NCBI RefSeq assembly: GCF_900105495.1
Contig: NZ_FNTF01000002.1
Location: 4,828,501 to 4,892,500, forward strand
Direction: 5' to 3'
Length of the DNA: 64,000 nt
Source of the DNA: Pseudomonas frederiksbergensis
Lineage (GTDB): Bacteria > Pseudomonadota > Gammaproteobacteria > Pseudomonadales > Pseudomonadaceae
Made by a program: the position numbers and the translations under genes. The notes beneath the pieces are model-generated. The model saw only the letters and a program-made list of their open reading frames with translations. It did not search any database and was not told where the DNA came from. Positions 1 through 64,000 of this stretch are shown one piece after another (within the stretch, counting starts at the first letter, position 1; each line of letters begins with the position of its first letter).

Positions 1-1483
1 CGAATACCGGCGTTTTGGCAATGGTCATCAGACCGTTGAGCGTCCAGTGCAAGGTGTCGCCGGTGGCGGCCATGCTGTCGCCCCCCTGCGGGGTGTCATA
101 CACCACACCGGTGGCCGCCGTACGCGCCGGCAACAGGCCAAGACCCGCGCCCAGGCCCAGCGGACTGTTCGTGCTGACAACCGCCGGAATACTGGCCAGC
201 GGCATGTTGTGACGGATGTTCAGGTCAGAACCGACGCTCACCCCGCCCACATCCTTGGACAGGCTCAAGCCAACGATCTTGATGTTGTCGGCATAGGCCA
301 TTTGATAGGTGGCGGTGCTCAGCGAGTTGAGCGTGTTGATCACCGCAGGCACTTGCCCGGCCGGCCGGGTGCCGTTGGGGTTGGCCGAACTCAGGCCTCT
401 GGCATCCAGCCAGGCTTGCGGCAGGATTTCCGAGGTTTCGCGGTAGTAAACGCCGAGGGTGCCATCCAGCCAGGCCGGCGACCACTTGGCCATAACGCCC
501 CAGTCACCGCGCTTGTCCGGTGTCAGGTCATGACCGCGACGCACATTGGTCAAGCCATTGCAGGGCGCCAGGCCACAACCCAGGGGGCTGCCCGGCACCA
601 CGCCATTGGTGTTGCCCAGCAGGAACGACTGCGCACCGAAACCGACCAGATCGGAACCACCATAGTAAGTACCGGCTTCAGGCAGGCGCGCAGCATCCCA
701 ATCGAGGAAATACTGGGCACCCACGGTCAACTCGGGATTGGCGGTGAACGACATCGACAACTGGTTACGCGGAACGAACAGTTCCTTGGCTTCGGTACCG
801 GGCGAGGCAGCCAGTTTGGCCAGGTCCAGGCCCGATTGGCCGTAACTGTTCGAGTGCACCGGGTTGAGAATGGTCTCGCCCCAGAACACGTTGTGCTGAC
901 CGGCCTTGACGCTCAGCAGTGACTCCTCGCCCACTTCGGTGCTGTAGAACACGAAGGCATCGAGGATTTCGCCGGACGGCCCGGTGTAGTAACGCTGGGC
1001 ATAGTTGCTCAAGTGCGGGCTGCCGTTGCCAACGTTGTCACCGGTGACGCCGGCCAGACGTGGATCGTTGGCGACCAGCCCCGACCTTGCGTCGTTGCCG
1101 TTGACGAACGGGTTGGAATTGGAACCGGTGTTTTCATAGGCCTTGTCATACCAACTGGCCGCACTGACACGAAAACCCATGTGGTTCTGGTAGACCACAT
1201 CCAGCTCGGTCAACAGGTCGACACGGTTGGTGATGTTGGTCCCGGCCTTGCGGAAGTTGTAGTCGCCGTCGTTGTTGTTCGGCGTTGCCAGCATGCGTTT
1301 GTCAGCGCTTTCGGTGCGTACGCCGTAGTTGTACTTCACGGTGTTATCAAGACGTACGGTCCAGTCCGGGTTACCTGTGTCGAGCTCGATCGCCTGCGCG
1401 ACCGGCACGGCTGCGGCCAGGATGGCCGAGGCCAACAAGGTGTAACGCGAGGGTGCGAACCCGTGACTCTTATTGTTGTGCAT
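1..1483 (-). CDS. DUF1302 family outer-membrane protein, partial
   Basis: Translating back from ATG at 1483 (GGCGGAG about 9 nt upstream) gives an open frame to the window edge, so the C-terminus is missing. It starts with a cleavable signal peptide (basic start, then a run of L/A/V ending near VAQA). Beta-barrel-like sequence follows, with the family's opening motif FRKAGTNITNRVDLLTELD and the segment KAGQHNVFWGETILNP. DUF1302 proteins are predicted outer-membrane proteins, usually encoded just before a DUF1329 protein; that partner would lie to the left of the window. They occur beside genes for uptake or degradation of hydrophobic compounds, but their biochemical role is not settled. It lies 127 bp after the hydrolase gene on the same strand, so the two may be cotranscribed. 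Confidence 0.85.
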   Translation of the reverse strand, partial: MHNNKSHGFAPSRYTLLASAILAAAVPVAQAIELDTGNPDWTVRLDNTVKYNYGVRTESADKRMLATPNNNDGDYNFRKAGTNITNRVDLLTELDVVYQNHMGFRVSAASWYDKAYENTGSNSNPFVNGNDARSGLVANDPRLAGVTGDNVGNGSPHLSNYAQRYYTGPSGEILDAFVFYSTEVGEESLLSVKAGQHNVFWGETILNPVHSNSYGQSGLDLAKLAASPGTEAKELFVPRNQLSMSFTANPELTVGAQYFLDWDAARLPEAGTYYGGSDLVGFGAQSFLLGNTNGVVPGSPLGCGLAPCNGLTNVRRGHDLTPDKRGDWGVMAKWSPAWLDGTLGVYYRETSEILPQAWLDARGLSSANPNGTRPAGQVPAVINTLNSLSTATYQMAYADNIKIVGLSLSKDVGGVSVGSDLNIRHNMPLASIPAVVSTNSPLGLGAGLGLLPARTAATGVVYDTPQGGDSMAATGDTLHWTLNGLMTIAKTPVF

Positions 1484-1610
1484 TGCGTTGTCTCCGCCTT
1501 TTTGTATTTGTTTTAAGCGCAGCCGCCCTCGCGCAACCCCTTGTTCCAGGGGTTTACGGTTTCAGGAATGAGGGCAAATGCCGGATGGCGCGGGCCAAAC
1601 GGCGCCTGAA

Positions 1611-2186
1611 CTAGCGATCCAGCTCGAGGATGAGGGCTTCGGCGTGTGGCCAGTGCCCATACCCGGCAGCAGGATTGAGGTGACCGACTTCGCCGAGGTT
1701 GAGCAGTTCGCTGCCCCAGCCGTCGGCCATGCGCGTGGCGGCATCCAGGCTGGCAAGGTGGTCGTTGGTACTGGCGGCCACCAGGCTGCGGAACGGCAAC
1801 CGGCCTTTGGGCAGAGGGTCCCAACCCTGGCTACGCAGGGTTTCAGCGGATGGGTAGCCCTGCGGCCACTGGGCATCGAGGTCCGGCGGAGCGGCCAGCA
1901 GCGCACCCTTGATCGGCCGACTGTGCTGCGCCGCCCAGTGCGCGACCATCAGCACACCCGCGCTGTGAGCGACCAGAATCACCGGCCCGTCGATCTGCTC
2001 CAGCGCGTGCTGGATCGCTTCGACCCGCTTGGCGCAATCGAGCTTGTCGGTGTCCAGCGGTGGCACACTGCGTACTTTGCACAGCCTGGCCTCCAGCAGC
2101 GTTTGCCAATGCTCGGCTACGTGCTCGCGCAGGCCCGGTACGATCAGAACGGTTGCTGCAGTTTGCAGTTTGTTCACTTTCAACAC
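1611..2186 (-). CDS. RBBP9/YdeN-type alpha/beta serine hydrolase
   Basis: The product has 191 residues, the usual size for the RBBP9/YdeN family of small serine hydrolases. The nucleophile elbow AHSAG places Ser75, with Asp142 in NDH and His169 in EVGHLNPAAG completing the likely triad; the family hallmark GHLN is present. No signal peptide is seen, so it should act in the cytoplasm on an unknown small ester or amide. The start is uncertain: GTG at 2186, or GTG at 2177, which has AAGG eight bases upstream. It is divergent from the AraC-type regulator and is preceded, 82 bp upstream, by the 40-bp element also found before the operon starting at 10313. This links it to that catabolic regulon. 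Confidence 0.85.
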   Translation of the reverse strand: MLKVNKLQTAATVLIVPGLREHVAEHWQTLLEARLCKVRSVPPLDTDKLDCAKRVEAIQHALEQIDGPVILVAHSAGVLMVAHWAAQHSRPIKGALLAAPPDLDAQWPQGYPSAETLRSQGWDPLPKGRLPFRSLVAASTNDHLASLDAATRMADGWGSELLNLGEVGHLNPAAGYGHWPHAEALILELDR

Positions 2187-2534
2187 CTTCGCTTTCTCGA
2201 TGACTCGACTGGCTCTGTTCGCCAGGGGCTTTTTGTAGGACTGACATTAAAGAGCGCCCGCCCGAAGCGCTTTTCATTAGACGTCAGGCACTTTTCTTTT
2301 CATGACAGATTTCCAGGTGTCGGGCACACAGCGACCATTGGTCGAATATCCCCACAGGTTCTCTACAGCTCACTGTAATCAAAGGGTGAGCGTCGATTGC
2401 TGGACAACGACGGTGTGATTTTGGACAGCATTGGGCGAACGCCCTCGACAACGTCACAACTGTTCAATCGTTGATGTGCTGGATATAGTCGCCACGCAAA
2501 TTTGAATCGCAACTGGCCCAGGAAAGACCTTCGC
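2187..2534. other. Divergent intergenic region, hydrolase/AraC regulator
   Basis: These 348 bp hold the promoters of the leftward hydrolase gene and the rightward regulator. The only element I can support is the 40-bp repeat at 2268-2307. I see no credible gene. Confidence 0.6.
2268..2307 (-). promoter_or_regulatory. Putative AraC-type operator, copy 1
   Basis: Read on the minus strand, this 40-bp block begins TGTCATGAAA and contains AAGAAAAG and ATGAAAAG starting 21 bp apart. Copy 2 at 10394-10433 matches it at about 32 of 40 positions with no gap. Direct repeats spaced by two helical turns are the usual layout of AraC-family binding sites. It lies 82 bp upstream of the hydrolase start, and an AraC-family gene is adjacent. 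Confidence 0.7.
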
Positions 2535-3587
2535 ATGCCCAAGCTTGTTCGCGCCGCCGTCTTGACCAACTACCTGGAGGTTACTCAATACCTGGGGTTC
2601 AACCCGCGCGATGTATTGGCCGGCGTCGGCTTGAGCAAAGCCAAGCTGCTAGCCCCTGAACATCGCATTCCCATCGATGCCGCCGTGCGTTTGCTGGAGG
2701 ATTCGGCCGTCGCCAGTGGCTGCCAGAGTTTCGGCCTGAGCATGGCCGAGTCGCGCCAGCTCTCGGACTTCGGCGTGGTCAGCCTGTTGCTCAGCCACCA
2801 GCGTACGCTGCGCGACACGTTGCAAGTGTTGGTGCACTACCGTCATTTGATGAACGATTCGCTGGCCCTCTTCATCGAGGAGGCGGGCAAGATGGTGATC
2901 ATTCGCGAAGAGGTGGTCACCGAATCGCCGATGCCCTGCCGACAAGCCAATGAACTGGCGATCGGGGTGATGTTCCGCCTGTGCGCCGCCCTGCTCGGCG
3001 CGCACTGGCAACCCTACAGCGTCAACTTCACGCACCAGCCTCCCGACAACCTGCAACTGCATCGCCGCCTGTTCGGTTGCAAACTGGAGTTCGGCAGCGA
3101 GTTCAATGGCATCGTCTGCCCCAATGCCAGCCTCGACATGACCAACCCCCATGCCGATCCGGCCATGGCGCGCTACGCCCAGAGCTACCTCGACTCACTG
3201 CTGCACCACGAAGGTCCGTCGATGCTGTTCGAGGTGCGCAAAGCCATTTACCTGTTGTTGCCGATGGGGCGCGCCACCATCGAGCAGATCGCCCAGACCC
3301 AGGGCATGAACGTACGCACCCTGCAACGTCGCCTCAAAGACGACGGCTGCGCCTTCAACGACCTGATCAACGACGTGCGCCGTGACCTGGTGTTGCGCTA
3401 CCTGGAAAACCCGAATTATTCGTTGGGCCGGATCGCCGACATGCTCGGCTACTCCATGGCGAGTTCCTTCACCCGCTGGTTCATCACCCAGTTCGGCATG
3501 CCGCCCGCCGCTTGGCGCAGCGCGCAAAAGCACACCGTCAAGGCACCGTCGGACCTGAGCCCCCTGCCCGGCCCCAGCGAACCCTGA
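2535..3587 (+). CDS. AraC-family transcriptional regulator (arabinose-binding-like N-terminus)
   Basis: The protein has 350 residues from ATG at 2535, chosen because AGGAAAG lies 8-9 nt upstream. The first ~200 residues look like the Arabinose_bd (PF12625-type) N-terminal domain found in OruR/ArgR-like AraC regulators (HRIPIDAAVRLLEDSA, ANELAIGVMFRLC). The last ~90 form the AraC double helix-turn-helix, with TIEQIAQTQGMNVRTLQRRL followed by SLGRIADMLGYSMASSFTRW. It is divergent from the hydrolase gene and upstream of the end of the 3915-10313 operon. The paired 40-bp elements at 2268 and 10394 are its most plausible targets, probably for activation in response to the pathway's substrate. That assignment is inferred from position and repeat layout. 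Confidence 0.9.
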   Translation: MPKLVRAAVLTNYLEVTQYLGFNPRDVLAGVGLSKAKLLAPEHRIPIDAAVRLLEDSAVASGCQSFGLSMAESRQLSDFGVVSLLLSHQRTLRDTLQVLVHYRHLMNDSLALFIEEAGKMVIIREEVVTESPMPCRQANELAIGVMFRLCAALLGAHWQPYSVNFTHQPPDNLQLHRRLFGCKLEFGSEFNGIVCPNASLDMTNPHADPAMARYAQSYLDSLLHHEGPSMLFEVRKAIYLLLPMGRATIEQIAQTQGMNVRTLQRRLKDDGCAFNDLINDVRRDLVLRYLENPNYSLGRIADMLGYSMASSFTRWFITQFGMPPAAWRSAQKHTVKAPSDLSPLPGPSEP

Positions 3588-3614
3588 ACCGGACGGAACA
3601 GACGCAGGACAGGC

Positions 3615-3652
3615 AAAAAAAAACGGCGACTGCTGGCACAGTCGCCGTAAAA
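3615..3652 (-). terminator. Intrinsic terminator of the minus-strand operon
   Basis: The stem ACGGCGACTG/CAGTCGCCGT (3623-3632 with 3639-3648) has a six-base loop. On the minus strand it is followed by a run of eight to nine T, and on the plus strand by no T run. It should therefore end the transcript that reads through the YeiH-type gene, not the AraC gene. Confidence 0.7.
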
Positions 3653-3732
3653 AGAACCGGTGTTTATGACACACCGGCCGAGGAGTTCCACTGCAATGTG
3701 GAGCGAGGTCCGGCTGTAGCAGCTGCGTTCGG

Positions 3733-3880
3733 CTGTAGCAGCTGTCGAGCCTGCGAGGCTGCGTTCGGCTGCGAAGCAGTCGTGAATCCGGCTGACACGT
3801 TTTGCCTGATGCACCGCAGGTTCTGGTTTTACGACTGCTTCGCAGCCGAACGCAGCCTCGCAGGCTCGACAGCTGCTACG
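3733..3880. repeat. Inverted pair of Pseudomonas REP-like elements
   Basis: The unit at 3733-3785 (core GTAGCAGCTGTCGAGCC followed by GCGAGGCTGCGTTCGGC) recurs in inverted orientation at 3831-3880. About 45 bp separate the copies. Just before it, 3712-3731 carries a partial tandem copy of the left end. Related copies occur at 63154-63299. This is the familiar intergenic REP/BIME type of Pseudomonas. With the terminator it accounts for the gene-free stretch 3588-3914. Confidence 0.85.
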
Positions 3881-3914
3881 GATCGCATTACCGCCGCCAA
3901 TATTTTTAACGGAC

Positions 3915-4925
3915 TTAGAGGCCCCAACGCAGCAACAGCAGCACCAGCACGACGAGGAACACCGTTTCCCCCACCATCAGCAGGATCGGTTTGATGCCCA
4001 CCGCCGCCAGCTCCTTGAGCTGGGTTTTCATGCCCAGGGCGCTGATGGAAACCACCAGGCACCAGCGCGACAGTTCATTGACCGACCCTTGCACCACCGG
4101 GGCCACCCAGCCGGTGCTGTTGATACAGGCCAGGATCAGAAACCCGACGGCGAACCAAGGCAGCAGCGGCGGCCGTTTTCCGGCCGGATCGGCACCTTGC
4201 ATGCGGGTGATCATGGCGGCACAGACGATCACCGGCAGCAGCATGGCAACCCGCATCAACTTGACCACCGTGGCCGTATCGCCGGTCTCGGTCGACATGC
4301 TGTAACCGGCACCGACCACCTGGGCGACATCGTGAATGGTCGCCCCCAGGAACACGCCCGCCACTTGTGGCGACAACGACAGCCAGTTGGCAATCATCGG
4401 GTACACGATCATCGCCAGGGTCGACAGCGCCGACACCCCGATCACCGTGAACAATGTCGCGCGTTCTTTCTGCGGATGATTGGGCAATGCCGCCGCCAGC
4501 GCCAATGCGGCCGATGCACCACAAATCGCGGTGGCGCCACCGGTGAGCATGCCGAACAAACGCTGGAAGCCCAGCGCCTTGGCTGCGATCACTGAAACGC
4601 CGATGGTCACCACCACCACAATCACCACCAGCGCCACAGGCTTCCAGCCCAGCGCGGCAATCTGTTCGAGCGTGATGCGCATGCCCAGCAGCGCCACGCC
4701 AATGCGCAACACGGTGCGTGCGGTGAACTCGATGCCAGCCTTGCAGGCACCGTCACCGGCCAGGAAGTTCAGCGCCATGCCCAGCAACAAAGCGAACAGC
4801 ATTACCGGCGCGCCGTAATGCTCGGACAAAAAGGACGCTGCGGCTGCAACGATCAGGCTAACGACAAAGCCTGGCGCCAGTTCGCGCGTTCGGCTGTGGA
4901 TACGGGTGAGAGCGATGGCGCTCAT
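3915..4925 (-). CDS. YeiH-family putative sulfate exporter (UPF0324/PF03601)
   Basis: The 336-residue protein has about ten hydrophobic segments and the family signatures GVALLGMRITLEQI, GGATAICGASAALAL, GATIHDVAQVVGAGYSMS and SALGMKTQLKEL. The start is ATG at 4925, which overlaps the stop of the Rieske gene (ATGA), indicating translational coupling. Members of PF03601 are annotated as putative sulfate exporters; biochemical proof is thin. As the last gene of the seven-gene operon, it may remove an anionic product such as sulfite or sulfate released during catabolism. That role is inferred from the family name and the presence of a TauD-type dioxygenase in the same operon. Confidence 0.85.
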   Translation of the reverse strand: MSAIALTRIHSRTRELAPGFVVSLIVAAAASFLSEHYGAPVMLFALLLGMALNFLAGDGACKAGIEFTARTVLRIGVALLGMRITLEQIAALGWKPVALVVIVVVVTIGVSVIAAKALGFQRLFGMLTGGATAICGASAALALAAALPNHPQKERATLFTVIGVSALSTLAMIVYPMIANWLSLSPQVAGVFLGATIHDVAQVVGAGYSMSTETGDTATVVKLMRVAMLLPVIVCAAMITRMQGADPAGKRPPLLPWFAVGFLILACINSTGWVAPVVQGSVNELSRWCLVVSISALGMKTQLKELAAVGIKPILLMVGETVFLVVLVLLLLRWGL

Positions 4926-5248
4926 GGCGCGGACTCCTCGGCAACGATAACGATGAATGCCTGGCCGTCGATGATCTCGACCGGATAATTGGCGACTTTG
5001 ACTGCGGTGGAATTGAGCAAGTAACCGCTGCGCAAATCGAAGCGCAGGCCATGGGCGCAGCATTGAATCACCCGCCCATCAAGGCGCCCGCCACACAGCG
5101 AGGCGCCCTGGTGCGGGCAACTGTCGTCGATGGCGAATACCTCACCTTCGACGTTGAATAACGCCAGGCTTTTGTCATCGAATTCGAACAGTGCACGACC
5201 GCCCGCCTGCGGGAGTTTTCCGGCAGGCACGGGGATACGCCGATTCAT
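4922..5248 (-). CDS. Small Rieske [2Fe-2S] ferredoxin-like protein
   Basis: The 108-residue protein carries a complete Rieske cluster-binding set: C44-P-H46 in SCPHQGASLCGG and C63-x-x-H66 in CCAHGLRFDLRSG. This matches the soluble Rieske ferredoxins (NirD/BphF-like) of about 100-110 residues. No membrane anchor is present, so it should be a cytoplasmic one-electron carrier. It overlaps both neighbours by 4 bp (dsbA-like upstream, YeiH-type downstream). No ring-hydroxylating oxygenase alpha subunit is present in the operon, so its redox partner is unknown. Confidence 0.9.
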   Translation of the reverse strand: MNRRIPVPAGKLPQAGGRALFEFDDKSLALFNVEGEVFAIDDSCPHQGASLCGGRLDGRVIQCCAHGLRFDLRSGYLLNSTAVKVANYPVEIIDGQAFIVIVAEESAP

Positions 5249-5910
5249 GCCGGTTGCCGCTCGTTATCACTTTCTTTCAGTGCCTGGCTCATGGCCCCGA
5301 GTAGCGCCTGGGCAGGTTGTGCCCCGATCACCGTCATGCGGCGGTCGAACTGAAAGCTCGGCACCCCACTGGTCGCGCCGGGCAAGCCTTCGAATGGCGT
5401 GGCGTCGCCCTTCAGGCAATCGAGCACCACGTCCGTATCGACGCCGCAGGCGCGGGCAATGGCGAGCAAGGTCTCGCGGCACCCGAGGTTTTCGCGTTTG
5501 CGGAAATAAGCGGCGAACAGCCGTTCAAGCAACATTTCACGCTGAGCAGCATTGCCCAGTACGCTGACGCGTTCGAACAAACGGTGGGCGTCGGCGGTGT
5601 TGGGCATCGTCTCGATACGGCTGAGGTCGATGGTCAGTCCAACCGCCGCAGCAGCCTGCTGTACCTGGGCCTGGCGCATGGTCATGGCGTCGGCATTGCC
5701 CAGACGTTTGCGATAGAAATCGGCGAAGGGTTCACCTTCTACCGGCAACTGAGGCAGCAACTGCACGCCATGCCACACCGTGGTGATCTGCACGTCCGGG
5801 TGGCGACTGCGAAACTGTACCTGCGCATGCTCCAGTTGACGCTTGCCGATCAGGCACCAGGGGCAGATGAAATCGAAGAACACATCAATACGTAAACGAC
5901 GACCACTCAC
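5245..5910 (-). CDS. DsbA-family oxidoreductase, FrnE-like
   Basis: The protein has 221 residues. An intact thioredoxin-fold active site C16-P-W-C19 follows an N-terminal beta strand (RIDVFFDFICPWCLIGKRQL), and the cis-Pro loop SGVPSFQF lies near residue 190, so it belongs to the DSBA-like/FrnE group (PF01323). There is no signal peptide, so it is cytoplasmic; FrnE-type proteins act in thiol-disulfide exchange, and relatives such as 2-hydroxychromene-2-carboxylate isomerase use glutathione. It overlaps the MFS gene before it and the Rieske gene after it by 4 bp each, showing tight coupling. Its role in the pathway is not evident. Confidence 0.88.
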   Translation of the reverse strand: MSGRRLRIDVFFDFICPWCLIGKRQLEHAQVQFRSRHPDVQITTVWHGVQLLPQLPVEGEPFADFYRKRLGNADAMTMRQAQVQQAAAAVGLTIDLSRIETMPNTADAHRLFERVSVLGNAAQREMLLERLFAAYFRKRENLGCRETLLAIARACGVDTDVVLDCLKGDATPFEGLPGATSGVPSFQFDRRMTVIGAQPAQALLGAMSQALKESDNERQPA

Positions 5911-7238
5911 AACTTCACCTCTAACACCGCTTTGCTAATCGAATCTCGGACTTGCTCGCCCTTAAGCCGGGCAATGTCCTTGTGGTAATGACACTTGGCA
6001 TAAAAGAACACCGCCGCCGCCGCGATGCTGACCAGTGGCACCAGCTGAAAAGCAGCCTGCAAGCCAATCAGGTCGGACACCCTGCCAGTGATGAACGGCC
6101 CAGGCGCGAGCCCCAGCATGTTGTTGGCCAGGGTCAACGTGGCGAAGGCCGTGCCGTGGACCGAGTAATGCGTCAGGTTGGCAACCATCGCTCCGCAGGG
6201 GCCGGTCGTGCCGGCGGCAATCAACATGCCCAGGCAGATCAGCAGCAATTGCCCAGGCCCCGCCGGCAGAGCGAACGCCGCCGACAACAACAGGCAACTG
6301 CCCAGGCAATAAGCGATGGCCAACGCCACTTTGCGCTCCGGCGAATGGCGACACAGTCGATCACTGAGCATGCCGCACAGGATCATCCCCGCCCCGCTGC
6401 ACAGCACGATGATTGCCGCGAGGCCACCTGCCTTGTCGGTGGCCATGTCGTAATAACGATTGAGGTAACTGGGCATCCACACAATCACGGTGCCGCCGAC
6501 GAACAGTTGCAAGCCACTGCCGATGTAGGCCGCGATCACCGAGCGGCTGGAAAACAGCGTACGCAACGGGCGCTTGACCGCGGCAGCTGCCTTGTTCGCC
6601 ACCTGAGCGGCACGTTGCGGCGCAATGCGTGCTTCCTTGACGATGATCGGATAAAGCACCGCCAGCAGCAGGCCGAACAGCGCCATGCCGGCAAACGACC
6701 ATCGCCAGCCAAGCTTGGCGGCGATTGCACCACCCAGCGCCATCCCTAACACCGAACCGAACATGCCACCCGCCATGAACGCACTGGCCAGGGTTGCCCG
6801 CATGTGTTTGGGAAATACCGAGATCACCACGGCGATGCCGACGCTGCCGTACGCCGCTTCACCGACGCCGACCATGAACCGTGCAATGAACATCTGCTGA
6901 TAGTCCTGCGCCAATGCGCAGCCCAGCGTCGCCAGGCTCCACAGCAAAGCCATCAGCGCCAGGCTTTTTACCCGGCCGAAGCGATCCGCCAGCAATGACA
7001 GGGGAATGGTCAGCAGCCCCACCATCAGGGCGACAATGCCACTGAGCAGGCCGAGCTGGCCGTCGCTCAGGGCCCATTCGCCCTTGAGCATCGGGAACAC
7101 CGCGTTCAGCACCTGACGTGACATGTAATCGGAAATCAACAGCCCGAACGTCAGTGCAAAGACGATCCAGGCGTACTTGCGCGCAACGCCGACGCCACTG
7201 CAGTCGTCATCGTCTGCAGCGATTGGGTGAAAGGCCAT
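5907..7238 (-). CDS. MFS transporter, probable anion/aromatic-acid symporter type
   Basis: The 443-residue protein has about twelve membrane segments and the MFS signature between TM2 and TM3 (LADRFGRVKSLALMALLWSL). The second half carries the equivalent loop LSDRLCRHSPERKVALAI. An N-terminal cytoplasmic stretch of about 20 residues precedes TM1. It resembles organic-anion and aromatic-acid:proton symporters, but the substrate cannot be read from sequence. It sits between the BKACE gene (92 bp gap) and the dsbA-like gene (4-bp overlap), and is the likely uptake system for the operon's growth substrate. Confidence 0.88.
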   Translation of the reverse strand: MAFHPIAADDDDCSGVGVARKYAWIVFALTFGLLISDYMSRQVLNAVFPMLKGEWALSDGQLGLLSGIVALMVGLLTIPLSLLADRFGRVKSLALMALLWSLATLGCALAQDYQQMFIARFMVGVGEAAYGSVGIAVVISVFPKHMRATLASAFMAGGMFGSVLGMALGGAIAAKLGWRWSFAGMALFGLLLAVLYPIIVKEARIAPQRAAQVANKAAAAVKRPLRTLFSSRSVIAAYIGSGLQLFVGGTVIVWMPSYLNRYYDMATDKAGGLAAIIVLCSGAGMILCGMLSDRLCRHSPERKVALAIAYCLGSCLLLSAAFALPAGPGQLLLICLGMLIAAGTTGPCGAMVANLTHYSVHGTAFATLTLANNMLGLAPGPFITGRVSDLIGLQAAFQLVPLVSIAAAAVFFYAKCHYHKDIARLKGEQVRDSISKAVLEVKL

Positions 7239-7330
7239 GCAGCCTCCTCAAAGCTTTGTTTTATTGTTGTTATCAAGCGTGTTGCAGTGCAGCGAGCGGG
7301 AGGCCATTGACCGCCCGCTTCGTCTGCCGA

Positions 7331-8383
7331 TCAGCCGCGTTGCGGCACACCTTTCTGCCCGGCCTTGCGGTTGGGGGCCATGCCATTGGCCAACAGGGTT
7401 TCTTCGATGCTTTGGTACTGCACACCGATGCGGTAGATCTCACGGGCTTCTTTACCCGTGGCGATTTCGCGACCCAGCTCATGAGCGATGCGCACGGTCT
7501 GCTTGATCTGCGCAACCGAGCCGAAACGATCGCCCTTGTGATCAATGATAGTGTCTTCATTGCCCACACGCGGGTGCATACCCATGGCCATCGACATGGT
7601 GTTGAACGGCATGACGTTTTTCAGCAGCGACTCGGAGGTCAGGGTGCAACCGTCTGGCGCGCGGTGGATGAAGTTGAAGAAGTTAAACGGATTGGGGCCA
7701 TCGAAACCGCCGCCGATACCGATCCAGGTCAGGTTCAACGGGCCCTTGTAGACGCCCCTGCGCACCAGACGCTCGAGGGTTTCCATGGCATGCATGCCCG
7801 TCAGCTGGAAGTGCGGCTGGATGCCGTTGTCCATCAGACGCTTGAGGTGCTCGGCGACCCAGGCCGGGCCTGCCGGAACGGTCATTTCGCTGTAGGCGGC
7901 CTGATACAGCGGATTGGCCAGGGACGTGCCTTCCAGGTATTCCGGATACAGCAGCTCCATGATGTTCATCTGGGTGGTGTTGATGGCCACCGTGACCTGA
8001 TCCGGTTTTGGCGTCAGCTCGGCCAGCATGTGCCGGGTATCGTCAGACAGCCACTTGGCGGCTTCGCCATCGCTTTCCGGCGCAAAGGAAATCGAGCCAC
8101 CGACCTGGATGATCATGTCCGGCACGGCTTCACGCACGCCGGCGATCAATTCGTTGAACTTGGACAGACGCTTGGAACCCTTGCCGTCCAATTCACGCAC
8201 GTGCAGGTGCAATACCGTTGCACCTGCCTCATAACACTCAACCGCCTTCTGCACCTGCTCATCCATGGTCAGCGGGATGTCTTCGGGGAAGTCTTCAGGC
8301 ATCCATTCCGGGCCGTACGGGGCCACGGTGATCACCACCTTTTCCATGTTTTCCGGGTGCAGGGAATCGTCGAAGAATTGCAT
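7331..8383 (-). CDS. BKACE family beta-keto acid cleavage enzyme (DUF849)
   Basis: The protein has 350 residues, slightly longer than the usual ~270-310. It shows the DUF849/BKACE TIM-barrel features: an opening VVITVAPYG strand, the metal-binding H59-L-H61 in TVLHLHVRELDG, and a glycine loop near WIGIGGGF. Characterised BKACEs (for example 3-keto-5-aminohexanoate cleavage enzyme and the 3-dehydrocarnitine enzyme CdhC) condense a beta-keto acid with acetyl-CoA to give acetoacetate and a new CoA ester. The acetoacetate formed could feed the divergent thiolase after CoA activation. The substrate here is unknown. No carnitine dehydrogenase is adjacent, so I do not call it cdhC. Confidence 0.85.
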   Translation of the reverse strand: MQFFDDSLHPENMEKVVITVAPYGPEWMPEDFPEDIPLTMDEQVQKAVECYEAGATVLHLHVRELDGKGSKRLSKFNELIAGVREAVPDMIIQVGGSISFAPESDGEAAKWLSDDTRHMLAELTPKPDQVTVAINTTQMNIMELLYPEYLEGTSLANPLYQAAYSEMTVPAGPAWVAEHLKRLMDNGIQPHFQLTGMHAMETLERLVRRGVYKGPLNLTWIGIGGGFDGPNPFNFFNFIHRAPDGCTLTSESLLKNVMPFNTMSMAMGMHPRVGNEDTIIDHKGDRFGSVAQIKQTVRIAHELGREIATGKEAREIYRIGVQYQSIEETLLANGMAPNRKAGQKGVPQRG

Positions 8384-8470
8384 GAGTTACTCCTGTTCTT
8401 ATGATTGTCGCGCCCACCCGGGATCGTGCCGGGCAGGCGTGTTTACGAGTGCGAATGCAGTTGCGGTCGA

Positions 8471-9318
8471 TCAGTAGGTCTTGTCGCCGATGATCCCGGC
8501 ACGCTCCATCTTGCGATGGCACGGCGGGTAATCCATGACGGCGTAATGCTGGGTGCTGCGGTTGTCCCAGATGGCGATGCTGTTGGGTTTCCAGCGCCAG
8601 CGCACCTGATACTCGGGGATGTAGGCCTGGCTGATCAGGTAGCGCAGCAACTCGCTCGCGCCAGGGTTGGCATCCTGGCCGAAGCGCACCCGCTCGGGGT
8701 GTGGTAGTTGCTCAAGTGCGTGGTGAAGGCGTTGACGAACAGCACCTTCTCCCCGGTTTCCGGGTGGGTACGCACCACCGGGTGCTCGGCATCCGGATAC
8801 ATCGCCTTGAGCGCCAGACGCTTTTCGATTGGCATGGCGGCACCGAAACTCGCTTCGATGCTGTGGCGGGCGCGCAGGTCGGCAATCTTCACCTTCACGT
8901 CCTCTGGCAAACGAGCGTAGGCCTCGACCATGTTGGCCCACATGGTGTCGCCGCCCACCGGAGGGCATTCCACGCAGCGCAGCACGCAGCCCATCGGCGG
9001 CGCCTCGCGCCAGGTCGCGTCGGTATGCCAGGCGTTTTCGTAGCGGTCCATCGGCTGGTCCGGGTTCTTGTAGATGCGCACCAGCCCGGGATGATCCGGA
9101 TCACTGCCAGCCACCGGATGGTCCTCCAACTCACCGAAGCGGCGGGCGAAAGCCACGTGCTCGGCACGAGTGATGTCCTGATCGCGCAGGAACACCACTC
9201 GATGCTTGAGCAACTGAGCACGAATCTCGGCAAAAAGACCGTCGTCATGCACCGCGTCGGCGAGGTTGACGCCGATCAGTTCGGCGCCAATGCTGCAGGT
9301 CAATTGTTCGACTTTCAT
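8471..9318 (-). pseudogene. TauD/TfdA-family 2-oxoglutarate dioxygenase, frameshifted
   Basis: Two overlapping frames encode one dioxygenase. The first, from ATG 9318 (GGGAG nine bases upstream), carries the iron ligands H98 and D100 in ENAWHTDATW and runs normally to LSNYHTP near position 8700. The homologous sequence then continues one frame over, ERVRFGQDANPGASELLRYL, to a natural stop at 8471. That second part holds the distal His (STQHYAVMDY) and the 2-oxoglutarate-binding Arg (CHRKMERAG). The break falls at a run of four C; a fifth C would restore H-T-P-E-R-V-R. As it stands, the product ends in an out-of-frame tail and lacks essential residues. It is either a recent one-base deletion or a sequencing error. 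The gene lies between qor and BKACE in the operon. Confidence 0.85.
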
Positions 9319-9332
9319 GGCGGACAACTCCC

Positions 9333-10313
9333 TTAAATGACGAAAATCGAAGAGCCCGTGGTTTTGCGTGATTCCAGGTCGCGATGGGCCTGCACGGCAT
9401 CCTGCAAAGCATAGTGCTGGTTGATCTCGATCTTGATCCGACCGCTACCAACGTGGTCGAACAATTCGCCAGCCAGGGCGGCTTTTTCCGCGGGGTCGGA
9501 AATGTAATCGGCCAGGGCCGGACGCGTCATGAACAGCGAGCCTTTCATCGCCAGCATTACCGGGTCGAAGGCCGGGATCGGACCGGATGCCGTGCCGACG
9601 CACACCATCAGGCCACGACGCTTGAGCGAATCCAGCGAACCCATGAAGGTGTTCTTGCCGACGCTGTCGAACACCACGTTGACCCCCACGCCATCAGTCA
9701 ACTCGCGCACGCGCTGGGCGACATCTTCGTGGCTGTAATTGATGACATGGTCGCAGCCATGGGCCAGGGCAATTTCACCCTTGACCGCGGTGGACACGGT
9801 GCCGATGACGGTCAGGCCGAGCAGCTTGGCCCATTGCGAAACGATCAGGCCCACGCCACCGGCAGCGGCGTGCAGCAGAATGCTGTCGCCGGCCTTGAAA
9901 TCGTAAATGCGCCGCATCAGGTACGACGACGTCAGGCCGCGCATGGTCATGGCGGCGGCGGTCTCGAAACTGATGGTTTCCGGCAGTTTGATCAACGGCG
10001 CGGCCGGGATCAGGCGTTCGGTGCTGTAGGCCCCCAAGGTGTTGAGAAAACCGGTGTAGGTGACGCGATCGCCTACACGGACATTGGTAACCCCCTCGCC
10101 GATGGCCTGGACCACACCGGACGCTTCAACCCCCATGCCGTTGGGCATCGGGATCGGGTAAGTGCCGTTGCGAAAGTAGGTGTCGGCATAGTTCAGGCCG
10201 ACCGCCACATGACGAAGACGAACCTGGCCTGGACCGGGGTCGCCAACTTCGACCTCCTCATAGCGGAGGACTTCGGGACCACCGGTTTCGTAGAAGCGTA
10301 CGGCTTTGGCCAT
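9333..10313 (-). CDS. Quinone oxidoreductase, zinc-independent MDR family
   Basis: The 326-residue protein begins at ATG 10313 (GGAGAATAAG upstream). It has the GroES-like N-terminal half of medium-chain reductases (VGLNYADTYFRNGTYP, GMGVEASGVVQAIGEGV), then a Rossmann domain with the quinone-oxidoreductase signature ILLHAAAGGVGLIVSQWAKL. The catalytic zinc ligands of alcohol dehydrogenases are absent, as is typical for QOR. It should reduce an enone or quinone with NADPH in the cytoplasm. It is the first gene of the leftward operon, with the 40-bp AraC-type element 81 bp upstream of its start, and is followed by the dioxygenase after 14 bp. Confidence 0.9.
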   Translation of the reverse strand: MAKAVRFYETGGPEVLRYEEVEVGDPGPGQVRLRHVAVGLNYADTYFRNGTYPIPMPNGMGVEASGVVQAIGEGVTNVRVGDRVTYTGFLNTLGAYSTERLIPAAPLIKLPETISFETAAAMTMRGLTSSYLMRRIYDFKAGDSILLHAAAGGVGLIVSQWAKLLGLTVIGTVSTAVKGEIALAHGCDHVINYSHEDVAQRVRELTDGVGVNVVFDSVGKNTFMGSLDSLKRRGLMVCVGTASGPIPAFDPVMLAMKGSLFMTRPALADYISDPAEKAALAGELFDHVGSGRIKIEINQHYALQDAVQAHRDLESRKTTGSSIFVI

Positions 10314-10393
10314 TTTTCTTATTCTCCAATCTGCAAGATGGGCGTGCTGCGTCGAATTGCGCTGATTGGACTGTAGGACGACGTCTGCAGGGT

Positions 10394-10433
10394 CGCTTCT
10401 CATCAGACGACAATGGCTTTTCATTTCATGACA
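10394..10433 (-). promoter_or_regulatory. Putative AraC-type operator, copy 2
   Basis: On the minus strand the block begins TGTCATGAAA, then has ATGAAAAG and ATGAGAAG starting exactly 21 bp apart, the same positions as in copy 1 at 2268-2307. It lies 81 bp upstream of the qor start, against 82 bp for copy 1 and the hydrolase start. Confidence 0.7.
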
Positions 10434-10569
10434 ACCGGGTGGTTGTACAAGATCCCGGGAACCAGAAAGCCTTGGCCATTGGGAGAGTGAGTGAACAGCT
10501 TACGGACCACGAAGAGATCAAAAAGCGACTTCAACTGAAATGGCCAAAAACGCCACCCCCCTTGAGCAG

Positions 10570-10587
10570 TTTTGGCATAGGCCAAAA
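10570..10587. promoter_or_regulatory. Palindrome upstream of thiolase
   Basis: TTTTGGC and GCCAAAA form a perfect dyad around ATAG, 79 bp upstream of the thiolase start, and a further GGCCAAAA half-site lies at 10542-10549. No T run follows, so an operator is more likely than a terminator. The binding protein is unknown. Confidence 0.4.
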
Positions 10588-10665
10588 TCATCACGGTGTC
10601 TAGACTCACTCCAAATAACAGTGCAAAAGCACACTTGAATCCAGGACTGTTCCAGGGGAACCCGC

Positions 10666-11850
10666 ATGAACCCATCCGACATTTTTGTCATCAGCGCCGT
10701 CCGCTCCGCTATCGGCAGCTTTGGCGGTTCGCTCAAAGATGTGCCGCCCATTCAATTGGCGACTGATGTTTGCCGCGCCGCCATTGAACGTTCGGGGCTG
10801 GCGCCTGAACACATCGGTCACGTGGTGATGGGGCATGTGATCCCGACGGAAGCACGTGATGCCTACATCTCTCGTGCCGTGGCGATGAATGCCGGCCTGC
10901 CGAAAGAGACGCCCGCCTTCAACGTCAACCGCCTCTGCGGTTCTGGTTTGCAGGCCATTGTCAGTGCCGCTCAAAGTTTGATGCTCGGGGATGCCGGGGC
11001 TGCGCTGGCGGGTGGCGTCGAATCCATGAGCCGCGGGACTTATCTGTTGCCGCAGGCGCGCTGGGGCGCACGCATGGGCGATATGCAAGCCATCGACTAC
11101 GTGCTCGGCGTTCTGCAAGACCCGTTTGGCGGTTTCCATATGGGCATTACTGCGGAAAACATCGCCGAGCGCTATGGCATCACTCGTCAGGCTCAGGATG
11201 AGTTGGCGCTGCTCAGCCAGCAACGAGCGGCCCGGGCGATTGCCGAAGGGCGATTTACCGACCAGATCGTGCCGATCGAAGTGGCATCGCGCAAAGGCAC
11301 CGTGACGTTTGCGACGGACGAGCATGTGCGCGCCGAGGTCAATGCCGAGCAATTGGGCAAGATGAAGCCGGCCTTCAAAAAAGATGGCAGCGTCACCGCC
11401 GGCAACGCGTCCGGCCTCAACGATGGTGCCGGTGCATTGATCCTGGCCACGGGTCAGATGGTTCTCGACCAAGGCCTCAAGCCCATCGCCCGACTGGTCG
11501 GCTATGCCCATGCCGGCGTGGAACCCGAGCTGATGGGGTTGGGACCGATTCCCGCCACCCGTCTGGTCCTCAAACGCGCCGGCCTGTCCGTTGCCGACCT
11601 GGATGTCATCGAATCCAACGAAGCATTCGCGGCCCAGGCGTGTGCCGTGGCGCAGGAGCTGGGCTTCGACCCGGAGAAGGTCAACCCGAACGGTTCGGGG
11701 ATTTCTCTGGGCCACCCGGTGGGCGCGACCGGTGCGATTATCGCCACCAAGGCGATTCATGAACTGCAGCGTGTTCAGGGTCGTTATGCCCTGGCAACCA
11801 TGTGCATCGGCGGCGGCCAAGGCATCGCCGTGTTGTTCGAACGCGTCTGA
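10666..11850 (+). CDS. Acetyl-CoA C-acetyltransferase / beta-ketothiolase
   Basis: The 394-residue protein matches the thiolase family length. It has nucleophilic C91 in NRLCGSGLQA, the NEAFAAQA loop, H350 in GHPVGATGA and the acid/base C380 in CIGGGQG. It would cleave acetoacetyl-CoA or another 3-ketoacyl-CoA to acetyl-CoA, or run in reverse. It is transcribed divergently from the catabolic operon and ends at a strong terminator, so it is monocistronic. Its position suggests it handles the acetoacetate produced by the BKACE enzyme. No CoA-transferase or ligase for acetoacetate is visible nearby. Confidence 0.92.
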   Translation: MNPSDIFVISAVRSAIGSFGGSLKDVPPIQLATDVCRAAIERSGLAPEHIGHVVMGHVIPTEARDAYISRAVAMNAGLPKETPAFNVNRLCGSGLQAIVSAAQSLMLGDAGAALAGGVESMSRGTYLLPQARWGARMGDMQAIDYVLGVLQDPFGGFHMGITAENIAERYGITRQAQDELALLSQQRAARAIAEGRFTDQIVPIEVASRKGTVTFATDEHVRAEVNAEQLGKMKPAFKKDGSVTAGNASGLNDGAGALILATGQMVLDQGLKPIARLVGYAHAGVEPELMGLGPIPATRLVLKRAGLSVADLDVIESNEAFAAQACAVAQELGFDPEKVNPNGSGISLGHPVGATGAIIATKAIHELQRVQGRYALATMCIGGGQGIAVLFERV

Positions 11851-11864
11851 TCGACCCAAACGAA

Positions 11865-11896
11865 GGCGGCGCCGATTATGGCGCCGCCTCGTTTTA
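11865..11896 (+). terminator. Intrinsic terminator after thiolase
   Basis: A perfect nine-base stem GGCGGCGCC/GGCGCCGCC with a six-base loop is followed shortly by TTTT. It begins 14 bp after the thiolase stop. Confidence 0.85.
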
Positions 11897-12330
11897 GTGC
11901 GATGGAATCAGTGCGCAATGCACGCAGATTCCAGCTCGGTGCAAGCCTCGAATACTGCACGACCCCACTCGAACTCCCTCCCCGATTGATTGCAAGGCGG
12001 ACAACAGCACGCTGGCGAATTATCAGCCTTGGCGCGCTGACGACATGGCGGTATTTGCGCAAAAAACATGTTCTACCTCCCCGGCACCCGCGCCGAACTG
12101 ATCAAGCAAATGCGTGCGCAAGGTTCTACTAAACTACGCAGAACCAAGCAGTTCCAGTGAATGATTTCACAGCACTGCTAAAGTGATAGCACGCGCCCCC
12201 ACATGCCCCCAACGCTTGTCATTTTCGAAGGTGGGTGGCTGATCACGGTGACGCCAATGCTCTCAAGCGAGGGCTGCATGAACTGAATCGCGTCATCGAG
12301 CGCGAGGGGCAGCAGACATGAGGTCTAAAT
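11897..12330. other. Gene-free stretch before the EPS locus
   Basis: About 430 bp with no gene I can support. Short coding-like pieces are present, for example a reading frame ending at 12321 (GLHELNRVIEREGQQT then stop) and another ending at 12160. None has a start, a ribosome site and a recognisable family together. The region presumably carries the promoter of the initiating glycosyltransferase gene. Confidence 0.5.
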
Positions 12331-13755
12331 ATGATATTTGAGCCCAACAGTACCCGTTCCGTTCTCCAGCGAAGAAGCAGCACCAGTATCGTTGTCCAGG
12401 CGGGTCTCGATTGTGTTGCGGTGACCGGTGTTGCATGGTTTTTGATCAATTATCATATCGGCTTCATAACGCAGTCCTATGTCATCCTGCTCCTGTTGCT
12501 GCTGGGGGCTTTGGCCGTCGTGTACGACCACTACGCCATTTACCGCAGCAATGTCGGTTTTACCGTCAAAGCCTTCAAGCTTTTGAAAGCATGGACTGCC
12601 ACGTTTGGCTTTCTCGTTGCCATGGCCTTTCTTACCAAGCAAAGCGAACAGTACTCGCGTTTATTGGTCGGGCAGTTATTCGTTGTTGGATATTTTGCTC
12701 AGTTGCTTTTGCACCTCGCGACCCGCGAGATGCAAAAAAAGTTTTTGGCCCATCCGACTCAATTGGAAAACTCGCTCATCATTGGCTCGGGCGAACTGGC
12801 CAGCTATCTTCACAAGAAAATCAGCAATAACCCTTGGCTCGGCGAGCGCATAGTTGGCTGTGTGTTGATTGGCGCGGACGATGACCGGGGAAAGGAAAGT
12901 CTGGAAGGCGCTCAGCGTCTGTCGATCCTGGGCGATATCGCCGACCTTGATGAGTTAGTTGTCAAACATGCCATTCGTACCGTCTATTTCGTGACCCCTC
13001 TGGGTGGCTCAGAGGTCATCCAGGATGTTTACTTAAGGCTGTTCGATAAACACATCTCTGTTAACTGGGTGCCTGACATTTTCTCGTTGCGCCTGATCAA
13101 CCACAGCGTTCGCGAAATTGCCGGCATTCCCGTCCTGACCCTGTCTGAAACTCCGTTGATGGGGATGCGCCTGTTTCTGAAGAACCTTGAGGACAAAGTC
13201 CTGGCCTTTCTCATTTTGGTTCTTGCAGCGCCCGTCCTGGTAGTCGTCGCCATTGCCATCAAGCTCGATAGCCCCGGCCCGATATTCTTTCGTCAGCAGC
13301 GGATGGGCTGGAGTGGGGAAGCTTTTCGGATCTGGAAGTTCAGAAGCATGGTCGTCCATCAGGATGAAGACGGCATCGTCAAACAGGCGCAAAAGAACGA
13401 CCCGCGCATGACCAGGGTTGGGGCCTTTATTCGGCGAACCAGCCTGGATGAACTACCGCAGTTATTTAACGTCTTGATGGGGGAAATGTCTTTGGTGGGG
13501 CCTCGCCCGCACGCTATTCAACACGATGTGCAGTACTCGCCCGATGTCTCGGGCTACTTTGCGCGCCACAACATTAAGCCGGGCATCACAGGCCTGGCTC
13601 AGGTACGTGGCTATCGAGGTGAAACGAAGGATATCGATCAGATGATTCGGCGTGTTGACTCGGACATCGAGTACATCAACAACTGGTCGCTATGGCTCGA
13701 TTTCGTCATCCTTTTACGAACGGTGTTTGCCTTCTCCGGCAAACATGCCTACTAG
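12331..13755 (+). CDS. Undecaprenyl-phosphate sugar phosphotransferase, WcaJ type
   Basis: The protein has 474 residues. An N-terminal membrane region with about four helices is followed by a cytoplasmic CoA-binding-like domain ([16 protein letters not shown]), a fifth hydrophobic segment near residue 290, and a C-terminal bacterial sugar transferase domain. That last domain shows [33 protein letters not shown] and [11 protein letters not shown]. This is the polyisoprenyl-phosphate hexose-1-phosphate transferase layout of WcaJ, VpsL and PssY. It starts repeat-unit synthesis by moving a hexose-1-phosphate, probably glucose, to undecaprenyl phosphate at the inner membrane. It is the only plus-strand gene at this end of the EPS locus, convergent with the wecG-like gene. 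Confidence 0.93.
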
Positions 13756-13847
13756 CCATTCTCGAGTGTCTGGGCGATCTCAAGGCCATTCAGGGTTCCC
13801 CCGGAACAATGGAGGTTATTTAAAAAGACCGCCAAACGGATATGAAC

Positions 13848-14597
13848 TTACGCATTACCCCTGCCCTTGTCCCTGTAGATCAATGTACGCAACAAGAACA
13901 TCGGATTACCCAGCACATAGCGTCTGAATAAGCGCTTTGGCTCACCTATCAGCCTGAACACCCACTCACAACCGAGACGCCGCACCCACTGCGGAGCACG
14001 AGTGACTTTGCCGCCGAGAAAATCCAGGATCGCCCCTCCGCACACGACCAGACAGGGCGCGCCACTGGCGGCTAACCTCGCAGCAACGGCTTCCTGCTTG
14101 GGCATGCCCATACCCAGCACAACCAGTTCCGGCTGAAACTGCCGGGCAAGGTTTACATAGGTATCCACCGACGCAAAACCATGGTGAGCAGAGACGACAT
14201 TGACCGCAAATATCGCTTCGCTTCGCTGCACCGCGTTGGCCAGAAAGGGCTCTTCAGTACCCCAGAAAGCCACGCGACGGCCCTTGAACGCGGCCAATAA
14301 CTTGGGAATGAAATCGGTGCCATTCATATTCAACCCCGGCTCCAGGCCGAGGCGACGAAACAGAATAGCCATGCCGGAGCCATCCCGTAGTAACACGTCC
14401 GTAGCCAACAGGGCGTTGAAGTAGTCGGGGTTGGCCGCCACCAGATTCATGGCATGGGCATTGGCGAACCCGAGCACTGTCGTTACGTCAGGTCTGGATA
14501 ACGCATCAATCAATGCTTGCTCGTCATCAGCATCGCTGACCACCCTGAGTTTCCGGGTAATCGTTTGCCAGCTGTGCTGCCAGGATAAAGCGCGCAT
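13848..14597 (-). CDS. WecG/TagA/CpsF family glycosyltransferase
   Basis: The 249-residue protein carries the family hallmarks GFANAHAMNLVAANPDY, RDGSGMAILFRRLG, NGTDFIPKLL, GMGMPKQE and the C-terminal EWVFRLIGEPKRLFRRY. Members (WecG, TagA, CpsF) move ManNAcA, ManNAc or related sugars to a lipid-linked acceptor on the cytoplasmic membrane face. It overlaps the stop of the preceding GT2 gene by one base and is the last gene of a long leftward run of EPS genes. The exact donor sugar is unknown. Confidence 0.92.
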   Translation of the reverse strand: MRALSWQHSWQTITRKLRVVSDADDEQALIDALSRPDVTTVLGFANAHAMNLVAANPDYFNALLATDVLLRDGSGMAILFRRLGLEPGLNMNGTDFIPKLLAAFKGRRVAFWGTEEPFLANAVQRSEAIFAVNVVSAHHGFASVDTYVNLARQFQPELVVLGMGMPKQEAVAARLAASGAPCLVVCGGAILDFLGGKVTRAPQWVRRLGCEWVFRLIGEPKRLFRRYVLGNPMFLLRTLIYRDKGRGNA

Positions 14598-15784
14598 TAG
14601 CTGTCATCTCGCTTCGACCGCACCCATTCAACCTGGCGTTTGAGCAAAAACCCGAGATACAGCGGGATTTTCCTCATCGCGTAGAACGGCGCATACATCA
14701 AGGCTGAAAAAGAAATAATCCCGCGACCAAATTGGCTCCATGCCAGCAAGATAGCCACACCCAAAATTGCCACCCCGCAAGAAGCTATCAATGCGGGCGC
14801 CAACGCTCCGGACAGTAGAAAGACCAACCATGACAGAACAAACGCCGCCGCCAAGGCCAACGTCAATAAGGCCAACGGAGGGACCAGCAAATCCAGGGTC
14901 ATCGCCAGCAGACGCCAGTTACGCTGGCCAAGCGACTCGACCAGCAACTTTGGCGTGTCCCCAAGAATTACGCCTAAATGACCATGTTCCCAGCGCGTAC
15001 GCTGGGTCGTTAAGCCTTCATCGCTGCGCGGAAAGTAACTGGTCACCAGAGCATCGGGGCAGAACACCGGCGGCTTGCCGTTTCGGCATAAATCCAGGCC
15101 CATCTTCAAATCTTCAACGATGTGGCCACTGGCCAAATTGATCAACGTCAGATCCTGCCAGACGAAAGCCATTCCCGTGCCCATTAGCTGACAGGGCAAA
15201 CCAAGTCGGGTCCAACCCTGCGGCCGTACCCGATTCTTCACACACCAGGCAAACTCGGCAAGCCGCACTTTTAGCCCGGAACCTGCCGGAGCAAGCATTA
15301 AATTAAGAGCTTGCGCTGGCCGCCCTGAGTCGATGCAACAGATGGCCAAACGCTCAATTGAGCCCTCGGCCACCTGGCAGTCCGCATCGACAACAATCAT
15401 GACGTCCGGCGCATCGCTGGCCAAATGACGTACCCCACAGTCCACCGCATAACCCTTGCCACGCTGCTGAGCATTGCTGCGCTCCACCACCTCGGCGCCC
15501 GCCGTGCGGGCCAGCGCCGCCGTGTCGTCAGAACAGTTATCCGCTACCACCAGCAGGCGATCACCCGAAAGCAACTGCGGCCGAATGCTATTCAACGTCG
15601 CGACGATGACCGAGGATTCATCGTGTGCCGGTATCAACACCGCCACCCGCGGTCGCGAGCCTTGCGCCGACGCAGGCGAACGCGCAGGCAGGCAGGCCAT
15701 CAACACCTGCACAAACAGCACCAACACCGGCAGGAGGATGAGCATCAGCAGTGAGCTGAACAGCCAACCAAGTAATGTAGTCAT
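14597..15784 (-). CDS. Membrane glycosyltransferase family 2
   Basis: The 395-residue protein starts with one membrane helix. A GT-A domain follows (VAVLIPAHDESSVIVATL, VVADNCSDDT, and the DXD-type VDADCQ), then the processive-type motif QRTRWEHGH (Q-x-x-R-W) and about three C-terminal helices. The QxxRW motif is typical of processive or large GT2 enzymes such as cellulose and hyaluronan synthase relatives, although single-sugar enzymes also carry it. It overlaps the GT4 gene by 4 bp and the wecG-like gene by one base. It probably adds a sugar to the EPS repeat unit. Confidence 0.88.
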   Translation of the reverse strand: MTTLLGWLFSSLLMLILLPVLVLFVQVLMACLPARSPASAQGSRPRVAVLIPAHDESSVIVATLNSIRPQLLSGDRLLVVADNCSDDTAALARTAGAEVVERSNAQQRGKGYAVDCGVRHLASDAPDVMIVVDADCQVAEGSIERLAICCIDSGRPAQALNLMLAPAGSGLKVRLAEFAWCVKNRVRPQGWTRLGLPCQLMGTGMAFVWQDLTLINLASGHIVEDLKMGLDLCRNGKPPVFCPDALVTSYFPRSDEGLTTQRTRWEHGHLGVILGDTPKLLVESLGQRNWRLLAMTLDLLVPPLALLTLALAAAFVLSWLVFLLSGALAPALIASCGVAILGVAILLAWSQFGRGIISFSALMYAPFYAMRKIPLYLGFLLKRQVEWVRSKRDDS

Positions 15785-16983
15785 GCTTGCGCCCTGAACA
15801 AATTAGCCAACTTGGCCGCTTCGATGTCGATGTCGTGTCGCTCCAGCACTCTCTGGTAAGCCGCCTCGCCCATCCGCTGCAACACCTCGACAGGTTGCGC
15901 GAGGCAGTCCGCCAGCGCCGCCGCCAATTCATCCACGGCTCCCGCGGGAAACAACCAACCGTTCACACCCTGTTGTACCAACTCGGGAATCCCTGCCACA
16001 TAGCTCGTCAATACTGGTCGGCGCAACGCCATGGCTTCCATAATGACCACTGGCAACCCCTCGGCGAAACTCGGCAACACCAAGGCCCGCGCCGCGAGAA
16101 TTTCCGCCCGCACCTGATCGCTGCTGATCCAGCCGGTAATTCGCACCCGTGCTTGCAAGCCATGCCGTGCAATCAGGCTTTCGATTTCTGCGCGCATTTC
16201 CCCATCACCCGCCAGTACCAGTTCGAACTCCACGTCTTGTGCTGCCAGGCTGCGGACAGCCTCAAGCAACAACAGTTGTCCCTTTTGCTCACACAAACGA
16301 CCGACGCAAACCAACCGCGGCGCAGATGGCACGGCAACGGCCGGCACATCGTGAAACGCCCGCTCCAGCCCGCAGTGCACCACCTTTACTCTTGGCCAAT
16401 GCGCATGAGCCACCCAGCGAAACAGCTGGCTACGCCCATAAGAACTGATCGCCGCGACAAAAGCCGCGCGCCGGACTTTCTCGCCCAAATGAATAAACTG
16501 CGGTTTGTCGAACTCTTCCGGCCCGTGCACGGTAAAACTGTACGCTGGCCCACCGAGTACATTGGCCAGCATCACCACCTCGGTTGAGTTGGTGCCGAAA
16601 TGCGCATGCACGTGCTCGGCTCCAAACGCCTGCAACCACATCAGCACACCACACGCCTCGGATAAATAAACCAAATGGTATGGCCAGGGACGATCAGCAC
16701 GCTGGCCCATGCGCAGCGCCAGCCACAGCGCCGAAAAAAACCGTCGCGGTTGGGCGCGCAATACCTGCAGCACAGGCACTAACAGCGCTTTGACTCCGCC
16801 CTCCAGCACATACTGGGTTTTATCGCGTTCAGACACGTCCTCGGCATCCACCAGTTCGGCATCCCAGCCACGCAGAGCAATGCGCTGCACCACAAACCCC
16901 TGACGTTCCAACGCCAAAATCTCCCGGCGAATGAAACTATGGCTGACTTTGGGGTATTGATTGATGAAATAGGCGATGCGCAT
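15781..16983 (-). CDS. Glycosyltransferase family 4
   Basis: The 400-residue protein has a GT-B fold. The N-terminal half opens MRIAYFINQYPKVSHSFIRR and holds AEHVHAHFGTNSTEVV. The C-terminal half has PRLVCVGRLCEQKGQLLLL, LAGDGEMRAEIE and the nucleotide-sugar binding stretch PSFAEGLPVVIMEAMA. This is a retaining GT4 resembling colanic-acid enzymes such as WcaL. It acts at the cytoplasmic face on the growing lipid-linked unit. It has a weak ribosome site and overlaps the downstream GT2 gene by 4 bp. Confidence 0.92.
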   Translation of the reverse strand: MRIAYFINQYPKVSHSFIRREILALERQGFVVQRIALRGWDAELVDAEDVSERDKTQYVLEGGVKALLVPVLQVLRAQPRRFFSALWLALRMGQRADRPWPYHLVYLSEACGVLMWLQAFGAEHVHAHFGTNSTEVVMLANVLGGPAYSFTVHGPEEFDKPQFIHLGEKVRRAAFVAAISSYGRSQLFRWVAHAHWPRVKVVHCGLERAFHDVPAVAVPSAPRLVCVGRLCEQKGQLLLLEAVRSLAAQDVEFELVLAGDGEMRAEIESLIARHGLQARVRITGWISSDQVRAEILAARALVLPSFAEGLPVVIMEAMALRRPVLTSYVAGIPELVQQGVNGWLFPAGAVDELAAALADCLAQPVEVLQRMGEAAYQRVLERHDIDIEAAKLANLFRAQA

Positions 16984-17058
16984 AGGAACCAGACTTAGTT
17001 GTCGTTGCGGTGGATTATTACTGCAAGCAATCCCACAGTAGTACAGGTAGCAGGAACC

Positions 17059-17994
17059 TCAACCAGCTTCACGGTTACTGCAATAACTACCTATCAACAC
17101 GCTGTCTATCTTTTTAAAAGTGTCGTCCAGCAGCTCATAGCGCCGGCGATACATGGCGCGTTTTTTTGACGCAATACTGTCGAGCGGTTTCCTGGACAGA
17201 ACCATTGGAATCTCAAAAAAATCTTCGCGCTCTGACGGCGTCGCGCCATGCTCTAACCAGATCACATCGTAATTTGCCGCCAGTTCCAGAGCTTTGTGAG
17301 CGCCAAAATACGGATGACGATGGTGGCGATACCCGTCCCCTACTGCGTAAATTTTCTCAACACCGATGTTAATGGCAATGTATTTAATGACTTCAATCAG
17401 AAAGCTTCTTGGTCGAAGACCTTCAAAGTCTTTTGTCAGGTCCCTGTAGATACTCAACGACAGTTCACTGTCGACGCCTTTATGTATCCCCTGAACGGCG
17501 CCAATAAAAATACATAGTTCAGTGTCTGTACGACACAAAGTAAATGCTATAGATGCAATGCGCAGATCCCCCTGAAACAAGTTCAGCACCAATTCCCCTT
17601 CACGCATAAACCAGAAGGGACGATCCAGCACCAGGGAGCAGCCAGCAGCAAACTCCGATAAATCACTCAGCAGCAAACTTTCATTTCGCCCCAACAGCAA
17701 TAGTTGCGGACAGCGTTGGGTGACCACTTCGTAATGCGAGGCCAACACGCCAAGTTTATTCTTCGGGCCCCAGTTTCTGCTGATGTAGGGCCAATGAACA
17801 ACGCCGACACAATCCCCGCCTAATTTCTCGACACCGGACTTACCCAAGGCGCTCGACATACGCCCGCAAAACAACTTAAGTTCGGACCAGTTTTTTACAA
17901 CCAGCACCAGCATCTTAAACTTATTATTCAACGCCCTTAAAGAGTACCCGGCATGTAAAAAAAATACACTTTTTACTATCACCCAATTATTCAT
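17059..17994 (-). CDS. VirK/YbjX family protein (DUF535)
   Basis: The 311-residue protein shows the DUF535 signatures: IGAVQGIHKG, GLRPRSFLIEVIKYIA, KIYAVGDGYRHHRHPYFG, YDVIWLEHG and the C-terminal KKRAMYRRRYELLD. No signal peptide or membrane helix is evident. VirK and YbjX affect virulence and envelope stress in enteric bacteria, but no activity is established. Here it is embedded among EPS glycosyltransferases, 7 bp after the GT2 gene and ahead of the GT4 gene. Several DUF535 motifs recall acyl- or acetyltransferase-like folds, so a role in modifying the polymer is possible; this is inference. Confidence 0.85.
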   Translation of the reverse strand: MNNWVIVKSVFFLHAGYSLRALNNKFKMLVLVVKNWSELKLFCGRMSSALGKSGVEKLGGDCVGVVHWPYISRNWGPKNKLGVLASHYEVVTQRCPQLLLLGRNESLLLSDLSEFAAGCSLVLDRPFWFMREGELVLNLFQGDLRIASIAFTLCRTDTELCIFIGAVQGIHKGVDSELSLSIYRDLTKDFEGLRPRSFLIEVIKYIAINIGVEKIYAVGDGYRHHRHPYFGAHKALELAANYDVIWLEHGATPSEREDFFEIPMVLSRKPLDSIASKKRAMYRRRYELLDDTFKKIDSVLIGSYCSNREAG

Positions 17995-18001
17995 ATAAGT
18001 C

Positions 18002-18979
18002 TCACTTGTATTCGATCAACGCCGTCTTGCTGGCGCCGAATCTGTTCAGTAGAAACTTGACTTGCCCGAGCATCTCGGGAAATTTCCCCAGCACCAGAAA
18101 AAAAGCCCGCAGCCAGTTCTCGCGTGTGGATCTGTCGCCCCTGCGGGCGAGGCGCACGACTTGCAGTGGATAGACCAGCAGCACAAGCAGCCCAAACCAC
18201 CCCGCCACCAAACTCGCGATAACAGTTGCCAGCGGGACACCCAATCCCCAGAACCAGGCACGGCGTGACTCGCGCAACCAATGTTGCTCCGGTGCGGCCC
18301 CATGTAAAAATGCGCCCTCGGCAAAGGCATAACCACCGCGCAGGGTACGCTGCCACCATTGGCCGAACCGGGTCATGGTTGCATCATGCAAGGTCATTTC
18401 CTCGCCCAGACGCCAGACCTTCCAGCCATTCCCGCGCAGACGCACGCACAATTCAGGCTCTTCCCCGGCAATAAGTCCCGGTCGAAACCCGGATGCTTCG
18501 GCAAAGGCGTCGGCCCGCATCAGCGCATCGCCACCACATGCCTTGGCCTCGCCTACCGGCGTATCCCATTCGAAATCACACAGCAGGTTGTAAACCGAGT
18601 GCTGCGGAAAACGTTCACGGCGCCGTCCGCAGACCACCGCAACGTCAGGATGCTTATCAAGAAAGGCCTGCGCCCGGGGGAGCCAACCGCCGACAACCTC
18701 GCAATCACCGTCGACGAACTGCACATAACTCATCTGCGGCAATGAGCGTTTCAGGCAGGCAAATCCTTCATTGCGTGCACGCGCAGCCGTAAAGGGAATC
18801 GTCATATCCAACTCAACCACATCGACCCCAAGCCTGAGTGCCGTCTGCACTGAATCGTCCGTTGATCCAGAGTCGACATATACAACCTTCTGCGCCGAAC
18901 CGACGAGGGATGTCAGGCAACGCTCAAGTCGTAGGCCTTCGTTGCGACCGATAACAACGACACCCATCCCCATAACCAT
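18002..18979 (-). CDS. Glycosyltransferase family 2
   Basis: The 325-residue protein has a GT-A domain: GVVVIGRNEGLRLERCL at the start, YVDSGSTDDSV, the DXD-type VQFVDGDCEVV, and GEEPELCVRLRGNGWKVW. One to two C-terminal membrane helices follow. The start is ambiguous among GTG 18988 and ATGs at 18979, 18973 and 18967; 18979 is chosen because GAGTGA precedes it. It most resembles GT2 enzymes of EPS loci that add one sugar. Its stop is 7 bp from the DUF535 gene. Confidence 0.9.
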   Translation of the reverse strand: MVMGMGVVVIGRNEGLRLERCLTSLVGSAQKVVYVDSGSTDDSVQTALRLGVDVVELDMTIPFTAARARNEGFACLKRSLPQMSYVQFVDGDCEVVGGWLPRAQAFLDKHPDVAVVCGRRRERFPQHSVYNLLCDFEWDTPVGEAKACGGDALMRADAFAEASGFRPGLIAGEEPELCVRLRGNGWKVWRLGEEMTLHDATMTRFGQWWQRTLRGGYAFAEGAFLHGAAPEQHWLRESRRAWFWGLGVPLATVIASLVAGWFGLLVLLVYPLQVVRLARRGDRSTRENWLRAFFLVLGKFPEMLGQVKFLLNRFGASKTALIEYK

Positions 18980-19022
18980 GGCGTTCACTCAGCGACGCAA
19001 TTGAAGTAATCCATCGGGTGGT

Positions 19023-19547
19023 TCATGAGAACTCCCTCGATTCTGCGTATTTCCTTTTCTTGATAGTCGCCGGCACGCCCACTGCCACCGAGTCGTCCGG
19101 TACATCGGTCAGCACCACCGCATTGGCACCAATCACGACATTGTTACCGATGCGGATATTGCCCAGCACCTTGGCCCCTGCCCCGATATCAACATTGTTA
19201 CCCATCACCGGAGCAATCGGCTCATTCACATTCTTGAGGCCTACAACGACACCATTGCGGATACGGCAATCATCGCCGAATTGCGCATAGCCGCTGATGA
19301 CGATTCCGCCGAAATGATCGATGACGAAGTTGCGCCCGACCACCACCTCACAGGGCAATTCGATACCCGTGACGATCTGCATCAGCTTGAAGAGCACTTT
19401 GTATATAAAGGAGAACAGCTTGCGTAACAGGGCCGGTCGCACACCGTAACGCCAGCGCCCAAAACGATAAACCACCATCACCCAAAACCCCTGAGCCCCC
19501 CAATCTCCGCCGTATGCACGTAAATCCGCACGTATGTTTTCGAACAT
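19023..19547 (-). CDS. Serine O-acetyltransferase-like hexapeptide acetyltransferase
   Basis: The 174-residue protein opens like CysE-type EPS acetyltransferases (MFENIRADLRAYGGDWGAQG). It then forms a left-handed beta-helix of hexapeptide repeats (GNNVDIGAGAKVLGNIRIG, GNNVVIGANAVVLTDVP), with the conserved DHFGGIVISG containing the catalytic His. In polysaccharide loci such proteins usually O-acetylate sugars with acetyl-CoA rather than make cysteine. It lies 8 bp from the next GT2 gene on the same strand, within the leftward EPS run. Confidence 0.9.
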   Translation of the reverse strand: MFENIRADLRAYGGDWGAQGFWVMVVYRFGRWRYGVRPALLRKLFSFIYKVLFKLMQIVTGIELPCEVVVGRNFVIDHFGGIVISGYAQFGDDCRIRNGVVVGLKNVNEPIAPVMGNNVDIGAGAKVLGNIRIGNNVVIGANAVVLTDVPDDSVAVGVPATIKKRKYAESREFS

Positions 19548-19555
19548 AACTGGCT

Positions 19556-20512
19556 CTACCGTGTTGGTTGGCTAGCGAATTTGGTGTCACGCAACAACGC
19601 CCAGGTCACACGAGTATGCTGCCAACACGCTGCTAAAGCGGCCCGACCGCGGCCTTTCAATAACGCCTTGAGCGCCACAATCAGATCCCCCAGACTCACC
19701 AGCAGCATATGTGAGGCCAAACCAGGCAGACCGTAGTGCTTGCGAAAATACAACAGCTGACTTTCGATTTGTAACGTAGGTAACTGGCGATTATCCGCAT
19801 TGAGCTTGTCAACAGACTTGGCACTTTCACCGCCGATATGCACCACCGTGGTATGCGGGTAGTAAACGACCTTCCAGCCTGCCTGTTTAACGCGTTTGCA
19901 GTGATCGATCTCTTCGAAATAAAGGAAGTAGCGCGGATCGAACAAGCCAACCTCGTCGATGACTTCACGACGGATCAGGTAATAGCACCCGGGCACCCAG
20001 TCGCACTCACGCACCGAAGCATGGTCCCAGGCCATGTCGTCGATTCTTTTCACCACAGGGACAAAACGTTCAAGCCCTGTATGCGAAAGGAAGACATTTA
20101 ACGGTGTTGGAAAATAGCGACAGGAGGGCTGCAAATCACCCTCACGTCCAACCAATCGAACGCCGAGGACACCGCAATCAGGATGAGTCTCCATGTAGTC
20201 GAGCGTCTTGCTCAGCGTATCCGCGGCCACAAAGGCATCGGTATTGAGGAGCAACGCATACTTGCCCTCCAGGTGTTCAACCAATTGATTATTGGCACGA
20301 CCAAAGCCAACATTATTTTCATTGGCGAGTTGCACTGCCTCTGGACAGATAGTTGCCAGACATTCCAGCGAATTATCGACAGAGGCATTATCCACCACCA
20401 AATAGCGCGTGCGATTCACACTATTTGACTGGCGTAACGCATTAAACATCGGTTGCAACAACTCCGCTGTATTGTAATTGACTACCAATACGTCAAGAGG
20501 AGCACTAACCAT
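19556..20512 (-). CDS. Glycosyltransferase family 2, rhamnosyltransferase-like
   Basis: The 318-residue protein has the GT2 opening LDVLVVNYNTAELLQPMF, VVDNASVDNSLE, the DXD-type LLLNTDAF, then FEEIDHCKRVKQAGWKV near residue 210. This is typical of WbbL-like rhamnosyltransferases. ATG 20512 is taken as the start; an in-frame TTG at 20527 is possible. It overlaps the end of the upstream acetyltransferase gene by 8 bp and lacks a clear ribosome site, suggesting coupling. Confidence 0.9.
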   Translation of the reverse strand: MVSAPLDVLVVNYNTAELLQPMFNALRQSNSVNRTRYLVVDNASVDNSLECLATICPEAVQLANENNVGFGRANNQLVEHLEGKYALLLNTDAFVAADTLSKTLDYMETHPDCGVLGVRLVGREGDLQPSCRYFPTPLNVFLSHTGLERFVPVVKRIDDMAWDHASVRECDWVPGCYYLIRREVIDEVGLFDPRYFLYFEEIDHCKRVKQAGWKVVYYPHTTVVHIGGESAKSVDKLNADNRQLPTLQIESQLLYFRKHYGLPGLASHMLLVSLGDLIVALKALLKGRGRAALAACWQHTRVTWALLRDTKFASQPTR

Positions 20513-21122
20513 TGGATCGCGCGCCAAAAAAGTATTCCGCTCTCATTTTAATGAGCGTCGGTTCAAGTTCCGAGTCGTATACACCACTGCGCTGCCTGAT
20601 AAGGTCAATCCACGGATAAGTGGCACTACGCTCTTCGACTTTCGCCAACACCTCTTCCAGCGTACAAATAACCTTGGCTGGATTACCCGCAACCACCACC
20701 CCAGGCGGAACATCTTTTACGACTACAGCACCGGCTGCGACAATCGAATTAGGGCCAACAGTCACACGCGGCAAGATCATAGCGCCATAGCCGATAAAAC
20801 AATTATCAAGAATGTCGACAGGACCGACAGAATCAAGTTTTCTATCAAAGACCACCTCGAGCATGCCGACTACTCCATCGTGGCCGAACAGCGTGCAACA
20901 AGATAAACCTACATTATTTCCGAGTCGTACTAGTGAAGGGTCAGGTATGTTGGCAGCAGGATTGATCCATACGCCTTGACCGATGGAGTGCAGCCCCCCC
21001 CACCGAACCATATGTTTAGCCCATTCATACCCGTCCGGTTTACAGAATTTTTTATAGAGCGGAGTCCCATACCCCGTTGTTTTTGCAATATAAGCAATAG
21101 TGCGTTTTAGTAGACCAATCAT
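20505..21122 (-). CDS. Hexapeptide-repeat acyltransferase (LbetaH family)
   Basis: The 205-residue protein contains a left-handed beta-helix with repeats such as SLVRLGNNVGLS, NCFIGYGAMILPRVTVGPN and SIVAAGAVVVKDVPPG, ending GNPAKVI as in CapG/WbbJ/Maa-type acetyltransferases. The catalytic His is likely within TLFGHDGV. It would acetylate a sugar of the repeat unit. It is first in the coupled run leading to the GT2 gene at 20512. Confidence 0.9.
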   Translation of the reverse strand: MIGLLKRTIAYIAKTTGYGTPLYKKFCKPDGYEWAKHMVRWGGLHSIGQGVWINPAANIPDPSLVRLGNNVGLSCCTLFGHDGVVGMLEVVFDRKLDSVGPVDILDNCFIGYGAMILPRVTVGPNSIVAAGAVVVKDVPPGVVVAGNPAKVICTLEEVLAKVEERSATYPWIDLIRQRSGVYDSELEPTLIKMRAEYFFGARSNG

Positions 21123-21254
21123 CCTGTCAGCCTCATTAATTCAGCGATAGACACCTGTGCCAAGGTTAGATACACCCTGATTCTTCATTACCACTACCCT
21201 AAGCGTAGACGCTTCCCTAAAATCCAACACTCCAATAATCCACCTGCGCCGCGC

Positions 21255-22724
21255 TCAGGAATACCTGCCCACCCCGGGCCCTATCTGATGGTTGAGATGT
21301 TCTGCCAGCCTTAAAGCAAGTTGCAAAAGAGGCATCGTGGGGTTACAGGCACCACCTGTAGAGAACACACTGCTGCCCGCAACGTAAAGATTCTCAACAC
21401 CAAACACTTTGCAGTTCTCATCGACCACACCAAACTCTGGCGAACTCGCCATCCGCGTGGTCCCCATATGATGAGCATGTGGATTGAGCCTCAGTGGCAC
21501 ATCGACGTCATACACATATTCTTCCAGTTTGACGAAGCCCAGCCCTGTGTCGGCAAAACACTTCGCCACTTCCAGCCCTATGGACTTGACGGTTTCCCTG
21601 TCTGCTGGCGTTAGCGCCCAATGAATCTCGACCTTTCTCATCCCCAATGCATCTCGCTCGTCGAGCAATGAAATTCTGCTATCGGGGTTGGGAAACTGCT
21701 CAATCAACGTGCCGATCACCCCATCTCCAGGGCAATCGAACTTGGCAATGAACTCAACCTTGCGCTCCGCGCCTACTTCGCAAATGAGGTTCTCGAAAAA
21801 GCTTTTGATGGCAGCCATTCGTCCATAGGATTTCACTTCCGAGACAAGCGTGGCCGTCACATTCCCTTTACCTGAGTTGTGCGCCATCACGAATGCATCG
21901 GTCGTGAAGTATTCCTGCCGAGCATCTGTGCCCTGCCCGTCTTTCAGGATGAAGTTTCCCATCTCGACGTTCAGGTGCTCCATGAAGCATCTGCCGACGA
22001 AACCGTCCTTTTTTACGATACCGCCAGCCGCCAGGGACTCGCTGTTGAGCAGGTGCCTGGCATTCTCGATTCCGCCTGTCGCCAGAATGAATCGTTTTGC
22101 CGTAACTCGCTCTCGATGTAACTGGTAGTCCGAGACGACTATCGTTGCGATGCGGCCGGTCTTGCTGTCGAACTCAAGATCGACGCAATTGCAATGGATG
22201 AAAACATCCAGCCCCTCGGTCTCATTAAGTTCCTTGGCATATTTTTGTGCAAATCGCGTCGGCGGGCTAAGCAGGAAACGATCCGCTTCAAAGTCGGTAC
22301 CGTCCAGACTTGCATTGATCGCCTTGAATCCGGAGTGCGGCGCAAGATCAACAATATCCATGGCCGCCGACAAATTGCGCTCGATCTCGGAAAAGGCGAT
22401 GGGCCAACCCGGCACGGGACCCGGAGGTCCTACGGTAAAGTCCGACTTTTCGAATGGGCGGCATCGCCCGGCCCAGTGATTGGAGGTCCCACCGAGGTAA
22501 CGCAGGCGGGTTTCATGGGCGTACATCTCGAGGCCTGAAGATGAAATCTTATAAAGGTCCTGCGAAGTCGACGAATACTCGTGCCCGCCACCCTCGACAA
22601 GCAACACACGTCGACCATTACCGGCTAAACGCAAGGCCAGCGTAATGCCGGCGGGGCCCCCACCGATGATGCAGAGGTCATAGTGATCGCGTAGTTCTTT
22701 CTGCGATTGGTAGTCTTTGATCAT
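21255..22724 (-). CDS. GMC-family FAD oxidoreductase, Tat-partnered
   Basis: The 489-residue protein has the ADP-binding motif IIGGGPAGITLALRLAG and GMC features (RLRYLGGTSNHWAGRCRP, LATGGIENARHLL). The C-terminal catalytic region has HAHHMGTTRM and GGACNPTMPLLQLALRLA. The start is set at ATG 22724 because it overlaps the stop of the Tat-signal peptide gene by ATGA; an earlier in-frame ATG at 22763 has no better ribosome site. This arrangement matches bacterial GMC sugar or alcohol dehydrogenases whose large subunit is carried out by a Tat-bearing small subunit. It probably oxidises a sugar or polyol in the periplasm. How that serves EPS synthesis is unknown. Confidence 0.88.
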   Translation of the reverse strand: MIKDYQSQKELRDHYDLCIIGGGPAGITLALRLAGNGRRVLLVEGGGHEYSSTSQDLYKISSSGLEMYAHETRLRYLGGTSNHWAGRCRPFEKSDFTVGPPGPVPGWPIAFSEIERNLSAAMDIVDLAPHSGFKAINASLDGTDFEADRFLLSPPTRFAQKYAKELNETEGLDVFIHCNCVDLEFDSKTGRIATIVVSDYQLHRERVTAKRFILATGGIENARHLLNSESLAAGGIVKKDGFVGRCFMEHLNVEMGNFILKDGQGTDARQEYFTTDAFVMAHNSGKGNVTATLVSEVKSYGRMAAIKSFFENLICEVGAERKVEFIAKFDCPGDGVIGTLIEQFPNPDSRISLLDERDALGMRKVEIHWALTPADRETVKSIGLEVAKCFADTGLGFVKLEEYVYDVDVPLRLNPHAHHMGTTRMASSPEFGVVDENCKVFGVENLYVAGSSVFSTGGACNPTMPLLQLALRLAEHLNHQIGPGVGRYS

Positions 22725-22915
22725 GCTGGCGTTTGCCGAAAATGCTGGGCAGGCAGCACCCATCCGTTGATTACAACAAACTCGGATTTAACAGCAGACG
22801 GCCGGGCAACGGCTTTGGAAAATCCGAACATGAGTCCTCCGATACTCAATAGAACAGAAGCCTGGAGAAAGCTTCTGCGTCCCATCACAGAGGTATTCAA
22901 ATCAGCTTCTCTCAT
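22721..22915 (-). CDS. Small Tat-signal protein, putative escort subunit of the GMC oxidoreductase
   Basis: This 64-residue product contains a clear twin-arginine signal, GRRSFLQASVLLSIGGLMFG, starting near residue 12, and an AVARP-type end. Only about 25 mature residues follow (SEFVVINGWVLPAQHF). It has a good ribosome site (GGAG nine bases upstream of ATG 22915) and its stop overlaps the GMC start as ATGA. Small subunits of FAD sorbitol, fructose and gluconate dehydrogenases play the same escort role but are usually 120-200 residues. This one is unusually short, either a minimal version or a truncation. Confidence 0.75.
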   Translation of the reverse strand: MREADLNTSVMGRRSFLQASVLLSIGGLMFGFSKAVARPSAVKSEFVVINGWVLPAQHFRQTPA

Positions 22916-23053
22916 GATTCAAAGCTCCACGACATCGAGATTGCGTTGAAAATTCCAACTACACATCAAGGCCACATACTTTGGCGACGGCCATCAATAC
23001 CTCAATGGCGACGCTGTGCCACAGCTTTGAAAACTTGAGAGAAACAGATCAGA

Positions 23054-24427
23054 TCAAAGCCATTTAAAAAGATCCGTCAATAACTCCCCACACAAAGCCC
23101 CCACCGCGAGCATGGGCAGCACTATCAATTCACGCTTGAGGCTGAATAGCCCCAGACGATAATTGACGTAAAAAACCAGGATAAGCGTAGGAAACGTGTA
23201 CAGGGCTGCGCCCCAAATCGCATAGTCGACCCCGCCAATCGCCAACAGCAGAGGCAGCAGCACCCACAACGAGACGGCGCGAATAATGTTATCCATGGCC
23301 TGGTACTTGGTCAGTCCCAAGGCAATCCAGACCTGATTCGCCAACAGGTAGCGCATTGTGAAAAAAGAGAGTGAAAGAATGGCCATCATGTTGCCGGCCT
23401 GAGCGTAACGCTCATCGTACAAGATGCCGATGAGCAGTGGACTGCCGGTCAGGAACAGTCCACAGAGAAACAGGCAGGCAAGATCGAGCATCAATTTCAA
23501 GCGGTAATACAAAGCGTGGAGCCGTACGGTGTCATTAGTTCTTGAGGCCTCACTGAAGGCCGGCAAGGCCACGGCCCCGACGATCTTTTGCAACGCAAGC
23601 TGAACAGCGCCCAGAATCAGCACGGCAATGGAGTAAACGCCCAGTTCGCTGGCCGTCATGCTGCCGCCGAACCAGACGCGATCACCGTACATGGCCAATA
23701 CGCCCACCGCTGACGACAATAGTATCCAACGACCGAAACCGACTAATTCATTGAGCGCAGCACGCTCCCACCGTAGACGGTTGGGAGGGCCTTCAAACCA
23801 GAAATGCCCCAGCAGCGTGCTGACCATCGACTGGACCAGACCTGCAATCACCAGCGACCAGATGGACCTGGTGAAGTAACCGATGCCCAGCATGACCAAC
23901 AGCCCGACGACCTGAGAACCAAACTCGGTGAGTACCACTTTCTTTTGCTGGAAAGTGCGCACTGCCAGGTCCATTTTGGTCGACTGAAAACCAACAATGA
24001 TTGCCGAGAAACTGGTCACGGCCAACACCAACGGCAACTCGGGGGCGGCGTAGGTGGAATTGGGCGCCCACAAATTAATGGTCTGTGCATACCAGGCGAG
24101 GGCCGCAAGAAGAAGTGTTGAAGCAAAAAGGATAAAGCCGCGCACGATCTGCACGGTCCAGATGGTATTGAGAAACACCGGATCGTCGCCACGTGGGCTC
24201 TGGATGATGTTCTGGCGCAAGCCGGCATCGGAAAGCATGTGCAGAACCAGAGAAACGGTGATGGCGATCATCATGATGCCGAACATCTCCGGCATCAGCA
24301 GACGGGCCATTATCAGGTTGCCGCCCAAGCGAAAGGCTTGAGAGGTAACCAGCGCCCCGAAATTCCATGCGCCGGCAGAGATCGCTCGCTTACGAAGGCC
24401 CAACACTGGCGAATCGACTAACGACAT
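23054..24427 (-). CDS. Wzx-type polysaccharide flippase (PST family)
   Basis: The 457-residue protein has about twelve to fourteen hydrophobic segments and the opening KRAISAGAWNFGALVTSQAFRLGGN, typical of PST/MviN-like flippases of lipid-linked repeat units (WzxC/ExoT-like). Charged motifs include SDAGLRQNIIQ and the middle ALNELVGFGRWILLSS. It would move the undecaprenyl-linked unit across the inner membrane. It is divergent from the polymerase gene at 24523, with a 95-bp shared promoter gap. Confidence 0.9.
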   Translation of the reverse strand: MSLVDSPVLGLRKRAISAGAWNFGALVTSQAFRLGGNLIMARLLMPEMFGIMMIAITVSLVLHMLSDAGLRQNIIQSPRGDDPVFLNTIWTVQIVRGFILFASTLLLAALAWYAQTINLWAPNSTYAAPELPLVLAVTSFSAIIVGFQSTKMDLAVRTFQQKKVVLTEFGSQVVGLLVMLGIGYFTRSIWSLVIAGLVQSMVSTLLGHFWFEGPPNRLRWERAALNELVGFGRWILLSSAVGVLAMYGDRVWFGGSMTASELGVYSIAVLILGAVQLALQKIVGAVALPAFSEASRTNDTVRLHALYYRLKLMLDLACLFLCGLFLTGSPLLIGILYDERYAQAGNMMAILSLSFFTMRYLLANQVWIALGLTKYQAMDNIIRAVSLWVLLPLLLAIGGVDYAIWGAALYTFPTLILVFYVNYRLGLFSLKRELIVLPMLAVGALCGELLTDLFKWL

Positions 24428-24522
24428 AACATCATCCCCGGACTCAATGGCTCAAAACGAACTATAGTCGCGTTTAGCCATTCCACTAGCCGTCGATCAA
24501 CAATCAATAAGTGCAATCATCC

Positions 24523-26046
24523 ATGCCTGAGCACTTCCGAGCGTTAGTAGTCATTCTGGTCCTCACCGGCATCGTTTTTGCCATGGCACGTCGACCAGCA
24601 GCAGACCTGATTTCCGACCGTAATTTCACTCGTCGGCGCAACTTGTGGTTCGTATTGACGCTATTGGCATTTGTTTCGCACAGTTTCTGGGTGTACGCAG
24701 GCATTGCCACGATCGTTTTGACCTTCGCACGAAGTCGCGAACGCAATCCGATGGCGCTATTTTTTCTTCTGCTGTTTCTCATCCCGCCGGCCACGGCGGA
24801 GATTCCGGGCTTCGGCCTGGTCAACTATTTTTTTTCCCTCAACCATATTCGTGTGCTGGCACTGTGCGTGTTGCTTCCGGCTTTTTTCACTTTGCGCAGG
24901 CGCGCCGACACGGTCTCTTTCGGGCGCACCTGGCCTGACAGACTGTTAGCCGCCTACCTCCTGCTGACGAGTCTGCTTTTCCTGCGCGAAACCACCGTCA
25001 CCGACACCTTGCGCCAAATGCTTTACCTGTTCATCGAAGTTTTTTTGCCTTACTACGTTGCCAGCCGGGCGCTGAAAAACCTCAGCGACTTCAAGGACGC
25101 TTTGCTCGGTTTTGTACTCGCCGCCATGGTGCTGTCGCTTATAGGTCTCTTCGAATATGCCAAGCACTGGCAGCTGTATAGCGCGGTTGTTACCGCCATG
25201 GGCATGCAATGGGATCCTGGCTACTTGAGTCGCGGTGGCTCACTACGTGCCAGCGCCACTACCGGCCAGGCCATTGCCCTGGGCTTCGTCATCAGTGTGT
25301 CCATCGGCTTTTACCTGTACTTGCAGGAGGAAGTACGTAGCAAATTACAGCGCACCCTCGGCGCACTGTTGCTAGCCGGTGGTCTGTTCGCACCGCTGTC
25401 GCGTGGCCCCTGGATTGGTGCAGCCGTCATTATCGTCGTGTTCATCGGCACTGGCCGCAAAGCGATCAAACGCCTAACGCTGCTGGCGGTCGCCGGGATC
25501 CTCGCACTTCCCTTGCTGGCCATCGTGCCGGGCGGGCAAAAAGTGCTTGATCTGCTACCGTTTATCGGCACGGTGGAAGTCGAAAACATCACCTATCGGC
25601 AGCGCTTGATTGATAACGCCGTGATCGTTATCCAGCGCAACCCTTGGCTGGGCTCTTTCAATTTCCGCAGCACACCGGAAATGCAGTCCATGATTCAAGG
25701 CCAGGGAATCATCGATATCGTGAATACCTATATCGGCATAGCGCTGTCGTTCGGCTTGATTGGCTTGACACTTTTCGTGGTTTTTTTCGTCAGTGTCCTG
25801 CAGGGCCTGCGCAAGGGGATTCGTTCTTTCCCCAAAGAAGACGATGAGGCACGCCGACTCGGACGTGCACTGCTGGCGACACTGGCCGGGATCCTGATCA
25901 CCATCGTCACCGTTAGCAGTATTACGGTAATCCCCGTGGTGTATTGGTCGGTGGCTGGACTGTGCGTGGCCTACGCTCAGATGGCACGCAGGCTCAAGAA
26001 CACCTCGACGGCCGTTGCGGCGAGTGCCCACCTCCAACTCAGGTAG
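24523..26046 (+). CDS. O-antigen ligase/polymerase-like membrane protein (Wzy type)
   Basis: The 507-residue protein has about eleven to twelve membrane helices and a periplasmic loop between the last major helices. It contains the Wzy_C/O-antigen-ligase motif region GLFAPLSRGPWIGAAVIIVV and a later IVNTYIGIALSFGLIGL. It likely polymerises repeat units in the periplasm. The start is uncertain (GTG 24511 or ATG 24523), with a weak ribosome site in either case. It is followed 5 bp later by the secreted glycoside hydrolase, so they form an operon. Confidence 0.85.
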   Translation: MPEHFRALVVILVLTGIVFAMARRPAADLISDRNFTRRRNLWFVLTLLAFVSHSFWVYAGIATIVLTFARSRERNPMALFFLLLFLIPPATAEIPGFGLVNYFFSLNHIRVLALCVLLPAFFTLRRRADTVSFGRTWPDRLLAAYLLLTSLLFLRETTVTDTLRQMLYLFIEVFLPYYVASRALKNLSDFKDALLGFVLAAMVLSLIGLFEYAKHWQLYSAVVTAMGMQWDPGYLSRGGSLRASATTGQAIALGFVISVSIGFYLYLQEEVRSKLQRTLGALLLAGGLFAPLSRGPWIGAAVIIVVFIGTGRKAIKRLTLLAVAGILALPLLAIVPGGQKVLDLLPFIGTVEVENITYRQRLIDNAVIVIQRNPWLGSFNFRSTPEMQSMIQGQGIIDIVNTYIGIALSFGLIGLTLFVVFFVSVLQGLRKGIRSFPKEDDEARRLGRALLATLAGILITIVTVSSITVIPVVYWSVAGLCVAYAQMARRLKNTSTAVAASAHLQLR

Positions 26047-26051
26047 CCCCC

Positions 26052-28670
26052 ATGATCCAGTTGTCTCGCCGCCCTCAAATACTGCTCCTGCTGCTTTTTG
26101 CCATTTGGCCGCTTGGCACCTGGGCATCGGACTGGGTCGTCAGTGTGGATGAGCGCAACGGCCTGCCAATGCTGGAGCGTGGTGGCAGTCCGGTGTTCGT
26201 TACGACATTCTCGTTTTTTGGACCCAGCTGGGGCTGGACGTATTTGCACCCTGAATTCAAGGTAAACACCCCTTATCGATACTCCTTCGCGGGTAAAAAC
26301 AAAGCGCTGGATTTCGACTTGACTGCGCAGATTCAGAAGCAAGGCGAGCAAAAGCTGACCTGGAACTTTGCCCTGGATGCACGTAGTGGGAAGTCGGGCC
26401 TTTCAGGTGGTGGCATCGTCTTCACATTCGACCCCGCTCTGTTCGCTGGAGAAATGGGCGAGCCCACTTTGCTACCCGACAACCGCGGCTGGACCTGGGG
26501 CAATGCACAAGGGCGGCGCATCGAAATGCGCTTCGAGCCCGCACTGGAGAGCGTGTACTTTGAACCGGGCAGCAAATCCGAGGTGCGTGCTTTTCTCTAC
26601 AAGAACACGCTCAAACGTGGCCGCCAGGATTTCACGGCTACCTTGAGCGTTTCTGGTGATGTGACGGTCGGCCCAACCACAACCGAGCGCTTCGGGCTGT
26701 CGGACCCCAAGAGCTGGCCGACCGACAAGCTCGACTGGAAAACCTCGCCAGTCGACCTGTCCTTTCTCAACGCTCAGGAAAAACCTGCCGGCAAGCGCGG
26801 CTTCATCAAAGCCTCCGGTGAGCAACTGCAATTTGCCGACAACACTGTGGCGCGTTTCTGGGGCACCAACCTTTCGGCCTACTCGCTGTTCCTCACGTCA
26901 GACGATGCCATCAAGCTACAGGCCAAACGCCTGTCGGCACTGGGCTTCAATCTTGTACGACTGCACCACCATGACTCGCCATGGGTCTTCCCGAACATCT
27001 TTGGCGACGGCAGGATCACGCGCAGCACCCAGCAACTAAGCCCGGAATCGCTGAAAAAGATCGACTGGTGGATCAAGTGCCTGAAAGACGAAGGCATTTA
27101 TGTCTGGCTCGATCTGCACGTCCAGCGCGTCTTTACTGAAAAAGACAACATTTATGGCTTCGATGAATTGCCAAAAGAAGAACAGAACTACACCTATCTC
27201 AAGGGCTATTCCTATGTGAATCTCACCATTCAGAAAGCCATGAAGCGCTTTACCGAAGACTACCTGACCCATGTAAACAGCTATACCGGTCTCGCCTACA
27301 AAGATGACCCGGCGATTGCCGCCGTACTGATTACCAACGAAAACGACGTCACCAACCACTTTGGCAATGCCCTGCTGCCAGACAAGAATTTACCGAAACA
27401 CAACCGCATCTATATGGCCGAGGCCGAGGCTTTTGCCAAACAGCACAACCTGTCCGCAAACCAGACCTGGCGCTCCTGGGAGCCAGGCCCCTCCAAGATG
27501 TTCCTTAACGATCTGGAACGACGTTTCAACGTCGACATGATTCAACACTTGCGTGGTATAGGCGTGAAGGTCCCCATCGCCACGACCAGTAGCTGGGGTC
27601 GCAATGGCCTGAACTCCCTGCCGGCCCTTACCGCCGGGGACGTCATCGATGTCCATAGCTACGGGGGTTCGGGACAGATAGAGAAAAATCCGCACTACAG
27701 CGAAAGCATAGTGAACTGGATTGCCGCCGGCCAGGTCGTCGGCAAACCCTTGACCGTTACCGAGTGGAACAATGAGCCCTTCCCGACAGCAGACCGTCAC
27801 TCGCTGCCACTCTATATCGCCGGCACCGCCAGCCACCAAGGCTGGGATGCACTGATGCAATATGCCTATAGCCAAGAGCCAATGGGCGGCAACGGGATGA
27901 GTGCCAATAACTGGCATGCCTATAACGACCCTGCAATGCTGGCCACCCTGCCCGCCGCCGCTTTGCTTTATCGCCGTGCAGACGTTCGCGGAGCAACGAC
28001 GACCTACGTCTTCGCTCCGACGCCAGGCACTCTTTTCAATCAAATGATCACACCGGCCAGCTCTGCTTTCCTGCGTACAGCCATGGAGAAAGGCAAGCTG
28101 GAAATCGCGATGCCGCAGACACCGGAATTGCCTTGGTTGCAACAGAGCGTTATTCCACGCGGTGCACAGGAATTCCATGACCCTGACCAGTCGCTACTGG
28201 ACGCCAACACCAGCGAGTCCACGACCGACACCGGTGAGCTAAAGCGCAACTGGAAACAAGGCGTCTACACCATCAATACGCCGCGCACCCAGGCTGCGAC
28301 CGGCTGGATCGGCGGCGAGTCGATCAGCCTTGGCAACATCAAGATTCAAGTGAAGACTGCCAACGCCAGTGTGGCGGTGCAAAGCCTGGACGACTCACCT
28401 TTGGGTCAATCGCAGGATTTAATGATTTCGTTGGGCTCCCGTGCCATCCCCCAAGACGGCGACAAAATACCTTTTTACGTGGAGCCCCTCGAGGGCACGC
28501 TAACCATTCAGGCGCCGCAAGGCTTGACACTGTTTACCCACGGTATTCTGCGGCAAATGAAGAAACTGCCTGCGACCTACCTCGATGGCCGCTACACAAT
28601 CAAGCTCGACGGCTTACAGGCCTCAAACTGGTTGTTCTTGAAAAAGGACGTCACGCCAGCACAACCTTAG
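26052..28670 (+). CDS. Secreted glycoside hydrolase, cellulase-like clan A (GH5-type)
   Basis: The 872-residue protein starts at ATG 26052 (AGGTAG upstream) with a signal peptide that ends at GTWA. An N-terminal beta-rich region of about 270 residues is followed by a TIM-barrel: FWGTNLSAYSLF, LGFNLVRLHHHDSPW, the acid/base E430 in ITNENDVTN and the nucleophile E571 in VTEWNNEP. A C-terminal beta domain follows. The two catalytic Glu after strands 4 and 7 fit clan GH-A. Periplasmic glycosidases of EPS loci (PslG, for example) trim or release polymer during export; this is the likely role. It sits directly after the polymerase gene and ends before a convergent hairpin. Confidence 0.82.
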   Translation: MIQLSRRPQILLLLLFAIWPLGTWASDWVVSVDERNGLPMLERGGSPVFVTTFSFFGPSWGWTYLHPEFKVNTPYRYSFAGKNKALDFDLTAQIQKQGEQKLTWNFALDARSGKSGLSGGGIVFTFDPALFAGEMGEPTLLPDNRGWTWGNAQGRRIEMRFEPALESVYFEPGSKSEVRAFLYKNTLKRGRQDFTATLSVSGDVTVGPTTTERFGLSDPKSWPTDKLDWKTSPVDLSFLNAQEKPAGKRGFIKASGEQLQFADNTVARFWGTNLSAYSLFLTSDDAIKLQAKRLSALGFNLVRLHHHDSPWVFPNIFGDGRITRSTQQLSPESLKKIDWWIKCLKDEGIYVWLDLHVQRVFTEKDNIYGFDELPKEEQNYTYLKGYSYVNLTIQKAMKRFTEDYLTHVNSYTGLAYKDDPAIAAVLITNENDVTNHFGNALLPDKNLPKHNRIYMAEAEAFAKQHNLSANQTWRSWEPGPSKMFLNDLERRFNVDMIQHLRGIGVKVPIATTSSWGRNGLNSLPALTAGDVIDVHSYGGSGQIEKNPHYSESIVNWIAAGQVVGKPLTVTEWNNEPFPTADRHSLPLYIAGTASHQGWDALMQYAYSQEPMGGNGMSANNWHAYNDPAMLATLPAAALLYRRADVRGATTTYVFAPTPGTLFNQMITPASSAFLRTAMEKGKLEIAMPQTPELPWLQQSVIPRGAQEFHDPDQSLLDANTSESTTDTGELKRNWKQGVYTINTPRTQAATGWIGGESISLGNIKIQVKTANASVAVQSLDDSPLGQSQDLMISLGSRAIPQDGDKIPFYVEPLEGTLTIQAPQGLTLFTHGILRQMKKLPATYLDGRYTIKLDGLQASNWLFLKKDVTPAQP

Positions 28671-28694
28671 GCGCCGTAACCGGCCTCAACCTGA

Positions 28695-28718
28695 GAACAA
28701 CGCCTTGCGGCGTTGTTC
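28695..28718. terminator. Hairpin between convergent genes
   Basis: GAACAACGCC and GGCGTTGTTC form a perfect ten-base stem with a TTGC loop, in the 60-bp gap between the glycosidase and the leftward phosphoethanolamine-transferase-like gene. No long T run follows on either side, so termination strength is uncertain. Confidence 0.55.
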
Positions 28719-28730
28719 AACGAGGGGTAT

Positions 28731-30377
28731 TTAAAGAGCGTCAAAATCAAACGATGGAACATAGCCTGCGCCGAGTAAATGCGGACATTTCGACGAAACG
28801 AAATCATCACTTGATAAATCATCCGAACTTTTATACCTGTTCGTAAAAACCCCGGTGATATTTAAAAGCGTATGGGGCAAGGACGATATGCTGATTTTCT
28901 GACTTTCTCTTTCCTTCAGCTTTAAAAATTTGAGCGATTGCTGGTTTGAAACATTCTCGGACGCCCAGATAAACGCCGAAACCGGAAGATCATATTTATT
29001 GCCAATCCCGTGACCCAACAACCCTCGACTGTCATCCATCATGTTTTCGCCATGATCTGATGAGTAAAACAAGACGGATGGTTTTTTGCTCGACTTCAAC
29101 TGATCAATAATCGTACTCAACAACCAGTCTGTATACAAAATACTATTATCATATTCTGCAGTGATCTTGTCTTTGAAGCTGCTTGTTGCCGGCTTGAATT
29201 GATCGAAGCTTTCCGGGTATCGGCGTGAATACTCGAAATGGCTTCCCTTGACATGAATGAATATGGCTTTCTTTTCCGTTTCGTTTTTATTGAGTATTTT
29301 TTCATATTCCGACATCAACGCCCCATCATAACTTCTCTCAAAGTATTGACGGTATTGTGCCTCGGCGGCTATTTGTGGAATTATTCCGCCAAAACTATCA
29401 ACTTCCTGCACCGACAACCAATAGGTCATGTACCCGGCCGCCCGATATATACTCACCAACGATTTCGTTGACGCAATGGAGTCCCAATCCGATATAGGCT
29501 CAAGGCTCAGCATTGAAGGCACGGCGAACGAGGTGTATGGGGCTGTCGTACAGATCTTATTAAACTTGAAAATGCCCGCCTGCTTACCAAGATTCGGAGT
29601 TGTGTCCTTGTCATAACCGTAGAGGGACCAGTTGTGCGGCCGCGATGACTCACCGATTACAAAAACAATGGTTTCTATAGTTGACTGATCCGATAGGCTG
29701 GTTATTTTTACGTCAGATTCCCGACGACGTTTGATGAGCTTCTCCGTCCCAAAATACAAGTTTGCAGTAAGGGTAATTTGCGACAAATAACCTACTGGCG
29801 TGCTTTGATCTTTTGCAAGGAGGTCCATGACTGCAGACTTCCCGAAAGAGTTAAGCTGAACGGTTTTATAAAAATACGCCCCATACCCTGCGATCAAGGC
29901 GCTAATAGCCAAAACAAAAACACCTTTGCTCTTATATAATTTGCGTTTATGCAGGCCTATTAATCCAGCCCCATAGCACAGTATGAAAATCATCAAAACG
30001 ATACTGATGGGTCGCCAATAGGTCGGCAGGAATTCGCTTGCTTCCTGGAAGTTCGTCAAGCCAATAAACAGATAGGCAGCCGTTAATCTTGAGTTGAAGT
30101 TCAAAACCAAAAATAGATCAATAGCTGCTACCAAATAGAATGGCAGTAGAATGAGGTGAACCTTGAATTGATTGGAGGAAATAAATCTGATTGCCAAAAG
30201 CCACAACACCGACATGCCAAGGGTGTAAAAGACTAACAAATCAATTTTAGAGTACTGATAGCTTGTCAGCGTTCTAACCACCAAGGGTGAAAGCAAATAT
30301 GACCACAACACTAAATTTGGCCATTCTGCTTTTAATATTTTTAATAAACCATCGATAATTTTGGCAGAATTTTTCAT
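28731..30377 (-). CDS. Phosphoethanolamine transferase-like alkaline-phosphatase superfamily protein
   Basis: The 548-residue protein has about five N-terminal membrane helices and a periplasmic sulfatase-fold domain. Motifs are VIGESSRPHNWSLYGYDKDT (metal-binding Glu), the nucleophile region TTAPYTSFAVPSMLS (Thr) and SSDHGENMMDD. This is the EptA/CptA/OpgE type, which moves phosphoethanolamine from phosphatidylethanolamine to lipid A, core or glucan. In an EPS locus it may decorate the polymer. The gene is clearly richer in A+T than its neighbours and its protein is rich in K, I, N and S, suggesting separate acquisition. It is convergent with the glycosidase and divergent from galE. Confidence 0.85.
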   Translation of the reverse strand: MKNSAKIIDGLLKILKAEWPNLVLWSYLLSPLVVRTLTSYQYSKIDLLVFYTLGMSVLWLLAIRFISSNQFKVHLILLPFYLVAAIDLFLVLNFNSRLTAAYLFIGLTNFQEASEFLPTYWRPISIVLMIFILCYGAGLIGLHKRKLYKSKGVFVLAISALIAGYGAYFYKTVQLNSFGKSAVMDLLAKDQSTPVGYLSQITLTANLYFGTEKLIKRRRESDVKITSLSDQSTIETIVFVIGESSRPHNWSLYGYDKDTTPNLGKQAGIFKFNKICTTAPYTSFAVPSMLSLEPISDWDSIASTKSLVSIYRAAGYMTYWLSVQEVDSFGGIIPQIAAEAQYRQYFERSYDGALMSEYEKILNKNETEKKAIFIHVKGSHFEYSRRYPESFDQFKPATSSFKDKITAEYDNSILYTDWLLSTIIDQLKSSKKPSVLFYSSDHGENMMDDSRGLLGHGIGNKYDLPVSAFIWASENVSNQQSLKFLKLKERESQKISISSLPHTLLNITGVFTNRYKSSDDLSSDDFVSSKCPHLLGAGYVPSFDFDAL

Positions 30378-30621
30378 TGGTAATTATTCCCGCAGGATGC
30401 CCATATGCCTCCTCAGAGGGTAGCTCCAATTGGCGTACTCGCTGCATTACGTTCAAAAATACTCCCTCGTTTGGTGCTCCAGACGTAGCGAGCTGCAAGG
30501 TTTGGCGCTGTGCATCCTTGGCATGCAGGAGCAAATGAAGAAGCTGTTTGCGACCTGCCTTGATTGCCGCTATACAATCATTTGAGCTCACAGCAAAGCG
30601 CCCAGGAAATCGGAGATCAGG

Positions 30622-31599
30622 ATGAAATTTTTGGTGGTGGGTGGCGCGGGTTATATTGGCTCGCACATGGTGAAGCAGCTACTGAGCGCAGGTCACGATC
30701 TTGTGGTGGCAGACAATTTCTCAACGGGTTATCGCAGCGCGTTGAGAGGCGGGACATTGGTCGAACTGGACATAGCCGACGAACAGGCACTGGATGTCCT
30801 GTTTGCGAGACACCACTTTGATGCTGTGTTCCACTTCGCCTCCTTTATACAGGTGGGCGAATCTGTCGCTGAACCTGCCAAGTACTATCAAAACAACTTC
30901 ACCGCCACCCTGACGCTGCTCCAGGCGATGGTTCGCGCCGGGGTTAAAAACTTCATTTTTTCCTCTACCGCCGCCGTCTACGGTGACCCGGTGTATGTAC
31001 CGATAGACGAAGAGCATCCCAAGGCAGCGATCAACCCTTATGGGCGCAGCAAGTGGATGGTGGAGCAGATGCTAGAAGATTTCGATCGTGCATACGGGCT
31101 GAAATCTGTCTGCCTGCGCTACTTCAACGCCGCCGGAGCAGACCCTGAAGGACAGTTAGGTGAACGCCATGAACCGGAAACCCACCTGCTGCCCCTGATC
31201 CTGCAAGCAGCCTCGGGACGGCGCGCAACCATCACCGTCTACGGCTGTGATTACGACACACCTGACGGTACTTGCATCCGCGACTACGTCCACGTTGTCG
31301 ACCTCGTTGCCGCTCACGCGCTTGCCTTGGATTATCTGCTGGCAGGCGGTGCAAGCACGGCGTTCAACCTCGGTAACGGTCAAGGTTTCTCAGTACAGCA
31401 AGTGATCGATACCGCGCGCTACGTGACCGGCCAGGCTATATCTGTCAGCGCAGCGCCACGTCGCGCGGGCGATCCACCCCGCCTGGTGGCCGATCCCCGC
31501 AGGGCCAACACATTACTTGGCTGGCACCCGCAATTTGGCTCACTTGAACAGATAGTGGCGCATGCCTGGAGCTGGGAGCAGAAGTACCCTTGGCACTGA
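30622..31599 (+). CDS. galE: UDP-glucose 4-epimerase
   Basis: The 325-residue protein has the Rossmann motif VVGGAGYIGSHMVKQLLSAG, VVADNFSTGYRSAL, the SSTAAVYG strand with the catalytic Ser/Thr, YGRSKWMVE (Y-x-x-x-K) and RYFNAAGADPEG. CIRDYVHVVDL completes the GalE pattern. It interconverts UDP-glucose and UDP-galactose in the cytoplasm, providing UDP-galactose (or UDP-GalNAc, in variants) for the EPS. GGAGATCAGG lies just upstream of ATG 30622. It ends 44 bp from the convergent kinase gene. Confidence 0.95.
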   Translation: MKFLVVGGAGYIGSHMVKQLLSAGHDLVVADNFSTGYRSALRGGTLVELDIADEQALDVLFARHHFDAVFHFASFIQVGESVAEPAKYYQNNFTATLTLLQAMVRAGVKNFIFSSTAAVYGDPVYVPIDEEHPKAAINPYGRSKWMVEQMLEDFDRAYGLKSVCLRYFNAAGADPEGQLGERHEPETHLLPLILQAASGRRATITVYGCDYDTPDGTCIRDYVHVVDLVAAHALALDYLLAGGASTAFNLGNGQGFSVQQVIDTARYVTGQAISVSAAPRRAGDPPRLVADPRRANTLLGWHPQFGSLEQIVAHAWSWEQKYPWH

Positions 31600-31601
31600 G
31601 C

Positions 31602-31626
31602 GTCGGCGCCAGCCGATAGCGCCGAC
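31602..31626. terminator. Convergent hairpin between galE and the kinase gene
   Basis: GTCGGCGC at 31602-31609 pairs with GCGCCGAC at 31619-31626. It lies between two converging genes and lacks a long T run. Confidence 0.5.
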
Positions 31627-31643
31627 CTCGTGCGGATGATGCT

Positions 31644-32432
31644 CTAGTAGTAAGAGCGGTTTTCAGGCTCGGCTTTGTTCAACACCGTACCAATCAGGTT
31701 GGCTGTGCCAAGATGATGCAGACTTTCCTCGATCTCTTTCTTGCTGTTCAATCCATTAGCGACAACGAGCAGGACGCAGTCGAACCTGGGCAGGACGTTA
31801 ATCACATCATCCGAACTCAACAACGGCGGCAAGTCGAAAATCACGATGCGTGAGTTGTAGCGCTCGCGCAGATCAGCAATCAAATGGCTCACTGCAGGCG
31901 ATGACAACACTTCGGTGGAAAGAGGAATCGGCTCGCGCGTAGGCAGGACTACAAAGCGCGGCAAAGTCGGGTTGACCAGTACCTCTTGCAGTTCAGCTTC
32001 ATCTGCCAACAATTCATTAAGCGATTTATCCATCGGCAGTCCCAGATATTCACCCACCTTCGGACGACGCAAGTCGAAGTCCACCAGCAACGCCGTCTTG
32101 GTGGTGTGATGCGCAATACTCATCGCCAGGTTTATAGCCAACACCGTCTTGCCTGCCTCCGGGGTCGGCGAGGTGATGGCGAGCGTGCGCCAACCATTTT
32201 CCTCCATGATTTTCAGCACTTGTGTACGCAGTAGATCGAATGCTCCGCCCACATTCGAATTTTTGTTGTAAGCCACAATTCGGTTGCGCTCAAGGTGACC
32301 CGGTCGCAAAGGTACAACCTTGGTTTGCACATAACTGAGCGCATTCAGACTTGTTGATTGCGCGGTCGGTGTCATGGCTTTTGACGAGGTCTGTTGCTCG
32401 GCTTTTTCGGTATCAGAATTGATTATTTCCAT
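31644..32432 (-). CDS. CpsD/CapB-type bacterial tyrosine kinase of the EPS system
   Basis: The 262-residue protein is a stand-alone BY-kinase domain: Walker A TSPTPEAGKTVLAINLA, Walker A' LLVDFDLRRPKVG and Walker B VIFDLPPLLSSDD. It ends in a very short tyrosine tail (ENRSYY), with only two Tyr where Wzc-type kinases have five to seven. The Wzz-like membrane partner is the separate gene 11 bp upstream, so the kinase and co-polymerase are split, as in Gram-positive and some exosortase-associated EPS systems. It probably controls polymerisation and export by phosphorylation cycling. AAGGAATATAGCC precedes the start. Confidence 0.92.
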   Translation of the reverse strand: MEIINSDTEKAEQQTSSKAMTPTAQSTSLNALSYVQTKVVPLRPGHLERNRIVAYNKNSNVGGAFDLLRTQVLKIMEENGWRTLAITSPTPEAGKTVLAINLAMSIAHHTTKTALLVDFDLRRPKVGEYLGLPMDKSLNELLADEAELQEVLVNPTLPRFVVLPTREPIPLSTEVLSSPAVSHLIADLRERYNSRIVIFDLPPLLSSDDVINVLPRFDCVLLVVANGLNSKKEIEESLHHLGTANLIGTVLNKAEPENRSYY

Positions 32433-32443
32433 GGCTATATTCC

Positions 32444-34003
32444 TTATGCAAACCGGCCCAAAGCTTTAAATATCAGAAGATCCAGAGGCATATAGAGGAA
32501 GTGCAAGAGCACCAGAAAGATCGCGAGTATTGCGACTCCACAGACGATCGATAGCATTCGCCACTTCCTGCGGCGTGCCAGTTCGGCCTTGGTGTGAATG
32601 TAAGGAATGGAAACCAGTACGCGTCTACCCAGCACGCTGGCCAAGGCCTGGGCACCGCGTACACGCTGACTCATCATCTCGAGGAGCATCACCAGCGCGC
32701 CGGCACCCACCGGGGCAAGCAAGAAACCCATGGCAACCACTTTTTTACGGTTCGGCCGTACCGGTTTTTCGGGCATCAGCGGTGATTCCAGAAGAACGAA
32801 ACGCTCGGCTTTGTTCTCCTGCTCCAGGCTTTCTGAAATTTTCGCACTCATTTCCTTGGTGCGAATTTCCTCATATTTTTTACGAGCATTATCATGGTCA
32901 CGCATCACCGTGACCAAGCCGCGCTCGATTTGCGGCGTCTCAATAATTTGTGCCTCGTATTCGGCTATTTTTCCGAGTATTTGCTGCTTTTGATCGGCCA
33001 GCGACTTGATCCGTGCTTCGGCTGCGGAGATCCGCGCCTGAGCCCTGGCAACGTCCAGATTGACCGAAGCTGATGCGCCAGCGCCTTTGCCGGCCTGAAG
33101 TGCAGCAATTTTGCGCTTGACGGCACGCACGTCGGGGTGGGCTTGCGTATACAGCGACTGCAAGCGGATGTACTCCGCTTTGAGGCTAGCCAGATCCTGT
33201 GGTTTATCAGCAGCCGTACCGAGTGCTCCAGGCCTGGTCGCTAGCCCGGCATTCGCGGCGGAAAGCTCCAATTCATTGAAACGCAACTCCTCACGGGCAG
33301 TCTTGTAGTCACGGTCGATCTCCTTCAGCTCGGTTTCGGCGCGCGTCAACATGTTCATGCGCAGCTCTTGATGCTCGGGCAGCGCGTTGCTGTGTGCCTG
33401 CTTGAAGTCCGCCAGCCGATTCTCAAGGGTTTCCAGTTCCACCCTCAGTTTGTCCGCTTCCTGCGTCAGGAACTCTGTGGTTTCACTGGCGCGTTCGGTG
33501 CGCTGCTTGATGTTTTCATCCAGAAACAGCGTCACCAGCTCCTTGGCAACTTTGTTCGCAATCTCTGGCTGGCGGTGCTCAAAGGAAAGACGGAAAGCAA
33601 TCGTCACCTCTCCGCGCCCCTTGACGGCAGCACTGACGAGGGAGACCACAATCGCATTGCGCATTTCTTCGATCTTCTCGGTAACGGTCAGTTGCCGACT
33701 TTGCGAAGCAAAAAGATTGTATTTGTTGATGATCCCTTCCAGATGCTCACGGGTCATCACGCGCTGGCGAATGACTTCGATACGCTCATCGGCAAAGGTA
33801 TTGTTGTTGGCCGCCACCAGGTCTGGCGAAATCTGCTGAGACTCCACCAGTATCGTGCCGGATGACTCATAGGTAGGCGGGAGAGAGATTGCTACCGCTA
33901 CGCAAACGCCGAGTATGACCACGAAACTCACGATCAACAGCAGGGCGTGGTGCTTGATGATAGCTAGGTAGTCGTTGAACGACATTTCGTATTCAGTGGC
34001 CAT
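32444..34003 (-). CDS. Polysaccharide co-polymerase, Wzz/GNVR chain-length determinant
   Basis: The 519-residue protein has an N-terminal membrane helix (residues ~20-42) after MATEYEMSFNDYLAIIKHH, a long periplasmic part with coiled-coil heptads (residues ~170-400), a GNVR-type segment near ESLEQENKAERF, and a proline-rich motif EKPVRPNRKKVV before the second helix. A C-terminal cytoplasmic part with a third hydrophobic stretch follows. ATG 34003 is favoured over GTG 34012. It would bridge inner membrane and periplasm, set chain length and recruit the separate kinase. Confidence 0.92.
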   Translation of the reverse strand: MATEYEMSFNDYLAIIKHHALLLIVSFVVILGVCVAVAISLPPTYESSGTILVESQQISPDLVAANNNTFADERIEVIRQRVMTREHLEGIINKYNLFASQSRQLTVTEKIEEMRNAIVVSLVSAAVKGRGEVTIAFRLSFEHRQPEIANKVAKELVTLFLDENIKQRTERASETTEFLTQEADKLRVELETLENRLADFKQAHSNALPEHQELRMNMLTRAETELKEIDRDYKTAREELRFNELELSAANAGLATRPGALGTAADKPQDLASLKAEYIRLQSLYTQAHPDVRAVKRKIAALQAGKGAGASASVNLDVARAQARISAAEARIKSLADQKQQILGKIAEYEAQIIETPQIERGLVTVMRDHDNARKKYEEIRTKEMSAKISESLEQENKAERFVLLESPLMPEKPVRPNRKKVVAMGFLLAPVGAGALVMLLEMMSQRVRGAQALASVLGRRVLVSIPYIHTKAELARRRKWRMLSIVCGVAILAIFLVLLHFLYMPLDLLIFKALGRFA

Positions 34004-34023
34004 ATTTCTCACACAGCTGAATG

Positions 34024-35139
34024 TCAGAGACCGGGATAACTATAAGTCAGCGTCAGCCCGACTACGTTTGCAGTGGCATCCGGCAAGCCATCTTGCTGGC
34101 GTTGTTTGTATGTGTAGGATAGGCGGGCAATCCAAAAAGGCGAGAGTTCTTGGCTAAACCAGGCACCGTAATTTTGCAGGGTATTAGGCGTCCGGCCTTT
34201 GGCGTCTTGCCAGGAAGCATCGAAACCGGTGCGTCGGGTCTCGTCGATCGAATAGCTCCATGAACCTCTCAGGGCATCAACCTCGACGAAACCACCGTCG
34301 CCACTGGCGAGCGTGCTGCGACTGGCATCGATGCTGGTATCAATACGCTCACCGGCATATTGCAGCAATAAACCGCCCTGGCCTTTTGGGCCGCTATCTG
34401 TGCCGGAGACTTGGTTGAGACCCACGTAAGCCGTCCCCCTTAGCCGCTCGGAGAATTGGACATTCAAGCCGGTCGTAGGGGTGTAGCTGTTTGAGGAAGC
34501 CACCGCAGAACCCTCCTCCGGCTCATAGCGCCTCACGCCAAGACGGGTGAACAGCTCGACCTGCTCACTCCACGCATAGTTCCAGCTGAAGCGGGTTGCC
34601 AGCTCGTCATAGTCGGTCAGTGAATCAATATCGTAAGTGACATGAGTGTAGTCAGTTTCGTTAACCAGGGTACTTCGCTCGCTGAGAGCAGTGCTCCAGT
34701 TGCCGCCCACCAAATACATCTTTTGCGTGCCATCAGAGGCAACTACGCCGGTTTCCTGGACCACCGTGGAAAGCGTAGAGTTTTCTTCATACCTCGCCAC
34801 AAGCCCAAAAGCCCCCGTTTCGGTCTCGCGCTGCCACCCCAACCTTAATCTGGGATCTTCACGGTCCGAAACGATCGACGTATCCGACGAACGCACGATA
34901 TTCACCCCCAGACCGAACCGGTACTCATCCGGCCCGGAAGTACCCACAAGGCTGTAATCGGGGGCGATGATGGTACGAGTCACCCCTTCCTCATCACTCG
35001 TGAGCAGCAGTGGGTTGCTGTCGTACTCGACCGTCGAAGGCACGGCTATAGCTGATTGCCAAGTAGCAGCAGAGGCCATGTCCGAACACGACAAAGCCAG
35101 GATTGCCGTCGCAACCCCGGTAGTTCGAAATCCAAGCAA
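34024..35139 (-). CDS. Outer-membrane beta-barrel of the EPS exporter (PF10082-like, VpsM/Wzp type)
   Basis: The 371-residue protein has a signal peptide ending at MASA and then alternating beta-strand sequence through to a C-terminal aromatic strand (VVGLTLTYSYPGL). The opening STVEYDSNPLLLTSDEEG is typical of the beta-barrel proteins found in EPS and exosortase loci. TTG 35139 is chosen as the start because AAGGA lies 5-9 bases upstream; TTG 35157 would begin 2 bp after the OPX stop. Together with the short OPX protein it probably forms the outer-membrane exit for the polymer, as proposed for VpsM/VpsN and the myxobacterial Wzp barrels. Confidence 0.82.
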   Translation of the reverse strand: MLGFRTTGVATAILALSCSDMASAATWQSAIAVPSTVEYDSNPLLLTSDEEGVTRTIIAPDYSLVGTSGPDEYRFGLGVNIVRSSDTSIVSDREDPRLRLGWQRETETGAFGLVARYEENSTLSTVVQETGVVASDGTQKMYLVGGNWSTALSERSTLVNETDYTHVTYDIDSLTDYDELATRFSWNYAWSEQVELFTRLGVRRYEPEEGSAVASSNSYTPTTGLNVQFSERLRGTAYVGLNQVSGTDSGPKGQGGLLLQYAGERIDTSIDASRSTLASGDGGFVEVDALRGSWSYSIDETRRTGFDASWQDAKGRTPNTLQNYGAWFSQELSPFWIARLSYTYKQRQQDGLPDATANVVGLTLTYSYPGL

Positions 35140-35159
35140 GATAATCCTTAGTGCCAAGG

Positions 35160-35717
35160 CTAAGGCACGACCAGCGTATCGCCGGCTTTAAGTAGAAAAT
35201 TGGTGGACATGTCATCCCCCGACATCAACTTGCTGTAGTTGACGCGCAGGATCTCTTGTTTAGTCCCGTTGAGTCGCACGACCTTAATGTCGTCTTTATC
35301 GGCGAATTTGTCGAGCCCACCCGCCATGCTTATTACCTGCAGCACTGACGTTTGACCTGACATATGCACGGTGCCGGGTTTCAGCACTTTGCCCTGAACG
35401 TAGACGAGATTACCTTCGGTGCCGGTGACGACCACGCTCACCTGCGGATCAGGTATGAATTTCTCAAGCCTGGCAGCGATTTGCTGCTCGACAGCGGTGG
35501 TATCAAGCCCCTCAACATCGACTCGCCCTACCAGCGGAAAGGTAATGCTGCCGTTGGGGAGTACGCGTACATCCTGCTTGAGCTTGTCTTCCCCCCAAAC
35601 GGAAATAGAAAGGTTGTCTCCCTGATTCAGCTTGTAAGCCCCGTCATTTTCGACGGCATTGGAAATGCTGGGCCAAACGGCCAGCGCGCACAGCACAGGT
35701 ATCAATGAACGGAACAT
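35160..35717 (-). CDS. Short OPX polysaccharide export protein (Wza-like, no outer-membrane helix)
   Basis: The 185-residue protein starts at ATG 35717 (GGAGG eight bases upstream). After a type I signal peptide (LAVWPSISNA) it has a Poly_export domain, YKLNQGDNLSISVWGEDKL and GSITFPLVGRVDVEGL, then one SLBB-like domain, VYVQGKVLKPGTVHMSGQ. There is no lipobox Cys and no C-terminal amphipathic helix, both present in Wza (~380 residues). It therefore should be a periplasmic ring that needs a separate barrel, supplied by the next gene. It is the first gene of the OPX-barrel-Wzz-kinase unit. Confidence 0.9.
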   Translation of the reverse strand: MFRSLIPVLCALAVWPSISNAVENDGAYKLNQGDNLSISVWGEDKLKQDVRVLPNGSITFPLVGRVDVEGLDTTAVEQQIAARLEKFIPDPQVSVVVTGTEGNLVYVQGKVLKPGTVHMSGQTSVLQVISMAGGLDKFADKDDIKVVRLNGTKQEILRVNYSKLMSGDDMSTNFLLKAGDTLVVP

Positions 35718-36077
35718 CGGGATCCCTCCGTCTAAGTAGCCATGCAAAGAGCTTAGAACAAAAAAACCTAGTCAAATGACTCTAGCCCATTTCACGCAAA
35801 AGAAATTACCAAACAGGATCGCTTTGAGCTTCCGGGTGGTCAATTCCGACAATGCAACACACCCAAAACCGGAACGTTAGTGCAAGACAACAAAATAGCG
35901 TTATTTAACAACAGGTTGGAACAAGCAAGCTGCCTTCGACGTATTTGCGTCAATATTAGCCACACCCTACCCGCTTGAGCCGGTTTAACTGCAACACCGT
36001 CAATCTGTTAATGGCAACCTTTGCCGATGCAACTAACTTTATATCCATACTTACAACCAACGCTTAGTGTCATCCAT
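35718..36077. other. Intergenic region upstream of the EPS export genes
   Basis: About 360 AT-rich base pairs that must hold the promoter of the OPX-barrel-Wzz-kinase operon. I could not pick out a convincing JUMPstart element, sigma-54 site or other known motif. Confidence 0.5.
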
Positions 36078-36575
36078 CTATATCTTCCGTCGGTTGGCAA
36101 CCACAATAAAACCAATCAATGCGGAAGAGAACAACCATGCTGCCGCTGAAAGCGGTACTGCATTCGGTTGATTGGTATCAGTTGTTTCAGCCAGACTTTT
36201 AACCTGGATTGCCGAATCAGTCTTGATCTGCTTATTGTTTGCCGCCGCCATTAATCCGTCACTCGAAGAAGAATTGACGGATACGCCAACGCCTGAGTCA
36301 GCGTGATCGATGACACCATTAAATTTGGAGGAATCGGCATTATCGAAATAAATATCGGTGATCAACGAAGGCAAACCAAGACCCTTTCCCAAAGTAAGCG
36401 AAGCGCCATCCGCATACTTCTCAAGAACCGCGCCAAGTTTGGGCCTCAACGCCTCGCTGGTATTGCCTATGCGACTAATTTCATAGGCCAGACTGGTCGC
36501 CTGCGCACTAGCAACGGCTGCACCATTCAGGATCACGGACAACAACACGAATTTAATGACAAATGTTGAGCGCAT
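36078..36575 (-). CDS. Small secreted protein with VPLPA-CTERM-like sorting signal
   Basis: The 165-residue protein has a strong ribosome site (AAGGAGG) before ATG 36575 and a signal peptide ending near AVASA. Its centre, GLPSLITDIYFDNADSSKFN followed by a GVGVSVNSSSS stretch, resembles a family of PEP-CTERM proteins. It ends with VPLSAAAWLFSSALIGFI and then VVANRRKI. That tripartite tail (VPL-x-AA motif, hydrophobic helix, basic end) is the layout of VPLPA-CTERM/PEP-CTERM signals recognised by exosortases, which usually accompany EPS loci. No exosortase is visible in the window. It may be anchored to or secreted with the EPS; if no exosortase exists it may be a relic. Confidence 0.75.
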   Translation of the reverse strand: MRSTFVIKFVLLSVILNGAAVASAQATSLAYEISRIGNTSEALRPKLGAVLEKYADGASLTLGKGLGLPSLITDIYFDNADSSKFNGVIDHADSGVGVSVNSSSSDGLMAAANNKQIKTDSAIQVKSLAETTDTNQPNAVPLSAAAWLFSSALIGFIVVANRRKI

Positions 36576-36924
36576 AACACCGCCTCCTTGCGTAAGGGGG
36601 TTATTCTTTTGTCGGTTTAAGAAATCTATATCGGCTAAATTGAGCCTATAAGCACATCGCCATTACGTCAATAGCTCGTCACAATAATAAATCCAAATTT
36701 AAATTCAGGGTGGATGGCGTCAAAATAACGCCACAATATGCCCCGCAACCCAGTAAATTCTATCCCTGTGAAATGGCTTTGCGCATGAGGCGTCAGCCCG
36801 CTTCGGGCTGTTGGCGTCGACCCGGAACAGCTTCCCCGCAACGGGCTACGGCGGCTCAGGGAAAGCCATGCACTGGACCGACGACGCCTGCATCGCGATT
36901 GAAGGCAGGATGATCACCTGACCA
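36576..36924. other. Intergenic region with a hairpin
   Basis: About 350 bp between the CTERM protein gene and the peroxiredoxin gene. CAGCCCG/CGGGCTG forms a hairpin at 36794-36810. A short frame at 36869-36922 has a ribosome-like site but encodes only 17 residues of no known family. No gene is supported. Confidence 0.5.
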
Positions 36925-37578
36925 TTACTTCGGTTGCGCTACCGTACGCAAATACGGTTTCACCGTCTTAAAGCCTTCCGGGTACTTCTTCCTTGCATCG
37001 TCGTCGGATACCGACGTCGGAATGATCACGTCCTCGCCCGGACGCCAGTTCACCGGAGTGGCAACCGTGTGCTTGGCGTTCAACTGGATAGCATCGAGCA
37101 GCCGTAATACTTCATCGAAATTGCGCCCGGCACTCATCGGGTAGACCAGCATCGCCTTGATCTTTTTATCCGGACCGACAATGAACACTGAACGCACCGT
37201 TGCGTTGTCCACGGCAGTACGAGCGCCGCCACTGGCGTTCGGGTGAATCATGTCGTAGAGCTTGGCCACCACCAGGTTCTCATCGCCGATCATTGGGTAG
37301 TTGACTGCATGGCCCTGGGTTTCTTCGATGTCTTTGGACCAGGTCTGATGGTTACCGACCGGGTCGACGCTGAGACCGATAATCTTGGTGTTGCGTTTGT
37401 CGAACTCCGGCTTGAGCCCGGCCATATAACCGAGTTCAGTGGTGCAGACCGGGGTGAAGTCCTTCGGGTGTGAGAACAGGATGGCCCACTTGTCGCCAAT
37501 CCATTCGTGGAAATGGAGCGTGCCTTCAGTGGTTTCGGCGGTGAAATCCGGTGCTTCGTCGCCAATACGAATGGTCAT
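36925..37578 (-). CDS. 1-Cys peroxiredoxin (Prx6 type)
   Basis: The 217-residue protein begins at ATG 37578 (AGGAGAACGC upstream). It has the peroxidatic C45 in DFTPVCTTELG and lacks the usual C-terminal resolving Cys. The Prx6-type C-terminal arm (HTVATPVNWRPGEDVIIPTS) is present, along with SVDPVGNHQTW and SVFIVGPDKKIKAM. It reduces hydrogen and alkyl peroxides in the cytoplasm. Pseudomonas LsfA belongs to this class, but the N-terminal half here differs from what I recall of LsfA, so no symbol is given. It appears to be monocistronic. Confidence 0.92.
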   Translation of the reverse strand: MTIRIGDEAPDFTAETTEGTLHFHEWIGDKWAILFSHPKDFTPVCTTELGYMAGLKPEFDKRNTKIIGLSVDPVGNHQTWSKDIEETQGHAVNYPMIGDENLVVAKLYDMIHPNASGGARTAVDNATVRSVFIVGPDKKIKAMLVYPMSAGRNFDEVLRLLDAIQLNAKHTVATPVNWRPGEDVIIPTSVSDDDARKKYPEGFKTVKPYLRTVAQPK

Positions 37579-37922
37579 ATGCGTTCTCCTCGCTGTGAAG
37601 GGTAGGGACACTCTCGGAACGATCCAGTATAGGAGACCTTGAAGACTTCGCTCTGTATCCGCGATCCGCCAAAGGGCTAGCAGACCTATCCGCTGCATAC
37701 CGATTTACGAGACGAAATGCTGCCTATACTGCAATCCGGGGTCGATAGAGAAACGGACAAAGCGCCAAGTACTCAGCCTGTCAGGTTGAGGTCATGGAAG
37801 CTGACGCCGAGCCGTCAGGAAATGCAGAAAGTGGCCCTGCTCTGATGCTGCCCGCACGGTGTTTTCCGCACTCGGGTTCCCCAATCCAACTGCCCTGATT
37901 GTCTGCGCCAAGGACCTGACAG
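37579..37922. other. Divergent gap, peroxiredoxin/GT25
   Basis: About 340 bp holding the promoters of the leftward peroxiredoxin and the rightward GT25 gene. I could not identify an OxyR site or any gene in it. Confidence 0.45.
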
Positions 37923-38639
37923 ATGAATGTGATCGAATACTTTGATCGAGTAAGAATCATCAATATCTCGTCAAGAAAGGATCGCCGTTTAGAAACAGTT
38001 GAAGAGTTCACTCGCAACGGCTTTCACATCGATGATGAAAAAACAGGCTTTTTTGAGGCTGTTACGCCCACTGAGGGAAATGGCTTCCCGAGCGTCGGTG
38101 TCAGAGGCTGCTTTCTGAGTCATCTGGGGGTGCTGGAAGAGGCAATCCGCCTGAATTTGAAAAATGTCTTGATCCTGGAGGACGACATACAGTTTTCCAG
38201 ACACATTTCTCAATACGGTAGAGAGGCCATCAAGGCTCTGGAAGGTTTGGAGTGGGACATCGTCTATTTCGGGCATCCGTTTGAAGAAAATTCAAACTTG
38301 CCCGCCTGGAAAGCAGTCGACCGGCCAATACACCTGGCCCATTTCTATGCTGTAAACGGGAAGTGTTTTGGGAAATTGAGGGATTTTTTATTCGAGATTC
38401 TGGAGCGGCCACCGGGACATCCTGACGGAGGCCCAATGCATTATGACGCGGCTCTCAATACGCTCATTCATAAGAACAAAGAAATTTCGGCTTATTATTT
38501 CACCTGGAATTGTGGCTACCAAAGGCCCTCGCGGACCGACCTGCATGAGCTTTCCCTGTTTGACAGGGTGCCTATCCTGCGACCGGTAATGGGTATGCTC
38601 AGGAGGTTAAAGGCAAAAAACCTGAGAAGGACTCGATAG
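37923..38639 (+). CDS. Glycosyltransferase family 25 (LPS biosynthesis type)
   Basis: The 238-residue protein carries the GT25 pattern: RIINISSRKDRRLETVEEF at the start, the RGCFLSHLGVLEEAI block and the DXD-like LILEDDIQF. DIVYFGHP and a later AHFYAVNGKCF also fit. GT25 members (LpsA, LgtB/E-like) add galactose or similar sugars to lipo-oligosaccharide. It stands alone between the peroxiredoxin and a hypothetical gene and is richer in A+T than the flanks, compatible with horizontal gain. AAGGACCTGACAG precedes the start. Confidence 0.88.
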   Translation: MNVIEYFDRVRIINISSRKDRRLETVEEFTRNGFHIDDEKTGFFEAVTPTEGNGFPSVGVRGCFLSHLGVLEEAIRLNLKNVLILEDDIQFSRHISQYGREAIKALEGLEWDIVYFGHPFEENSNLPAWKAVDRPIHLAHFYAVNGKCFGKLRDFLFEILERPPGHPDGGPMHYDAALNTLIHKNKEISAYYFTWNCGYQRPSRTDLHELSLFDRVPILRPVMGMLRRLKAKNLRRTR

Positions 38640-38735
38640 TTCTCCCTCTACAGGAAAGGCCTCAATTACCCGACTGACGTACCAGCCCGGCACGGCGCAG
38701 AACCGTGTCCGGATGATTGTGGCGGGCCGCCCTCC

Positions 38736-39065
38736 TCATTTGCGTGCCAACTTGTACCGCACGCACTCCTCGTAAAAGCTCTCGCGCAGGGCTGCGGGCT
38801 TCATCCGAGAATGACTGTCATAGGTCTGCTCGGTAATGCCCATCGCCATCATGTGCATCCACGGCTTGCTGAATTTGTAGGTATGTAGCTTCTGCCGCGC
38901 TGCATACAGGGAAACCCCGGACAGCTTGAGTTCCTGGGCTTTTGCCGCGGTACCTGCGCCCCAGCTGCAAATGTAACGATCACTCGATGCCAGCTCTTTG
39001 GCCTGGACAGAGGCGGCAACGCTCGCCAGGCCTAACGAAATCAGCGCAACCATCACATTCCGCAT
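38736..39065 (-). CDS. Small secreted protein of unknown function
   Basis: The 109-residue protein has a signal peptide (MVALISLGLASVAASVQA) and a mature part with two Cys (YICSWGAGTAAKAQ and YEECVRYKLA) that could form a disulfide. I do not recognise the family. Similar small secreted proteins with the W-G-A-G-T-A-A-K pattern seem common in Pseudomonas. It is convergent with the GT25 gene and divergent from the antiporter gene. Confidence 0.7.
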   Translation of the reverse strand: MRNVMVALISLGLASVAASVQAKELASSDRYICSWGAGTAAKAQELKLSGVSLYAARQKLHTYKFSKPWMHMMAMGITEQTYDSHSRMKPAALRESFYEECVRYKLARK

Positions 39066-39249
39066 TTAAATTCGATCCCAACTAACTGAAAGTAAATTGA
39101 TTTTGGTCAAAAGATTCAATCTTCGGGGCCAGCAAAATGCCTTAAGTGCGCTATAGCCGGTTTTTCTCCTGTCGTACGGACGTTTCTTGCGCCAATTCAA
39201 TCCTTTGCTATAGCTAACGCTCTCTCCCGCCAACAAATGAGGCAACGGA

Positions 39250-40653
39250 ATGTCAGTCGCAAAGAAAATGACAGTGGGGCAACTGACGATGTTGACAGCC
39301 GTCAACATGTTGGGCTCCGGTATTGTGCTACTCCCCACAAAACTTGCCGAAGTCGGCGGTATTTCCATCCTTTCCTGGCTGATCACGGCCACCGGCTCCC
39401 TGGCGCTGGCCTATGCCTTTGCGCGCTGCGGGATGCTCAGCCGAAAGACCGGGGGCATGGGCGGCTATGCCGAATACACTTTCGGCAAGGCAGGCAACTA
39501 CATCACCAACTACACCTATGGCCTCTCGCTGTTGATTGCCAACGTGGCGATCAGTATTACTGCGGTCGGCTATATCCAGGAGCTGTTCCATGTTCAGCTT
39601 GATTCACTGCAAGTGGGTCTGGCGACCATCGCTCTGTTGTGGATCACCACTTTCGCCAACTTCGGCGGCGCGCGGATTACCGGCCGGATCGGTGCGATCA
39701 CGGTTTGGGGGGTGATTGCGCCAGTGGTATTGGTATCCACCATTGGCTGGTTCTGGTTCGACAGCAGTGTCTACGCCGCCGGCTGGAACCCGCATAACAT
39801 GGGCTGGTTCGATGCCGCAGGTGCATCGGTGGCGATCACCTTGTGGGCCTTCCTCGGTCTCGAGTCGGCTTGCGCCAACACCGATGCCGTGGAAAACCCG
39901 GAGAAGAACGTACCGATTGCAGTCCTCGGCGGTACCCTCGGCGCGGCGGTGATCTACATCGTCTCTACCAACGTCATTGCCGGCATTGTCGATAACCCGG
40001 AACTGGCCTCCTCCACCGCACCGTTCGGGCTGGTCTTTGCCAAGATGTTCACGCCTATGGTCGGCGACATTGTGATGGCTGCGATGGTATTGGCGTGCAT
40101 CGGTTCGCTGCTGGGCTGGCAGTTCACCATCGCGCAGGTTTACAAAAGCTCTGCGGACACCGGTTATTTCCTGTCGATCTTTGCCAAGTCCAACAAGGCC
40201 GGAACACCCATTATCGGCATGCTGGTGCTGCTGGCAGTGCAAACGGCGCTGGCTTTTCTCACCATCAGCCCTGACCTGAGCAAGCAGTTCGACACACTCG
40301 TCAACCTCGCGGTGGTCACCAACCTGGTGCCCTACATCCTATCCATGGCCGCGCTGATGACCATGCAAAAAGTGTCCAACGTACCGGCGGGCAAGGCCTT
40401 GGCCACCAACATCATTGCGTGGGTGGCTGCGGCTTACAGCTACCTGGCGCTCTACAGCTCGGGCCCGCAGGCGCTGATGCTCGGCGGCGTGGCAACGATC
40501 TTCGGCTATACGCTGTTCGGCTTCGTCAACAACCGCCTGATCCGCCTCGAAGCACTCAATAACAGCGTACCAACACAGACCGTCAACGCTCGGCACATCA
40601 CGGGCAAACCGGTGCCGGTCAATAACTTGCATGCAGTCAGAGTGGAGGCTTAA
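39250..40653 (+). CDS. Amino acid/polyamine antiporter, PotE/LdcB type
   Basis: The 467-residue APC-family transporter has about twelve helices. Its N-terminus, TVGQLTMLTAVNMLGSGIV, and the motifs FARCGMLSRKTGGMGGYAEY and WAFLGLESACANTDAVENPE match PotE/CadB basic amino acid:polyamine antiporters. It ends 2 bp before the decarboxylase gene. In P. aeruginosa the equivalent pair is ldcB-ldcA, exchanging lysine and cadaverine; ornithine/putrescine exchange is the alternative. The pair supports amine production, acid stress relief or lysine catabolism. Confidence 0.9.
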   Translation: MSVAKKMTVGQLTMLTAVNMLGSGIVLLPTKLAEVGGISILSWLITATGSLALAYAFARCGMLSRKTGGMGGYAEYTFGKAGNYITNYTYGLSLLIANVAISITAVGYIQELFHVQLDSLQVGLATIALLWITTFANFGGARITGRIGAITVWGVIAPVVLVSTIGWFWFDSSVYAAGWNPHNMGWFDAAGASVAITLWAFLGLESACANTDAVENPEKNVPIAVLGGTLGAAVIYIVSTNVIAGIVDNPELASSTAPFGLVFAKMFTPMVGDIVMAAMVLACIGSLLGWQFTIAQVYKSSADTGYFLSIFAKSNKAGTPIIGMLVLLAVQTALAFLTISPDLSKQFDTLVNLAVVTNLVPYILSMAALMTMQKVSNVPAGKALATNIIAWVAAAYSYLALYSSGPQALMLGGVATIFGYTLFGFVNNRLIRLEALNNSVPTQTVNARHITGKPVPVNNLHAVRVEA

Positions 40654-40655
40654 TC

Positions 40656-42941
40656 ATGATGGAACATAGACATTCGCTTGGAATGCTCACGCTGTTGGTC
40701 AGCAGCCCGCCGGACAAACGCACCGTCTTCGGTCGCGCCCTGGATCAGTTGATCAACGATGTGGAGGAACGCGCAGTCCAGGTGCTGGCGTCGGAAACCC
40801 TGAGCGATGCCACGTCGATCCTGCGCTCGGACCCAGCCATTCAATGCGTGCTACTCAGCTGGGAGATGGACAAAAGCGCAGGTCACGAGGAATGCATCCA
40901 ACTGCTGGTCAGTCTGCGTGAGCGCAACACCCGCGTGCCGGTTTTCCTGATTAGCGATCGCAGTACCGCGTCGAGCATTCCGCTGGTGGTCATGCAGCAC
41001 GCCGACGACTTCATCTGGTTGCCCGAGGACACCAGCCGCTTCCTCAGCGGGCGCATCCTGGCAGCCATCGAACGTTATCGCCAAGCCGCACTGCCTCCCA
41101 TGTTCGGGGCGCTGGTGAAGTTTTCCCGAAGCTATGAATACTCCTGGCACACCCCTGGACATGCTGGCGGCACAGCTTTTTTGAAGAGCACCGCGGGGCG
41201 CGCTTTCTATGAGTTTTTTGGCGAGAACCTGCTGCGTTCGGACCTGTCGATTTCGGTCGGCGAACTCGGTTCGCTGCTTGATCACAGCGGCCCTATCGGC
41301 CAGGGCGAGCGCTACGCCGCCAAAGTGTTCGGGGCCCACCGCACCTACTACGTCACCAACGGCTCGTCGATGTCTAACCGCGTCATCCTCATGGCCAGCG
41401 TTACGCGCAATCAGATCGCCCTGTGTGACCGCAACTGCCACAAGTCCGCCGAACATGCGATGACCCTGTCCGGTGCCATCCCGACCTATCTGGTACCGAC
41501 CCGCAATCGCTACGGCATCATTGGCCCGATCCTGCCGCAAACCCTGAGCGCCAGCGGCGTGAAAGACGCCATTGCCAGTAACCCGCTGGTCAAGCAAGGC
41601 ATCGACCCGACACCCGTCCACGCGATCATCACCAACTCCACCTACGACGGCCTGACCTACAACGTCACCCGCGTCGAAGAGTTGCTGGGGCAAAGCGTCG
41701 ATCGTCTGCATTTCGATGAAGCCTGGTACGGTTATGCGCGTTTCAACCCGCTGTACCGCGAGCGCCACGCCATGCACGGCAGCCCGGACGATCACGACGA
41801 CTCGAAGCCGACGGTGTTCGCCACCCAGTCGACCCACAAGTTGCTGGCCGCCCTCTCCCAGGCCTCGATGATTCACGTGCGTAACGGCCGCAATCCGATC
41901 GATCATGGTCGCTTCAACGAGTCGTACATGATGCATGCCTCGACTTCGCCGAATTACGCGATCATGGCTTCATGCGACGTCAGCTCGGCGATGATGGACG
42001 CGCCCAGCGGGCAAATCCTCACCACCGAATCGATCGAAGAGGCTATCAGTTTCCGCCAGGTAGTCTCGCGCATGCACAACGAGATGTTGAGCAAGGAAGA
42101 GTGGTTCTTTACCTGCTGGCAGCCGCCGACCGTGCAGGTTGGCGCGGCCACCGTGCCGTTCCATGAAGTCGACCCGGTGCTTTTGAAAACCGAGCCGAAC
42201 TGCTGGGTGTTGCATCCCAACGCGGTATGGCACGGCTTCGGCGACATCGAAGAAGGCTACTGCATGCTCGACCCGATCAAGGTCTCGGTGCTCAGCCCCG
42301 GCATGGGCGACGACGGCAACCTGCTCGACTCGGGCATCCCGGCCTGTGTGCTCACGGCCTACCTGGGACGCCAGGGCATCGTGGTCGAGAAAACCACCGA
42401 CTTCACTATTCTGTTCCTGTTCTCTATCGGGATCACCAAAGGCAAATGGGGCACGTTGCTCAATGCCCTGCTCGACTTCAAACGCGATTATGACGACAAC
42501 GTCGAACTGGAACTGTGCCTGCCGGATCTGCTGGCCGCCAACCAGGCTCGTTATGCCGGCATGGGCCTCAAGGACCTGGCCGACGAAATCTTCGCCGCCA
42601 TGAAGAAACACAAAACCACCGCCAACATGGCCCAGGCGTTCGGCACACTGCCCAAAGCCGAATTCAGCCCGGTGGAGGCCTACGAAAAACTGGTCAGAAA
42701 CGACATCGAACGGGTGACACTCGAAGAAGCCGCCGGGCGTATCGCTGCGACCGGGATCGTGCCGTATCCACCGGGCATTCCATTGCTGATGCCGGGCGAA
42801 AACGCCGGGGCTGCGGACGGCCCGTTGCTGGCCTATCTCAAGGCACTGGAAGCCTTCGACAGATCCTTCCCGGGTTTCACCCATGACACCCATGGGATTG
42901 AAAGCGAGGGCGGGGTTTATAGCTTGCTGGTGTTGAAATGA
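40656..42941 (+). CDS. ldcA: Lysine/ornithine/arginine decarboxylase, LdcA-like
   Basis: The 761-residue PLP enzyme has the three-part layout of prokaryotic Orn/Lys/Arg decarboxylases. A response-regulator-like wing domain (residues 1-130) comes first. The aminotransferase fold I core follows, with SYEYSWHTPGHAGGTAF, HFDEAWYGYARFNP and K395 in STHKLLAALSQASM. The C-terminal domain ends at SLLVLK. It decarboxylates lysine, ornithine or arginine in the cytoplasm. GGAGG precedes the start and the gene follows the antiporter by 2 bp. The pairing and length match P. aeruginosa LdcA; substrate preference is inferred. A terminator follows. Confidence 0.9.
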   Translation: MMEHRHSLGMLTLLVSSPPDKRTVFGRALDQLINDVEERAVQVLASETLSDATSILRSDPAIQCVLLSWEMDKSAGHEECIQLLVSLRERNTRVPVFLISDRSTASSIPLVVMQHADDFIWLPEDTSRFLSGRILAAIERYRQAALPPMFGALVKFSRSYEYSWHTPGHAGGTAFLKSTAGRAFYEFFGENLLRSDLSISVGELGSLLDHSGPIGQGERYAAKVFGAHRTYYVTNGSSMSNRVILMASVTRNQIALCDRNCHKSAEHAMTLSGAIPTYLVPTRNRYGIIGPILPQTLSASGVKDAIASNPLVKQGIDPTPVHAIITNSTYDGLTYNVTRVEELLGQSVDRLHFDEAWYGYARFNPLYRERHAMHGSPDDHDDSKPTVFATQSTHKLLAALSQASMIHVRNGRNPIDHGRFNESYMMHASTSPNYAIMASCDVSSAMMDAPSGQILTTESIEEAISFRQVVSRMHNEMLSKEEWFFTCWQPPTVQVGAATVPFHEVDPVLLKTEPNCWVLHPNAVWHGFGDIEEGYCMLDPIKVSVLSPGMGDDGNLLDSGIPACVLTAYLGRQGIVVEKTTDFTILFLFSIGITKGKWGTLLNALLDFKRDYDDNVELELCLPDLLAANQARYAGMGLKDLADEIFAAMKKHKTTANMAQAFGTLPKAEFSPVEAYEKLVRNDIERVTLEEAAGRIAATGIVPYPPGIPLLMPGENAGAADGPLLAYLKALEAFDRSFPGFTHDTHGIESEGGVYSLLVLK

Positions 42942-42973
42942 ACTAGCGCCTGTACACAGTGCAAAGTAAAACA

Positions 42974-42999
42974 ACGGGCGCCTTGAAGGCGCCCGTTTT
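42974..42999 (+). terminator. Intrinsic terminator after the decarboxylase
   Basis: An eight-base stem CGGGCGCC/GGCGCCCG with a five-base loop is followed by TTTTA, 33 bp after the decarboxylase stop. Confidence 0.85.
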
Positions 43000-43055
43000 A
43001 CATGTCTTTTCCTGAGCGGGTAATCCGTGGGGTTTAAACCCTCACATTGCGTCCC

Positions 43056-43166
43056 GGCAACGAAGATCGCGAACTCGATGAAGCGCTGGGTTTTCGCCGG
43101 GAGCAACTGCGTCTCGGTGAGGGCATACACCGACTGATCAAGGCGTTGAGCAGTGGTGAACCGCAC
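43056..43166 (-). pseudogene. Possible LysR-family regulator C-terminal remnant
   Basis: On the minus strand this stretch reads QSVYALTETQLLPAKTQRFI then EFAIFVA. It resembles the end of LysR substrate-binding domains (Y-A-x-Y...L-P-A-K-x-R-x-F-I-x-F). No helix-turn-helix or central part is present, since the HxlR gene begins immediately upstream. It is probably a deletion relic; the short match makes this tentative. Confidence 0.4.
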
Positions 43167-43170
43167 GTCC

Positions 43171-43680
43171 TTATGACTGGATTCGACTCCCCTTGAAAGC
43201 CTCACGCCGTGCGTTTCGTTCTTCGATGTAGGCGGCGCTCGGCTCGCTGATCAGCTCTTCACGGCGCAACAGTTCGCCGCAATGTTCGCAAAGCGGCCCC
43301 AGCCCGGCGGGTTGGCCACAGGTTTTGTGGGTGTAAACGACCGCCAACTCTTCCTCTGGCGACTTGCACCAGGTTTCACCCCACGCGCGCAGCGCAAGGA
43401 TCACCGAATAGAAGGCCTGCCCTTTCGGGGTGAGGTGATACTCGTAGCGTGGCGGCCGCTCGTTATAGGGACGGCGAGCGACGAGTCCGTCAGACTCCAT
43501 ATTTTTCAGGCGTGCGGCAACCATTTGCGGGGTTCCTCCGGTCTGCGCCTGGATTTCGTCGAATCGATGGCTCCCCATGAACAACTCACGCAGGACCAGT
43601 ACGGTCCAGCGGTCGCCTGCGACCGCCTCAGCCCGTGCAATCGGGCACAGGGTTTGCGCAGCACTCGTGTTTACCGACAT
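43171..43680 (-). CDS. HxlR-family transcriptional regulator
   Basis: The 169-residue protein has the HxlR winged helix: CPIARAEAVAGDRWTVLVLR, FDEIQAQTGGTPQMVAARL and the wing LVARRPYNERPPRYEYHLT. A C-terminal extension has a C-x-x-C-like element (LGPLCEHCGELL) beyond the usual ~120 residues and might bind a metal. HxlR proteins typically respond to electrophiles, aldehydes or redox signals. It is divergent from the cysteine hydrolase/aldehyde dehydrogenase operon and the palindrome at 43706-43718 is a likely target. Confidence 0.92.
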   Translation of the reverse strand: MSVNTSAAQTLCPIARAEAVAGDRWTVLVLRELFMGSHRFDEIQAQTGGTPQMVAARLKNMESDGLVARRPYNERPPRYEYHLTPKGQAFYSVILALRAWGETWCKSPEEELAVVYTHKTCGQPAGLGPLCEHCGELLRREELISEPSAAYIEERNARREAFKGSRIQS

Positions 43681-43705
43681 AAGGACTTGCCTCTCCTACA
43701 GTTAC

Positions 43706-43718
43706 TATGATTATCATA
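43706..43718. promoter_or_regulatory. Putative HxlR operator
   Basis: TATGATTATCATA is a perfect dyad about its central T. It lies in the 100-bp divergent gap, 26 bp from the HxlR start and 63 bp from the hydrolase start. Confidence 0.45.
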
Positions 43719-43780
43719 TCTAAATCGTACCTGGGCAAACCCTCGGCGCGAGTCATCCAAAATCCCTGGAGAAAATCGCC

Positions 43781-44410
43781 ATGTCCAAAGCCATTTATCC
43801 CCTCACCAGAACCGCGTATCTGCTGGTCGATCCTTACAATGATTTTCTGTCGGAAGGCGGAAAGGTCTACCCCTTGATCAAGCCGATTGCCGAGCAAGTC
43901 GGCCTGCTCGAAAATCTGCGCGCCCTCGACCGCGCCGTCCGTGCACTCGATATTCCGGTGGTCATCGTACCGCACCGCCGTTGGGAACAAGGCGACTACG
44001 AAGGATGGGATCATCCGAGCCCTACCCAGTGCAAGGTCATGCACATGCATCACTTCGCACGCGGGGAATGGGGCGGGGAATGGCACCCCGATTTCACGCC
44101 CAAGGACGGCGACATCGTCGTTCAGGAACATTGGGGCTCGAGCGGCTTTGCCAACACCGACCTTGATTTTCGCCTCAAGCAGAAAGGCATCACGCACGTG
44201 ATCATCGTGGGTCTGCTGGCGAATACCTGCATCGAGGCAACCGCGCGCTACGCCGTGGAACTCGGTTACCACGTCACACTGGTACGTGATGCGACCGCTG
44301 CCTTCAAGCCGGAAATGATGCAGGCCGCGCATGAACTCAACGGCCCCACGTTCGCCCACGCCATTGTGGCGACGAACGAGCTCATCGCGTCTCTGGCACA
44401 GCAGGGGTGA
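43781..44410 (+). CDS. Isochorismatase-family cysteine hydrolase
   Basis: The 209-residue protein has the isochorismatase-like fold: D17 in LLVDPYNDF and the nucleophile C150 in GLLANTCIEATARYA. The catalytic Lys of the usual D-K-C triad is replaced: the strand reads DIVVQEHWGSSGFANTD, with Gln115 in its place. That EHWGSSGF variant looks like a distinct subgroup. It hydrolyses a C-N or ester bond of an unknown substrate in the cytoplasm. GGAGAAAATCGCC precedes the start and its stop is close to the aldehyde dehydrogenase start, forming a two-gene operon under HxlR. Confidence 0.88.
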   Translation: MSKAIYPLTRTAYLLVDPYNDFLSEGGKVYPLIKPIAEQVGLLENLRALDRAVRALDIPVVIVPHRRWEQGDYEGWDHPSPTQCKVMHMHHFARGEWGGEWHPDFTPKDGDIVVQEHWGSSGFANTDLDFRLKQKGITHVIIVGLLANTCIEATARYAVELGYHVTLVRDATAAFKPEMMQAAHELNGPTFAHAIVATNELIASLAQQG

Positions 44411-44415
44411 CACAC

Positions 44416-45981
44416 ATGACATTGACTGCAAACCTCACTATCGGCGCAAACGAAGTCCCGGCCATTGAAGGGACAATGAAGGCGCTCAACCCCGCAACCA
44501 ACCAGTTGATCGAGCCGGATTTCGCACTCGGTGGTATGGCAGACGTCAACCAGGCCGCGATGCTTGCCGACGAAGCATTCGACCATTACAGCCATACCTC
44601 GCTCACCCGGCGCGCGGCGTTCCTGGAAAGCATTGCCGACAATCTCGACGCTGTCCGTCATGAGCTTGCCGCACGGGCCGCGCTCGAAACGGGCCTGCCT
44701 GAGGCTCAGCTTGAAGGCGAAGCGGTAAAAGCTGCCACCCAGTTTCGCCAGTTCGCGGCGGTCGTACGTAAAGGACGCTTCCTCCAGCTGGCCATCGATC
44801 CGGCCCAGCCCCATCGTCAGCCTCGCCCACGCATGGATCATCGACTTCAGAAAATGGCAATCGGCCCTGTGGCTATTTTCGGCGCGAGTAATTTTCCCAT
44901 TTCCTATTCGGTCGCAGGTGGCGATACCGCTTCGGCATTGGCAGCTGGCGCGACCGTCATCGTGAAGGCGCATAACGCCCATCCAGGCGCATCGGAAATT
45001 CAGGCGCGTGCCATCCGCAAGGCGGTACACGAGAACGGACTGCCTGAGGGTGTTTTCTCGATGGTGCGTGGCATTGGCAACACGATCGGCGAAGCCTTGG
45101 TCGATCATCCGTTGATCAAGGCCGTGACGTTCACCGGCTCGGAGCATGGCGGCATGGCGCTGTATCGGCGTGCGCAGCTACGCCCTGATCCCATTCCCGT
45201 ATTCACCGAGATGACCAGCGTCAACCCCACGTTCATCCTGCCCCATGCGCTGGCCGAGCGTGGAGCGCAAATCGGTGCTGGCTTTATCGAACGCATGCTG
45301 GTCAATGTGGGGCAAGCCTGCCTCAGACCCGCCATCCTCTTCGCCATCAAAGGAGCTGGCTTTGAAGCGCTGCGCGCCGCCATGGCAAAAGGCGTCACCG
45401 AAGCATCGGCGCGCACGATGTTGACGCCAGGTATTCATGCCTCCTACTTGAGCGGCCTCGGCGCAATGGAGAGCGTCGGTGCAAATCGCATCGCCGAAGG
45501 CTCGCGAGCCAACGCTGATTTTGATGGCCAATCGGTGTTGCATGAGGTCGACGGTCAACGCTTCCTGACCGAAACGGTACTTGCGCAAGAAGTATTCGGT
45601 CCCTCAGCACTGCTGGTGAACGTCAAGGATGAGGATGAACTGCTTGCCGTCGCTCGCTCGCTCAAGGGCCAGCTCAGCGCCGCCATGCATCTTGATGAGC
45701 GCGATATGCCGCTGGCTCATCGCATGCTGCCGGTCCTGGAGCGGCGTACCGGGCGAATCGTGGTCAACGCTTTCGCGCACCCTCAGGAGGTGACTTTCGC
45801 CACCATCCACGGTGGACCGTTTCCGGCAACGTCGGACAGCCGTTTCACCTCGGTGGGCATGACGTCGATTGAACGCTTTTTGCGCCCGGTGTCCTACCAG
45901 GGTTTTCCGGATGCGCTATTGCCTGAGACATTGCGCGAGTTTGATCCCTTGGGGCTGCCTCGCCTCGTAGACGGCCAATAA
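44416..45981 (+). CDS. NADP-type aldehyde dehydrogenase, ketoglutarate-semialdehyde dehydrogenase-like
   Basis: The 521-residue protein has the ALDH fold with E265 in FTEMTSVNP and the nucleophile C302 in NVGQACLRPAI. Its NADP-binding region is AIFGASNFPISYSVAGGDTA and VKAHNAHPGASE, as in alpha-ketoglutaric semialdehyde dehydrogenases. It oxidises an aldehyde to an acid in the cytoplasm. ATG 44416 is preferred to the overlapping GTG 44407. The hydrolase just upstream may release the aldehyde or its precursor; the pathway is unknown. Confidence 0.88.
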   Translation: MTLTANLTIGANEVPAIEGTMKALNPATNQLIEPDFALGGMADVNQAAMLADEAFDHYSHTSLTRRAAFLESIADNLDAVRHELAARAALETGLPEAQLEGEAVKAATQFRQFAAVVRKGRFLQLAIDPAQPHRQPRPRMDHRLQKMAIGPVAIFGASNFPISYSVAGGDTASALAAGATVIVKAHNAHPGASEIQARAIRKAVHENGLPEGVFSMVRGIGNTIGEALVDHPLIKAVTFTGSEHGGMALYRRAQLRPDPIPVFTEMTSVNPTFILPHALAERGAQIGAGFIERMLVNVGQACLRPAILFAIKGAGFEALRAAMAKGVTEASARTMLTPGIHASYLSGLGAMESVGANRIAEGSRANADFDGQSVLHEVDGQRFLTETVLAQEVFGPSALLVNVKDEDELLAVARSLKGQLSAAMHLDERDMPLAHRMLPVLERRTGRIVVNAFAHPQEVTFATIHGGPFPATSDSRFTSVGMTSIERFLRPVSYQGFPDALLPETLREFDPLGLPRLVDGQ

Positions 45982-46062
45982 AAGCCGTCCTTGAGGCAGT
46001 CTTTGCCAATCCGCCCGGTAGTACCCGTTCGTTGAGCGAGGCTGCCGGTCAACCCCATGGAC

Positions 46063-46443
46063 TCAGCCCTTGGCCGCCATCGCCGTGACTTCCACACGCA
46101 TGCCTTCAACCGCCAGGGAGGCCACGCCAACGGCGGCTCGAACCGGCCAGGGCTTGGCGAAGAAACGCTGGTAAACCTCGTTGAAGGCGGCGCGGTCGGC
46201 CATGTCGGTAAGGTAGATGGTCAGGTGCAGAACCCGGTCCATGGAACTGCCGGCGTGCTCCAGCGCAACCTTGAGCGCCTGCAGGGTGCATTCGCTTTGC
46301 AAAGTGATGTCGCCCAGTTCCAGGCTGCCGTCAGCGCGGGTGGGAATCTGAGTGGAGACCAGCAGGCCGCCGAAACCGGCGACATCGGAAGAGATGGATT
46401 GCGGATCGGGGTCGGGGAGAAAGGTCAGATCGTGGTTTGCCAT
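46063..46443 (-). CDS. RidA/YjgF-family enamine/imine deaminase
   Basis: The 126-residue protein has the Rid fold length and the conserved Arg in FFAKPWPVRAAVGVASL, plus TLQALKVALEHAGSSMDRVL. RidA proteins hydrolyse reactive 2-aminoacrylate and related imines, protecting PLP enzymes. The start is ATG 46443. It is convergent with the aldehyde dehydrogenase and lies near the GFA gene. Its sequence differs from housekeeping RidA (N-terminus DLTFLPDPDPQSISSD), so it may be a Rid paralogue. Confidence 0.88.
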   Translation of the reverse strand: MANHDLTFLPDPDPQSISSDVAGFGGLLVSTQIPTRADGSLELGDITLQSECTLQALKVALEHAGSSMDRVLHLTIYLTDMADRAAFNEVYQRFFAKPWPVRAAVGVASLAVEGMRVEVTAMAAKG

Positions 46444-46589
46444 GGGTGTCTCTTGCTTGAGAGGGTAAAGAGGCTGTCGAGTATATAGCGGCTGGGAACT
46501 CGGTGTGGAAGGCCCCGTTTTGAAAGCGATATCTACTGGATTGAGAGTCCAAGTCTTGTGTAGCAAGCCCTGGATTCATCAATCGGCAC

Positions 46590-46982
46590 CTACTCCTCAA
46601 AGCGACCAGCGGGGTCACGATCGCGCTCGTAGCGTCTCATGAGCGGAAACGCCGGCAACCAGGATTCACGACGCACGATCCAGCTTTCGTAGGTAGGCCT
46701 CAGTTGGTCCGGGGCATCCAGCGACCCCAGGTTCACTTCGATTTCGTCGTCGCTGCGGGCGAAAACAGACGAGCCGCAGCGGGGACAGAAAAATCGCCCG
46801 CCGTAGTCGCGTGTTTCACCTTCAATCGTCACCGCATTCTGAGGAAATATCGCGCAAGCATTAAAAAGCGCCCCATGATGCTTGCGGCAGTCGAGGCAGT
46901 GACAAAGGCCAACCCGATACGGGAGTCCCGACGCCTCAATTCGGACGTTGCCGCACAGGCAACCCCCCGTGAATCGCTCCAT
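46590..46982 (-). CDS. GFA/CENP-V family zinc protein
   Basis: The 130-residue protein carries the zinc pattern of the glutathione-dependent formaldehyde-activating enzyme family: GGCLCGNVRIE, LCHCLDCRKHHG and FFCPRCGSSVF. Only some members act on S-hydroxymethylglutathione; most are uncharacterised. GAGGAGACGCAGC lies upstream of ATG 46982. It appears to be monocistronic. Confidence 0.9.
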   Translation of the reverse strand: MERFTGGCLCGNVRIEASGLPYRVGLCHCLDCRKHHGALFNACAIFPQNAVTIEGETRDYGGRFFCPRCGSSVFARSDDEIEVNLGSLDAPDQLRPTYESWIVRRESWLPAFPLMRRYERDRDPAGRFEE

Positions 46983-47133
46983 GCTGCGTCTCCTCTGAAA
47001 TCAAACAGTCGGAACGTGATGAATTGCACCCTGCCTGTGCCCGACTTTTAAGCCTAGACCCGGCGTTTCCCGTTCGCCAGAACGGCAAATACCCTATGGG
47101 CAAACCCGATTGCAGCACTCTATGATTGACCCC

Positions 47134-47535
47134 ATGACCACCACGCCTCCGATCCGCCAACCCTGCCCACCCGGCGTCTGCGACTGCGGGCGAGACCCGC
47201 TGCTGGAAACACCGGGGGCGGACGTGCGCATTCTGTTTCTGACCCGCTCAGAGGAAAAGCGCCTGATCGAACGTCTGGAAAACCTCCAGAGCCTGAGCGA
47301 TCTGGAACGCCTGCAACAACGGATGTATGAGCAGTTGGGCATTCGCGTCGACATCGCCCCCGGTTTCAACGAAGTACGCACCATGCGCGGTATCGGTATC
47401 AACCTGGGTGAACAACCGGGGCTATGCCGCAAAACCCGTCAGTCGATCCCGGCCGCGATTCGTCGCGCACTGGAGAAGCGCCCGGAAATCGCCTACGCGC
47501 TGCTTAACGCCAACGACCTGTTGCGCGATGCGTGA
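47134..47535 (+). CDS. Conserved hypothetical Pseudomonas protein with N-terminal Cys pair
   Basis: The 133-residue protein starts with a Cys-rich motif (RQPCPPGVCDCGRDPLL). A helical region RSEEKRLIERLENLQSLSDL and a C-terminal RKTRQSIPAAIRRALEKRPE follow. I do not recognise the family. The Cys motif could bind metal or be structural. The start is uncertain: ATG 47134 or ATG 47122; neither has a strong ribosome site. Confidence 0.7.
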   Translation: MTTTPPIRQPCPPGVCDCGRDPLLETPGADVRILFLTRSEEKRLIERLENLQSLSDLERLQQRMYEQLGIRVDIAPGFNEVRTMRGIGINLGEQPGLCRKTRQSIPAAIRRALEKRPEIAYALLNANDLLRDA

Positions 47536-47764
47536 AATCAGCGGCATGAATATCGCCCTCCAGGCACCGGAAAAATTCGTTGCCATATAGCGAAACAGGA
47601 TCAGCGGTCATGCGCCGAGTCTGGCCCGCTGCTATGCCTTCTCATGGGAGCAGTGGTTTCAAGCCAGTCAGGGATGAAACTGGACATTCAAGCGTGACCT
47701 TGGTCCCGGCACCCACCAGGTGCGCGAAGAGCAACAGGTGCCAATCCGTCGCAGGAGGTGGCAA

Positions 47765-48046
47765 ATGTTATTCATAGTCAGTTGGTCTATCAGTTCGGCA
47801 AATCGTAACAACGCGATCGAGCGTTTCCTCAAGACCGGAGGTGCGCCACCCGCTGGCGTCAAGATGCTTGGACGTTGGCACGCCATCGGTGGTGCATCCG
47901 GTTTTGGCGTGGCAGAGGCCAGTGATCCGGCAACCATTCAGAAGTGGGTGCTGGAATGGAGCGACCTTATGACCATGGAAGTCCAGGCGGCACTGACCGA
48001 TGAACAGATAGCGCCGCTGCTGGCGGCCGCTATCGGCAAGCAATAG
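47765..48046 (+). CDS. DUF3303-type small protein
   Basis: The 93-residue protein begins at ATG 47765 with AGGAGG six bases upstream. It reads LFIVSWSISSANRNNAIERF, then APPAGVKMLGRWH and GFGVAEASDPATIQKWVLEW. That is the pattern of DUF3303 proteins, small ferredoxin-fold-like alpha/beta barrels of unknown function. It is monocistronic as far as can be seen. Confidence 0.8.
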   Translation: MLFIVSWSISSANRNNAIERFLKTGGAPPAGVKMLGRWHAIGGASGFGVAEASDPATIQKWVLEWSDLMTMEVQAALTDEQIAPLLAAAIGKQ

Positions 48047-48237
48047 TCGTTGGGGCGGCGAGCCGGGCTCGCCGCCCCATGCCCTTCCGCGTTGGAACAA
48101 TACATTCTCTATGATCGATCCAGGCACGGGAAACAAAGGCCTGTGGTCGAAAAACCAATAACTGGAAATTTAACGATTCATACCTACGCTCATCGCGGGG
48201 GGATCCAGTGGATGGCCGGTCGGGGGGCTCGTCTCAG

Positions 48238-48477
48238 GGTACGCCAGACGCAAACCGGACTTTTACCGTGCCAATGCGAGAATCCTGGCGCATTGCGGCC
48301 GGAGCCACCTATGCTCTGAACGAGGTCACCGGCATTGAATGTCAGCTGGGCCATGGTCTGGCCGGGCGATAAGCCGGTGGAGGAGACCATATTCACGTCG
48401 GGTATATTCGAACTTCTAGTCAGTTCGACACTGCCTGGATTCAAGCCGTCACCGGCAACATGACTTGGCGCTTCTAA
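48238..48477 (+). pseudogene. C-terminal remnant of an OmpP1/FadL-type outer-membrane protein
   Basis: The frame reads RTFTVPMRESWRIAAGATYA and later AWIQAVTGNMTWRF before a natural stop at 48475. Both resemble the last strands of OmpP1/FadL channel proteins. An in-frame TAA at 48370 interrupts it and the N-terminal 350 or so residues are missing. It is a decayed gene tail. The stretch 48047-48237 before it shows no gene. Confidence 0.6.
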
Positions 48478-48524
48478 TGATCTGCTACCGAAAAAACGAC
48501 TTAATCCATGGAGCACACACCACT

Positions 48525-49199
48525 ATGAATCTGTCCCGAAAGCTGTTTATTGGCGTTGCGCTGACCAGCCTGCTGCTCGGCGGTTGCACCTCGAAAGTCA
48601 CCGAGCGTGAGCAGTATTCCGGCTTCCTGTCCAACTACAACAATTTGCAGCAAGTCACCACCACCAGCGGCGAAACAGCCATGCGCTGGGTCAGCCCGTC
48701 CTGGAATCCAGAGGCCTATAACACCGTGGTTTTCAATAAGCTGGAGCTCTACCCGGCGCCCAAGCCTAATGAGCGGGTCAACCAGCAAACCCTGGACGAG
48801 TTGCAGAGCTACATGACCAGTAAGGCCAAAGGTGTGCTGGGTCAGAAATATCGGGTGGTATCGAGCACGAAATCAGCGCCAGCCGGTTCAAAAACCTTGA
48901 TCATGCGCGCGGCGATCACCGGAGTGAGTGCCGAAACCGAAGGCATGAAGTGGTATGAAGTGGTGCCGATTGCCGCCGTCGTCGGGGGTGTTTCCGCCGC
49001 CAGTGGTCACCGCGATCAGGACACCACACTGTTCATCGAGGCCGAGTTCGTCGACGCCAGCAACAACCAGACCGTGGCCAAAGTCGTGCGCAAAGTCTTT
49101 GGCACCACACTGGAAAACGCCAGCCAGAAGATCACCACCAAGGATTTCAAAGTCGCAATCGACAAGCTGACCAGCGACCTGCAGGCCTTTATCAAATAG
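48525..49199 (+). CDS. DUF3313-type lipoprotein
   Basis: The 224-residue protein has a lipoprotein signal with lipobox LLLGGC (Cys at residue 21), followed by the DUF3313 pattern SGFLSNYNNLQQV, FNKLELYPAP and MRAAITGVSAETEG. A glycine-rich hydrophobic patch VVPIAAVVGGVSAASGHRD lies near residue 150. It is anchored in the outer or inner membrane facing the periplasm; the residue after Cys is Thr, so outer-membrane sorting is expected. Function is unknown. Confidence 0.85.
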   Translation: MNLSRKLFIGVALTSLLLGGCTSKVTEREQYSGFLSNYNNLQQVTTTSGETAMRWVSPSWNPEAYNTVVFNKLELYPAPKPNERVNQQTLDELQSYMTSKAKGVLGQKYRVVSSTKSAPAGSKTLIMRAAITGVSAETEGMKWYEVVPIAAVVGGVSAASGHRDQDTTLFIEAEFVDASNNQTVAKVVRKVFGTTLENASQKITTKDFKVAIDKLTSDLQAFIK

Positions 49200-49211
49200 C
49201 TTTTTTTTAGA

Positions 49212-49267
49212 AGCACGGCTTGCCGGCGATGGCGTTCTAAAGGGCGCCATCGCCGGCAAGCCGTGCT
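49212..49267. repeat. Long perfect inverted repeat (REP-type hairpin)
   Basis: Twenty-three-base arms at 49212-49234 and 49245-49267 pair perfectly around a ten-base loop. Core words GCTTGCCGGCGATGGCG and CCGGCAAGCC are the common Pseudomonas intergenic palindrome. It lies between convergent genes (lipoprotein and ligD) and may block 3' decay or read-through. Confidence 0.85.
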
Positions 49268-49285
49268 CCTACAAGATGTACGTGG

Positions 49286-51877
49286 CTATTTTTTCATCCC
49301 GACCCGCCGCCGCATCTCGGCGGTGATCGATTGCCGGGTTTTCTTCAAATCCTTCCAGGGCTCGTCGCCGACCTCGGCCAGGCGTTGATGCACTGTGTGG
49401 ATGTTCCACTGATTGCCCCCCTTGAGCTCCCCCACCTCTTCGCGAAAGATCGGCACCGACACCGGCAGCCCTTCGCGGGCGCGCACGGCGTAAGCGCAGA
49501 TGGTCGTGGCCCCGAGGCCATTGCGCAGGTAATCGATGAAGATCCGCCCGACCCGGTTCTTTGGGCCCGACACAGCGGAAAAACGCTCCGGCAGCAACTT
49601 GGCCATATGGCTGACGATTGCGTGGCTGAAGTCTTTCACCTCATCCCAACCCAGCTTGCGCGTCAGTGGCACCACCAGGTGAATCCCCTTGCCGCCGCTG
49701 GTCTTGAGAAACGCCTTGAGTCCCAGTTCATCGAGCACCGAGAGGGTCAGTTGAGTCGCCTCGACCATGCTTTTCCAGGGCAGCGCCGGGTCCGGGTCGA
49801 GGTCGAGGACGAAGCAGTCGGGTTTGTCGAGGTTGTCCGAGGTGGCGTTCCAGGTGTGCAACTCAACAGTGCTCATCTGCACGGCGCCGATCAAGGCTTC
49901 GGCGTTATTGATGATCATCACCGGTTGCCCGGTGAGTGCCTTGTCCAGGGTGGTAATTCCCGGAATGGCTAGGCGCTCGGCGTTCTTCTGGAAAAACAGT
50001 TCGCCGGCAATGCCGTCCGGCGCACGCACCAACGCCACGGGGCGATCCTTGAGTTCAGGCAAAATCCACTCGGCGACGCTGGCGTAATACTCCGCCAGTT
50101 GCACTTTGGTGGCGCCGCTGCTGGCGTCGATCACCCGCTCGGGGTGAGTGATGCGCACCTTGCCCTCGCCCAGGCCGATTTGTGAGGGTGCGGGCGTGGC
50201 TTTCTTTTTGGCAGGGGTGGAAGGTTTTTCGGCAGTGGTCTTTTTCGCGGCTGAAGTCTTCACGGCTTTCGGACGCTCCTCGGTAATGTCTTCGGCAGGT
50301 TTGTCGTCACGCAGACCATGGAACACCGCATGACGGACTGAACCTTCTTTGGTCATTTCGGCAAAAGCGACCTCCGCCAGCAGTGTCGGCTTGAGCCAGT
50401 GCACACCCTTGGCGTCAAAACCGCTCGGCGGATTGACCACTGGGATCTTTTTCGTCTGCAACGGTTTCAGTTGCTCATAAATGCGCTTGAGCGTCGTCTC
50501 GTTAAACCCGGTGCCGACCTTCCCCGCGTAACGCAACTCACCGCTATCGCGGTCATGCAACCCCAGCAGCAGCGCACCGAAGGCATTGCGCGAGCCTTTC
50601 GGGTCGGTGAAGCCGACCACCACAAATTCCTGTCGATGCTTGCACTTGAGCTTGATCCAGTCGCTGCTGCGCCGAGACACGTAAGGCGTGCCCAGGCGTT
50701 TGCCGATCAGCCCTTCCATCTGCATTTGGCAGGCGCTGTTGAGCAACGCTTGCGGTTCTTCGCTAAAGGAATCGGAGAAGCGCAGCAGCGGATCTTTATT
50801 GGGGTTGAGCACGGTCGACAGTGCAACCCTTCGCTCCTCGACCGGCACCTCGCGCAGGTCCACACCGTTGAGGTAAGGCATGTCGAACAGGTAGTAGAGG
50901 ATGTTGCCGCTGCGGCCCGAGTCGAAGGCGTTTTGCAAGGCCTGGAAATCCGGCACACCCTGTTCGTTGGCGACCACCATTTCCCCGTCGAGCCAGGCCG
51001 ATTCGAGACCCAGCGCCGCCAACGCCTGGGCTTGCCTGGGCAGTTTATGGGTCCAGTCATGGCCGTTGCGGGTGAACAGTTTGACTTCGTCGTGGTCGAT
51101 GCGGGCCATGATCCGATAGCCATCGAACTTGATCTCATAGCTCCACTCGCCGCCTGGGGCCTTTTCGACCAGCGTCGCCAGTTGCGGCTTGAGCATCTCC
51201 GGCAATTTGGCTTTGCGGGCGCCCGTCAAGGGTGCCGATTTTTCGTTGCGCGCCGGGCTGGCAGGTTTGTCGACGGGCTTGGGTTTGGCAGCAGTCTTCG
51301 GCTTTTTGCCAACGATGGTCCGGTCACTGAGCACGCTGTCGGGCTCAGCGGCGACTACGTCGTAATCGCTTTCGGGCCTGGCCGCGCCGTCCTGATGCTT
51401 GATCAGAAACCATTGCTCCTGCTTGCCTGGCATGTGCGTGCGCACCAGGTTCCACAGCCCTCCCAGCTTCTCGCCCTTTAGCTCGAATTTGAGCTTGCCC
51501 TTGGCGTATGCCTCGGCCGGGGCGTCCTGAGGAATCCAGACTCCCCGGTCCCAGACAATCACCTCGCCGGCACCGTAATGCCCTTCGGGAATACTGCCCT
51601 CGAAGGTGGCGTAATCAATCGGATGGTCTTCAACGTGCACTGCCAGGCGCTTGACCTTGGGGTCCAGTGACGGGCCTTTGGGCACCGCCCAGCTTTTCAG
51701 CGCGCCATCGAGCTCCAGGCGAAAGTCGTAATGCAGGCGCGAGGCGTCGTGCTTTTGGATGCAGAACTGCAACGCATGGTCTTTCGCGGTTTTCTTGCCC
51801 GAACGTTTGCCGGCAGCCGGTTCAGAGGTTGCCGAAAAATCGCGCATGCGATTGTAATCGTCCAGGCTCCTGCTCAT
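49286..51877 (-). CDS. ligD: ATP-dependent DNA ligase D (NHEJ)
   Basis: The 863-residue protein has the Pseudomonas LigD order. A 3'-phosphoesterase domain comes first (residues ~30-190; HDASRLHYDFRLELDG, EDHPIDYATFEGSIPEGHYG). A basic linker and the ligase domain follow (catalytic K250 in YEIKFDGYRIMARI; DGEMVV; WIKLKCKHRQEFVVVGFT). After a Lys/Ala-rich linker near residue 550 comes the primase-polymerase domain (residues ~575-850; LDLDPDPALPWKSM, SGGKGIHLVVPL). It repairs double-strand breaks with Ku, mainly in stationary phase. No ku gene is in the window. The start overlaps the stop of the methyltransferase gene (ATGA). Confidence 0.96.
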   Translation of the reverse strand: MSRSLDDYNRMRDFSATSEPAAGKRSGKKTAKDHALQFCIQKHDASRLHYDFRLELDGALKSWAVPKGPSLDPKVKRLAVHVEDHPIDYATFEGSIPEGHYGAGEVIVWDRGVWIPQDAPAEAYAKGKLKFELKGEKLGGLWNLVRTHMPGKQEQWFLIKHQDGAARPESDYDVVAAEPDSVLSDRTIVGKKPKTAAKPKPVDKPASPARNEKSAPLTGARKAKLPEMLKPQLATLVEKAPGGEWSYEIKFDGYRIMARIDHDEVKLFTRNGHDWTHKLPRQAQALAALGLESAWLDGEMVVANEQGVPDFQALQNAFDSGRSGNILYYLFDMPYLNGVDLREVPVEERRVALSTVLNPNKDPLLRFSDSFSEEPQALLNSACQMQMEGLIGKRLGTPYVSRRSSDWIKLKCKHRQEFVVVGFTDPKGSRNAFGALLLGLHDRDSGELRYAGKVGTGFNETTLKRIYEQLKPLQTKKIPVVNPPSGFDAKGVHWLKPTLLAEVAFAEMTKEGSVRHAVFHGLRDDKPAEDITEERPKAVKTSAAKKTTAEKPSTPAKKKATPAPSQIGLGEGKVRITHPERVIDASSGATKVQLAEYYASVAEWILPELKDRPVALVRAPDGIAGELFFQKNAERLAIPGITTLDKALTGQPVMIINNAEALIGAVQMSTVELHTWNATSDNLDKPDCFVLDLDPDPALPWKSMVEATQLTLSVLDELGLKAFLKTSGGKGIHLVVPLTRKLGWDEVKDFSHAIVSHMAKLLPERFSAVSGPKNRVGRIFIDYLRNGLGATTICAYAVRAREGLPVSVPIFREEVGELKGGNQWNIHTVHQRLAEVGDEPWKDLKKTRQSITAEMRRRVGMKK

Positions 51878-52869
51878 GGCGCACCTGCTGACGCGGTCAC
51901 GGTGCCCCCGATGCCTGGGCCGATACGCGTGACAATCAGGGCGACGACGGCAATTCGCTCCACCCGCTGATAGCCTGGCGTCAACAGCTCTTCACCGAAC
52001 ACGTCGGGGTCGATTTCATGGTAGGTCCAGCCGAACATCGGCGACTCCAGGCGCGGCGCCACTGCATCCAGAAACGGATCGATGCCATCGATCATTGCCA
52101 CGCCGGTGTACAGCACCAGCGAACCACCGGGAGTCAACCGATACAGGGCCTGTTCGACAATGCGCAACGACAATTGCGCGCCCAGCGCGCCACCGCCATG
52201 CCGGTAAGCACGCTCGGCCGGGTCGGCCATGTACGGCGGATTGGCGACGATCAGGTCGAATTGGCCGTCGACGTCTTGCAGCACGTCACTGGCCTCGATG
52301 CTGACGTTAGCCACCTCGGCGAGGGCGACGTTGACCGCCGTCATGCGTAACGCCAACGGGTTGATGTCCACGGCCAGGACTTCCGCTTCCCGGCGTGCGC
52401 GGGCAATCAAAATCGCCCCGACGCCCGCACCGCAGCCGATGTCCACGGCGCGCCTGATCGGCGCGAAGCTGTGTTGCAGATGGTCGTGAATCAGCTGAGC
52501 AAAACGGTAGGTGTCGGGGCCGAAGAACACCGCGTCAGCGGCATCAGTGGGGTAACCCGAATGCACGAACAACAGGTCATCGAGGCTTGACCAGCGCACA
52601 TGACTTTTCAGTCGACCATTGCATTCATCGAGGACGCCAGCCTGTTGCAACTGTCGCTGCTCATCCACCGACAACAGGCCAGGCTCAAACGGCCGCGACC
52701 AGCCGAACACTTCGCGCAGGGTCCGGGCGCTTTGCCCGAAAGAGCGATCATTGACCCGCTGATGGGTCAGCGGCGTTGGCGTGATGAATCGATAACCGTC
52801 GGCCTGCAAACGGCGCCCCAGTTGCAACAAGGCCAGATCGGCGGCGCCAAGGTGTTCTTCCTGATTCAT
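51874..52869 (-). CDS. Class I SAM-dependent methyltransferase (HemK/RsmC-like)
   Basis: The 331-residue protein has an N-terminal ~120-residue region and a Rossmann methyltransferase domain: AVDIGCGAGVGAILIA (motif I), LAVDINPLALRMTAVN and the NPPY-containing FDLIVANPPYMADPAE. NPPY enzymes methylate amide or base nitrogens in proteins, rRNA or DNA. It overlaps ligD by 4 bp and follows the iron-enzyme gene by 10 bp, forming an operon. Its target is unknown. Confidence 0.9.
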   Translation of the reverse strand: MNQEEHLGAADLALLQLGRRLQADGYRFITPTPLTHQRVNDRSFGQSARTLREVFGWSRPFEPGLLSVDEQRQLQQAGVLDECNGRLKSHVRWSSLDDLLFVHSGYPTDAADAVFFGPDTYRFAQLIHDHLQHSFAPIRRAVDIGCGAGVGAILIARARREAEVLAVDINPLALRMTAVNVALAEVANVSIEASDVLQDVDGQFDLIVANPPYMADPAERAYRHGGGALGAQLSLRIVEQALYRLTPGGSLVLYTGVAMIDGIDPFLDAVAPRLESPMFGWTYHEIDPDVFGEELLTPGYQRVERIAVVALIVTRIGPGIGGTVTASAGAP

Positions 52870-52879
52870 GAAGGGCTCC

Positions 52880-54265
52880 CTATCGAAAACCGGATTTGAG
52901 TTCGATGAACCGTCGCGTGGCCAGCAGGCCAGCGGGGTGGGCGTGCCGATGGGCGGATAACCACGGAATCAAGACTTGCATTTGCTCGTCGGCGGCAAGC
53001 CCTTTAAGTGTAGCGTGCAGGCTTTGGACATCCGGGTCATTGGCGGGCACGGGTGGTTCCGTCGCGGCGCGGCTACTGCGTCGAACCGCAGCGGGCGATC
53101 GCTCAGGTCGCCAATCTCCGGCAATCCAGTCGTGCAGCAGTTGTTTTTCGTAGGGGCTGAACACCCCGAACATGGCCGCACCGTCACCCTCGACCAGTTG
53201 CCAGAAACGACTCGCTTGCGGGTCCTGGTGACGTTTGATCCAGCCCTTGTTTTCCATGGCGCTGAGAAAGCCTGGCAACTGCTCCGGCGACGACAGCCAT
53301 TGATTGACGGTCTGGCCTTCCAACCGGCAATAGTCGGAATGCATGTGCTGACCAAACGGGCGCTTGCGCTCAAGCATGCTCAGCAACTCGCCGTACAGGT
53401 CGAACGATTCGATGATCTCGCGACTACCCTGCCCCAGATCGTTGAGCCGATAACCCAGCGCAACCCTGCGCAGAAAGTCTTCGCGGTCGGCTTCCACCGG
53501 CAACAATTGCAGCACCGACTGCACGGCCTTTTGCGCGTGGCCGGTGCTGGCATTGTCGATGGTCACGTGCAGGGTGAAGTAATACGGATCGATGCCCAGC
53601 TCACTGAGTTCATAGGCGCTGATCAGCAAGTGCAGCGGCAGTTGTTCATAGCCGAGGTTGTAGCCGATCACTTCCGGCAAAAAATCGTCGCTGCAATAAC
53701 CCAGCGCCAATTGCACCGCACCTTGCAAGTAACGCTCGTCCGGGATGAACGGATTGTCCAGCAAGCCCTGTTCGGCGAGCAGCTTGCGGTATATCACCAC
53801 ATGATTTCGCGCCGGGTTGCCCTCCCCCAACTCTTCCAGATAGGTGCAAATCAGCCCTTCGAAACGCGGGTCATGCCAGTGCCGCAGCAGTCCATACAGC
53901 CACGCGCCGTCCACCAGTTTGGTCGGGGCAACGGCTTGCAGGAAATACAACGCGTGCGCCTTGTTGGTAAAGAACTGCCGCGGTCCGCCGTCCTTGCGCT
54001 GTTGCAGGTAATCGGCGTATTGGCGTGCTACATCGGCGCAGTGCTGTTCGACAAAGGTTTGCAGTGCCGACAGGTCTCGCGGCATGTCCTCGGGCAGGTC
54101 TGCGGCTTGCGCAAGTTGCGCCTCCAGGAAGGTTTTTCCGAGTGCGCGCTGGTGTTCGATATCGTCGCTCAGCAATAACTGTTCGTAGATACGTTTCAGG
54201 CTGCCGGCGGTCAGGATCGCGCGCTCGGGGGCCGGCTGGGATTCAAGTCGTGTCAGGGCAGTCAT
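52880..54265 (-). CDS. Iron-containing redox enzyme (haem-oxygenase-like, PF14518 type)
   Basis: The 461-residue helical protein begins at ATG 54265. The haem-oxygenase-like di-iron fold is suggested by CTYLEELGEGNPARNHVVIY, ISAYELSELGIDPYYFTLH and TIDNASTGHAQKAVQSV, which supply the Glu/His/Asp ligand pattern. Related HDO enzymes (SznF, UndA) perform oxygen-dependent chemistry, but this operon-associated subgroup is uncharacterised. The C-terminal ~100 residues form an extra domain after an Arg/Ala/Pro-rich linker. It is first in the operon with the methyltransferase and ligD. Confidence 0.8.
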   Translation of the reverse strand: MTALTRLESQPAPERAILTAGSLKRIYEQLLLSDDIEHQRALGKTFLEAQLAQAADLPEDMPRDLSALQTFVEQHCADVARQYADYLQQRKDGGPRQFFTNKAHALYFLQAVAPTKLVDGAWLYGLLRHWHDPRFEGLICTYLEELGEGNPARNHVVIYRKLLAEQGLLDNPFIPDERYLQGAVQLALGYCSDDFLPEVIGYNLGYEQLPLHLLISAYELSELGIDPYYFTLHVTIDNASTGHAQKAVQSVLQLLPVEADREDFLRRVALGYRLNDLGQGSREIIESFDLYGELLSMLERKRPFGQHMHSDYCRLEGQTVNQWLSSPEQLPGFLSAMENKGWIKRHQDPQASRFWQLVEGDGAAMFGVFSPYEKQLLHDWIAGDWRPERSPAAVRRSSRAATEPPVPANDPDVQSLHATLKGLAADEQMQVLIPWLSAHRHAHPAGLLATRRFIELKSGFR

Positions 54266-54459
54266 GGGCGTATCTCTCGGTCTGAGGCCAGTGGCAGGAC
54301 GCTCAATCAGCACGTCTCTACATCAGCAGAGCGACACCCCCGGAAGAAAATTCCATCAGCGTGGGAATCGCCCGGACAGACGGGCTTGTGGCACGGCACC
54401 CGGTACCGGATCGAGTGAATATACTCAGCGGGTGTGGTCTCATCCTTCGGAGAGCAATC

Positions 54460-54912
54460 ATGCGAACGATTCATGTCATCGAGTCCGACAAAAAACCCGA
54501 CCCGGTCAGTGTCGTGGGTGAGGCCATCACCATTCTTGCGGGCGGGGATCTGAGCAAACCTTTTGAAATGCATATCCAGGAAGGCGTGCAAGGCGGTGGG
54601 CCGCCCGCGCACTTTCATCCATGGGACGAAGCGTTCTACGTCATCGACGGGCAGGTGGAAGTGACCGTTGCGGGCAAGGCCACCACACTTTCCCCCGGGG
54701 GGTATGTGCATATTCCCGCTGGGACTATTCATGCCTACAAGAACATCAGTGCGACGGCTAAGATGATCGGCGTAGTGTCTGATCCGCGTGGTGGCGAGTT
54801 CTTTGCCGCACTGGATCAGCTCAAAGTGCCGCAGGATTTGCCGCAGATATTGGCAATCGCCGAGCGCTTCGGCGTTACGTTTTTGGTGCCGAAAGCCCCC
54901 ATGACCTCGTAG
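54460..54912 (+). CDS. Cupin-domain protein
   Basis: The 150-residue protein starts at ATG 54460 (GGAGAGCAATC upstream). It has a single RmlC-like cupin: motif 1 PPAHFHPWDEAFYVIDGQVE with metal-binding His/His/Glu, and motif 2 PGGYVHIPAGTIHAYKN with the last His. It may be a small dioxygenase or isomerase or a binding protein; no substrate can be assigned. It is divergent from the iron-enzyme operon. Confidence 0.88.
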   Translation: MRTIHVIESDKKPDPVSVVGEAITILAGGDLSKPFEMHIQEGVQGGGPPAHFHPWDEAFYVIDGQVEVTVAGKATTLSPGGYVHIPAGTIHAYKNISATAKMIGVVSDPRGGEFFAALDQLKVPQDLPQILAIAERFGVTFLVPKAPMTS

Positions 54913-54920
54913 GCGTTGAT

Positions 54921-54945
54921 CGTTCCCACGCTCCGCGTGGGAACG
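54921..54945. repeat. Short Pseudomonas palindrome
   Basis: CGTTCCCACG and CGTGGGAACG pair around CTCCG, 8 bp after the cupin gene. This is a common intergenic hairpin in fluorescent Pseudomonas and may end the cupin transcript. Confidence 0.75.
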
Positions 54946-55026
54946 CCTCTCGGGACGCTCCGCGTTCCATCCACGATGCCAGAGCCTTACCCGGCAACTT
55001 GGTGACGCAAAGCGCAGAAACGATCA

Positions 55027-55743
55027 TCAGGCCACGCCACCTTTGGCCTGTTGCTCCAGATGCACTTGCAGGTCCGGATCGATGTTCAGCGCCGCAGCCA
55101 GTTCATCCAGATAGCGACGTTCGGCGTCCTGTTGGTCGTCCACCAGCATCACACTGGCCAGGTACATTTCCGCCGCCATGCCGGAATCCGTAGCCGACTG
55201 CGCCACATCGGCGGCGTCCAGCGGCCGCGCGACTTCGTCATCCAGCCATTGCTGGAGCTCTGGATCATCGGTGTGGCGGCCGATCTCGGTGCTGATCATC
55301 TGCTTCTCGGCGGCATCAATCCGGCCATCGGCCTTCGCCGCCGCAATCAATGCCCGAAGAATCGCATGGCTGTGGTCCTCGACTTCCGGGCCGGACAACA
55401 GGTCGACAGTGCGCGGTGCCGGTTGCGGCGCCGAGGCCTGGCTGCGTTGCCAGGCTTGATAAGCCTGGAATGCCATCATTCCGAGCGAAGCCAGTGCCGC
55501 GTAGTTAGTGCCGCCACCCGAGCGGGTCCGGGTCGAACCACCCATGGTTGAGCCACCGCCCAGCAGACCACCGAGCAAACCACCCAGGCCACCGCCCCCG
55601 GCGCTTGACCCGGCACTGCCGCCCAACAGGCCGCCGAGCAACCCACCGAGACCACCTTGGGCCGACGCGCCACCGCCACCCTGTTGCGACATTGAGCCTT
55701 GACCGGCCCGCAGTAGTTGTTCGAGCAGATCGCTGGTGTTCAT
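55027..55743 (-). CDS. TerB/DUF533 family protein with glycine-rich N-terminus
   Basis: The 238-residue protein has an N-terminal low-complexity part with GGLGGLLGGLLGG occurring twice (residues ~30-63). A hydrophobic segment NYAALASLGMMAFQAYQAWQ follows, then a DUF533/TerB-like helical domain (HSHAILRALIAAAKADGRID, EKQMISTEIGRHTD, YLASVMLVDDQQDAERRYL). YebE is the E. coli relative, induced by envelope stress; its function is unknown. GAGGACATCTC precedes the start. Confidence 0.88.
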   Translation of the reverse strand: MNTSDLLEQLLRAGQGSMSQQGGGGASAQGGLGGLLGGLLGGSAGSSAGGGGLGGLLGGLLGGGSTMGGSTRTRSGGGTNYAALASLGMMAFQAYQAWQRSQASAPQPAPRTVDLLSGPEVEDHSHAILRALIAAAKADGRIDAAEKQMISTEIGRHTDDPELQQWLDDEVARPLDAADVAQSATDSGMAAEMYLASVMLVDDQQDAERRYLDELAAALNIDPDLQVHLEQQAKGGVA

Positions 55744-55825
55744 GAGATGTCCTCATCAGTTGGGGTGATCCAGTCAGGCAACGATAGTCCTCGCCGACGA
55801 ATGCGCCACCACCGTTTGGCTTTAT

Positions 55826-55856
55826 TACCCCCGAATTGATCCGGGGTATTTTTTTT
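55826..55856 (+). terminator. Terminator-like hairpin in the pcs leader
   Basis: TACCCC (55826-55831) pairs with GGGGTA (55843-55848) and is followed by a run of eight T. It points along the plus strand but no plus-strand gene precedes it for 900 bp. It lies 137 bp upstream of the pcs start, so it may be an attenuator in the leader or the end of a short RNA. Confidence 0.55.
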
Positions 55857-55992
55857 CAGCCCAGCTAAGATTTACAGATGGTGAACCTTATCCCCGGATA
55901 CCCGGTCGATACATGCAACCTGACTTGGTTTGCCGACACCCCCGATTGAAGGGGTGATAACAGGCTTGCTTCACTTTCTGGAGAATACTCCC

Positions 55993-56709
55993 GTGATATC
56001 GACCCTACACATCGCCAGGCTCAAAGCATGGGGCGCCCATGGCTTTACCGCCACCGGCGTGGTCACTGCCTTCCTCGCAACCCTCGCCCTGCTGGAAAAC
56101 CAGGCGACAAACTGCCTGCTGTGGCTGGGCGTCGCCCTGATCGTCGATGGGCTGGATGGCGCGTTGGCACGCAAGGTCAATGTCCAGTCGGTATTGCCAA
56201 GTTTCGATGGCTCGATCCTCGATCTGGTCATCGACTACCTGACGTACGTGTTTATCCCCGCCCTGTTCATTTATCGTTACATCCCCTTGCCGGACTACAC
56301 GCTGCTGCTGTCCGTCTCGCTGATTCTGGTCTCGTCGCTGTTTTGTTTCTGCAACGTCAACATGAAGAGCAAAGACAACTACTTCCAGGGCTTCCCCGCC
56401 GCCTGGAACGTGGTTGCCCTGTGCCTGTACATCATCGCTCCGCCGCCGTGGATCACTTTTCTCGCGATCATCGGCCTGGCGCTGTTGACCGTGACCCGGA
56501 TGAAGTTCCTCCACCCGTTCCGCGTGCGCAAGTTCATGCCGATCAACATTGCCGTGACGGCGATCTGGCTGCTGTGCAGCTTGTCGCTGGTGGTCAACCA
56601 TCCAGTGATCAACCCGCTGGTAATGGGGCTTTGGCTGCTGATGTCGGCTTACTTCCTGGGGATTTGCATCTGGCGCACGGCGCTGGAGTGGTTCGAAAGC
56701 TCGCGGTAA
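55993..56709 (+). CDS. pcs: Phosphatidylcholine synthase
   Basis: The 238-residue CDP-alcohol phosphotransferase has the hallmark DGLDGALARKVN, then FDGSILDLVIDY, fitting D-G-x2-A-R-x(n)-G-x3-D-x3-D. About eight membrane helices and NMKSKDNYFQGFPAAWNVVA follow. Pcs condenses CDP-diacylglycerol with choline to make phosphatidylcholine at the inner membrane. GTG 55993 is chosen because GGAGAATACTCCC lies upstream and the family starts with this segment. It is followed after 16 bp by the DUF488 gene. Confidence 0.92.
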   Translation: MISTLHIARLKAWGAHGFTATGVVTAFLATLALLENQATNCLLWLGVALIVDGLDGALARKVNVQSVLPSFDGSILDLVIDYLTYVFIPALFIYRYIPLPDYTLLLSVSLILVSSLFCFCNVNMKSKDNYFQGFPAAWNVVALCLYIIAPPPWITFLAIIGLALLTVTRMKFLHPFRVRKFMPINIAVTAIWLLCSLSLVVNHPVINPLVMGLWLLMSAYFLGICIWRTALEWFESSR

Positions 56710-56725
56710 TAAAGGAAGGTAGAGC

Positions 56726-57112
56726 ATGCCCATCCATATCGTGCGCCTCGGTTCACCGCGCGCAGCCAATGAAGGCCTGCGCCTGGGCACGGTGCGGCGT
56801 CCGCCGCGTGGCGTGCCGAAAGCCGAGTTCGCCAGCCGTGATTTTTATGACGTATGGCAGCCGTTGCTGTCTCCCAGCGCCGAGCTGGTCGCAGAAGCCA
56901 AAGCGGCGGAAGACGACAAGGCGTGGGAAGTGTTCAAGCGCAAGTTCAAGAGCGAAATGAACCACCCAGCGCCCAGTCAGTTGCTCGATTTGCTGGCGGC
57001 GTTGTCCCATCAAACGTCACTGGCCATTGGCTGTTATTGCGAAGAGGAAGCGCATTGCCATCGTTCGGTATTGCGGGAGTTGTTAGAGGCGCGAGGTGCT
57101 CAGCTCAACTAG
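56726..57112 (+). CDS. DUF488 family protein
   Basis: The 128-residue protein carries the DUF488 pattern IVRLGSPRAANEGLRLGTVR, FYDVWQPLLSPS and the C-terminal IGCYCEEEAHCHRSVLRELL with the conserved C-x(n)-C-H-R. Function is unknown; the Cys/His set may bind metal or nucleic acid. It is probably cotranscribed with pcs. Confidence 0.88.
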   Translation: MPIHIVRLGSPRAANEGLRLGTVRRPPRGVPKAEFASRDFYDVWQPLLSPSAELVAEAKAAEDDKAWEVFKRKFKSEMNHPAPSQLLDLLAALSHQTSLAIGCYCEEEAHCHRSVLRELLEARGAQLN

Positions 57113-57188
57113 TCGCTCGCTACGGCGACATTGACCGTTCAAGATCGACTTAGGATTTTGGCAAAGACACAAGGATTGGGGTCTTCAA

Positions 57189-57659
57189 ATGAATAACCAG
57201 ATTCGACTCGCTACCCCTGACGATGCGGCAGCCATCAGCCAGATCATCATTCAATCACTGCGCCAGTCCAATGCTCGGGACTACCCGCCCGACGTCATCA
57301 CCCAGGTAGAGAAAAGCTTTTCTCCCGAGGCCATCCTCGCCCTGTTAAACCAACGCCAGGTCTTTGTCGCCACCCACGATAAGCGTGTAGTCGCCACGGC
57401 CAGTCTTGATCAAGACGTTGTACGCAGCGTATTCGTAGACCCAGACCATCAGGGCCGCGGACTCGGCAGGCAGTTGATGGCGACCCTTCAATCGGTCGCC
57501 CAAGCCGCAAATATCGAGGTACTGCGCGTCCCCTCTTCCATCACCGCCGAAACCTTTTACTTCAAGCTGGGTTATCGAAAAATCCGCGACGAGTTTCACG
57601 GGGCCGAGCGTACGATCATCATGGAGCGGCGTTTGCCGACGTCAGTTCAACGGGGCTGA
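57189..57659 (+). CDS. GNAT-family N-acetyltransferase
   Basis: The 156-residue protein has the GNAT fold. It opens IRLATPDDAAAISQIIIQSL, has the acetyl-CoA-binding motif A VRSVFVDPDHQGRGLGRQLM, and ends SITAETFYFKLGYRKI. The acetyl acceptor is unknown. It lies 26 bp before the metallophosphoesterase gene. Confidence 0.9.
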   Translation: MNNQIRLATPDDAAAISQIIIQSLRQSNARDYPPDVITQVEKSFSPEAILALLNQRQVFVATHDKRVVATASLDQDVVRSVFVDPDHQGRGLGRQLMATLQSVAQAANIEVLRVPSSITAETFYFKLGYRKIRDEFHGAERTIIMERRLPTSVQRG

Positions 57660-57685
57660 CATTCAAATCAAGTAGGAGTCGATCG

Positions 57686-58453
57686 ATGCGCATCGCCTTG
57701 CTGTCAGACATCCATTTGTCCGTCAACGCGTTACCTTTTCCCGATGTGGATGCTGACATTGTCGTTCTCGCCGGAGACATTTCCCGTCCGGCTGCGGCCA
57801 TTGAGTGGGCCAAATCGTGCCCTCTTCCGATCGTGTACGTGGCTGGGAATCACGAGTTTTATGGCAGTGACCTGATTTCTACCTACGAACAGTTGAACAG
57901 GTTGTCGCAAGGGACACGGATCCACGTATTGGAACGTTCGGAGCATGTCCACGACGGCGTGCGGTTTTTGGGTTGCACCCTTTGGTCCGACTATCGTCTT
58001 TTCGATTCTGCAGAAGATCGGGCACGGGGTGTTGATCTGGCTACGAAGCTTATGCGGGACTACACCCACATAAAAATCTCGCCCGATTTTCCAGACCTGT
58101 TCACTCCGGCAGTTTCACAACTGGTTTTTTTGCAGACAGTCGCCTGGCTGGAAGACTGCTTCACCCGCGACAGAACGACGCCCACGGTGGTGGTTTCGCA
58201 TTTCGCACCGACACGGTTGAGCATAAGCCCGCTATTCGAGAATTCACCGATCAACGCGAGTTTTGTTTCAGACCTCGAAGAACGGATCAACGTCTGGCAG
58301 CCGGCGCTTTGGCTGCATGGCCATACCCATGGAAGCTTTGACTATGCGGTGGGCAAAACCCGGGTCATTTGCAATCCCCGGGGTTATGCAAAAAATGGCG
58401 TTAATGAAAACCCGCAATTCAATGATTCATACGTAATTGACCTGGATGTCTGA
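57686..58453 (+). CDS. Calcineurin-like metallophosphoesterase
   Basis: The 255-residue protein shows all five metallophosphoesterase blocks: SDIHLS (D8, H10), VLAGDIS, AGNHEFYG, VVSHFAPT and LHGHTHGSFDY. It binds two metal ions and hydrolyses phosphomono- or diesters of unknown identity in the cytoplasm. Its last 27 bp overlap the end of the convergent phaG-like gene. Confidence 0.9.
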   Translation: MRIALLSDIHLSVNALPFPDVDADIVVLAGDISRPAAAIEWAKSCPLPIVYVAGNHEFYGSDLISTYEQLNRLSQGTRIHVLERSEHVHDGVRFLGCTLWSDYRLFDSAEDRARGVDLATKLMRDYTHIKISPDFPDLFTPAVSQLVFLQTVAWLEDCFTRDRTTPTVVVSHFAPTRLSISPLFENSPINASFVSDLEERINVWQPALWLHGHTHGSFDYAVGKTRVICNPRGYAKNGVNENPQFNDSYVIDLDV

Positions 58454-59302
58454 GGCAACACGGCCCTGCTTCCTGCACGCCGGATCGAGAAAGCCGAGCA
58501 AGGCCTGCCGGGTGTCATGCAACGCCGCCGGGTGTTCCATATCGAGGAAATGCCCGGTGTTCCTGATGGTGTAAAAGCTGGCCTGAGGGGCGTGATCAGC
58601 AAAAATCCGGGCGTCTTCTACCGAGGTGTACTCATCCCATTCGCCGTTGACAAACAGCAGCGGGATTTCAATGGCATTGGCACAGGCGACATAGCAATGA
58701 GTGTTTTGAGTCAGCACCTCATTGACGTGGAAATGCATCTGCCGGTACTCGTGCTCGGCCAGGCTGCTGACATGGCGGTCATTAAAGCGTTTGAACAGTG
58801 ATGGCAGGTGCTTGCCGATCGTGCTGTTGATCAAGCGACTGACATTGAGGCGGTCACACGCCTGGAGATGGTTCAGGCCGCGCTCCAGGTAATCGCGCAT
58901 CGGCGCATTGACCCGTGCTGCGAATGAACCGATCACCGCTTTCTCGATACGTCGCGGCTGCTGGGCCAGCGCCAGCAAGGTCGCCGCACCGCCCCAGGAA
59001 AAGGACAGCACATGGTGTGCACAAAAGTGTTCGATCAACTCCAGCAGTATCGCTGCCTCGTCTTCCTTTCGGATCGGTTCGCCGTGGAGGTTGTGTTGCT
59101 TCGACTGACCGGCGTAGGGCTGGTCGTAAAGGACCACGTTGAATCGTGGTTGCAGGTAACGCACCGTTTGGGCAAAGGATGCTGTTGTTGCCAGTGAGCC
59201 GTTGACCAGAATGATGGTCTTGTTAGCGGCTGTGTTGAGATAGTGCTCGGTATGAACCTTGTACTTCCCGCAGATCTCGACGATGGCAGTTTTCGGCATC
59301 AT
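58427..59302 (-). CDS. phaG: PhaG-like (R)-3-hydroxyacyl-ACP:CoA transacylase / acyl-ACP thioesterase
   Basis: The 291-residue alpha/beta hydrolase resembles PhaG and RhlA along its length: ILVNGSLATTASFAQTVRYL, RFNVVLYDQPYAGQSKQHN, the elbow S102 in SFSWGGAATLLALA, GKHLPSLFKRFNDRHVSSL and GHFLDMEH. PhaG and RhlA take 3-hydroxyacyl chains from fatty acid synthesis into polyhydroxyalkanoate or rhamnolipid/HAA production; the sequence looks closer to PhaG. ATG 59302 has AAGGAAAAG upstream. It is convergent with, and overlaps, the metallophosphoesterase gene. Confidence 0.87.
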   Translation of the reverse strand: MMPKTAIVEICGKYKVHTEHYLNTAANKTIILVNGSLATTASFAQTVRYLQPRFNVVLYDQPYAGQSKQHNLHGEPIRKEDEAAILLELIEHFCAHHVLSFSWGGAATLLALAQQPRRIEKAVIGSFAARVNAPMRDYLERGLNHLQACDRLNVSRLINSTIGKHLPSLFKRFNDRHVSSLAEHEYRQMHFHVNEVLTQNTHCYVACANAIEIPLLFVNGEWDEYTSVEDARIFADHAPQASFYTIRNTGHFLDMEHPAALHDTRQALLGFLDPACRKQGRVASDIQVNYV

Positions 59303-59471
59303 GTAACTTTTCCTTGTACCAATTTGAGCTAAGCGCACAGCATGACGGTGCCCGTACGGCCTCCGTGACTACATAGTCACAGACTGACCACTGATTCAGA
59401 GTTAAGCAGGGATTTCCCCGTCTGCAAGAACCCAGACGCGTTAGTTCGGATGCCGTCGCGCCGGCACTGGA

Positions 59472-59513
59472 CAAAAAAAAGCCGAAGTCCCTAAAGGCTT
59501 CGGCTGTTTTTTT
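59472..59513. terminator. Bidirectional intrinsic terminator
   Basis: AGCCGAAG pairs with CTTCGGCT around a ten-base loop. Runs of T flank it on both strands (eight on the minus strand). It should end the leftward MFS operon that stops at 59551. Confidence 0.85.
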
Positions 59514-59550
59514 CGATCTGTTTTCGAAAGGCAGTGGCTGTCATCAATCG

Positions 59551-60783
59551 CTAGATGGTCGATTGCACGACTGCCGTTTGCCGCCCCTTGAACGCCAACG
59601 AAAAACAGAAAAATACTGCCAACGCGAACCCGGCCGGGAACAGCCAGATGCTTTTCCAGTCATGGCTGCCCGCCAACGCGTAATGATCGGTCACCTGCCC
59701 TGCAACCCAGAAGCCGATCAGCATGCCCAGGCCGTAGGTCGCCAGGGTAATCAGGCCCTGGGCGGAGCTTCTGAAGTGTTCCGACGCTTTGGCATCGGTG
59801 TAGATCTGGCCCGAGACGAAGAAGAAGTCGTAGCAGATGCCGTGTAGGGCGATACCGGTGAACAGCATAAAGGCCAGGTCGCCATTGTTACCGTAGGCGA
59901 ACAACAGGTAGCGCAAGGCCCACGCCAGCATTCCCACCAGGAGCGCGATTTTGATGCCGAAGCGCTGAATGAACAGCGGCAGGAGCAGCATGAACAGCAC
60001 TTCCGAGACCTGACCGATGGCCATTTTCGCGGTGGGGTTGGTCATGCCGATGTCCGCCAGGAACGGATTGGCATTCTGGTAATAAAACGCCAGTGGAATG
60101 CAGATCAAAATGGAAGCAATGAAGAACACCAGGTAGCTGCGGTCCTTGAGCAAGCCCAAGGCATCCAGCCCGAGCATTTGCTTGAGGCCGCCGCTGCCGG
60201 ACTCTGGCTTCAGAGGTGCAGTGCGCGGCAAGGTGAAGCTGTAAAGGCCCAGCACCAGAGACGCCATCGCCGACATCAGAAAGGTATTGCGCAACCCGCC
60301 TGTTGAAATCGCGGCTTGAGAGTCCCAGGCAAACACAAAACTGATCACCACACCGGCCACAATCCAACCAACGGTGCCCCACACGCGGATGCGCGAAAAC
60401 TCCAGGGCCGGGTCGCTCATCTGCCGGAACGCGACCGAATTGACCAATGCCAGGGTCGGCATGTAGATCATCATGTAGGCCAGTACGAACGGATAAAACG
60501 TGCTGAAATCCGGCGCTCGATAAAGCTGATACAGCAATACCGCGCCTACCAGGTGCAGCACGGCGAGGATGCGTTCGGCATTGAAGAAACGGTCAGCGAT
60601 CAAACCGATCACAAACGGCGCGATGATCGCACCCCAGGACTGGGTCGAGAACGCCATGCCGATCTGCCCGCCGCTGGCGCCCAGATCACTGGCGAGGAAG
60701 GTACCGAGGGTGACGAACCATCCACCCCAGATAAAGAATTGCAGGAACATCATGGCGCTTAATCGCGCGGTCATCAGGGTCAT
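59551..60783 (-). CDS. MFS sugar/nucleoside permease (NupG/XapB-like)
   Basis: The 410-residue protein has twelve helices and the NHS-family features: FLQFFIWGGWFVTLGTFLAS, FSTQSWGAIIAPFVIGLIAD, RIRVWGTVGWIVAGVVI and DFFFVSGQIYTD. NupG/XapB transport nucleosides; relatives next to Gfo/Idh dehydrogenases carry sugars or inositols. It is last in the leftward operon with the isomerase and dehydrogenase, and so is likely the uptake system for their substrate. ATG 60783 is chosen over TTG 60825. Confidence 0.88.
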   Translation of the reverse strand: MTLMTARLSAMMFLQFFIWGGWFVTLGTFLASDLGASGGQIGMAFSTQSWGAIIAPFVIGLIADRFFNAERILAVLHLVGAVLLYQLYRAPDFSTFYPFVLAYMMIYMPTLALVNSVAFRQMSDPALEFSRIRVWGTVGWIVAGVVISFVFAWDSQAAISTGGLRNTFLMSAMASLVLGLYSFTLPRTAPLKPESGSGGLKQMLGLDALGLLKDRSYLVFFIASILICIPLAFYYQNANPFLADIGMTNPTAKMAIGQVSEVLFMLLLPLFIQRFGIKIALLVGMLAWALRYLLFAYGNNGDLAFMLFTGIALHGICYDFFFVSGQIYTDAKASEHFRSSAQGLITLATYGLGMLIGFWVAGQVTDHYALAGSHDWKSIWLFPAGFALAVFFCFSLAFKGRQTAVVQSTI

Positions 60784-60840
60784 AACAGTCACCGACTTAT
60801 TGTTTTTGTTTTTGGAGAAGAGCAACGAACAGCGTTTTAT

Positions 60841-61944
60841 TCAGGCAGCGGGCAAACCCAGCAGGCGGCGATTGAAACCTTCGTCGGACGTCACGCTGGC
60901 GAAGTCGTCGAAGGCCTTTTGTGTCTTGGTAATCATGTGCTGCTCGATGAACGCCGCTCCTTGCGCGGCCCCCTGTGCCGAATCCTTCAAGCAACACTCC
61001 CACTCCAGCACGGCCCAACCGGCAAAGTCGTATTGGGTCAGTTTGCTGAAGATCGATTTGAAATCGATCTGGCCATCGCCCAGAGAACGGAAGCGGCCAG
61101 GTCGGTCGACCCATGCCTGATAGCCGCCGTAGACCCCCGAACGGGCATCGGGCCGGAACTCGGCGTCCTTGACGTGGAACATGCGGATGCGGTCGTGGTA
61201 GCGATCGATGAACCCCAGGTAGTCCATTTGCTGCAGCAGCAGATGACTGGGGTCATACAGAATGGCGGCGCGTGGATGATGATCGACCGCCTCCAGGAAA
61301 CGCTCAAACGAGGCGCCGTCGTGCAGGTCTTCGCCGGGGTGGATCTCGTAGCACAGGTCGACGCCGGCCTCTTCGAAACACTCGAGGATCGGCAACCAGC
61401 GCTTGGCCAGTTCTGCAAAACCCTGTTCGACCAAACCGCTCGGCCGCTGCGGCCAAGGGTAGAGATACGGCCAGAGCAACGCGCCGGAAAAGGTTGCATG
61501 GGCCTTCAATCCCAACCGCTGACTGGCGCGGGCCGCCAGCTTCAATTGGTCGATGGCCCATTCGGTCCGCGCCTGCGGCTGACCGCGCACATGCGCCGGC
61601 GCAAAGTCATCGAACAAGGCATCGAACGCCGGATGCACCGCGACCAGTTGGCCTTGCAAGTGCGTCGACAGCTCACTGATTTCGACGCCCGCCTGAGCAC
61701 AGGTGGCTTTCAATTCGTCGCAATAATCCTGACTGTCGGCGGCGCGCGCCAGGTCGATGTATTGCGTGCCCAACGTGGGTAACTGAATGGCCTTGTACCC
61801 TTGGGACGCCGCCCAACGAGCAATATTGGCCAACGTATCGAATGGTGCTTCAGCGGACATGAACTGCGCCAGGAAAATGCCTGGACCACGCAAGCCCGTC
61901 GAGGGTTGGGATGTAGGATTCACGGGGGAATTCTCCAGGTTCAT
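60841..61944 (-). CDS. TIM-barrel sugar phosphate isomerase/epimerase
   Basis: The 367-residue protein belongs to the xylose isomerase-like AP endonuclease 2 family. It contains GYKAIQLPTLGTQYIDL, GVEISELSTHLQGQ and the metal-binding CYEIHPGEDLHDG, AAILYDPSHLLLQQMDYLG and MFHVKDAEFRPD. It likely isomerises or epimerises a keto-sugar made by the Gfo/Idh dehydrogenase. ATG 61944 overlaps the stop of that gene (ATGA), showing coupling. Confidence 0.9.
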   Translation of the reverse strand: MNLENSPVNPTSQPSTGLRGPGIFLAQFMSAEAPFDTLANIARWAASQGYKAIQLPTLGTQYIDLARAADSQDYCDELKATCAQAGVEISELSTHLQGQLVAVHPAFDALFDDFAPAHVRGQPQARTEWAIDQLKLAARASQRLGLKAHATFSGALLWPYLYPWPQRPSGLVEQGFAELAKRWLPILECFEEAGVDLCYEIHPGEDLHDGASFERFLEAVDHHPRAAILYDPSHLLLQQMDYLGFIDRYHDRIRMFHVKDAEFRPDARSGVYGGYQAWVDRPGRFRSLGDGQIDFKSIFSKLTQYDFAGWAVLEWECCLKDSAQGAAQGAAFIEQHMITKTQKAFDDFASVTSDEGFNRRLLGLPAA

Positions 61945-63107
61945 GGATGGCAGACCAGTTCGGTCCACTTGTTGTCGCCACGATGGTTGGCGATCACGGT
62001 TTCGATGAAAGCCATGCCGCGCAATCCCACTTCGATGCCCGGCACACCGGGGGCCTCATTGCCTTTGAGGTTGCTGCGGATCGCGCTGGCGAAGTCGCCG
62101 TAGAGGTTGGCCATGGCCTCCAGATAACCTTCGGGATGTCCGGCGGGCAGACGCATGCGTCGGTTCGCGGCTTCGCACAACCAGGGTTGACCGACACCGG
62201 AACGCAGGGTGCGCAAGGGTTGATCGATGGCGCGATGAATCAGGCTCGACGGTTCTTCCTGACGCCACTCCAGCCCGCCCTTGTCGCCGTAGATGCGGAT
62301 CTTCAACGGATTCTCTTCGCCAGCGCAGACCTGGCTGGCGATCAATACACCGCTCGCGCCGTCGGCCATCTTGAACAGCATCGCCGCGTCGTCGTCCAGT
62401 TGCCGGCTTGCAAGGTGCGTATTCAACATCGCACACAGGTGCTTGATCGGTTGGTCTGCGACGAATTCGGCCAATGAAAAGGCATGGGTGCCAATATCGC
62501 CAATGCAGCCGCCCAACCCTGACTGTTCGGGCAGATCGCGCCAGCCCGCCTGCTTGTTGCCCTGCCCGGCCACATCCTGACTGAGCCAGCCCTGGGGATA
62601 CTCGACGATCACCTTGCGCACCGTGCCGATCACGCCGTCGCGGACCATTTGCCGAGCCTGCCAGACCATCGGATAACCGAGGTAGGTGTGAGCCAATCCA
62701 TAGAGGCGATCGCTGCTCTCCAGCAGTTTCTTGAGAGGTAACAGCTCGGACAGATTCAGCGCCGCGGGTTTCTCGCTGAACACATGAAACCCTGCACTCA
62801 GCGCCCGAGTGGCAATCGGCGCGTGCAGGTGATTAGGGGTGACGATGACGAGCAGTTCCATGCGCCGATCGGCGGGCAGTGCGCCCTCGGCATCGAGCAT
62901 CTGCTGCCAGTCGCTGTAGCAGCGCGAAGCGGACAATCCCAGCGCCGCGCCTGTAGCCTGGTTGTTGCGGGCGTCTCGGCTGAACACACCGCACACCAAT
63001 TCAAAACGACCATCGAGCCCGGCGGCCTGACGATGAGCCTTGCCAATGAAGGCACCCTCGCCGCCTCCGACAAAGCCCATTCTTATTTTTGCCACTGGAA
63101 CGTTCAT
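61941..63107 (-). CDS. Gfo/Idh/MocA-family NAD(P) oxidoreductase
   Basis: The 388-residue protein has an N-terminal Rossmann domain (RMGFVGGGEGAFIGKAHRQA, VIVTPNHLHAPIATRAL), the family EKP motif in HVFSEKPAALN and a C-terminal alpha/beta domain with GGCIGDIGTHAFSLAEF. It oxidises a sugar or cyclitol. It is the first gene of the dehydrogenase-isomerase-permease operon and is divergent from the LacI regulator, with the palindrome at 63344-63377 between them. Confidence 0.92.
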   Translation of the reverse strand: MNVPVAKIRMGFVGGGEGAFIGKAHRQAAGLDGRFELVCGVFSRDARNNQATGAALGLSASRCYSDWQQMLDAEGALPADRRMELLVIVTPNHLHAPIATRALSAGFHVFSEKPAALNLSELLPLKKLLESSDRLYGLAHTYLGYPMVWQARQMVRDGVIGTVRKVIVEYPQGWLSQDVAGQGNKQAGWRDLPEQSGLGGCIGDIGTHAFSLAEFVADQPIKHLCAMLNTHLASRQLDDDAAMLFKMADGASGVLIASQVCAGEENPLKIRIYGDKGGLEWRQEEPSSLIHRAIDQPLRTLRSGVGQPWLCEAANRRMRLPAGHPEGYLEAMANLYGDFASAIRSNLKGNEAPGVPGIEVGLRGMAFIETVIANHRGDNKWTELVCHP

Positions 63108-63153
63108 CGCGACTTTTCTCTGTTTGAGGCACTACACATCTTTTTGGCCCCCC

Positions 63154-63299
63154 GTAGCAGCTGCCGAACCTGCGAGGCTGCGTTCGACTGCGAAGCAGTC
63201 GTCAAATCAGTTTGCGGGCGCTTTCAGGCAAACCGCGTATGCAGGCCTGGCGAGGACTTCGTCCTCGAACGCAGCCTCGCAGGCTCGGCAGCTGCTACA
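63154..63299. repeat. Inverted pair of Pseudomonas REP-like elements
   Basis: GTAGCAGCTGCCGAACC begins a unit at 63154-63202, and the inverted copy, ending GGCTCGGCAGCTGCTAC, lies at 63250-63299. They match the pair at 3733-3880. The right copy has GGACTTCGTCCTC in place of the usual end, so its outer arm has diverged. Confidence 0.85.
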
Positions 63300-63343
63300 G
63301 ACTTAGCCTTATGTAGATACCTATGCTGTTTGGACACTTAAAC

Positions 63344-63377
63344 TCCGTGGCGATGTAACCGGTTACATCGCCACGGA
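63344..63377. promoter_or_regulatory. Perfect 34-bp palindrome, likely LacI-family operator
   Basis: The sequence is a gapless dyad of 17-base arms centred between 63360 and 63361, with the core ATGTAACCGGTTACAT. LacI/GalR-family operators are palindromes with a central CG and this general shape. It lies 116 bp upstream of the LacI-type gene and 237 bp upstream of the dehydrogenase start. No T run follows, so it is not a terminator. Confidence 0.75.
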
Positions 63378-63492
63378 AATTTAGGCCCTGTTGCGCGAGG
63401 TGTCAAACCCCGGATTAATATCGACGAACATTTCAGGGCACGCTCGACTTGCGCTAAGCTCGCCAGCCGCACAGTTCGACAACGAGGTGGTC

Positions 63493-64000
63493 TTGTCCAA
63501 TATCCGTGAAGTCGCCCGGCTTGCCGGCGTCTCGGTGGCCACGGTCTCCAGAACGCTGAAATCGCCTGAGCGCGTGCTCCCCGACACGCGGGACAAGGTC
63601 AACGCCGCCGTGGAAAAGGCCGGTTATCGGCCGAACCTGATGGCGGTGCAGTTTCGCTCACGCAGGACGGGCAACCTGGTGATTCTGGTCCCGGCCATCG
63701 CCAACACGTTTTTCGCCCGGGTGATCAGCGGTGCCCAACAGGCTGCCCAGGCCGCCGGGTACCGACTGCTGCTGTGCGACACCCAGGGTCGTGAGGAAAT
63801 CGAACGGGAATTCGCCGAGCTGGTGTACGCCCATCAGGCCGATGGCGTGATTCAACTGCGCGCCTACGACCCTTTTGAAGCGACCTTCCCCAGCGCCGAG
63901 TTACCGCCCATCGTCAACGCCTGTGAGGTGATTCAAGGCGGCCGCCATCCCACGATCAGCCTCGACAACCGCGCAGCAGCCAAGGCCATGACCGAGCATT
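63493..64000 (+). CDS. LacI-family transcriptional regulator, partial
   Basis: A frame from TTG 63493 (GAGGTGG upstream) runs to the window end. It opens with the LacI helix-turn-helix SNIREVARLAGVSVATVSRT and the hinge GYRPNLMAVQFRSRRTGNL, then the periplasmic-binding-protein-like domain (VPAIANTFFARVISGAQQAA, DGVIQLRAYDP). The C-terminal half is beyond the window. It is divergent from the sugar operon and most likely represses it through the palindrome at 63344-63377, with the substrate or its product as inducer. Confidence 0.92.
   Translation, partial: MSNIREVARLAGVSVATVSRTLKSPERVLPDTRDKVNAAVEKAGYRPNLMAVQFRSRRTGNLVILVPAIANTFFARVISGAQQAAQAAGYRLLLCDTQGREEIEREFAELVYAHQADGVIQLRAYDPFEATFPSAELPPIVNACEVIQGGRHPTISLDNRAAAKAMTEH

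Follow-up and report, generated by a model that had tools for sequence, protein, structure and literature searches.

In the 64,000-nucleotide stretch of the Pseudomonas frederiksbergensis genome that we analysed (the window), two minus-strand blocks, S1 (2268-2307) and S2 (10394-10433), are very likely operators for an AraC-family protein whose gene lies between two gene units and which would activate both units. This assignment relies on sequence comparison across genomes. Read on the minus strand, S1 and S2 are identical at 32 of 40 positions without gaps, which confirms the similarity reported in the initial annotation. Each block comprises two tandem 17-bp half-sites, distal 2291-2307 and proximal 2270-2286 in S1, and distal 10417-10433 and proximal 10396-10412 in S2 (TGTCATGAAAAGAAAAG / TGACGTCTAATGAAAAG and TGTCATGAAATGAAAAG / TGTCGTCTGATGAGAAG, respectively). 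Within each block, the half-sites share 12 of 17 positions, start 21 bp apart, and are separated by 4 bp. The GAAAAG-type boxes described previously are present at the claimed 21-bp spacing; however, they are too short to represent the 17-bp half-sites, and the proximal one in S2 is GAGAAG rather than GAAAAG. By the coordinates, S1 lies 81 bp from the GTG at 2186, and S2 lies 80 bp from the ATG at 10313.

A predicted -10-like hexamer follows each block on the minus strand. TTTAAT (2246-2251), 18 bp beyond the S1 core, was kept across 74 unique contexts, and TACAGT (10370-10375), 20 bp beyond the S2 core, was kept across 64; the removal of duplicates had reduced the contexts from 75 to 74 and from 65 to 64. 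Because these conserved hexamers lie further on, the proximal half-site is placed at the -35 position. The commonest base had a mean frequency of 0.95 and 0.97 in the motif, whereas the 60 bp upstream gave values of 0.58 and 0.39. A sigma-70 scan of 2150-10700 returned no promoters versus 2.1 in shuffled sequences and says little. By sequence, this arrangement agrees with the AraC/XylS type, in which half-sites of about 17 bp stand in tandem at a 21-bp spacing, at or near -35. In Escherichia coli, AraC binds araI1-I2 as 17-bp direct-repeat half-sites, 21 bp apart, with the proximal half near -35. Half-site length, spacing, and proximal position are alike in both systems, whereas the regulator described here has another N-terminal domain (PF12625) and would read another sequence and serve two operons.

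The AraC-family gene (2535-3587, plus strand) encodes 350 aa and is divergent from the left unit. Its protein carries PF12625 and HTH_18 domains, and its C-terminal double helix-turn-helix was recognised by PF12833 at 60.5 bits against a cut-off of 33.6. The closest solved chain was VirS (8rcx, E 1.6e-30, residues 3-329). The genes of both units lie on the minus strand. S1 faces the first gene of the left unit, a serine hydrolase (1611-2186, PF06821), followed by a DUF1302 outer-membrane-type protein (1-1483) that extends beyond the window edge. On the same strand past DUF1302, there are five more genes (locus L084), namely DUF1329, YCF48-like, MMPL/HAE3 RND, acyl-CoA dehydrogenase, and acyl-CoA synthetase, which makes the left unit larger than first proposed; the HAE3 model TIGR00921 gave 132.6 bits on the RND gene, below its cut-off of 351.9. 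S2 faces an NADPH:quinone oxidoreductase-like gene (QOR, 9333-10313), the first of the right unit. The unit continues with a TauD-family dioxygenase gene (8471-9318), whose frame is interrupted in this assembly, a beta-keto acid cleavage enzyme (BKACE, 7331-8383, PF05853), an MFS transporter (5907-7238), a DsbA-like thioredoxin-fold protein (5245-5910), a Rieske [2Fe-2S] ferredoxin (4922-5248), and a YeiH-type membrane protein (3915-4925, PF03601) whose score against the putative sulfate exporter model TIGR00698 falls short of the cut-off. A BktB-like thiolase (10666-11850) was considered as a further S2 target but found no support, as no open reading frame from a simple caller matched it at E 1e-15 in the 80 related loci, some of which end short of that region.

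The pair of blocks did not arise by chance, since any other place in the 64-kb window differs from either block at 15 or more of 40 positions. Additionally, after mononucleotide shuffling of the 80 loci no profile score reached 0, versus 144 such scores in the real sequence of the window and loci, 141 of which reached at least 40. Across the 398 genomes, every row of the reversed-pattern control was free of matches. With up to three mismatches to a degenerate pattern, the 6.39-Mb genome contains S1 and S2 only. One place outside the window was added by a looser pattern; this site (G000:C2:4798703-4798740), about 32 kb to the left of S1, precedes a PHA synthase gene and ends in TAATG, not AAG. 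The initial annotation had named a dispersed repeat as the outcome that would speak against it, and a dispersed repeat is rejected given these two, or with the looser pattern three, genomic copies. It is extremely improbable that the blocks are the conserved part of a repeat or an RNA leader rather than protein operators, even though REP-like repeats lie nearby and the blocks are near the likely transcription start. Copies number two or three per genome instead of many, a search of 1-12000 at the gathering threshold matched no Rfam family, and a 21-bp direct repeat with conserved halves and a variable spacer fits DNA binding.

We then compared the distribution of the motif with that of the AraC gene, as the initial annotation had proposed, among 398 Pseudomonas genomes. 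The protein was encoded in 79 genomes, and the motif was present in all 79. Only five of the 319 genomes in which AraC was not detected had the motif, four as deletion remnants and one with the AraC gene in two frames. The Fisher value for this co-occurrence was 4.6e-78 over the 398 genomes, which overstates independence because the genomes are related. From the 80 related loci, an S1-type site was found ahead of the hydrolase at 72 of 72 testable loci, and an S2-type site ahead of QOR at 65 of 65; the hydrolase went undetected in 8 and QOR in 13 of the 80, and two had too little sequence. No such site was found at any of three loci with AraC proteins at 76-77% (L066-L068). Both sites were kept in three genomes from another genus of the same family (AraC 65-68%). 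In one genome from another family (G581, AraC 52%), there was a weak site only, with a score of 3, and the other cluster genes were not found within the 11 kb examined.

Paralogous clusters have their own AraC gene and altered site pairs. The BKACE sites in clusters with AraC at 52-53% had low core-profile scores, from -1 to -19. In the recognition helix, Arg is replaced by Glu in the 52-53% group, whose sites have TGGC, and Ser by Asn in the 64-67% group, whose sites have A[CT]G ends. That such changes track the site variants is suggestive only, with three sequences a group and confounding by descent.

As the sites travel and change with the neighbouring regulator gene in many Pseudomonas species, one regulator very probably switches on a poorly known catabolic pathway that seems to release sulfite. 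The operators could instead be real but read by a different member of the subfamily whose gene lies elsewhere, with the adjoining AraC as a bystander. Each genome offers many AraC-like candidates (35 at first look in this one), and paralogous clusters use similar sites. However, this explanation is very unlikely given the presence of the motif in every AraC-bearing genome and, outside them, only with remnants or a broken frame, and given that altered site pairs accompany the local AraC. Thus co-occurrence, conservation, and altered paralogous pairs support the earlier proposal that AraC-type direct repeats are tied to the gene between the units. Binding by the AraC protein, its dimeric form, activation, and an inducer are predicted features of the model. 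Each half-site would take one monomer of an AraC-family dimer, the promoter-proximal one at the -35 position with the -10-like hexamer 18-20 bp further on, and the inducer-bound protein would activate both units. S1 would control hydrolase-DUF1302-DUF1329-YCF48-RND-acyl-CoA dehydrogenase-acyl-CoA synthetase, and S2 would control QOR-TauD-BKACE-MFS-DsbA-Rieske-YeiH. The third site is weaker and probably brings in the class II PHA synthase, at a distance of about 32 kb.

The regulon appears to have members outside the two units, judging from sites in other genomes ahead of chemoreceptor, PHA synthase, and sulfite dehydrogenase (SorA) genes. Pathway genes that head a separate unit elsewhere (ACS, MFS, TauD, DUF1302, DUF1329, and a BKACE paralog) can also have a site ahead of them. 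In a selection of 40 loci (20 + 20 regions) among the matches listed, 51 sites had three mismatches or fewer, of which 18 precede hydrolase or QOR, 2 are relics, and 31 are others. The latter comprise eight sites ahead of other pathway genes, eight ahead of PHA synthases, six ahead of the chemoreceptor, three ahead of SorA, and six unassigned sites; the PHA, chemoreceptor, and SorA groups (17 sites) were defined post hoc. SorA, whose protein scores above its family cut-off, had a site in 13 of 14 AraC-bearing genomes versus none of two without AraC; the count includes G204 and G137, where the gene was found via the site, and is 11 of 12 without them. The PhaC scan covered 30 loci from 222 genomes with a match, and PHA synthase had a site in three of three cases when G000 and G208 were left out. 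Some further sites may belong to other regulators, because related regulators with similar sites occur in some genomes.

The type of regulator and operator is ordinary and classical. GliR (PA3027) of P. aeruginosa is likewise AraC-type with a tandem HTH, is divergent from its target operon, and has a motif overlapping -35, according to the accessible portion of PMC8151288; its motifs as given there, YYGGCGHTDTYSGMC and GGAYAWCGCCG, are unlike that of S1 and S2. The GliR model NF050186 gave 130 bits against a cut-off of 570, and the best NCBIfam model for this AraC, QhpR (NF049968), gave 194 against 250, so both fall below equivalog level. The literature search returned no description of the AraC regulon, and the accessible portion of PMC8079746 contains nothing on the cluster. 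DUF1302, DUF1329, a YCF48/COG4447-like protein, and an HAE3-type RND occur in the same order as AmeABCD of Castellaniella defragrans (excerpted text of PMC6394551). This likeness is one of gene order, and export of an apolar compound is predicted; unlike AmeABCD, the cassette shares its unit with hydrolase, acyl-CoA dehydrogenase, and acyl-CoA synthetase. Sulfonate use by TauD and SorAB resembles the locus in the TauD-family dioxygenase and the putative sulfate exporter, and in that other genomes place SorA under the same operator. It differs in that these genes occur here with BKACE, acyl-CoA genes, and the Ame-like cassette, and neither unit has a tauABC transporter among its identified genes.

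Together, TauD, YeiH, and SorA suggest an organosulfonate substrate; such a compound, or another sulfur compound yielding sulfite, is the leading candidate for what the pathway degrades, though at less than even confidence. An intact TauD ortholog from another genome (L129:5048-5896) aligned end to end with 5vn6 'Taurine dioxygenase', 3pvj, and 1gqw, in agreement with taurine dioxygenases in fold and over the full length; relatives with other substrates scored in the same range. Going by entry names, the PDB includes TauD relatives that use ethers and sulfate esters as well. With the same operators, the substrate might be a lipophilic compound free of sulfur, such as a terpenoid or a derivative of a fatty acid, and SorA and YeiH would then have side roles. 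We regard this as a serious but tentative option. The DUF1302-DUF1329-COG4447-HAE3 RND set has the make-up of AmeABCD, which the excerpt of PMC6394551 ties to Castellaniella monoterpene metabolism, and acyl-CoA synthetase, acyl-CoA dehydrogenase, and PHA synthase suit a carbon chain. However, sulfite release fits better with YeiH in the core unit and with SorA, given its family score and the frequency of its site, and the two ideas are compatible with each other. With similar reserve, and at less than even confidence, AraC may act as master activator of a regulon for organosulfonate degradation, as yet undescribed, that Pseudomonas shares with a neighbouring genus. In this organosulfonate regulon, MFS would serve uptake, TauD C-S cleavage, and YeiH, with SorAB in many species, sulfite disposal. 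The AmeABCD-like exporter would handle an apolar intermediate, and acyl-CoA synthetase, dehydrogenase, and BKACE would break down the carbon chain. Carbon would be stored via the extra PHA synthase, and chemotaxis would use the PAS chemoreceptor. Several insulated paralogous systems, with up to four AraC copies per genome, would have their own site variants.

The operator provides a sharp 38-bp signature by which the regulon of this uncharacterised AraC protein can be traced in Pseudomonas species, and it leads to SorA, PHA synthase, and chemoreceptor genes, which constrains the function of the pathway. The catabolic pathway can thereby be tested with a few compounds, through growth and induction. 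The paralogous clusters provide a natural series for the joint change in specificity of a regulator and its two operators.

The blocks at 2268-2307 and 10394-10433, both read on the minus strand, agree without gaps at 32 of 40 positions, and each comprises two directly repeated half-sites of 17 bp whose starts are 21 bp apart, which confirms the repeated 40-bp element described in the initial annotation. A pattern search for two TGWCRTSWRAWGARAAG halves with at most three mismatches recovered only these two blocks from the whole 6.39-Mb genome, and a looser pattern added a third place in the same genome (G000:C2:4798703-4798740). The left unit encodes a hydrolase, DUF1302, DUF1329, a YCF48-like protein, an MMPL-type RND protein, an acyl-CoA dehydrogenase, and an acyl-CoA synthetase (ACS), and it extends beyond the window edge. 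The right unit encodes a quinone oxidoreductase (QOR), TauD, a beta-keto acid cleavage enzyme (BKACE), an MFS protein, a DsbA-like protein, a Rieske protein, and YeiH. The AraC-family gene (2535-3587; PF12625 and HTH_18) is transcribed divergently from the left unit and convergently with the right unit. Within the left unit, DUF1302-DUF1329-COG4447-HAE3 follow one another as in AmeABCD from Castellaniella defragrans, which passages of PMC6394551 tie to monoterpene metabolism and tolerance.

The TauD-family gene (8471-9318, minus strand) is broken by a frame change into ORFs 9327-8635 and 8968-8471; an open frame of at least 283 aa was found in 71 of the 73 relatives with a match, and the gene may be a genuine pseudogene, or the break may stem from misassembly. 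REP-like inverted repeats (3700-3890) separate the ends of the AraC and YeiH genes, adjoined by a terminator-like hairpin (3623-3648). A BktB-like thiolase gene (10666-11850) starts divergently next to the QOR operator in the source genome, and it had no match among the ORFs called in 80 relative loci.

These 80 loci, taken around AraC relatives in Pseudomonas genomes, served as the comparison set. The site precedes the hydrolase gene in all 72 loci where a hydrolase was found and QOR in all 65 loci with a QOR gene and at least 170 bp of upstream sequence; the 38-bp core lies 74-83 bp and 72-84 bp from the respective start codons. In the hydrolase-site motif, the most frequent base at each position averaged a frequency of 0.95, versus 0.58 in the 60 bp upstream (74 unique contexts); for the QOR site, the corresponding values were 0.97 and 0.39 (64 unique contexts). 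TTTAAT, 18 bp downstream of the hydrolase site, and TACAGT, 20 bp downstream of the QOR site, are likewise conserved. With the usual spacing, a -35 hexamer would run into the end of the proximal half-site. AraC-type activators use this position, and from this placement we infer that the regulator would activate from these sites. Overlap with the -35 is also reported for GliR in a passage of PMC8151288.

Across 398 Pseudomonas genomes, the motif (at most two mismatches) occurred in 84 and the AraC protein (E <=1e-90) in 79, all within the 84, so that the expected co-occurrence held in 79/79 AraC genomes (Fisher p 4.6e-78, uncorrected for descent). The five remaining motif carriers were inspected one by one. 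G390 has the cluster, and its AraC gene, not detected at first, was matched in two frames. In G301, the site and QOR residues 1-72 adjoin acyl-CoA synthetase residues 467-547, a junction that is the scar of a deleted cluster. G135 retains the site, QOR, and TauD residues 1-112, while homology to the intact locus ends 17 bp beyond the site in G228 and at its last base in G108. The cluster deletions at these loci (L115-L118 in G228, G135, G301, and G108, respectively) spared the QOR operator.

In an order-wide draw of 293 genomes, AraC was matched (E <=1e-80) in five, the source genome being one; three belong to another genus of the same family (65-68% identity) and carry the site before both QOR and the hydrolase. 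G581 (52%) had no other cluster gene within the 11 kb examined and a weak site only. In paralogous clusters L195, L196, and L198 (64-67%), the last three bases of the proximal half are ACG or ATG in five of six cases. Half-sites in L127, L197, and L199 (52-53%) start with TGGCA or TGACA and lie before BKACE in 3/3 and YeiH in 2/3, the BKACE sites reaching core-profile scores of just -1 to -19. The strongest evidence that a single protein would read both sites of a cluster is that the two change in the same way. The motif was absent from all three loci L066-L068 (76-77%); other 21-bp-spaced TGTCC...AAG repeats occur there near the MFS gene (e.g., L066 13327, minus strand), which may serve a second AraC (37%) encoded there. 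A single genome, G208, encodes four members of this AraC group (94, 77, 66, and 52%), and the inspected clusters of the 66% and 52% types each showed variant site pairs of their own. The proposal of one AraC regulon over both units is supported, with binding, activation, and an inducer as its predictions. Both regulator and operator belong to known types, and no paper on the regulon was found in the literature searched.

Among the matches listed, 31 of 51 sites were not hydrolase, QOR, or relic sites. These 31 comprise eight before other pathway genes (three DUF1329, and one each of DUF1302, ACS, MFS, TauD, and a BKACE paralog), eight before PHA synthases, six before a PAS-MCP chemoreceptor, three before a molybdopterin oxidoreductase, and six unassigned; related regulators may read some of them. 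An extra PHA synthase lies about 130 bp downstream of the third site, and its orthologs (at least 86%) occur in 5/249 genomes, all AraC-positive with the motif upstream; the motif was absent at 25 other PhaC loci scanned. The molybdopterin oxidoreductase is SorA (NF052245, 657 bits versus a cut-off of 600), its nearest solved chain is sulfite:cytochrome c oxidoreductase, and a SorB gene adjoins it in G204. SorA was matched (E <=1e-150) in 18/249 genomes. For the 16 genes of at least 86% identity, a correctly oriented site within 250 bp was present in 13 of 14 AraC-positive genomes (the exception being G015) versus neither of two AraC-negative ones, the count including a partial gene with the weakest site (G070) and falling to 11/12 when G204 and G137, two genomes in which SorA was reached by way of the site, are set aside. 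The site was missing from two further SorA genes (64-65% identity), one of them the source genome's own.

An intact TauD ortholog from another genome gave end-to-end alignments with the solved structure 5vn6 ('Taurine dioxygenase') and with 3pvj and 1gqw, both taurine dioxygenases. The grouping under one operator of TauD and a putative YeiH-type exporter, joined in many species by SorA, suggests that the pathway frees sulfite. An organosulfonate is our tentative first choice of substrate, perhaps a lipophilic one given the Ame-like cassette and acyl-CoA genes; the main rival is a lipophilic substrate free of sulfur. In several genomes (L128, L131, L140, L144, L145, and L148), the same site precedes or adjoins a gene for a PAS-MCP (Aer-like) chemoreceptor, which suggests that taxis is coupled to the pathway.
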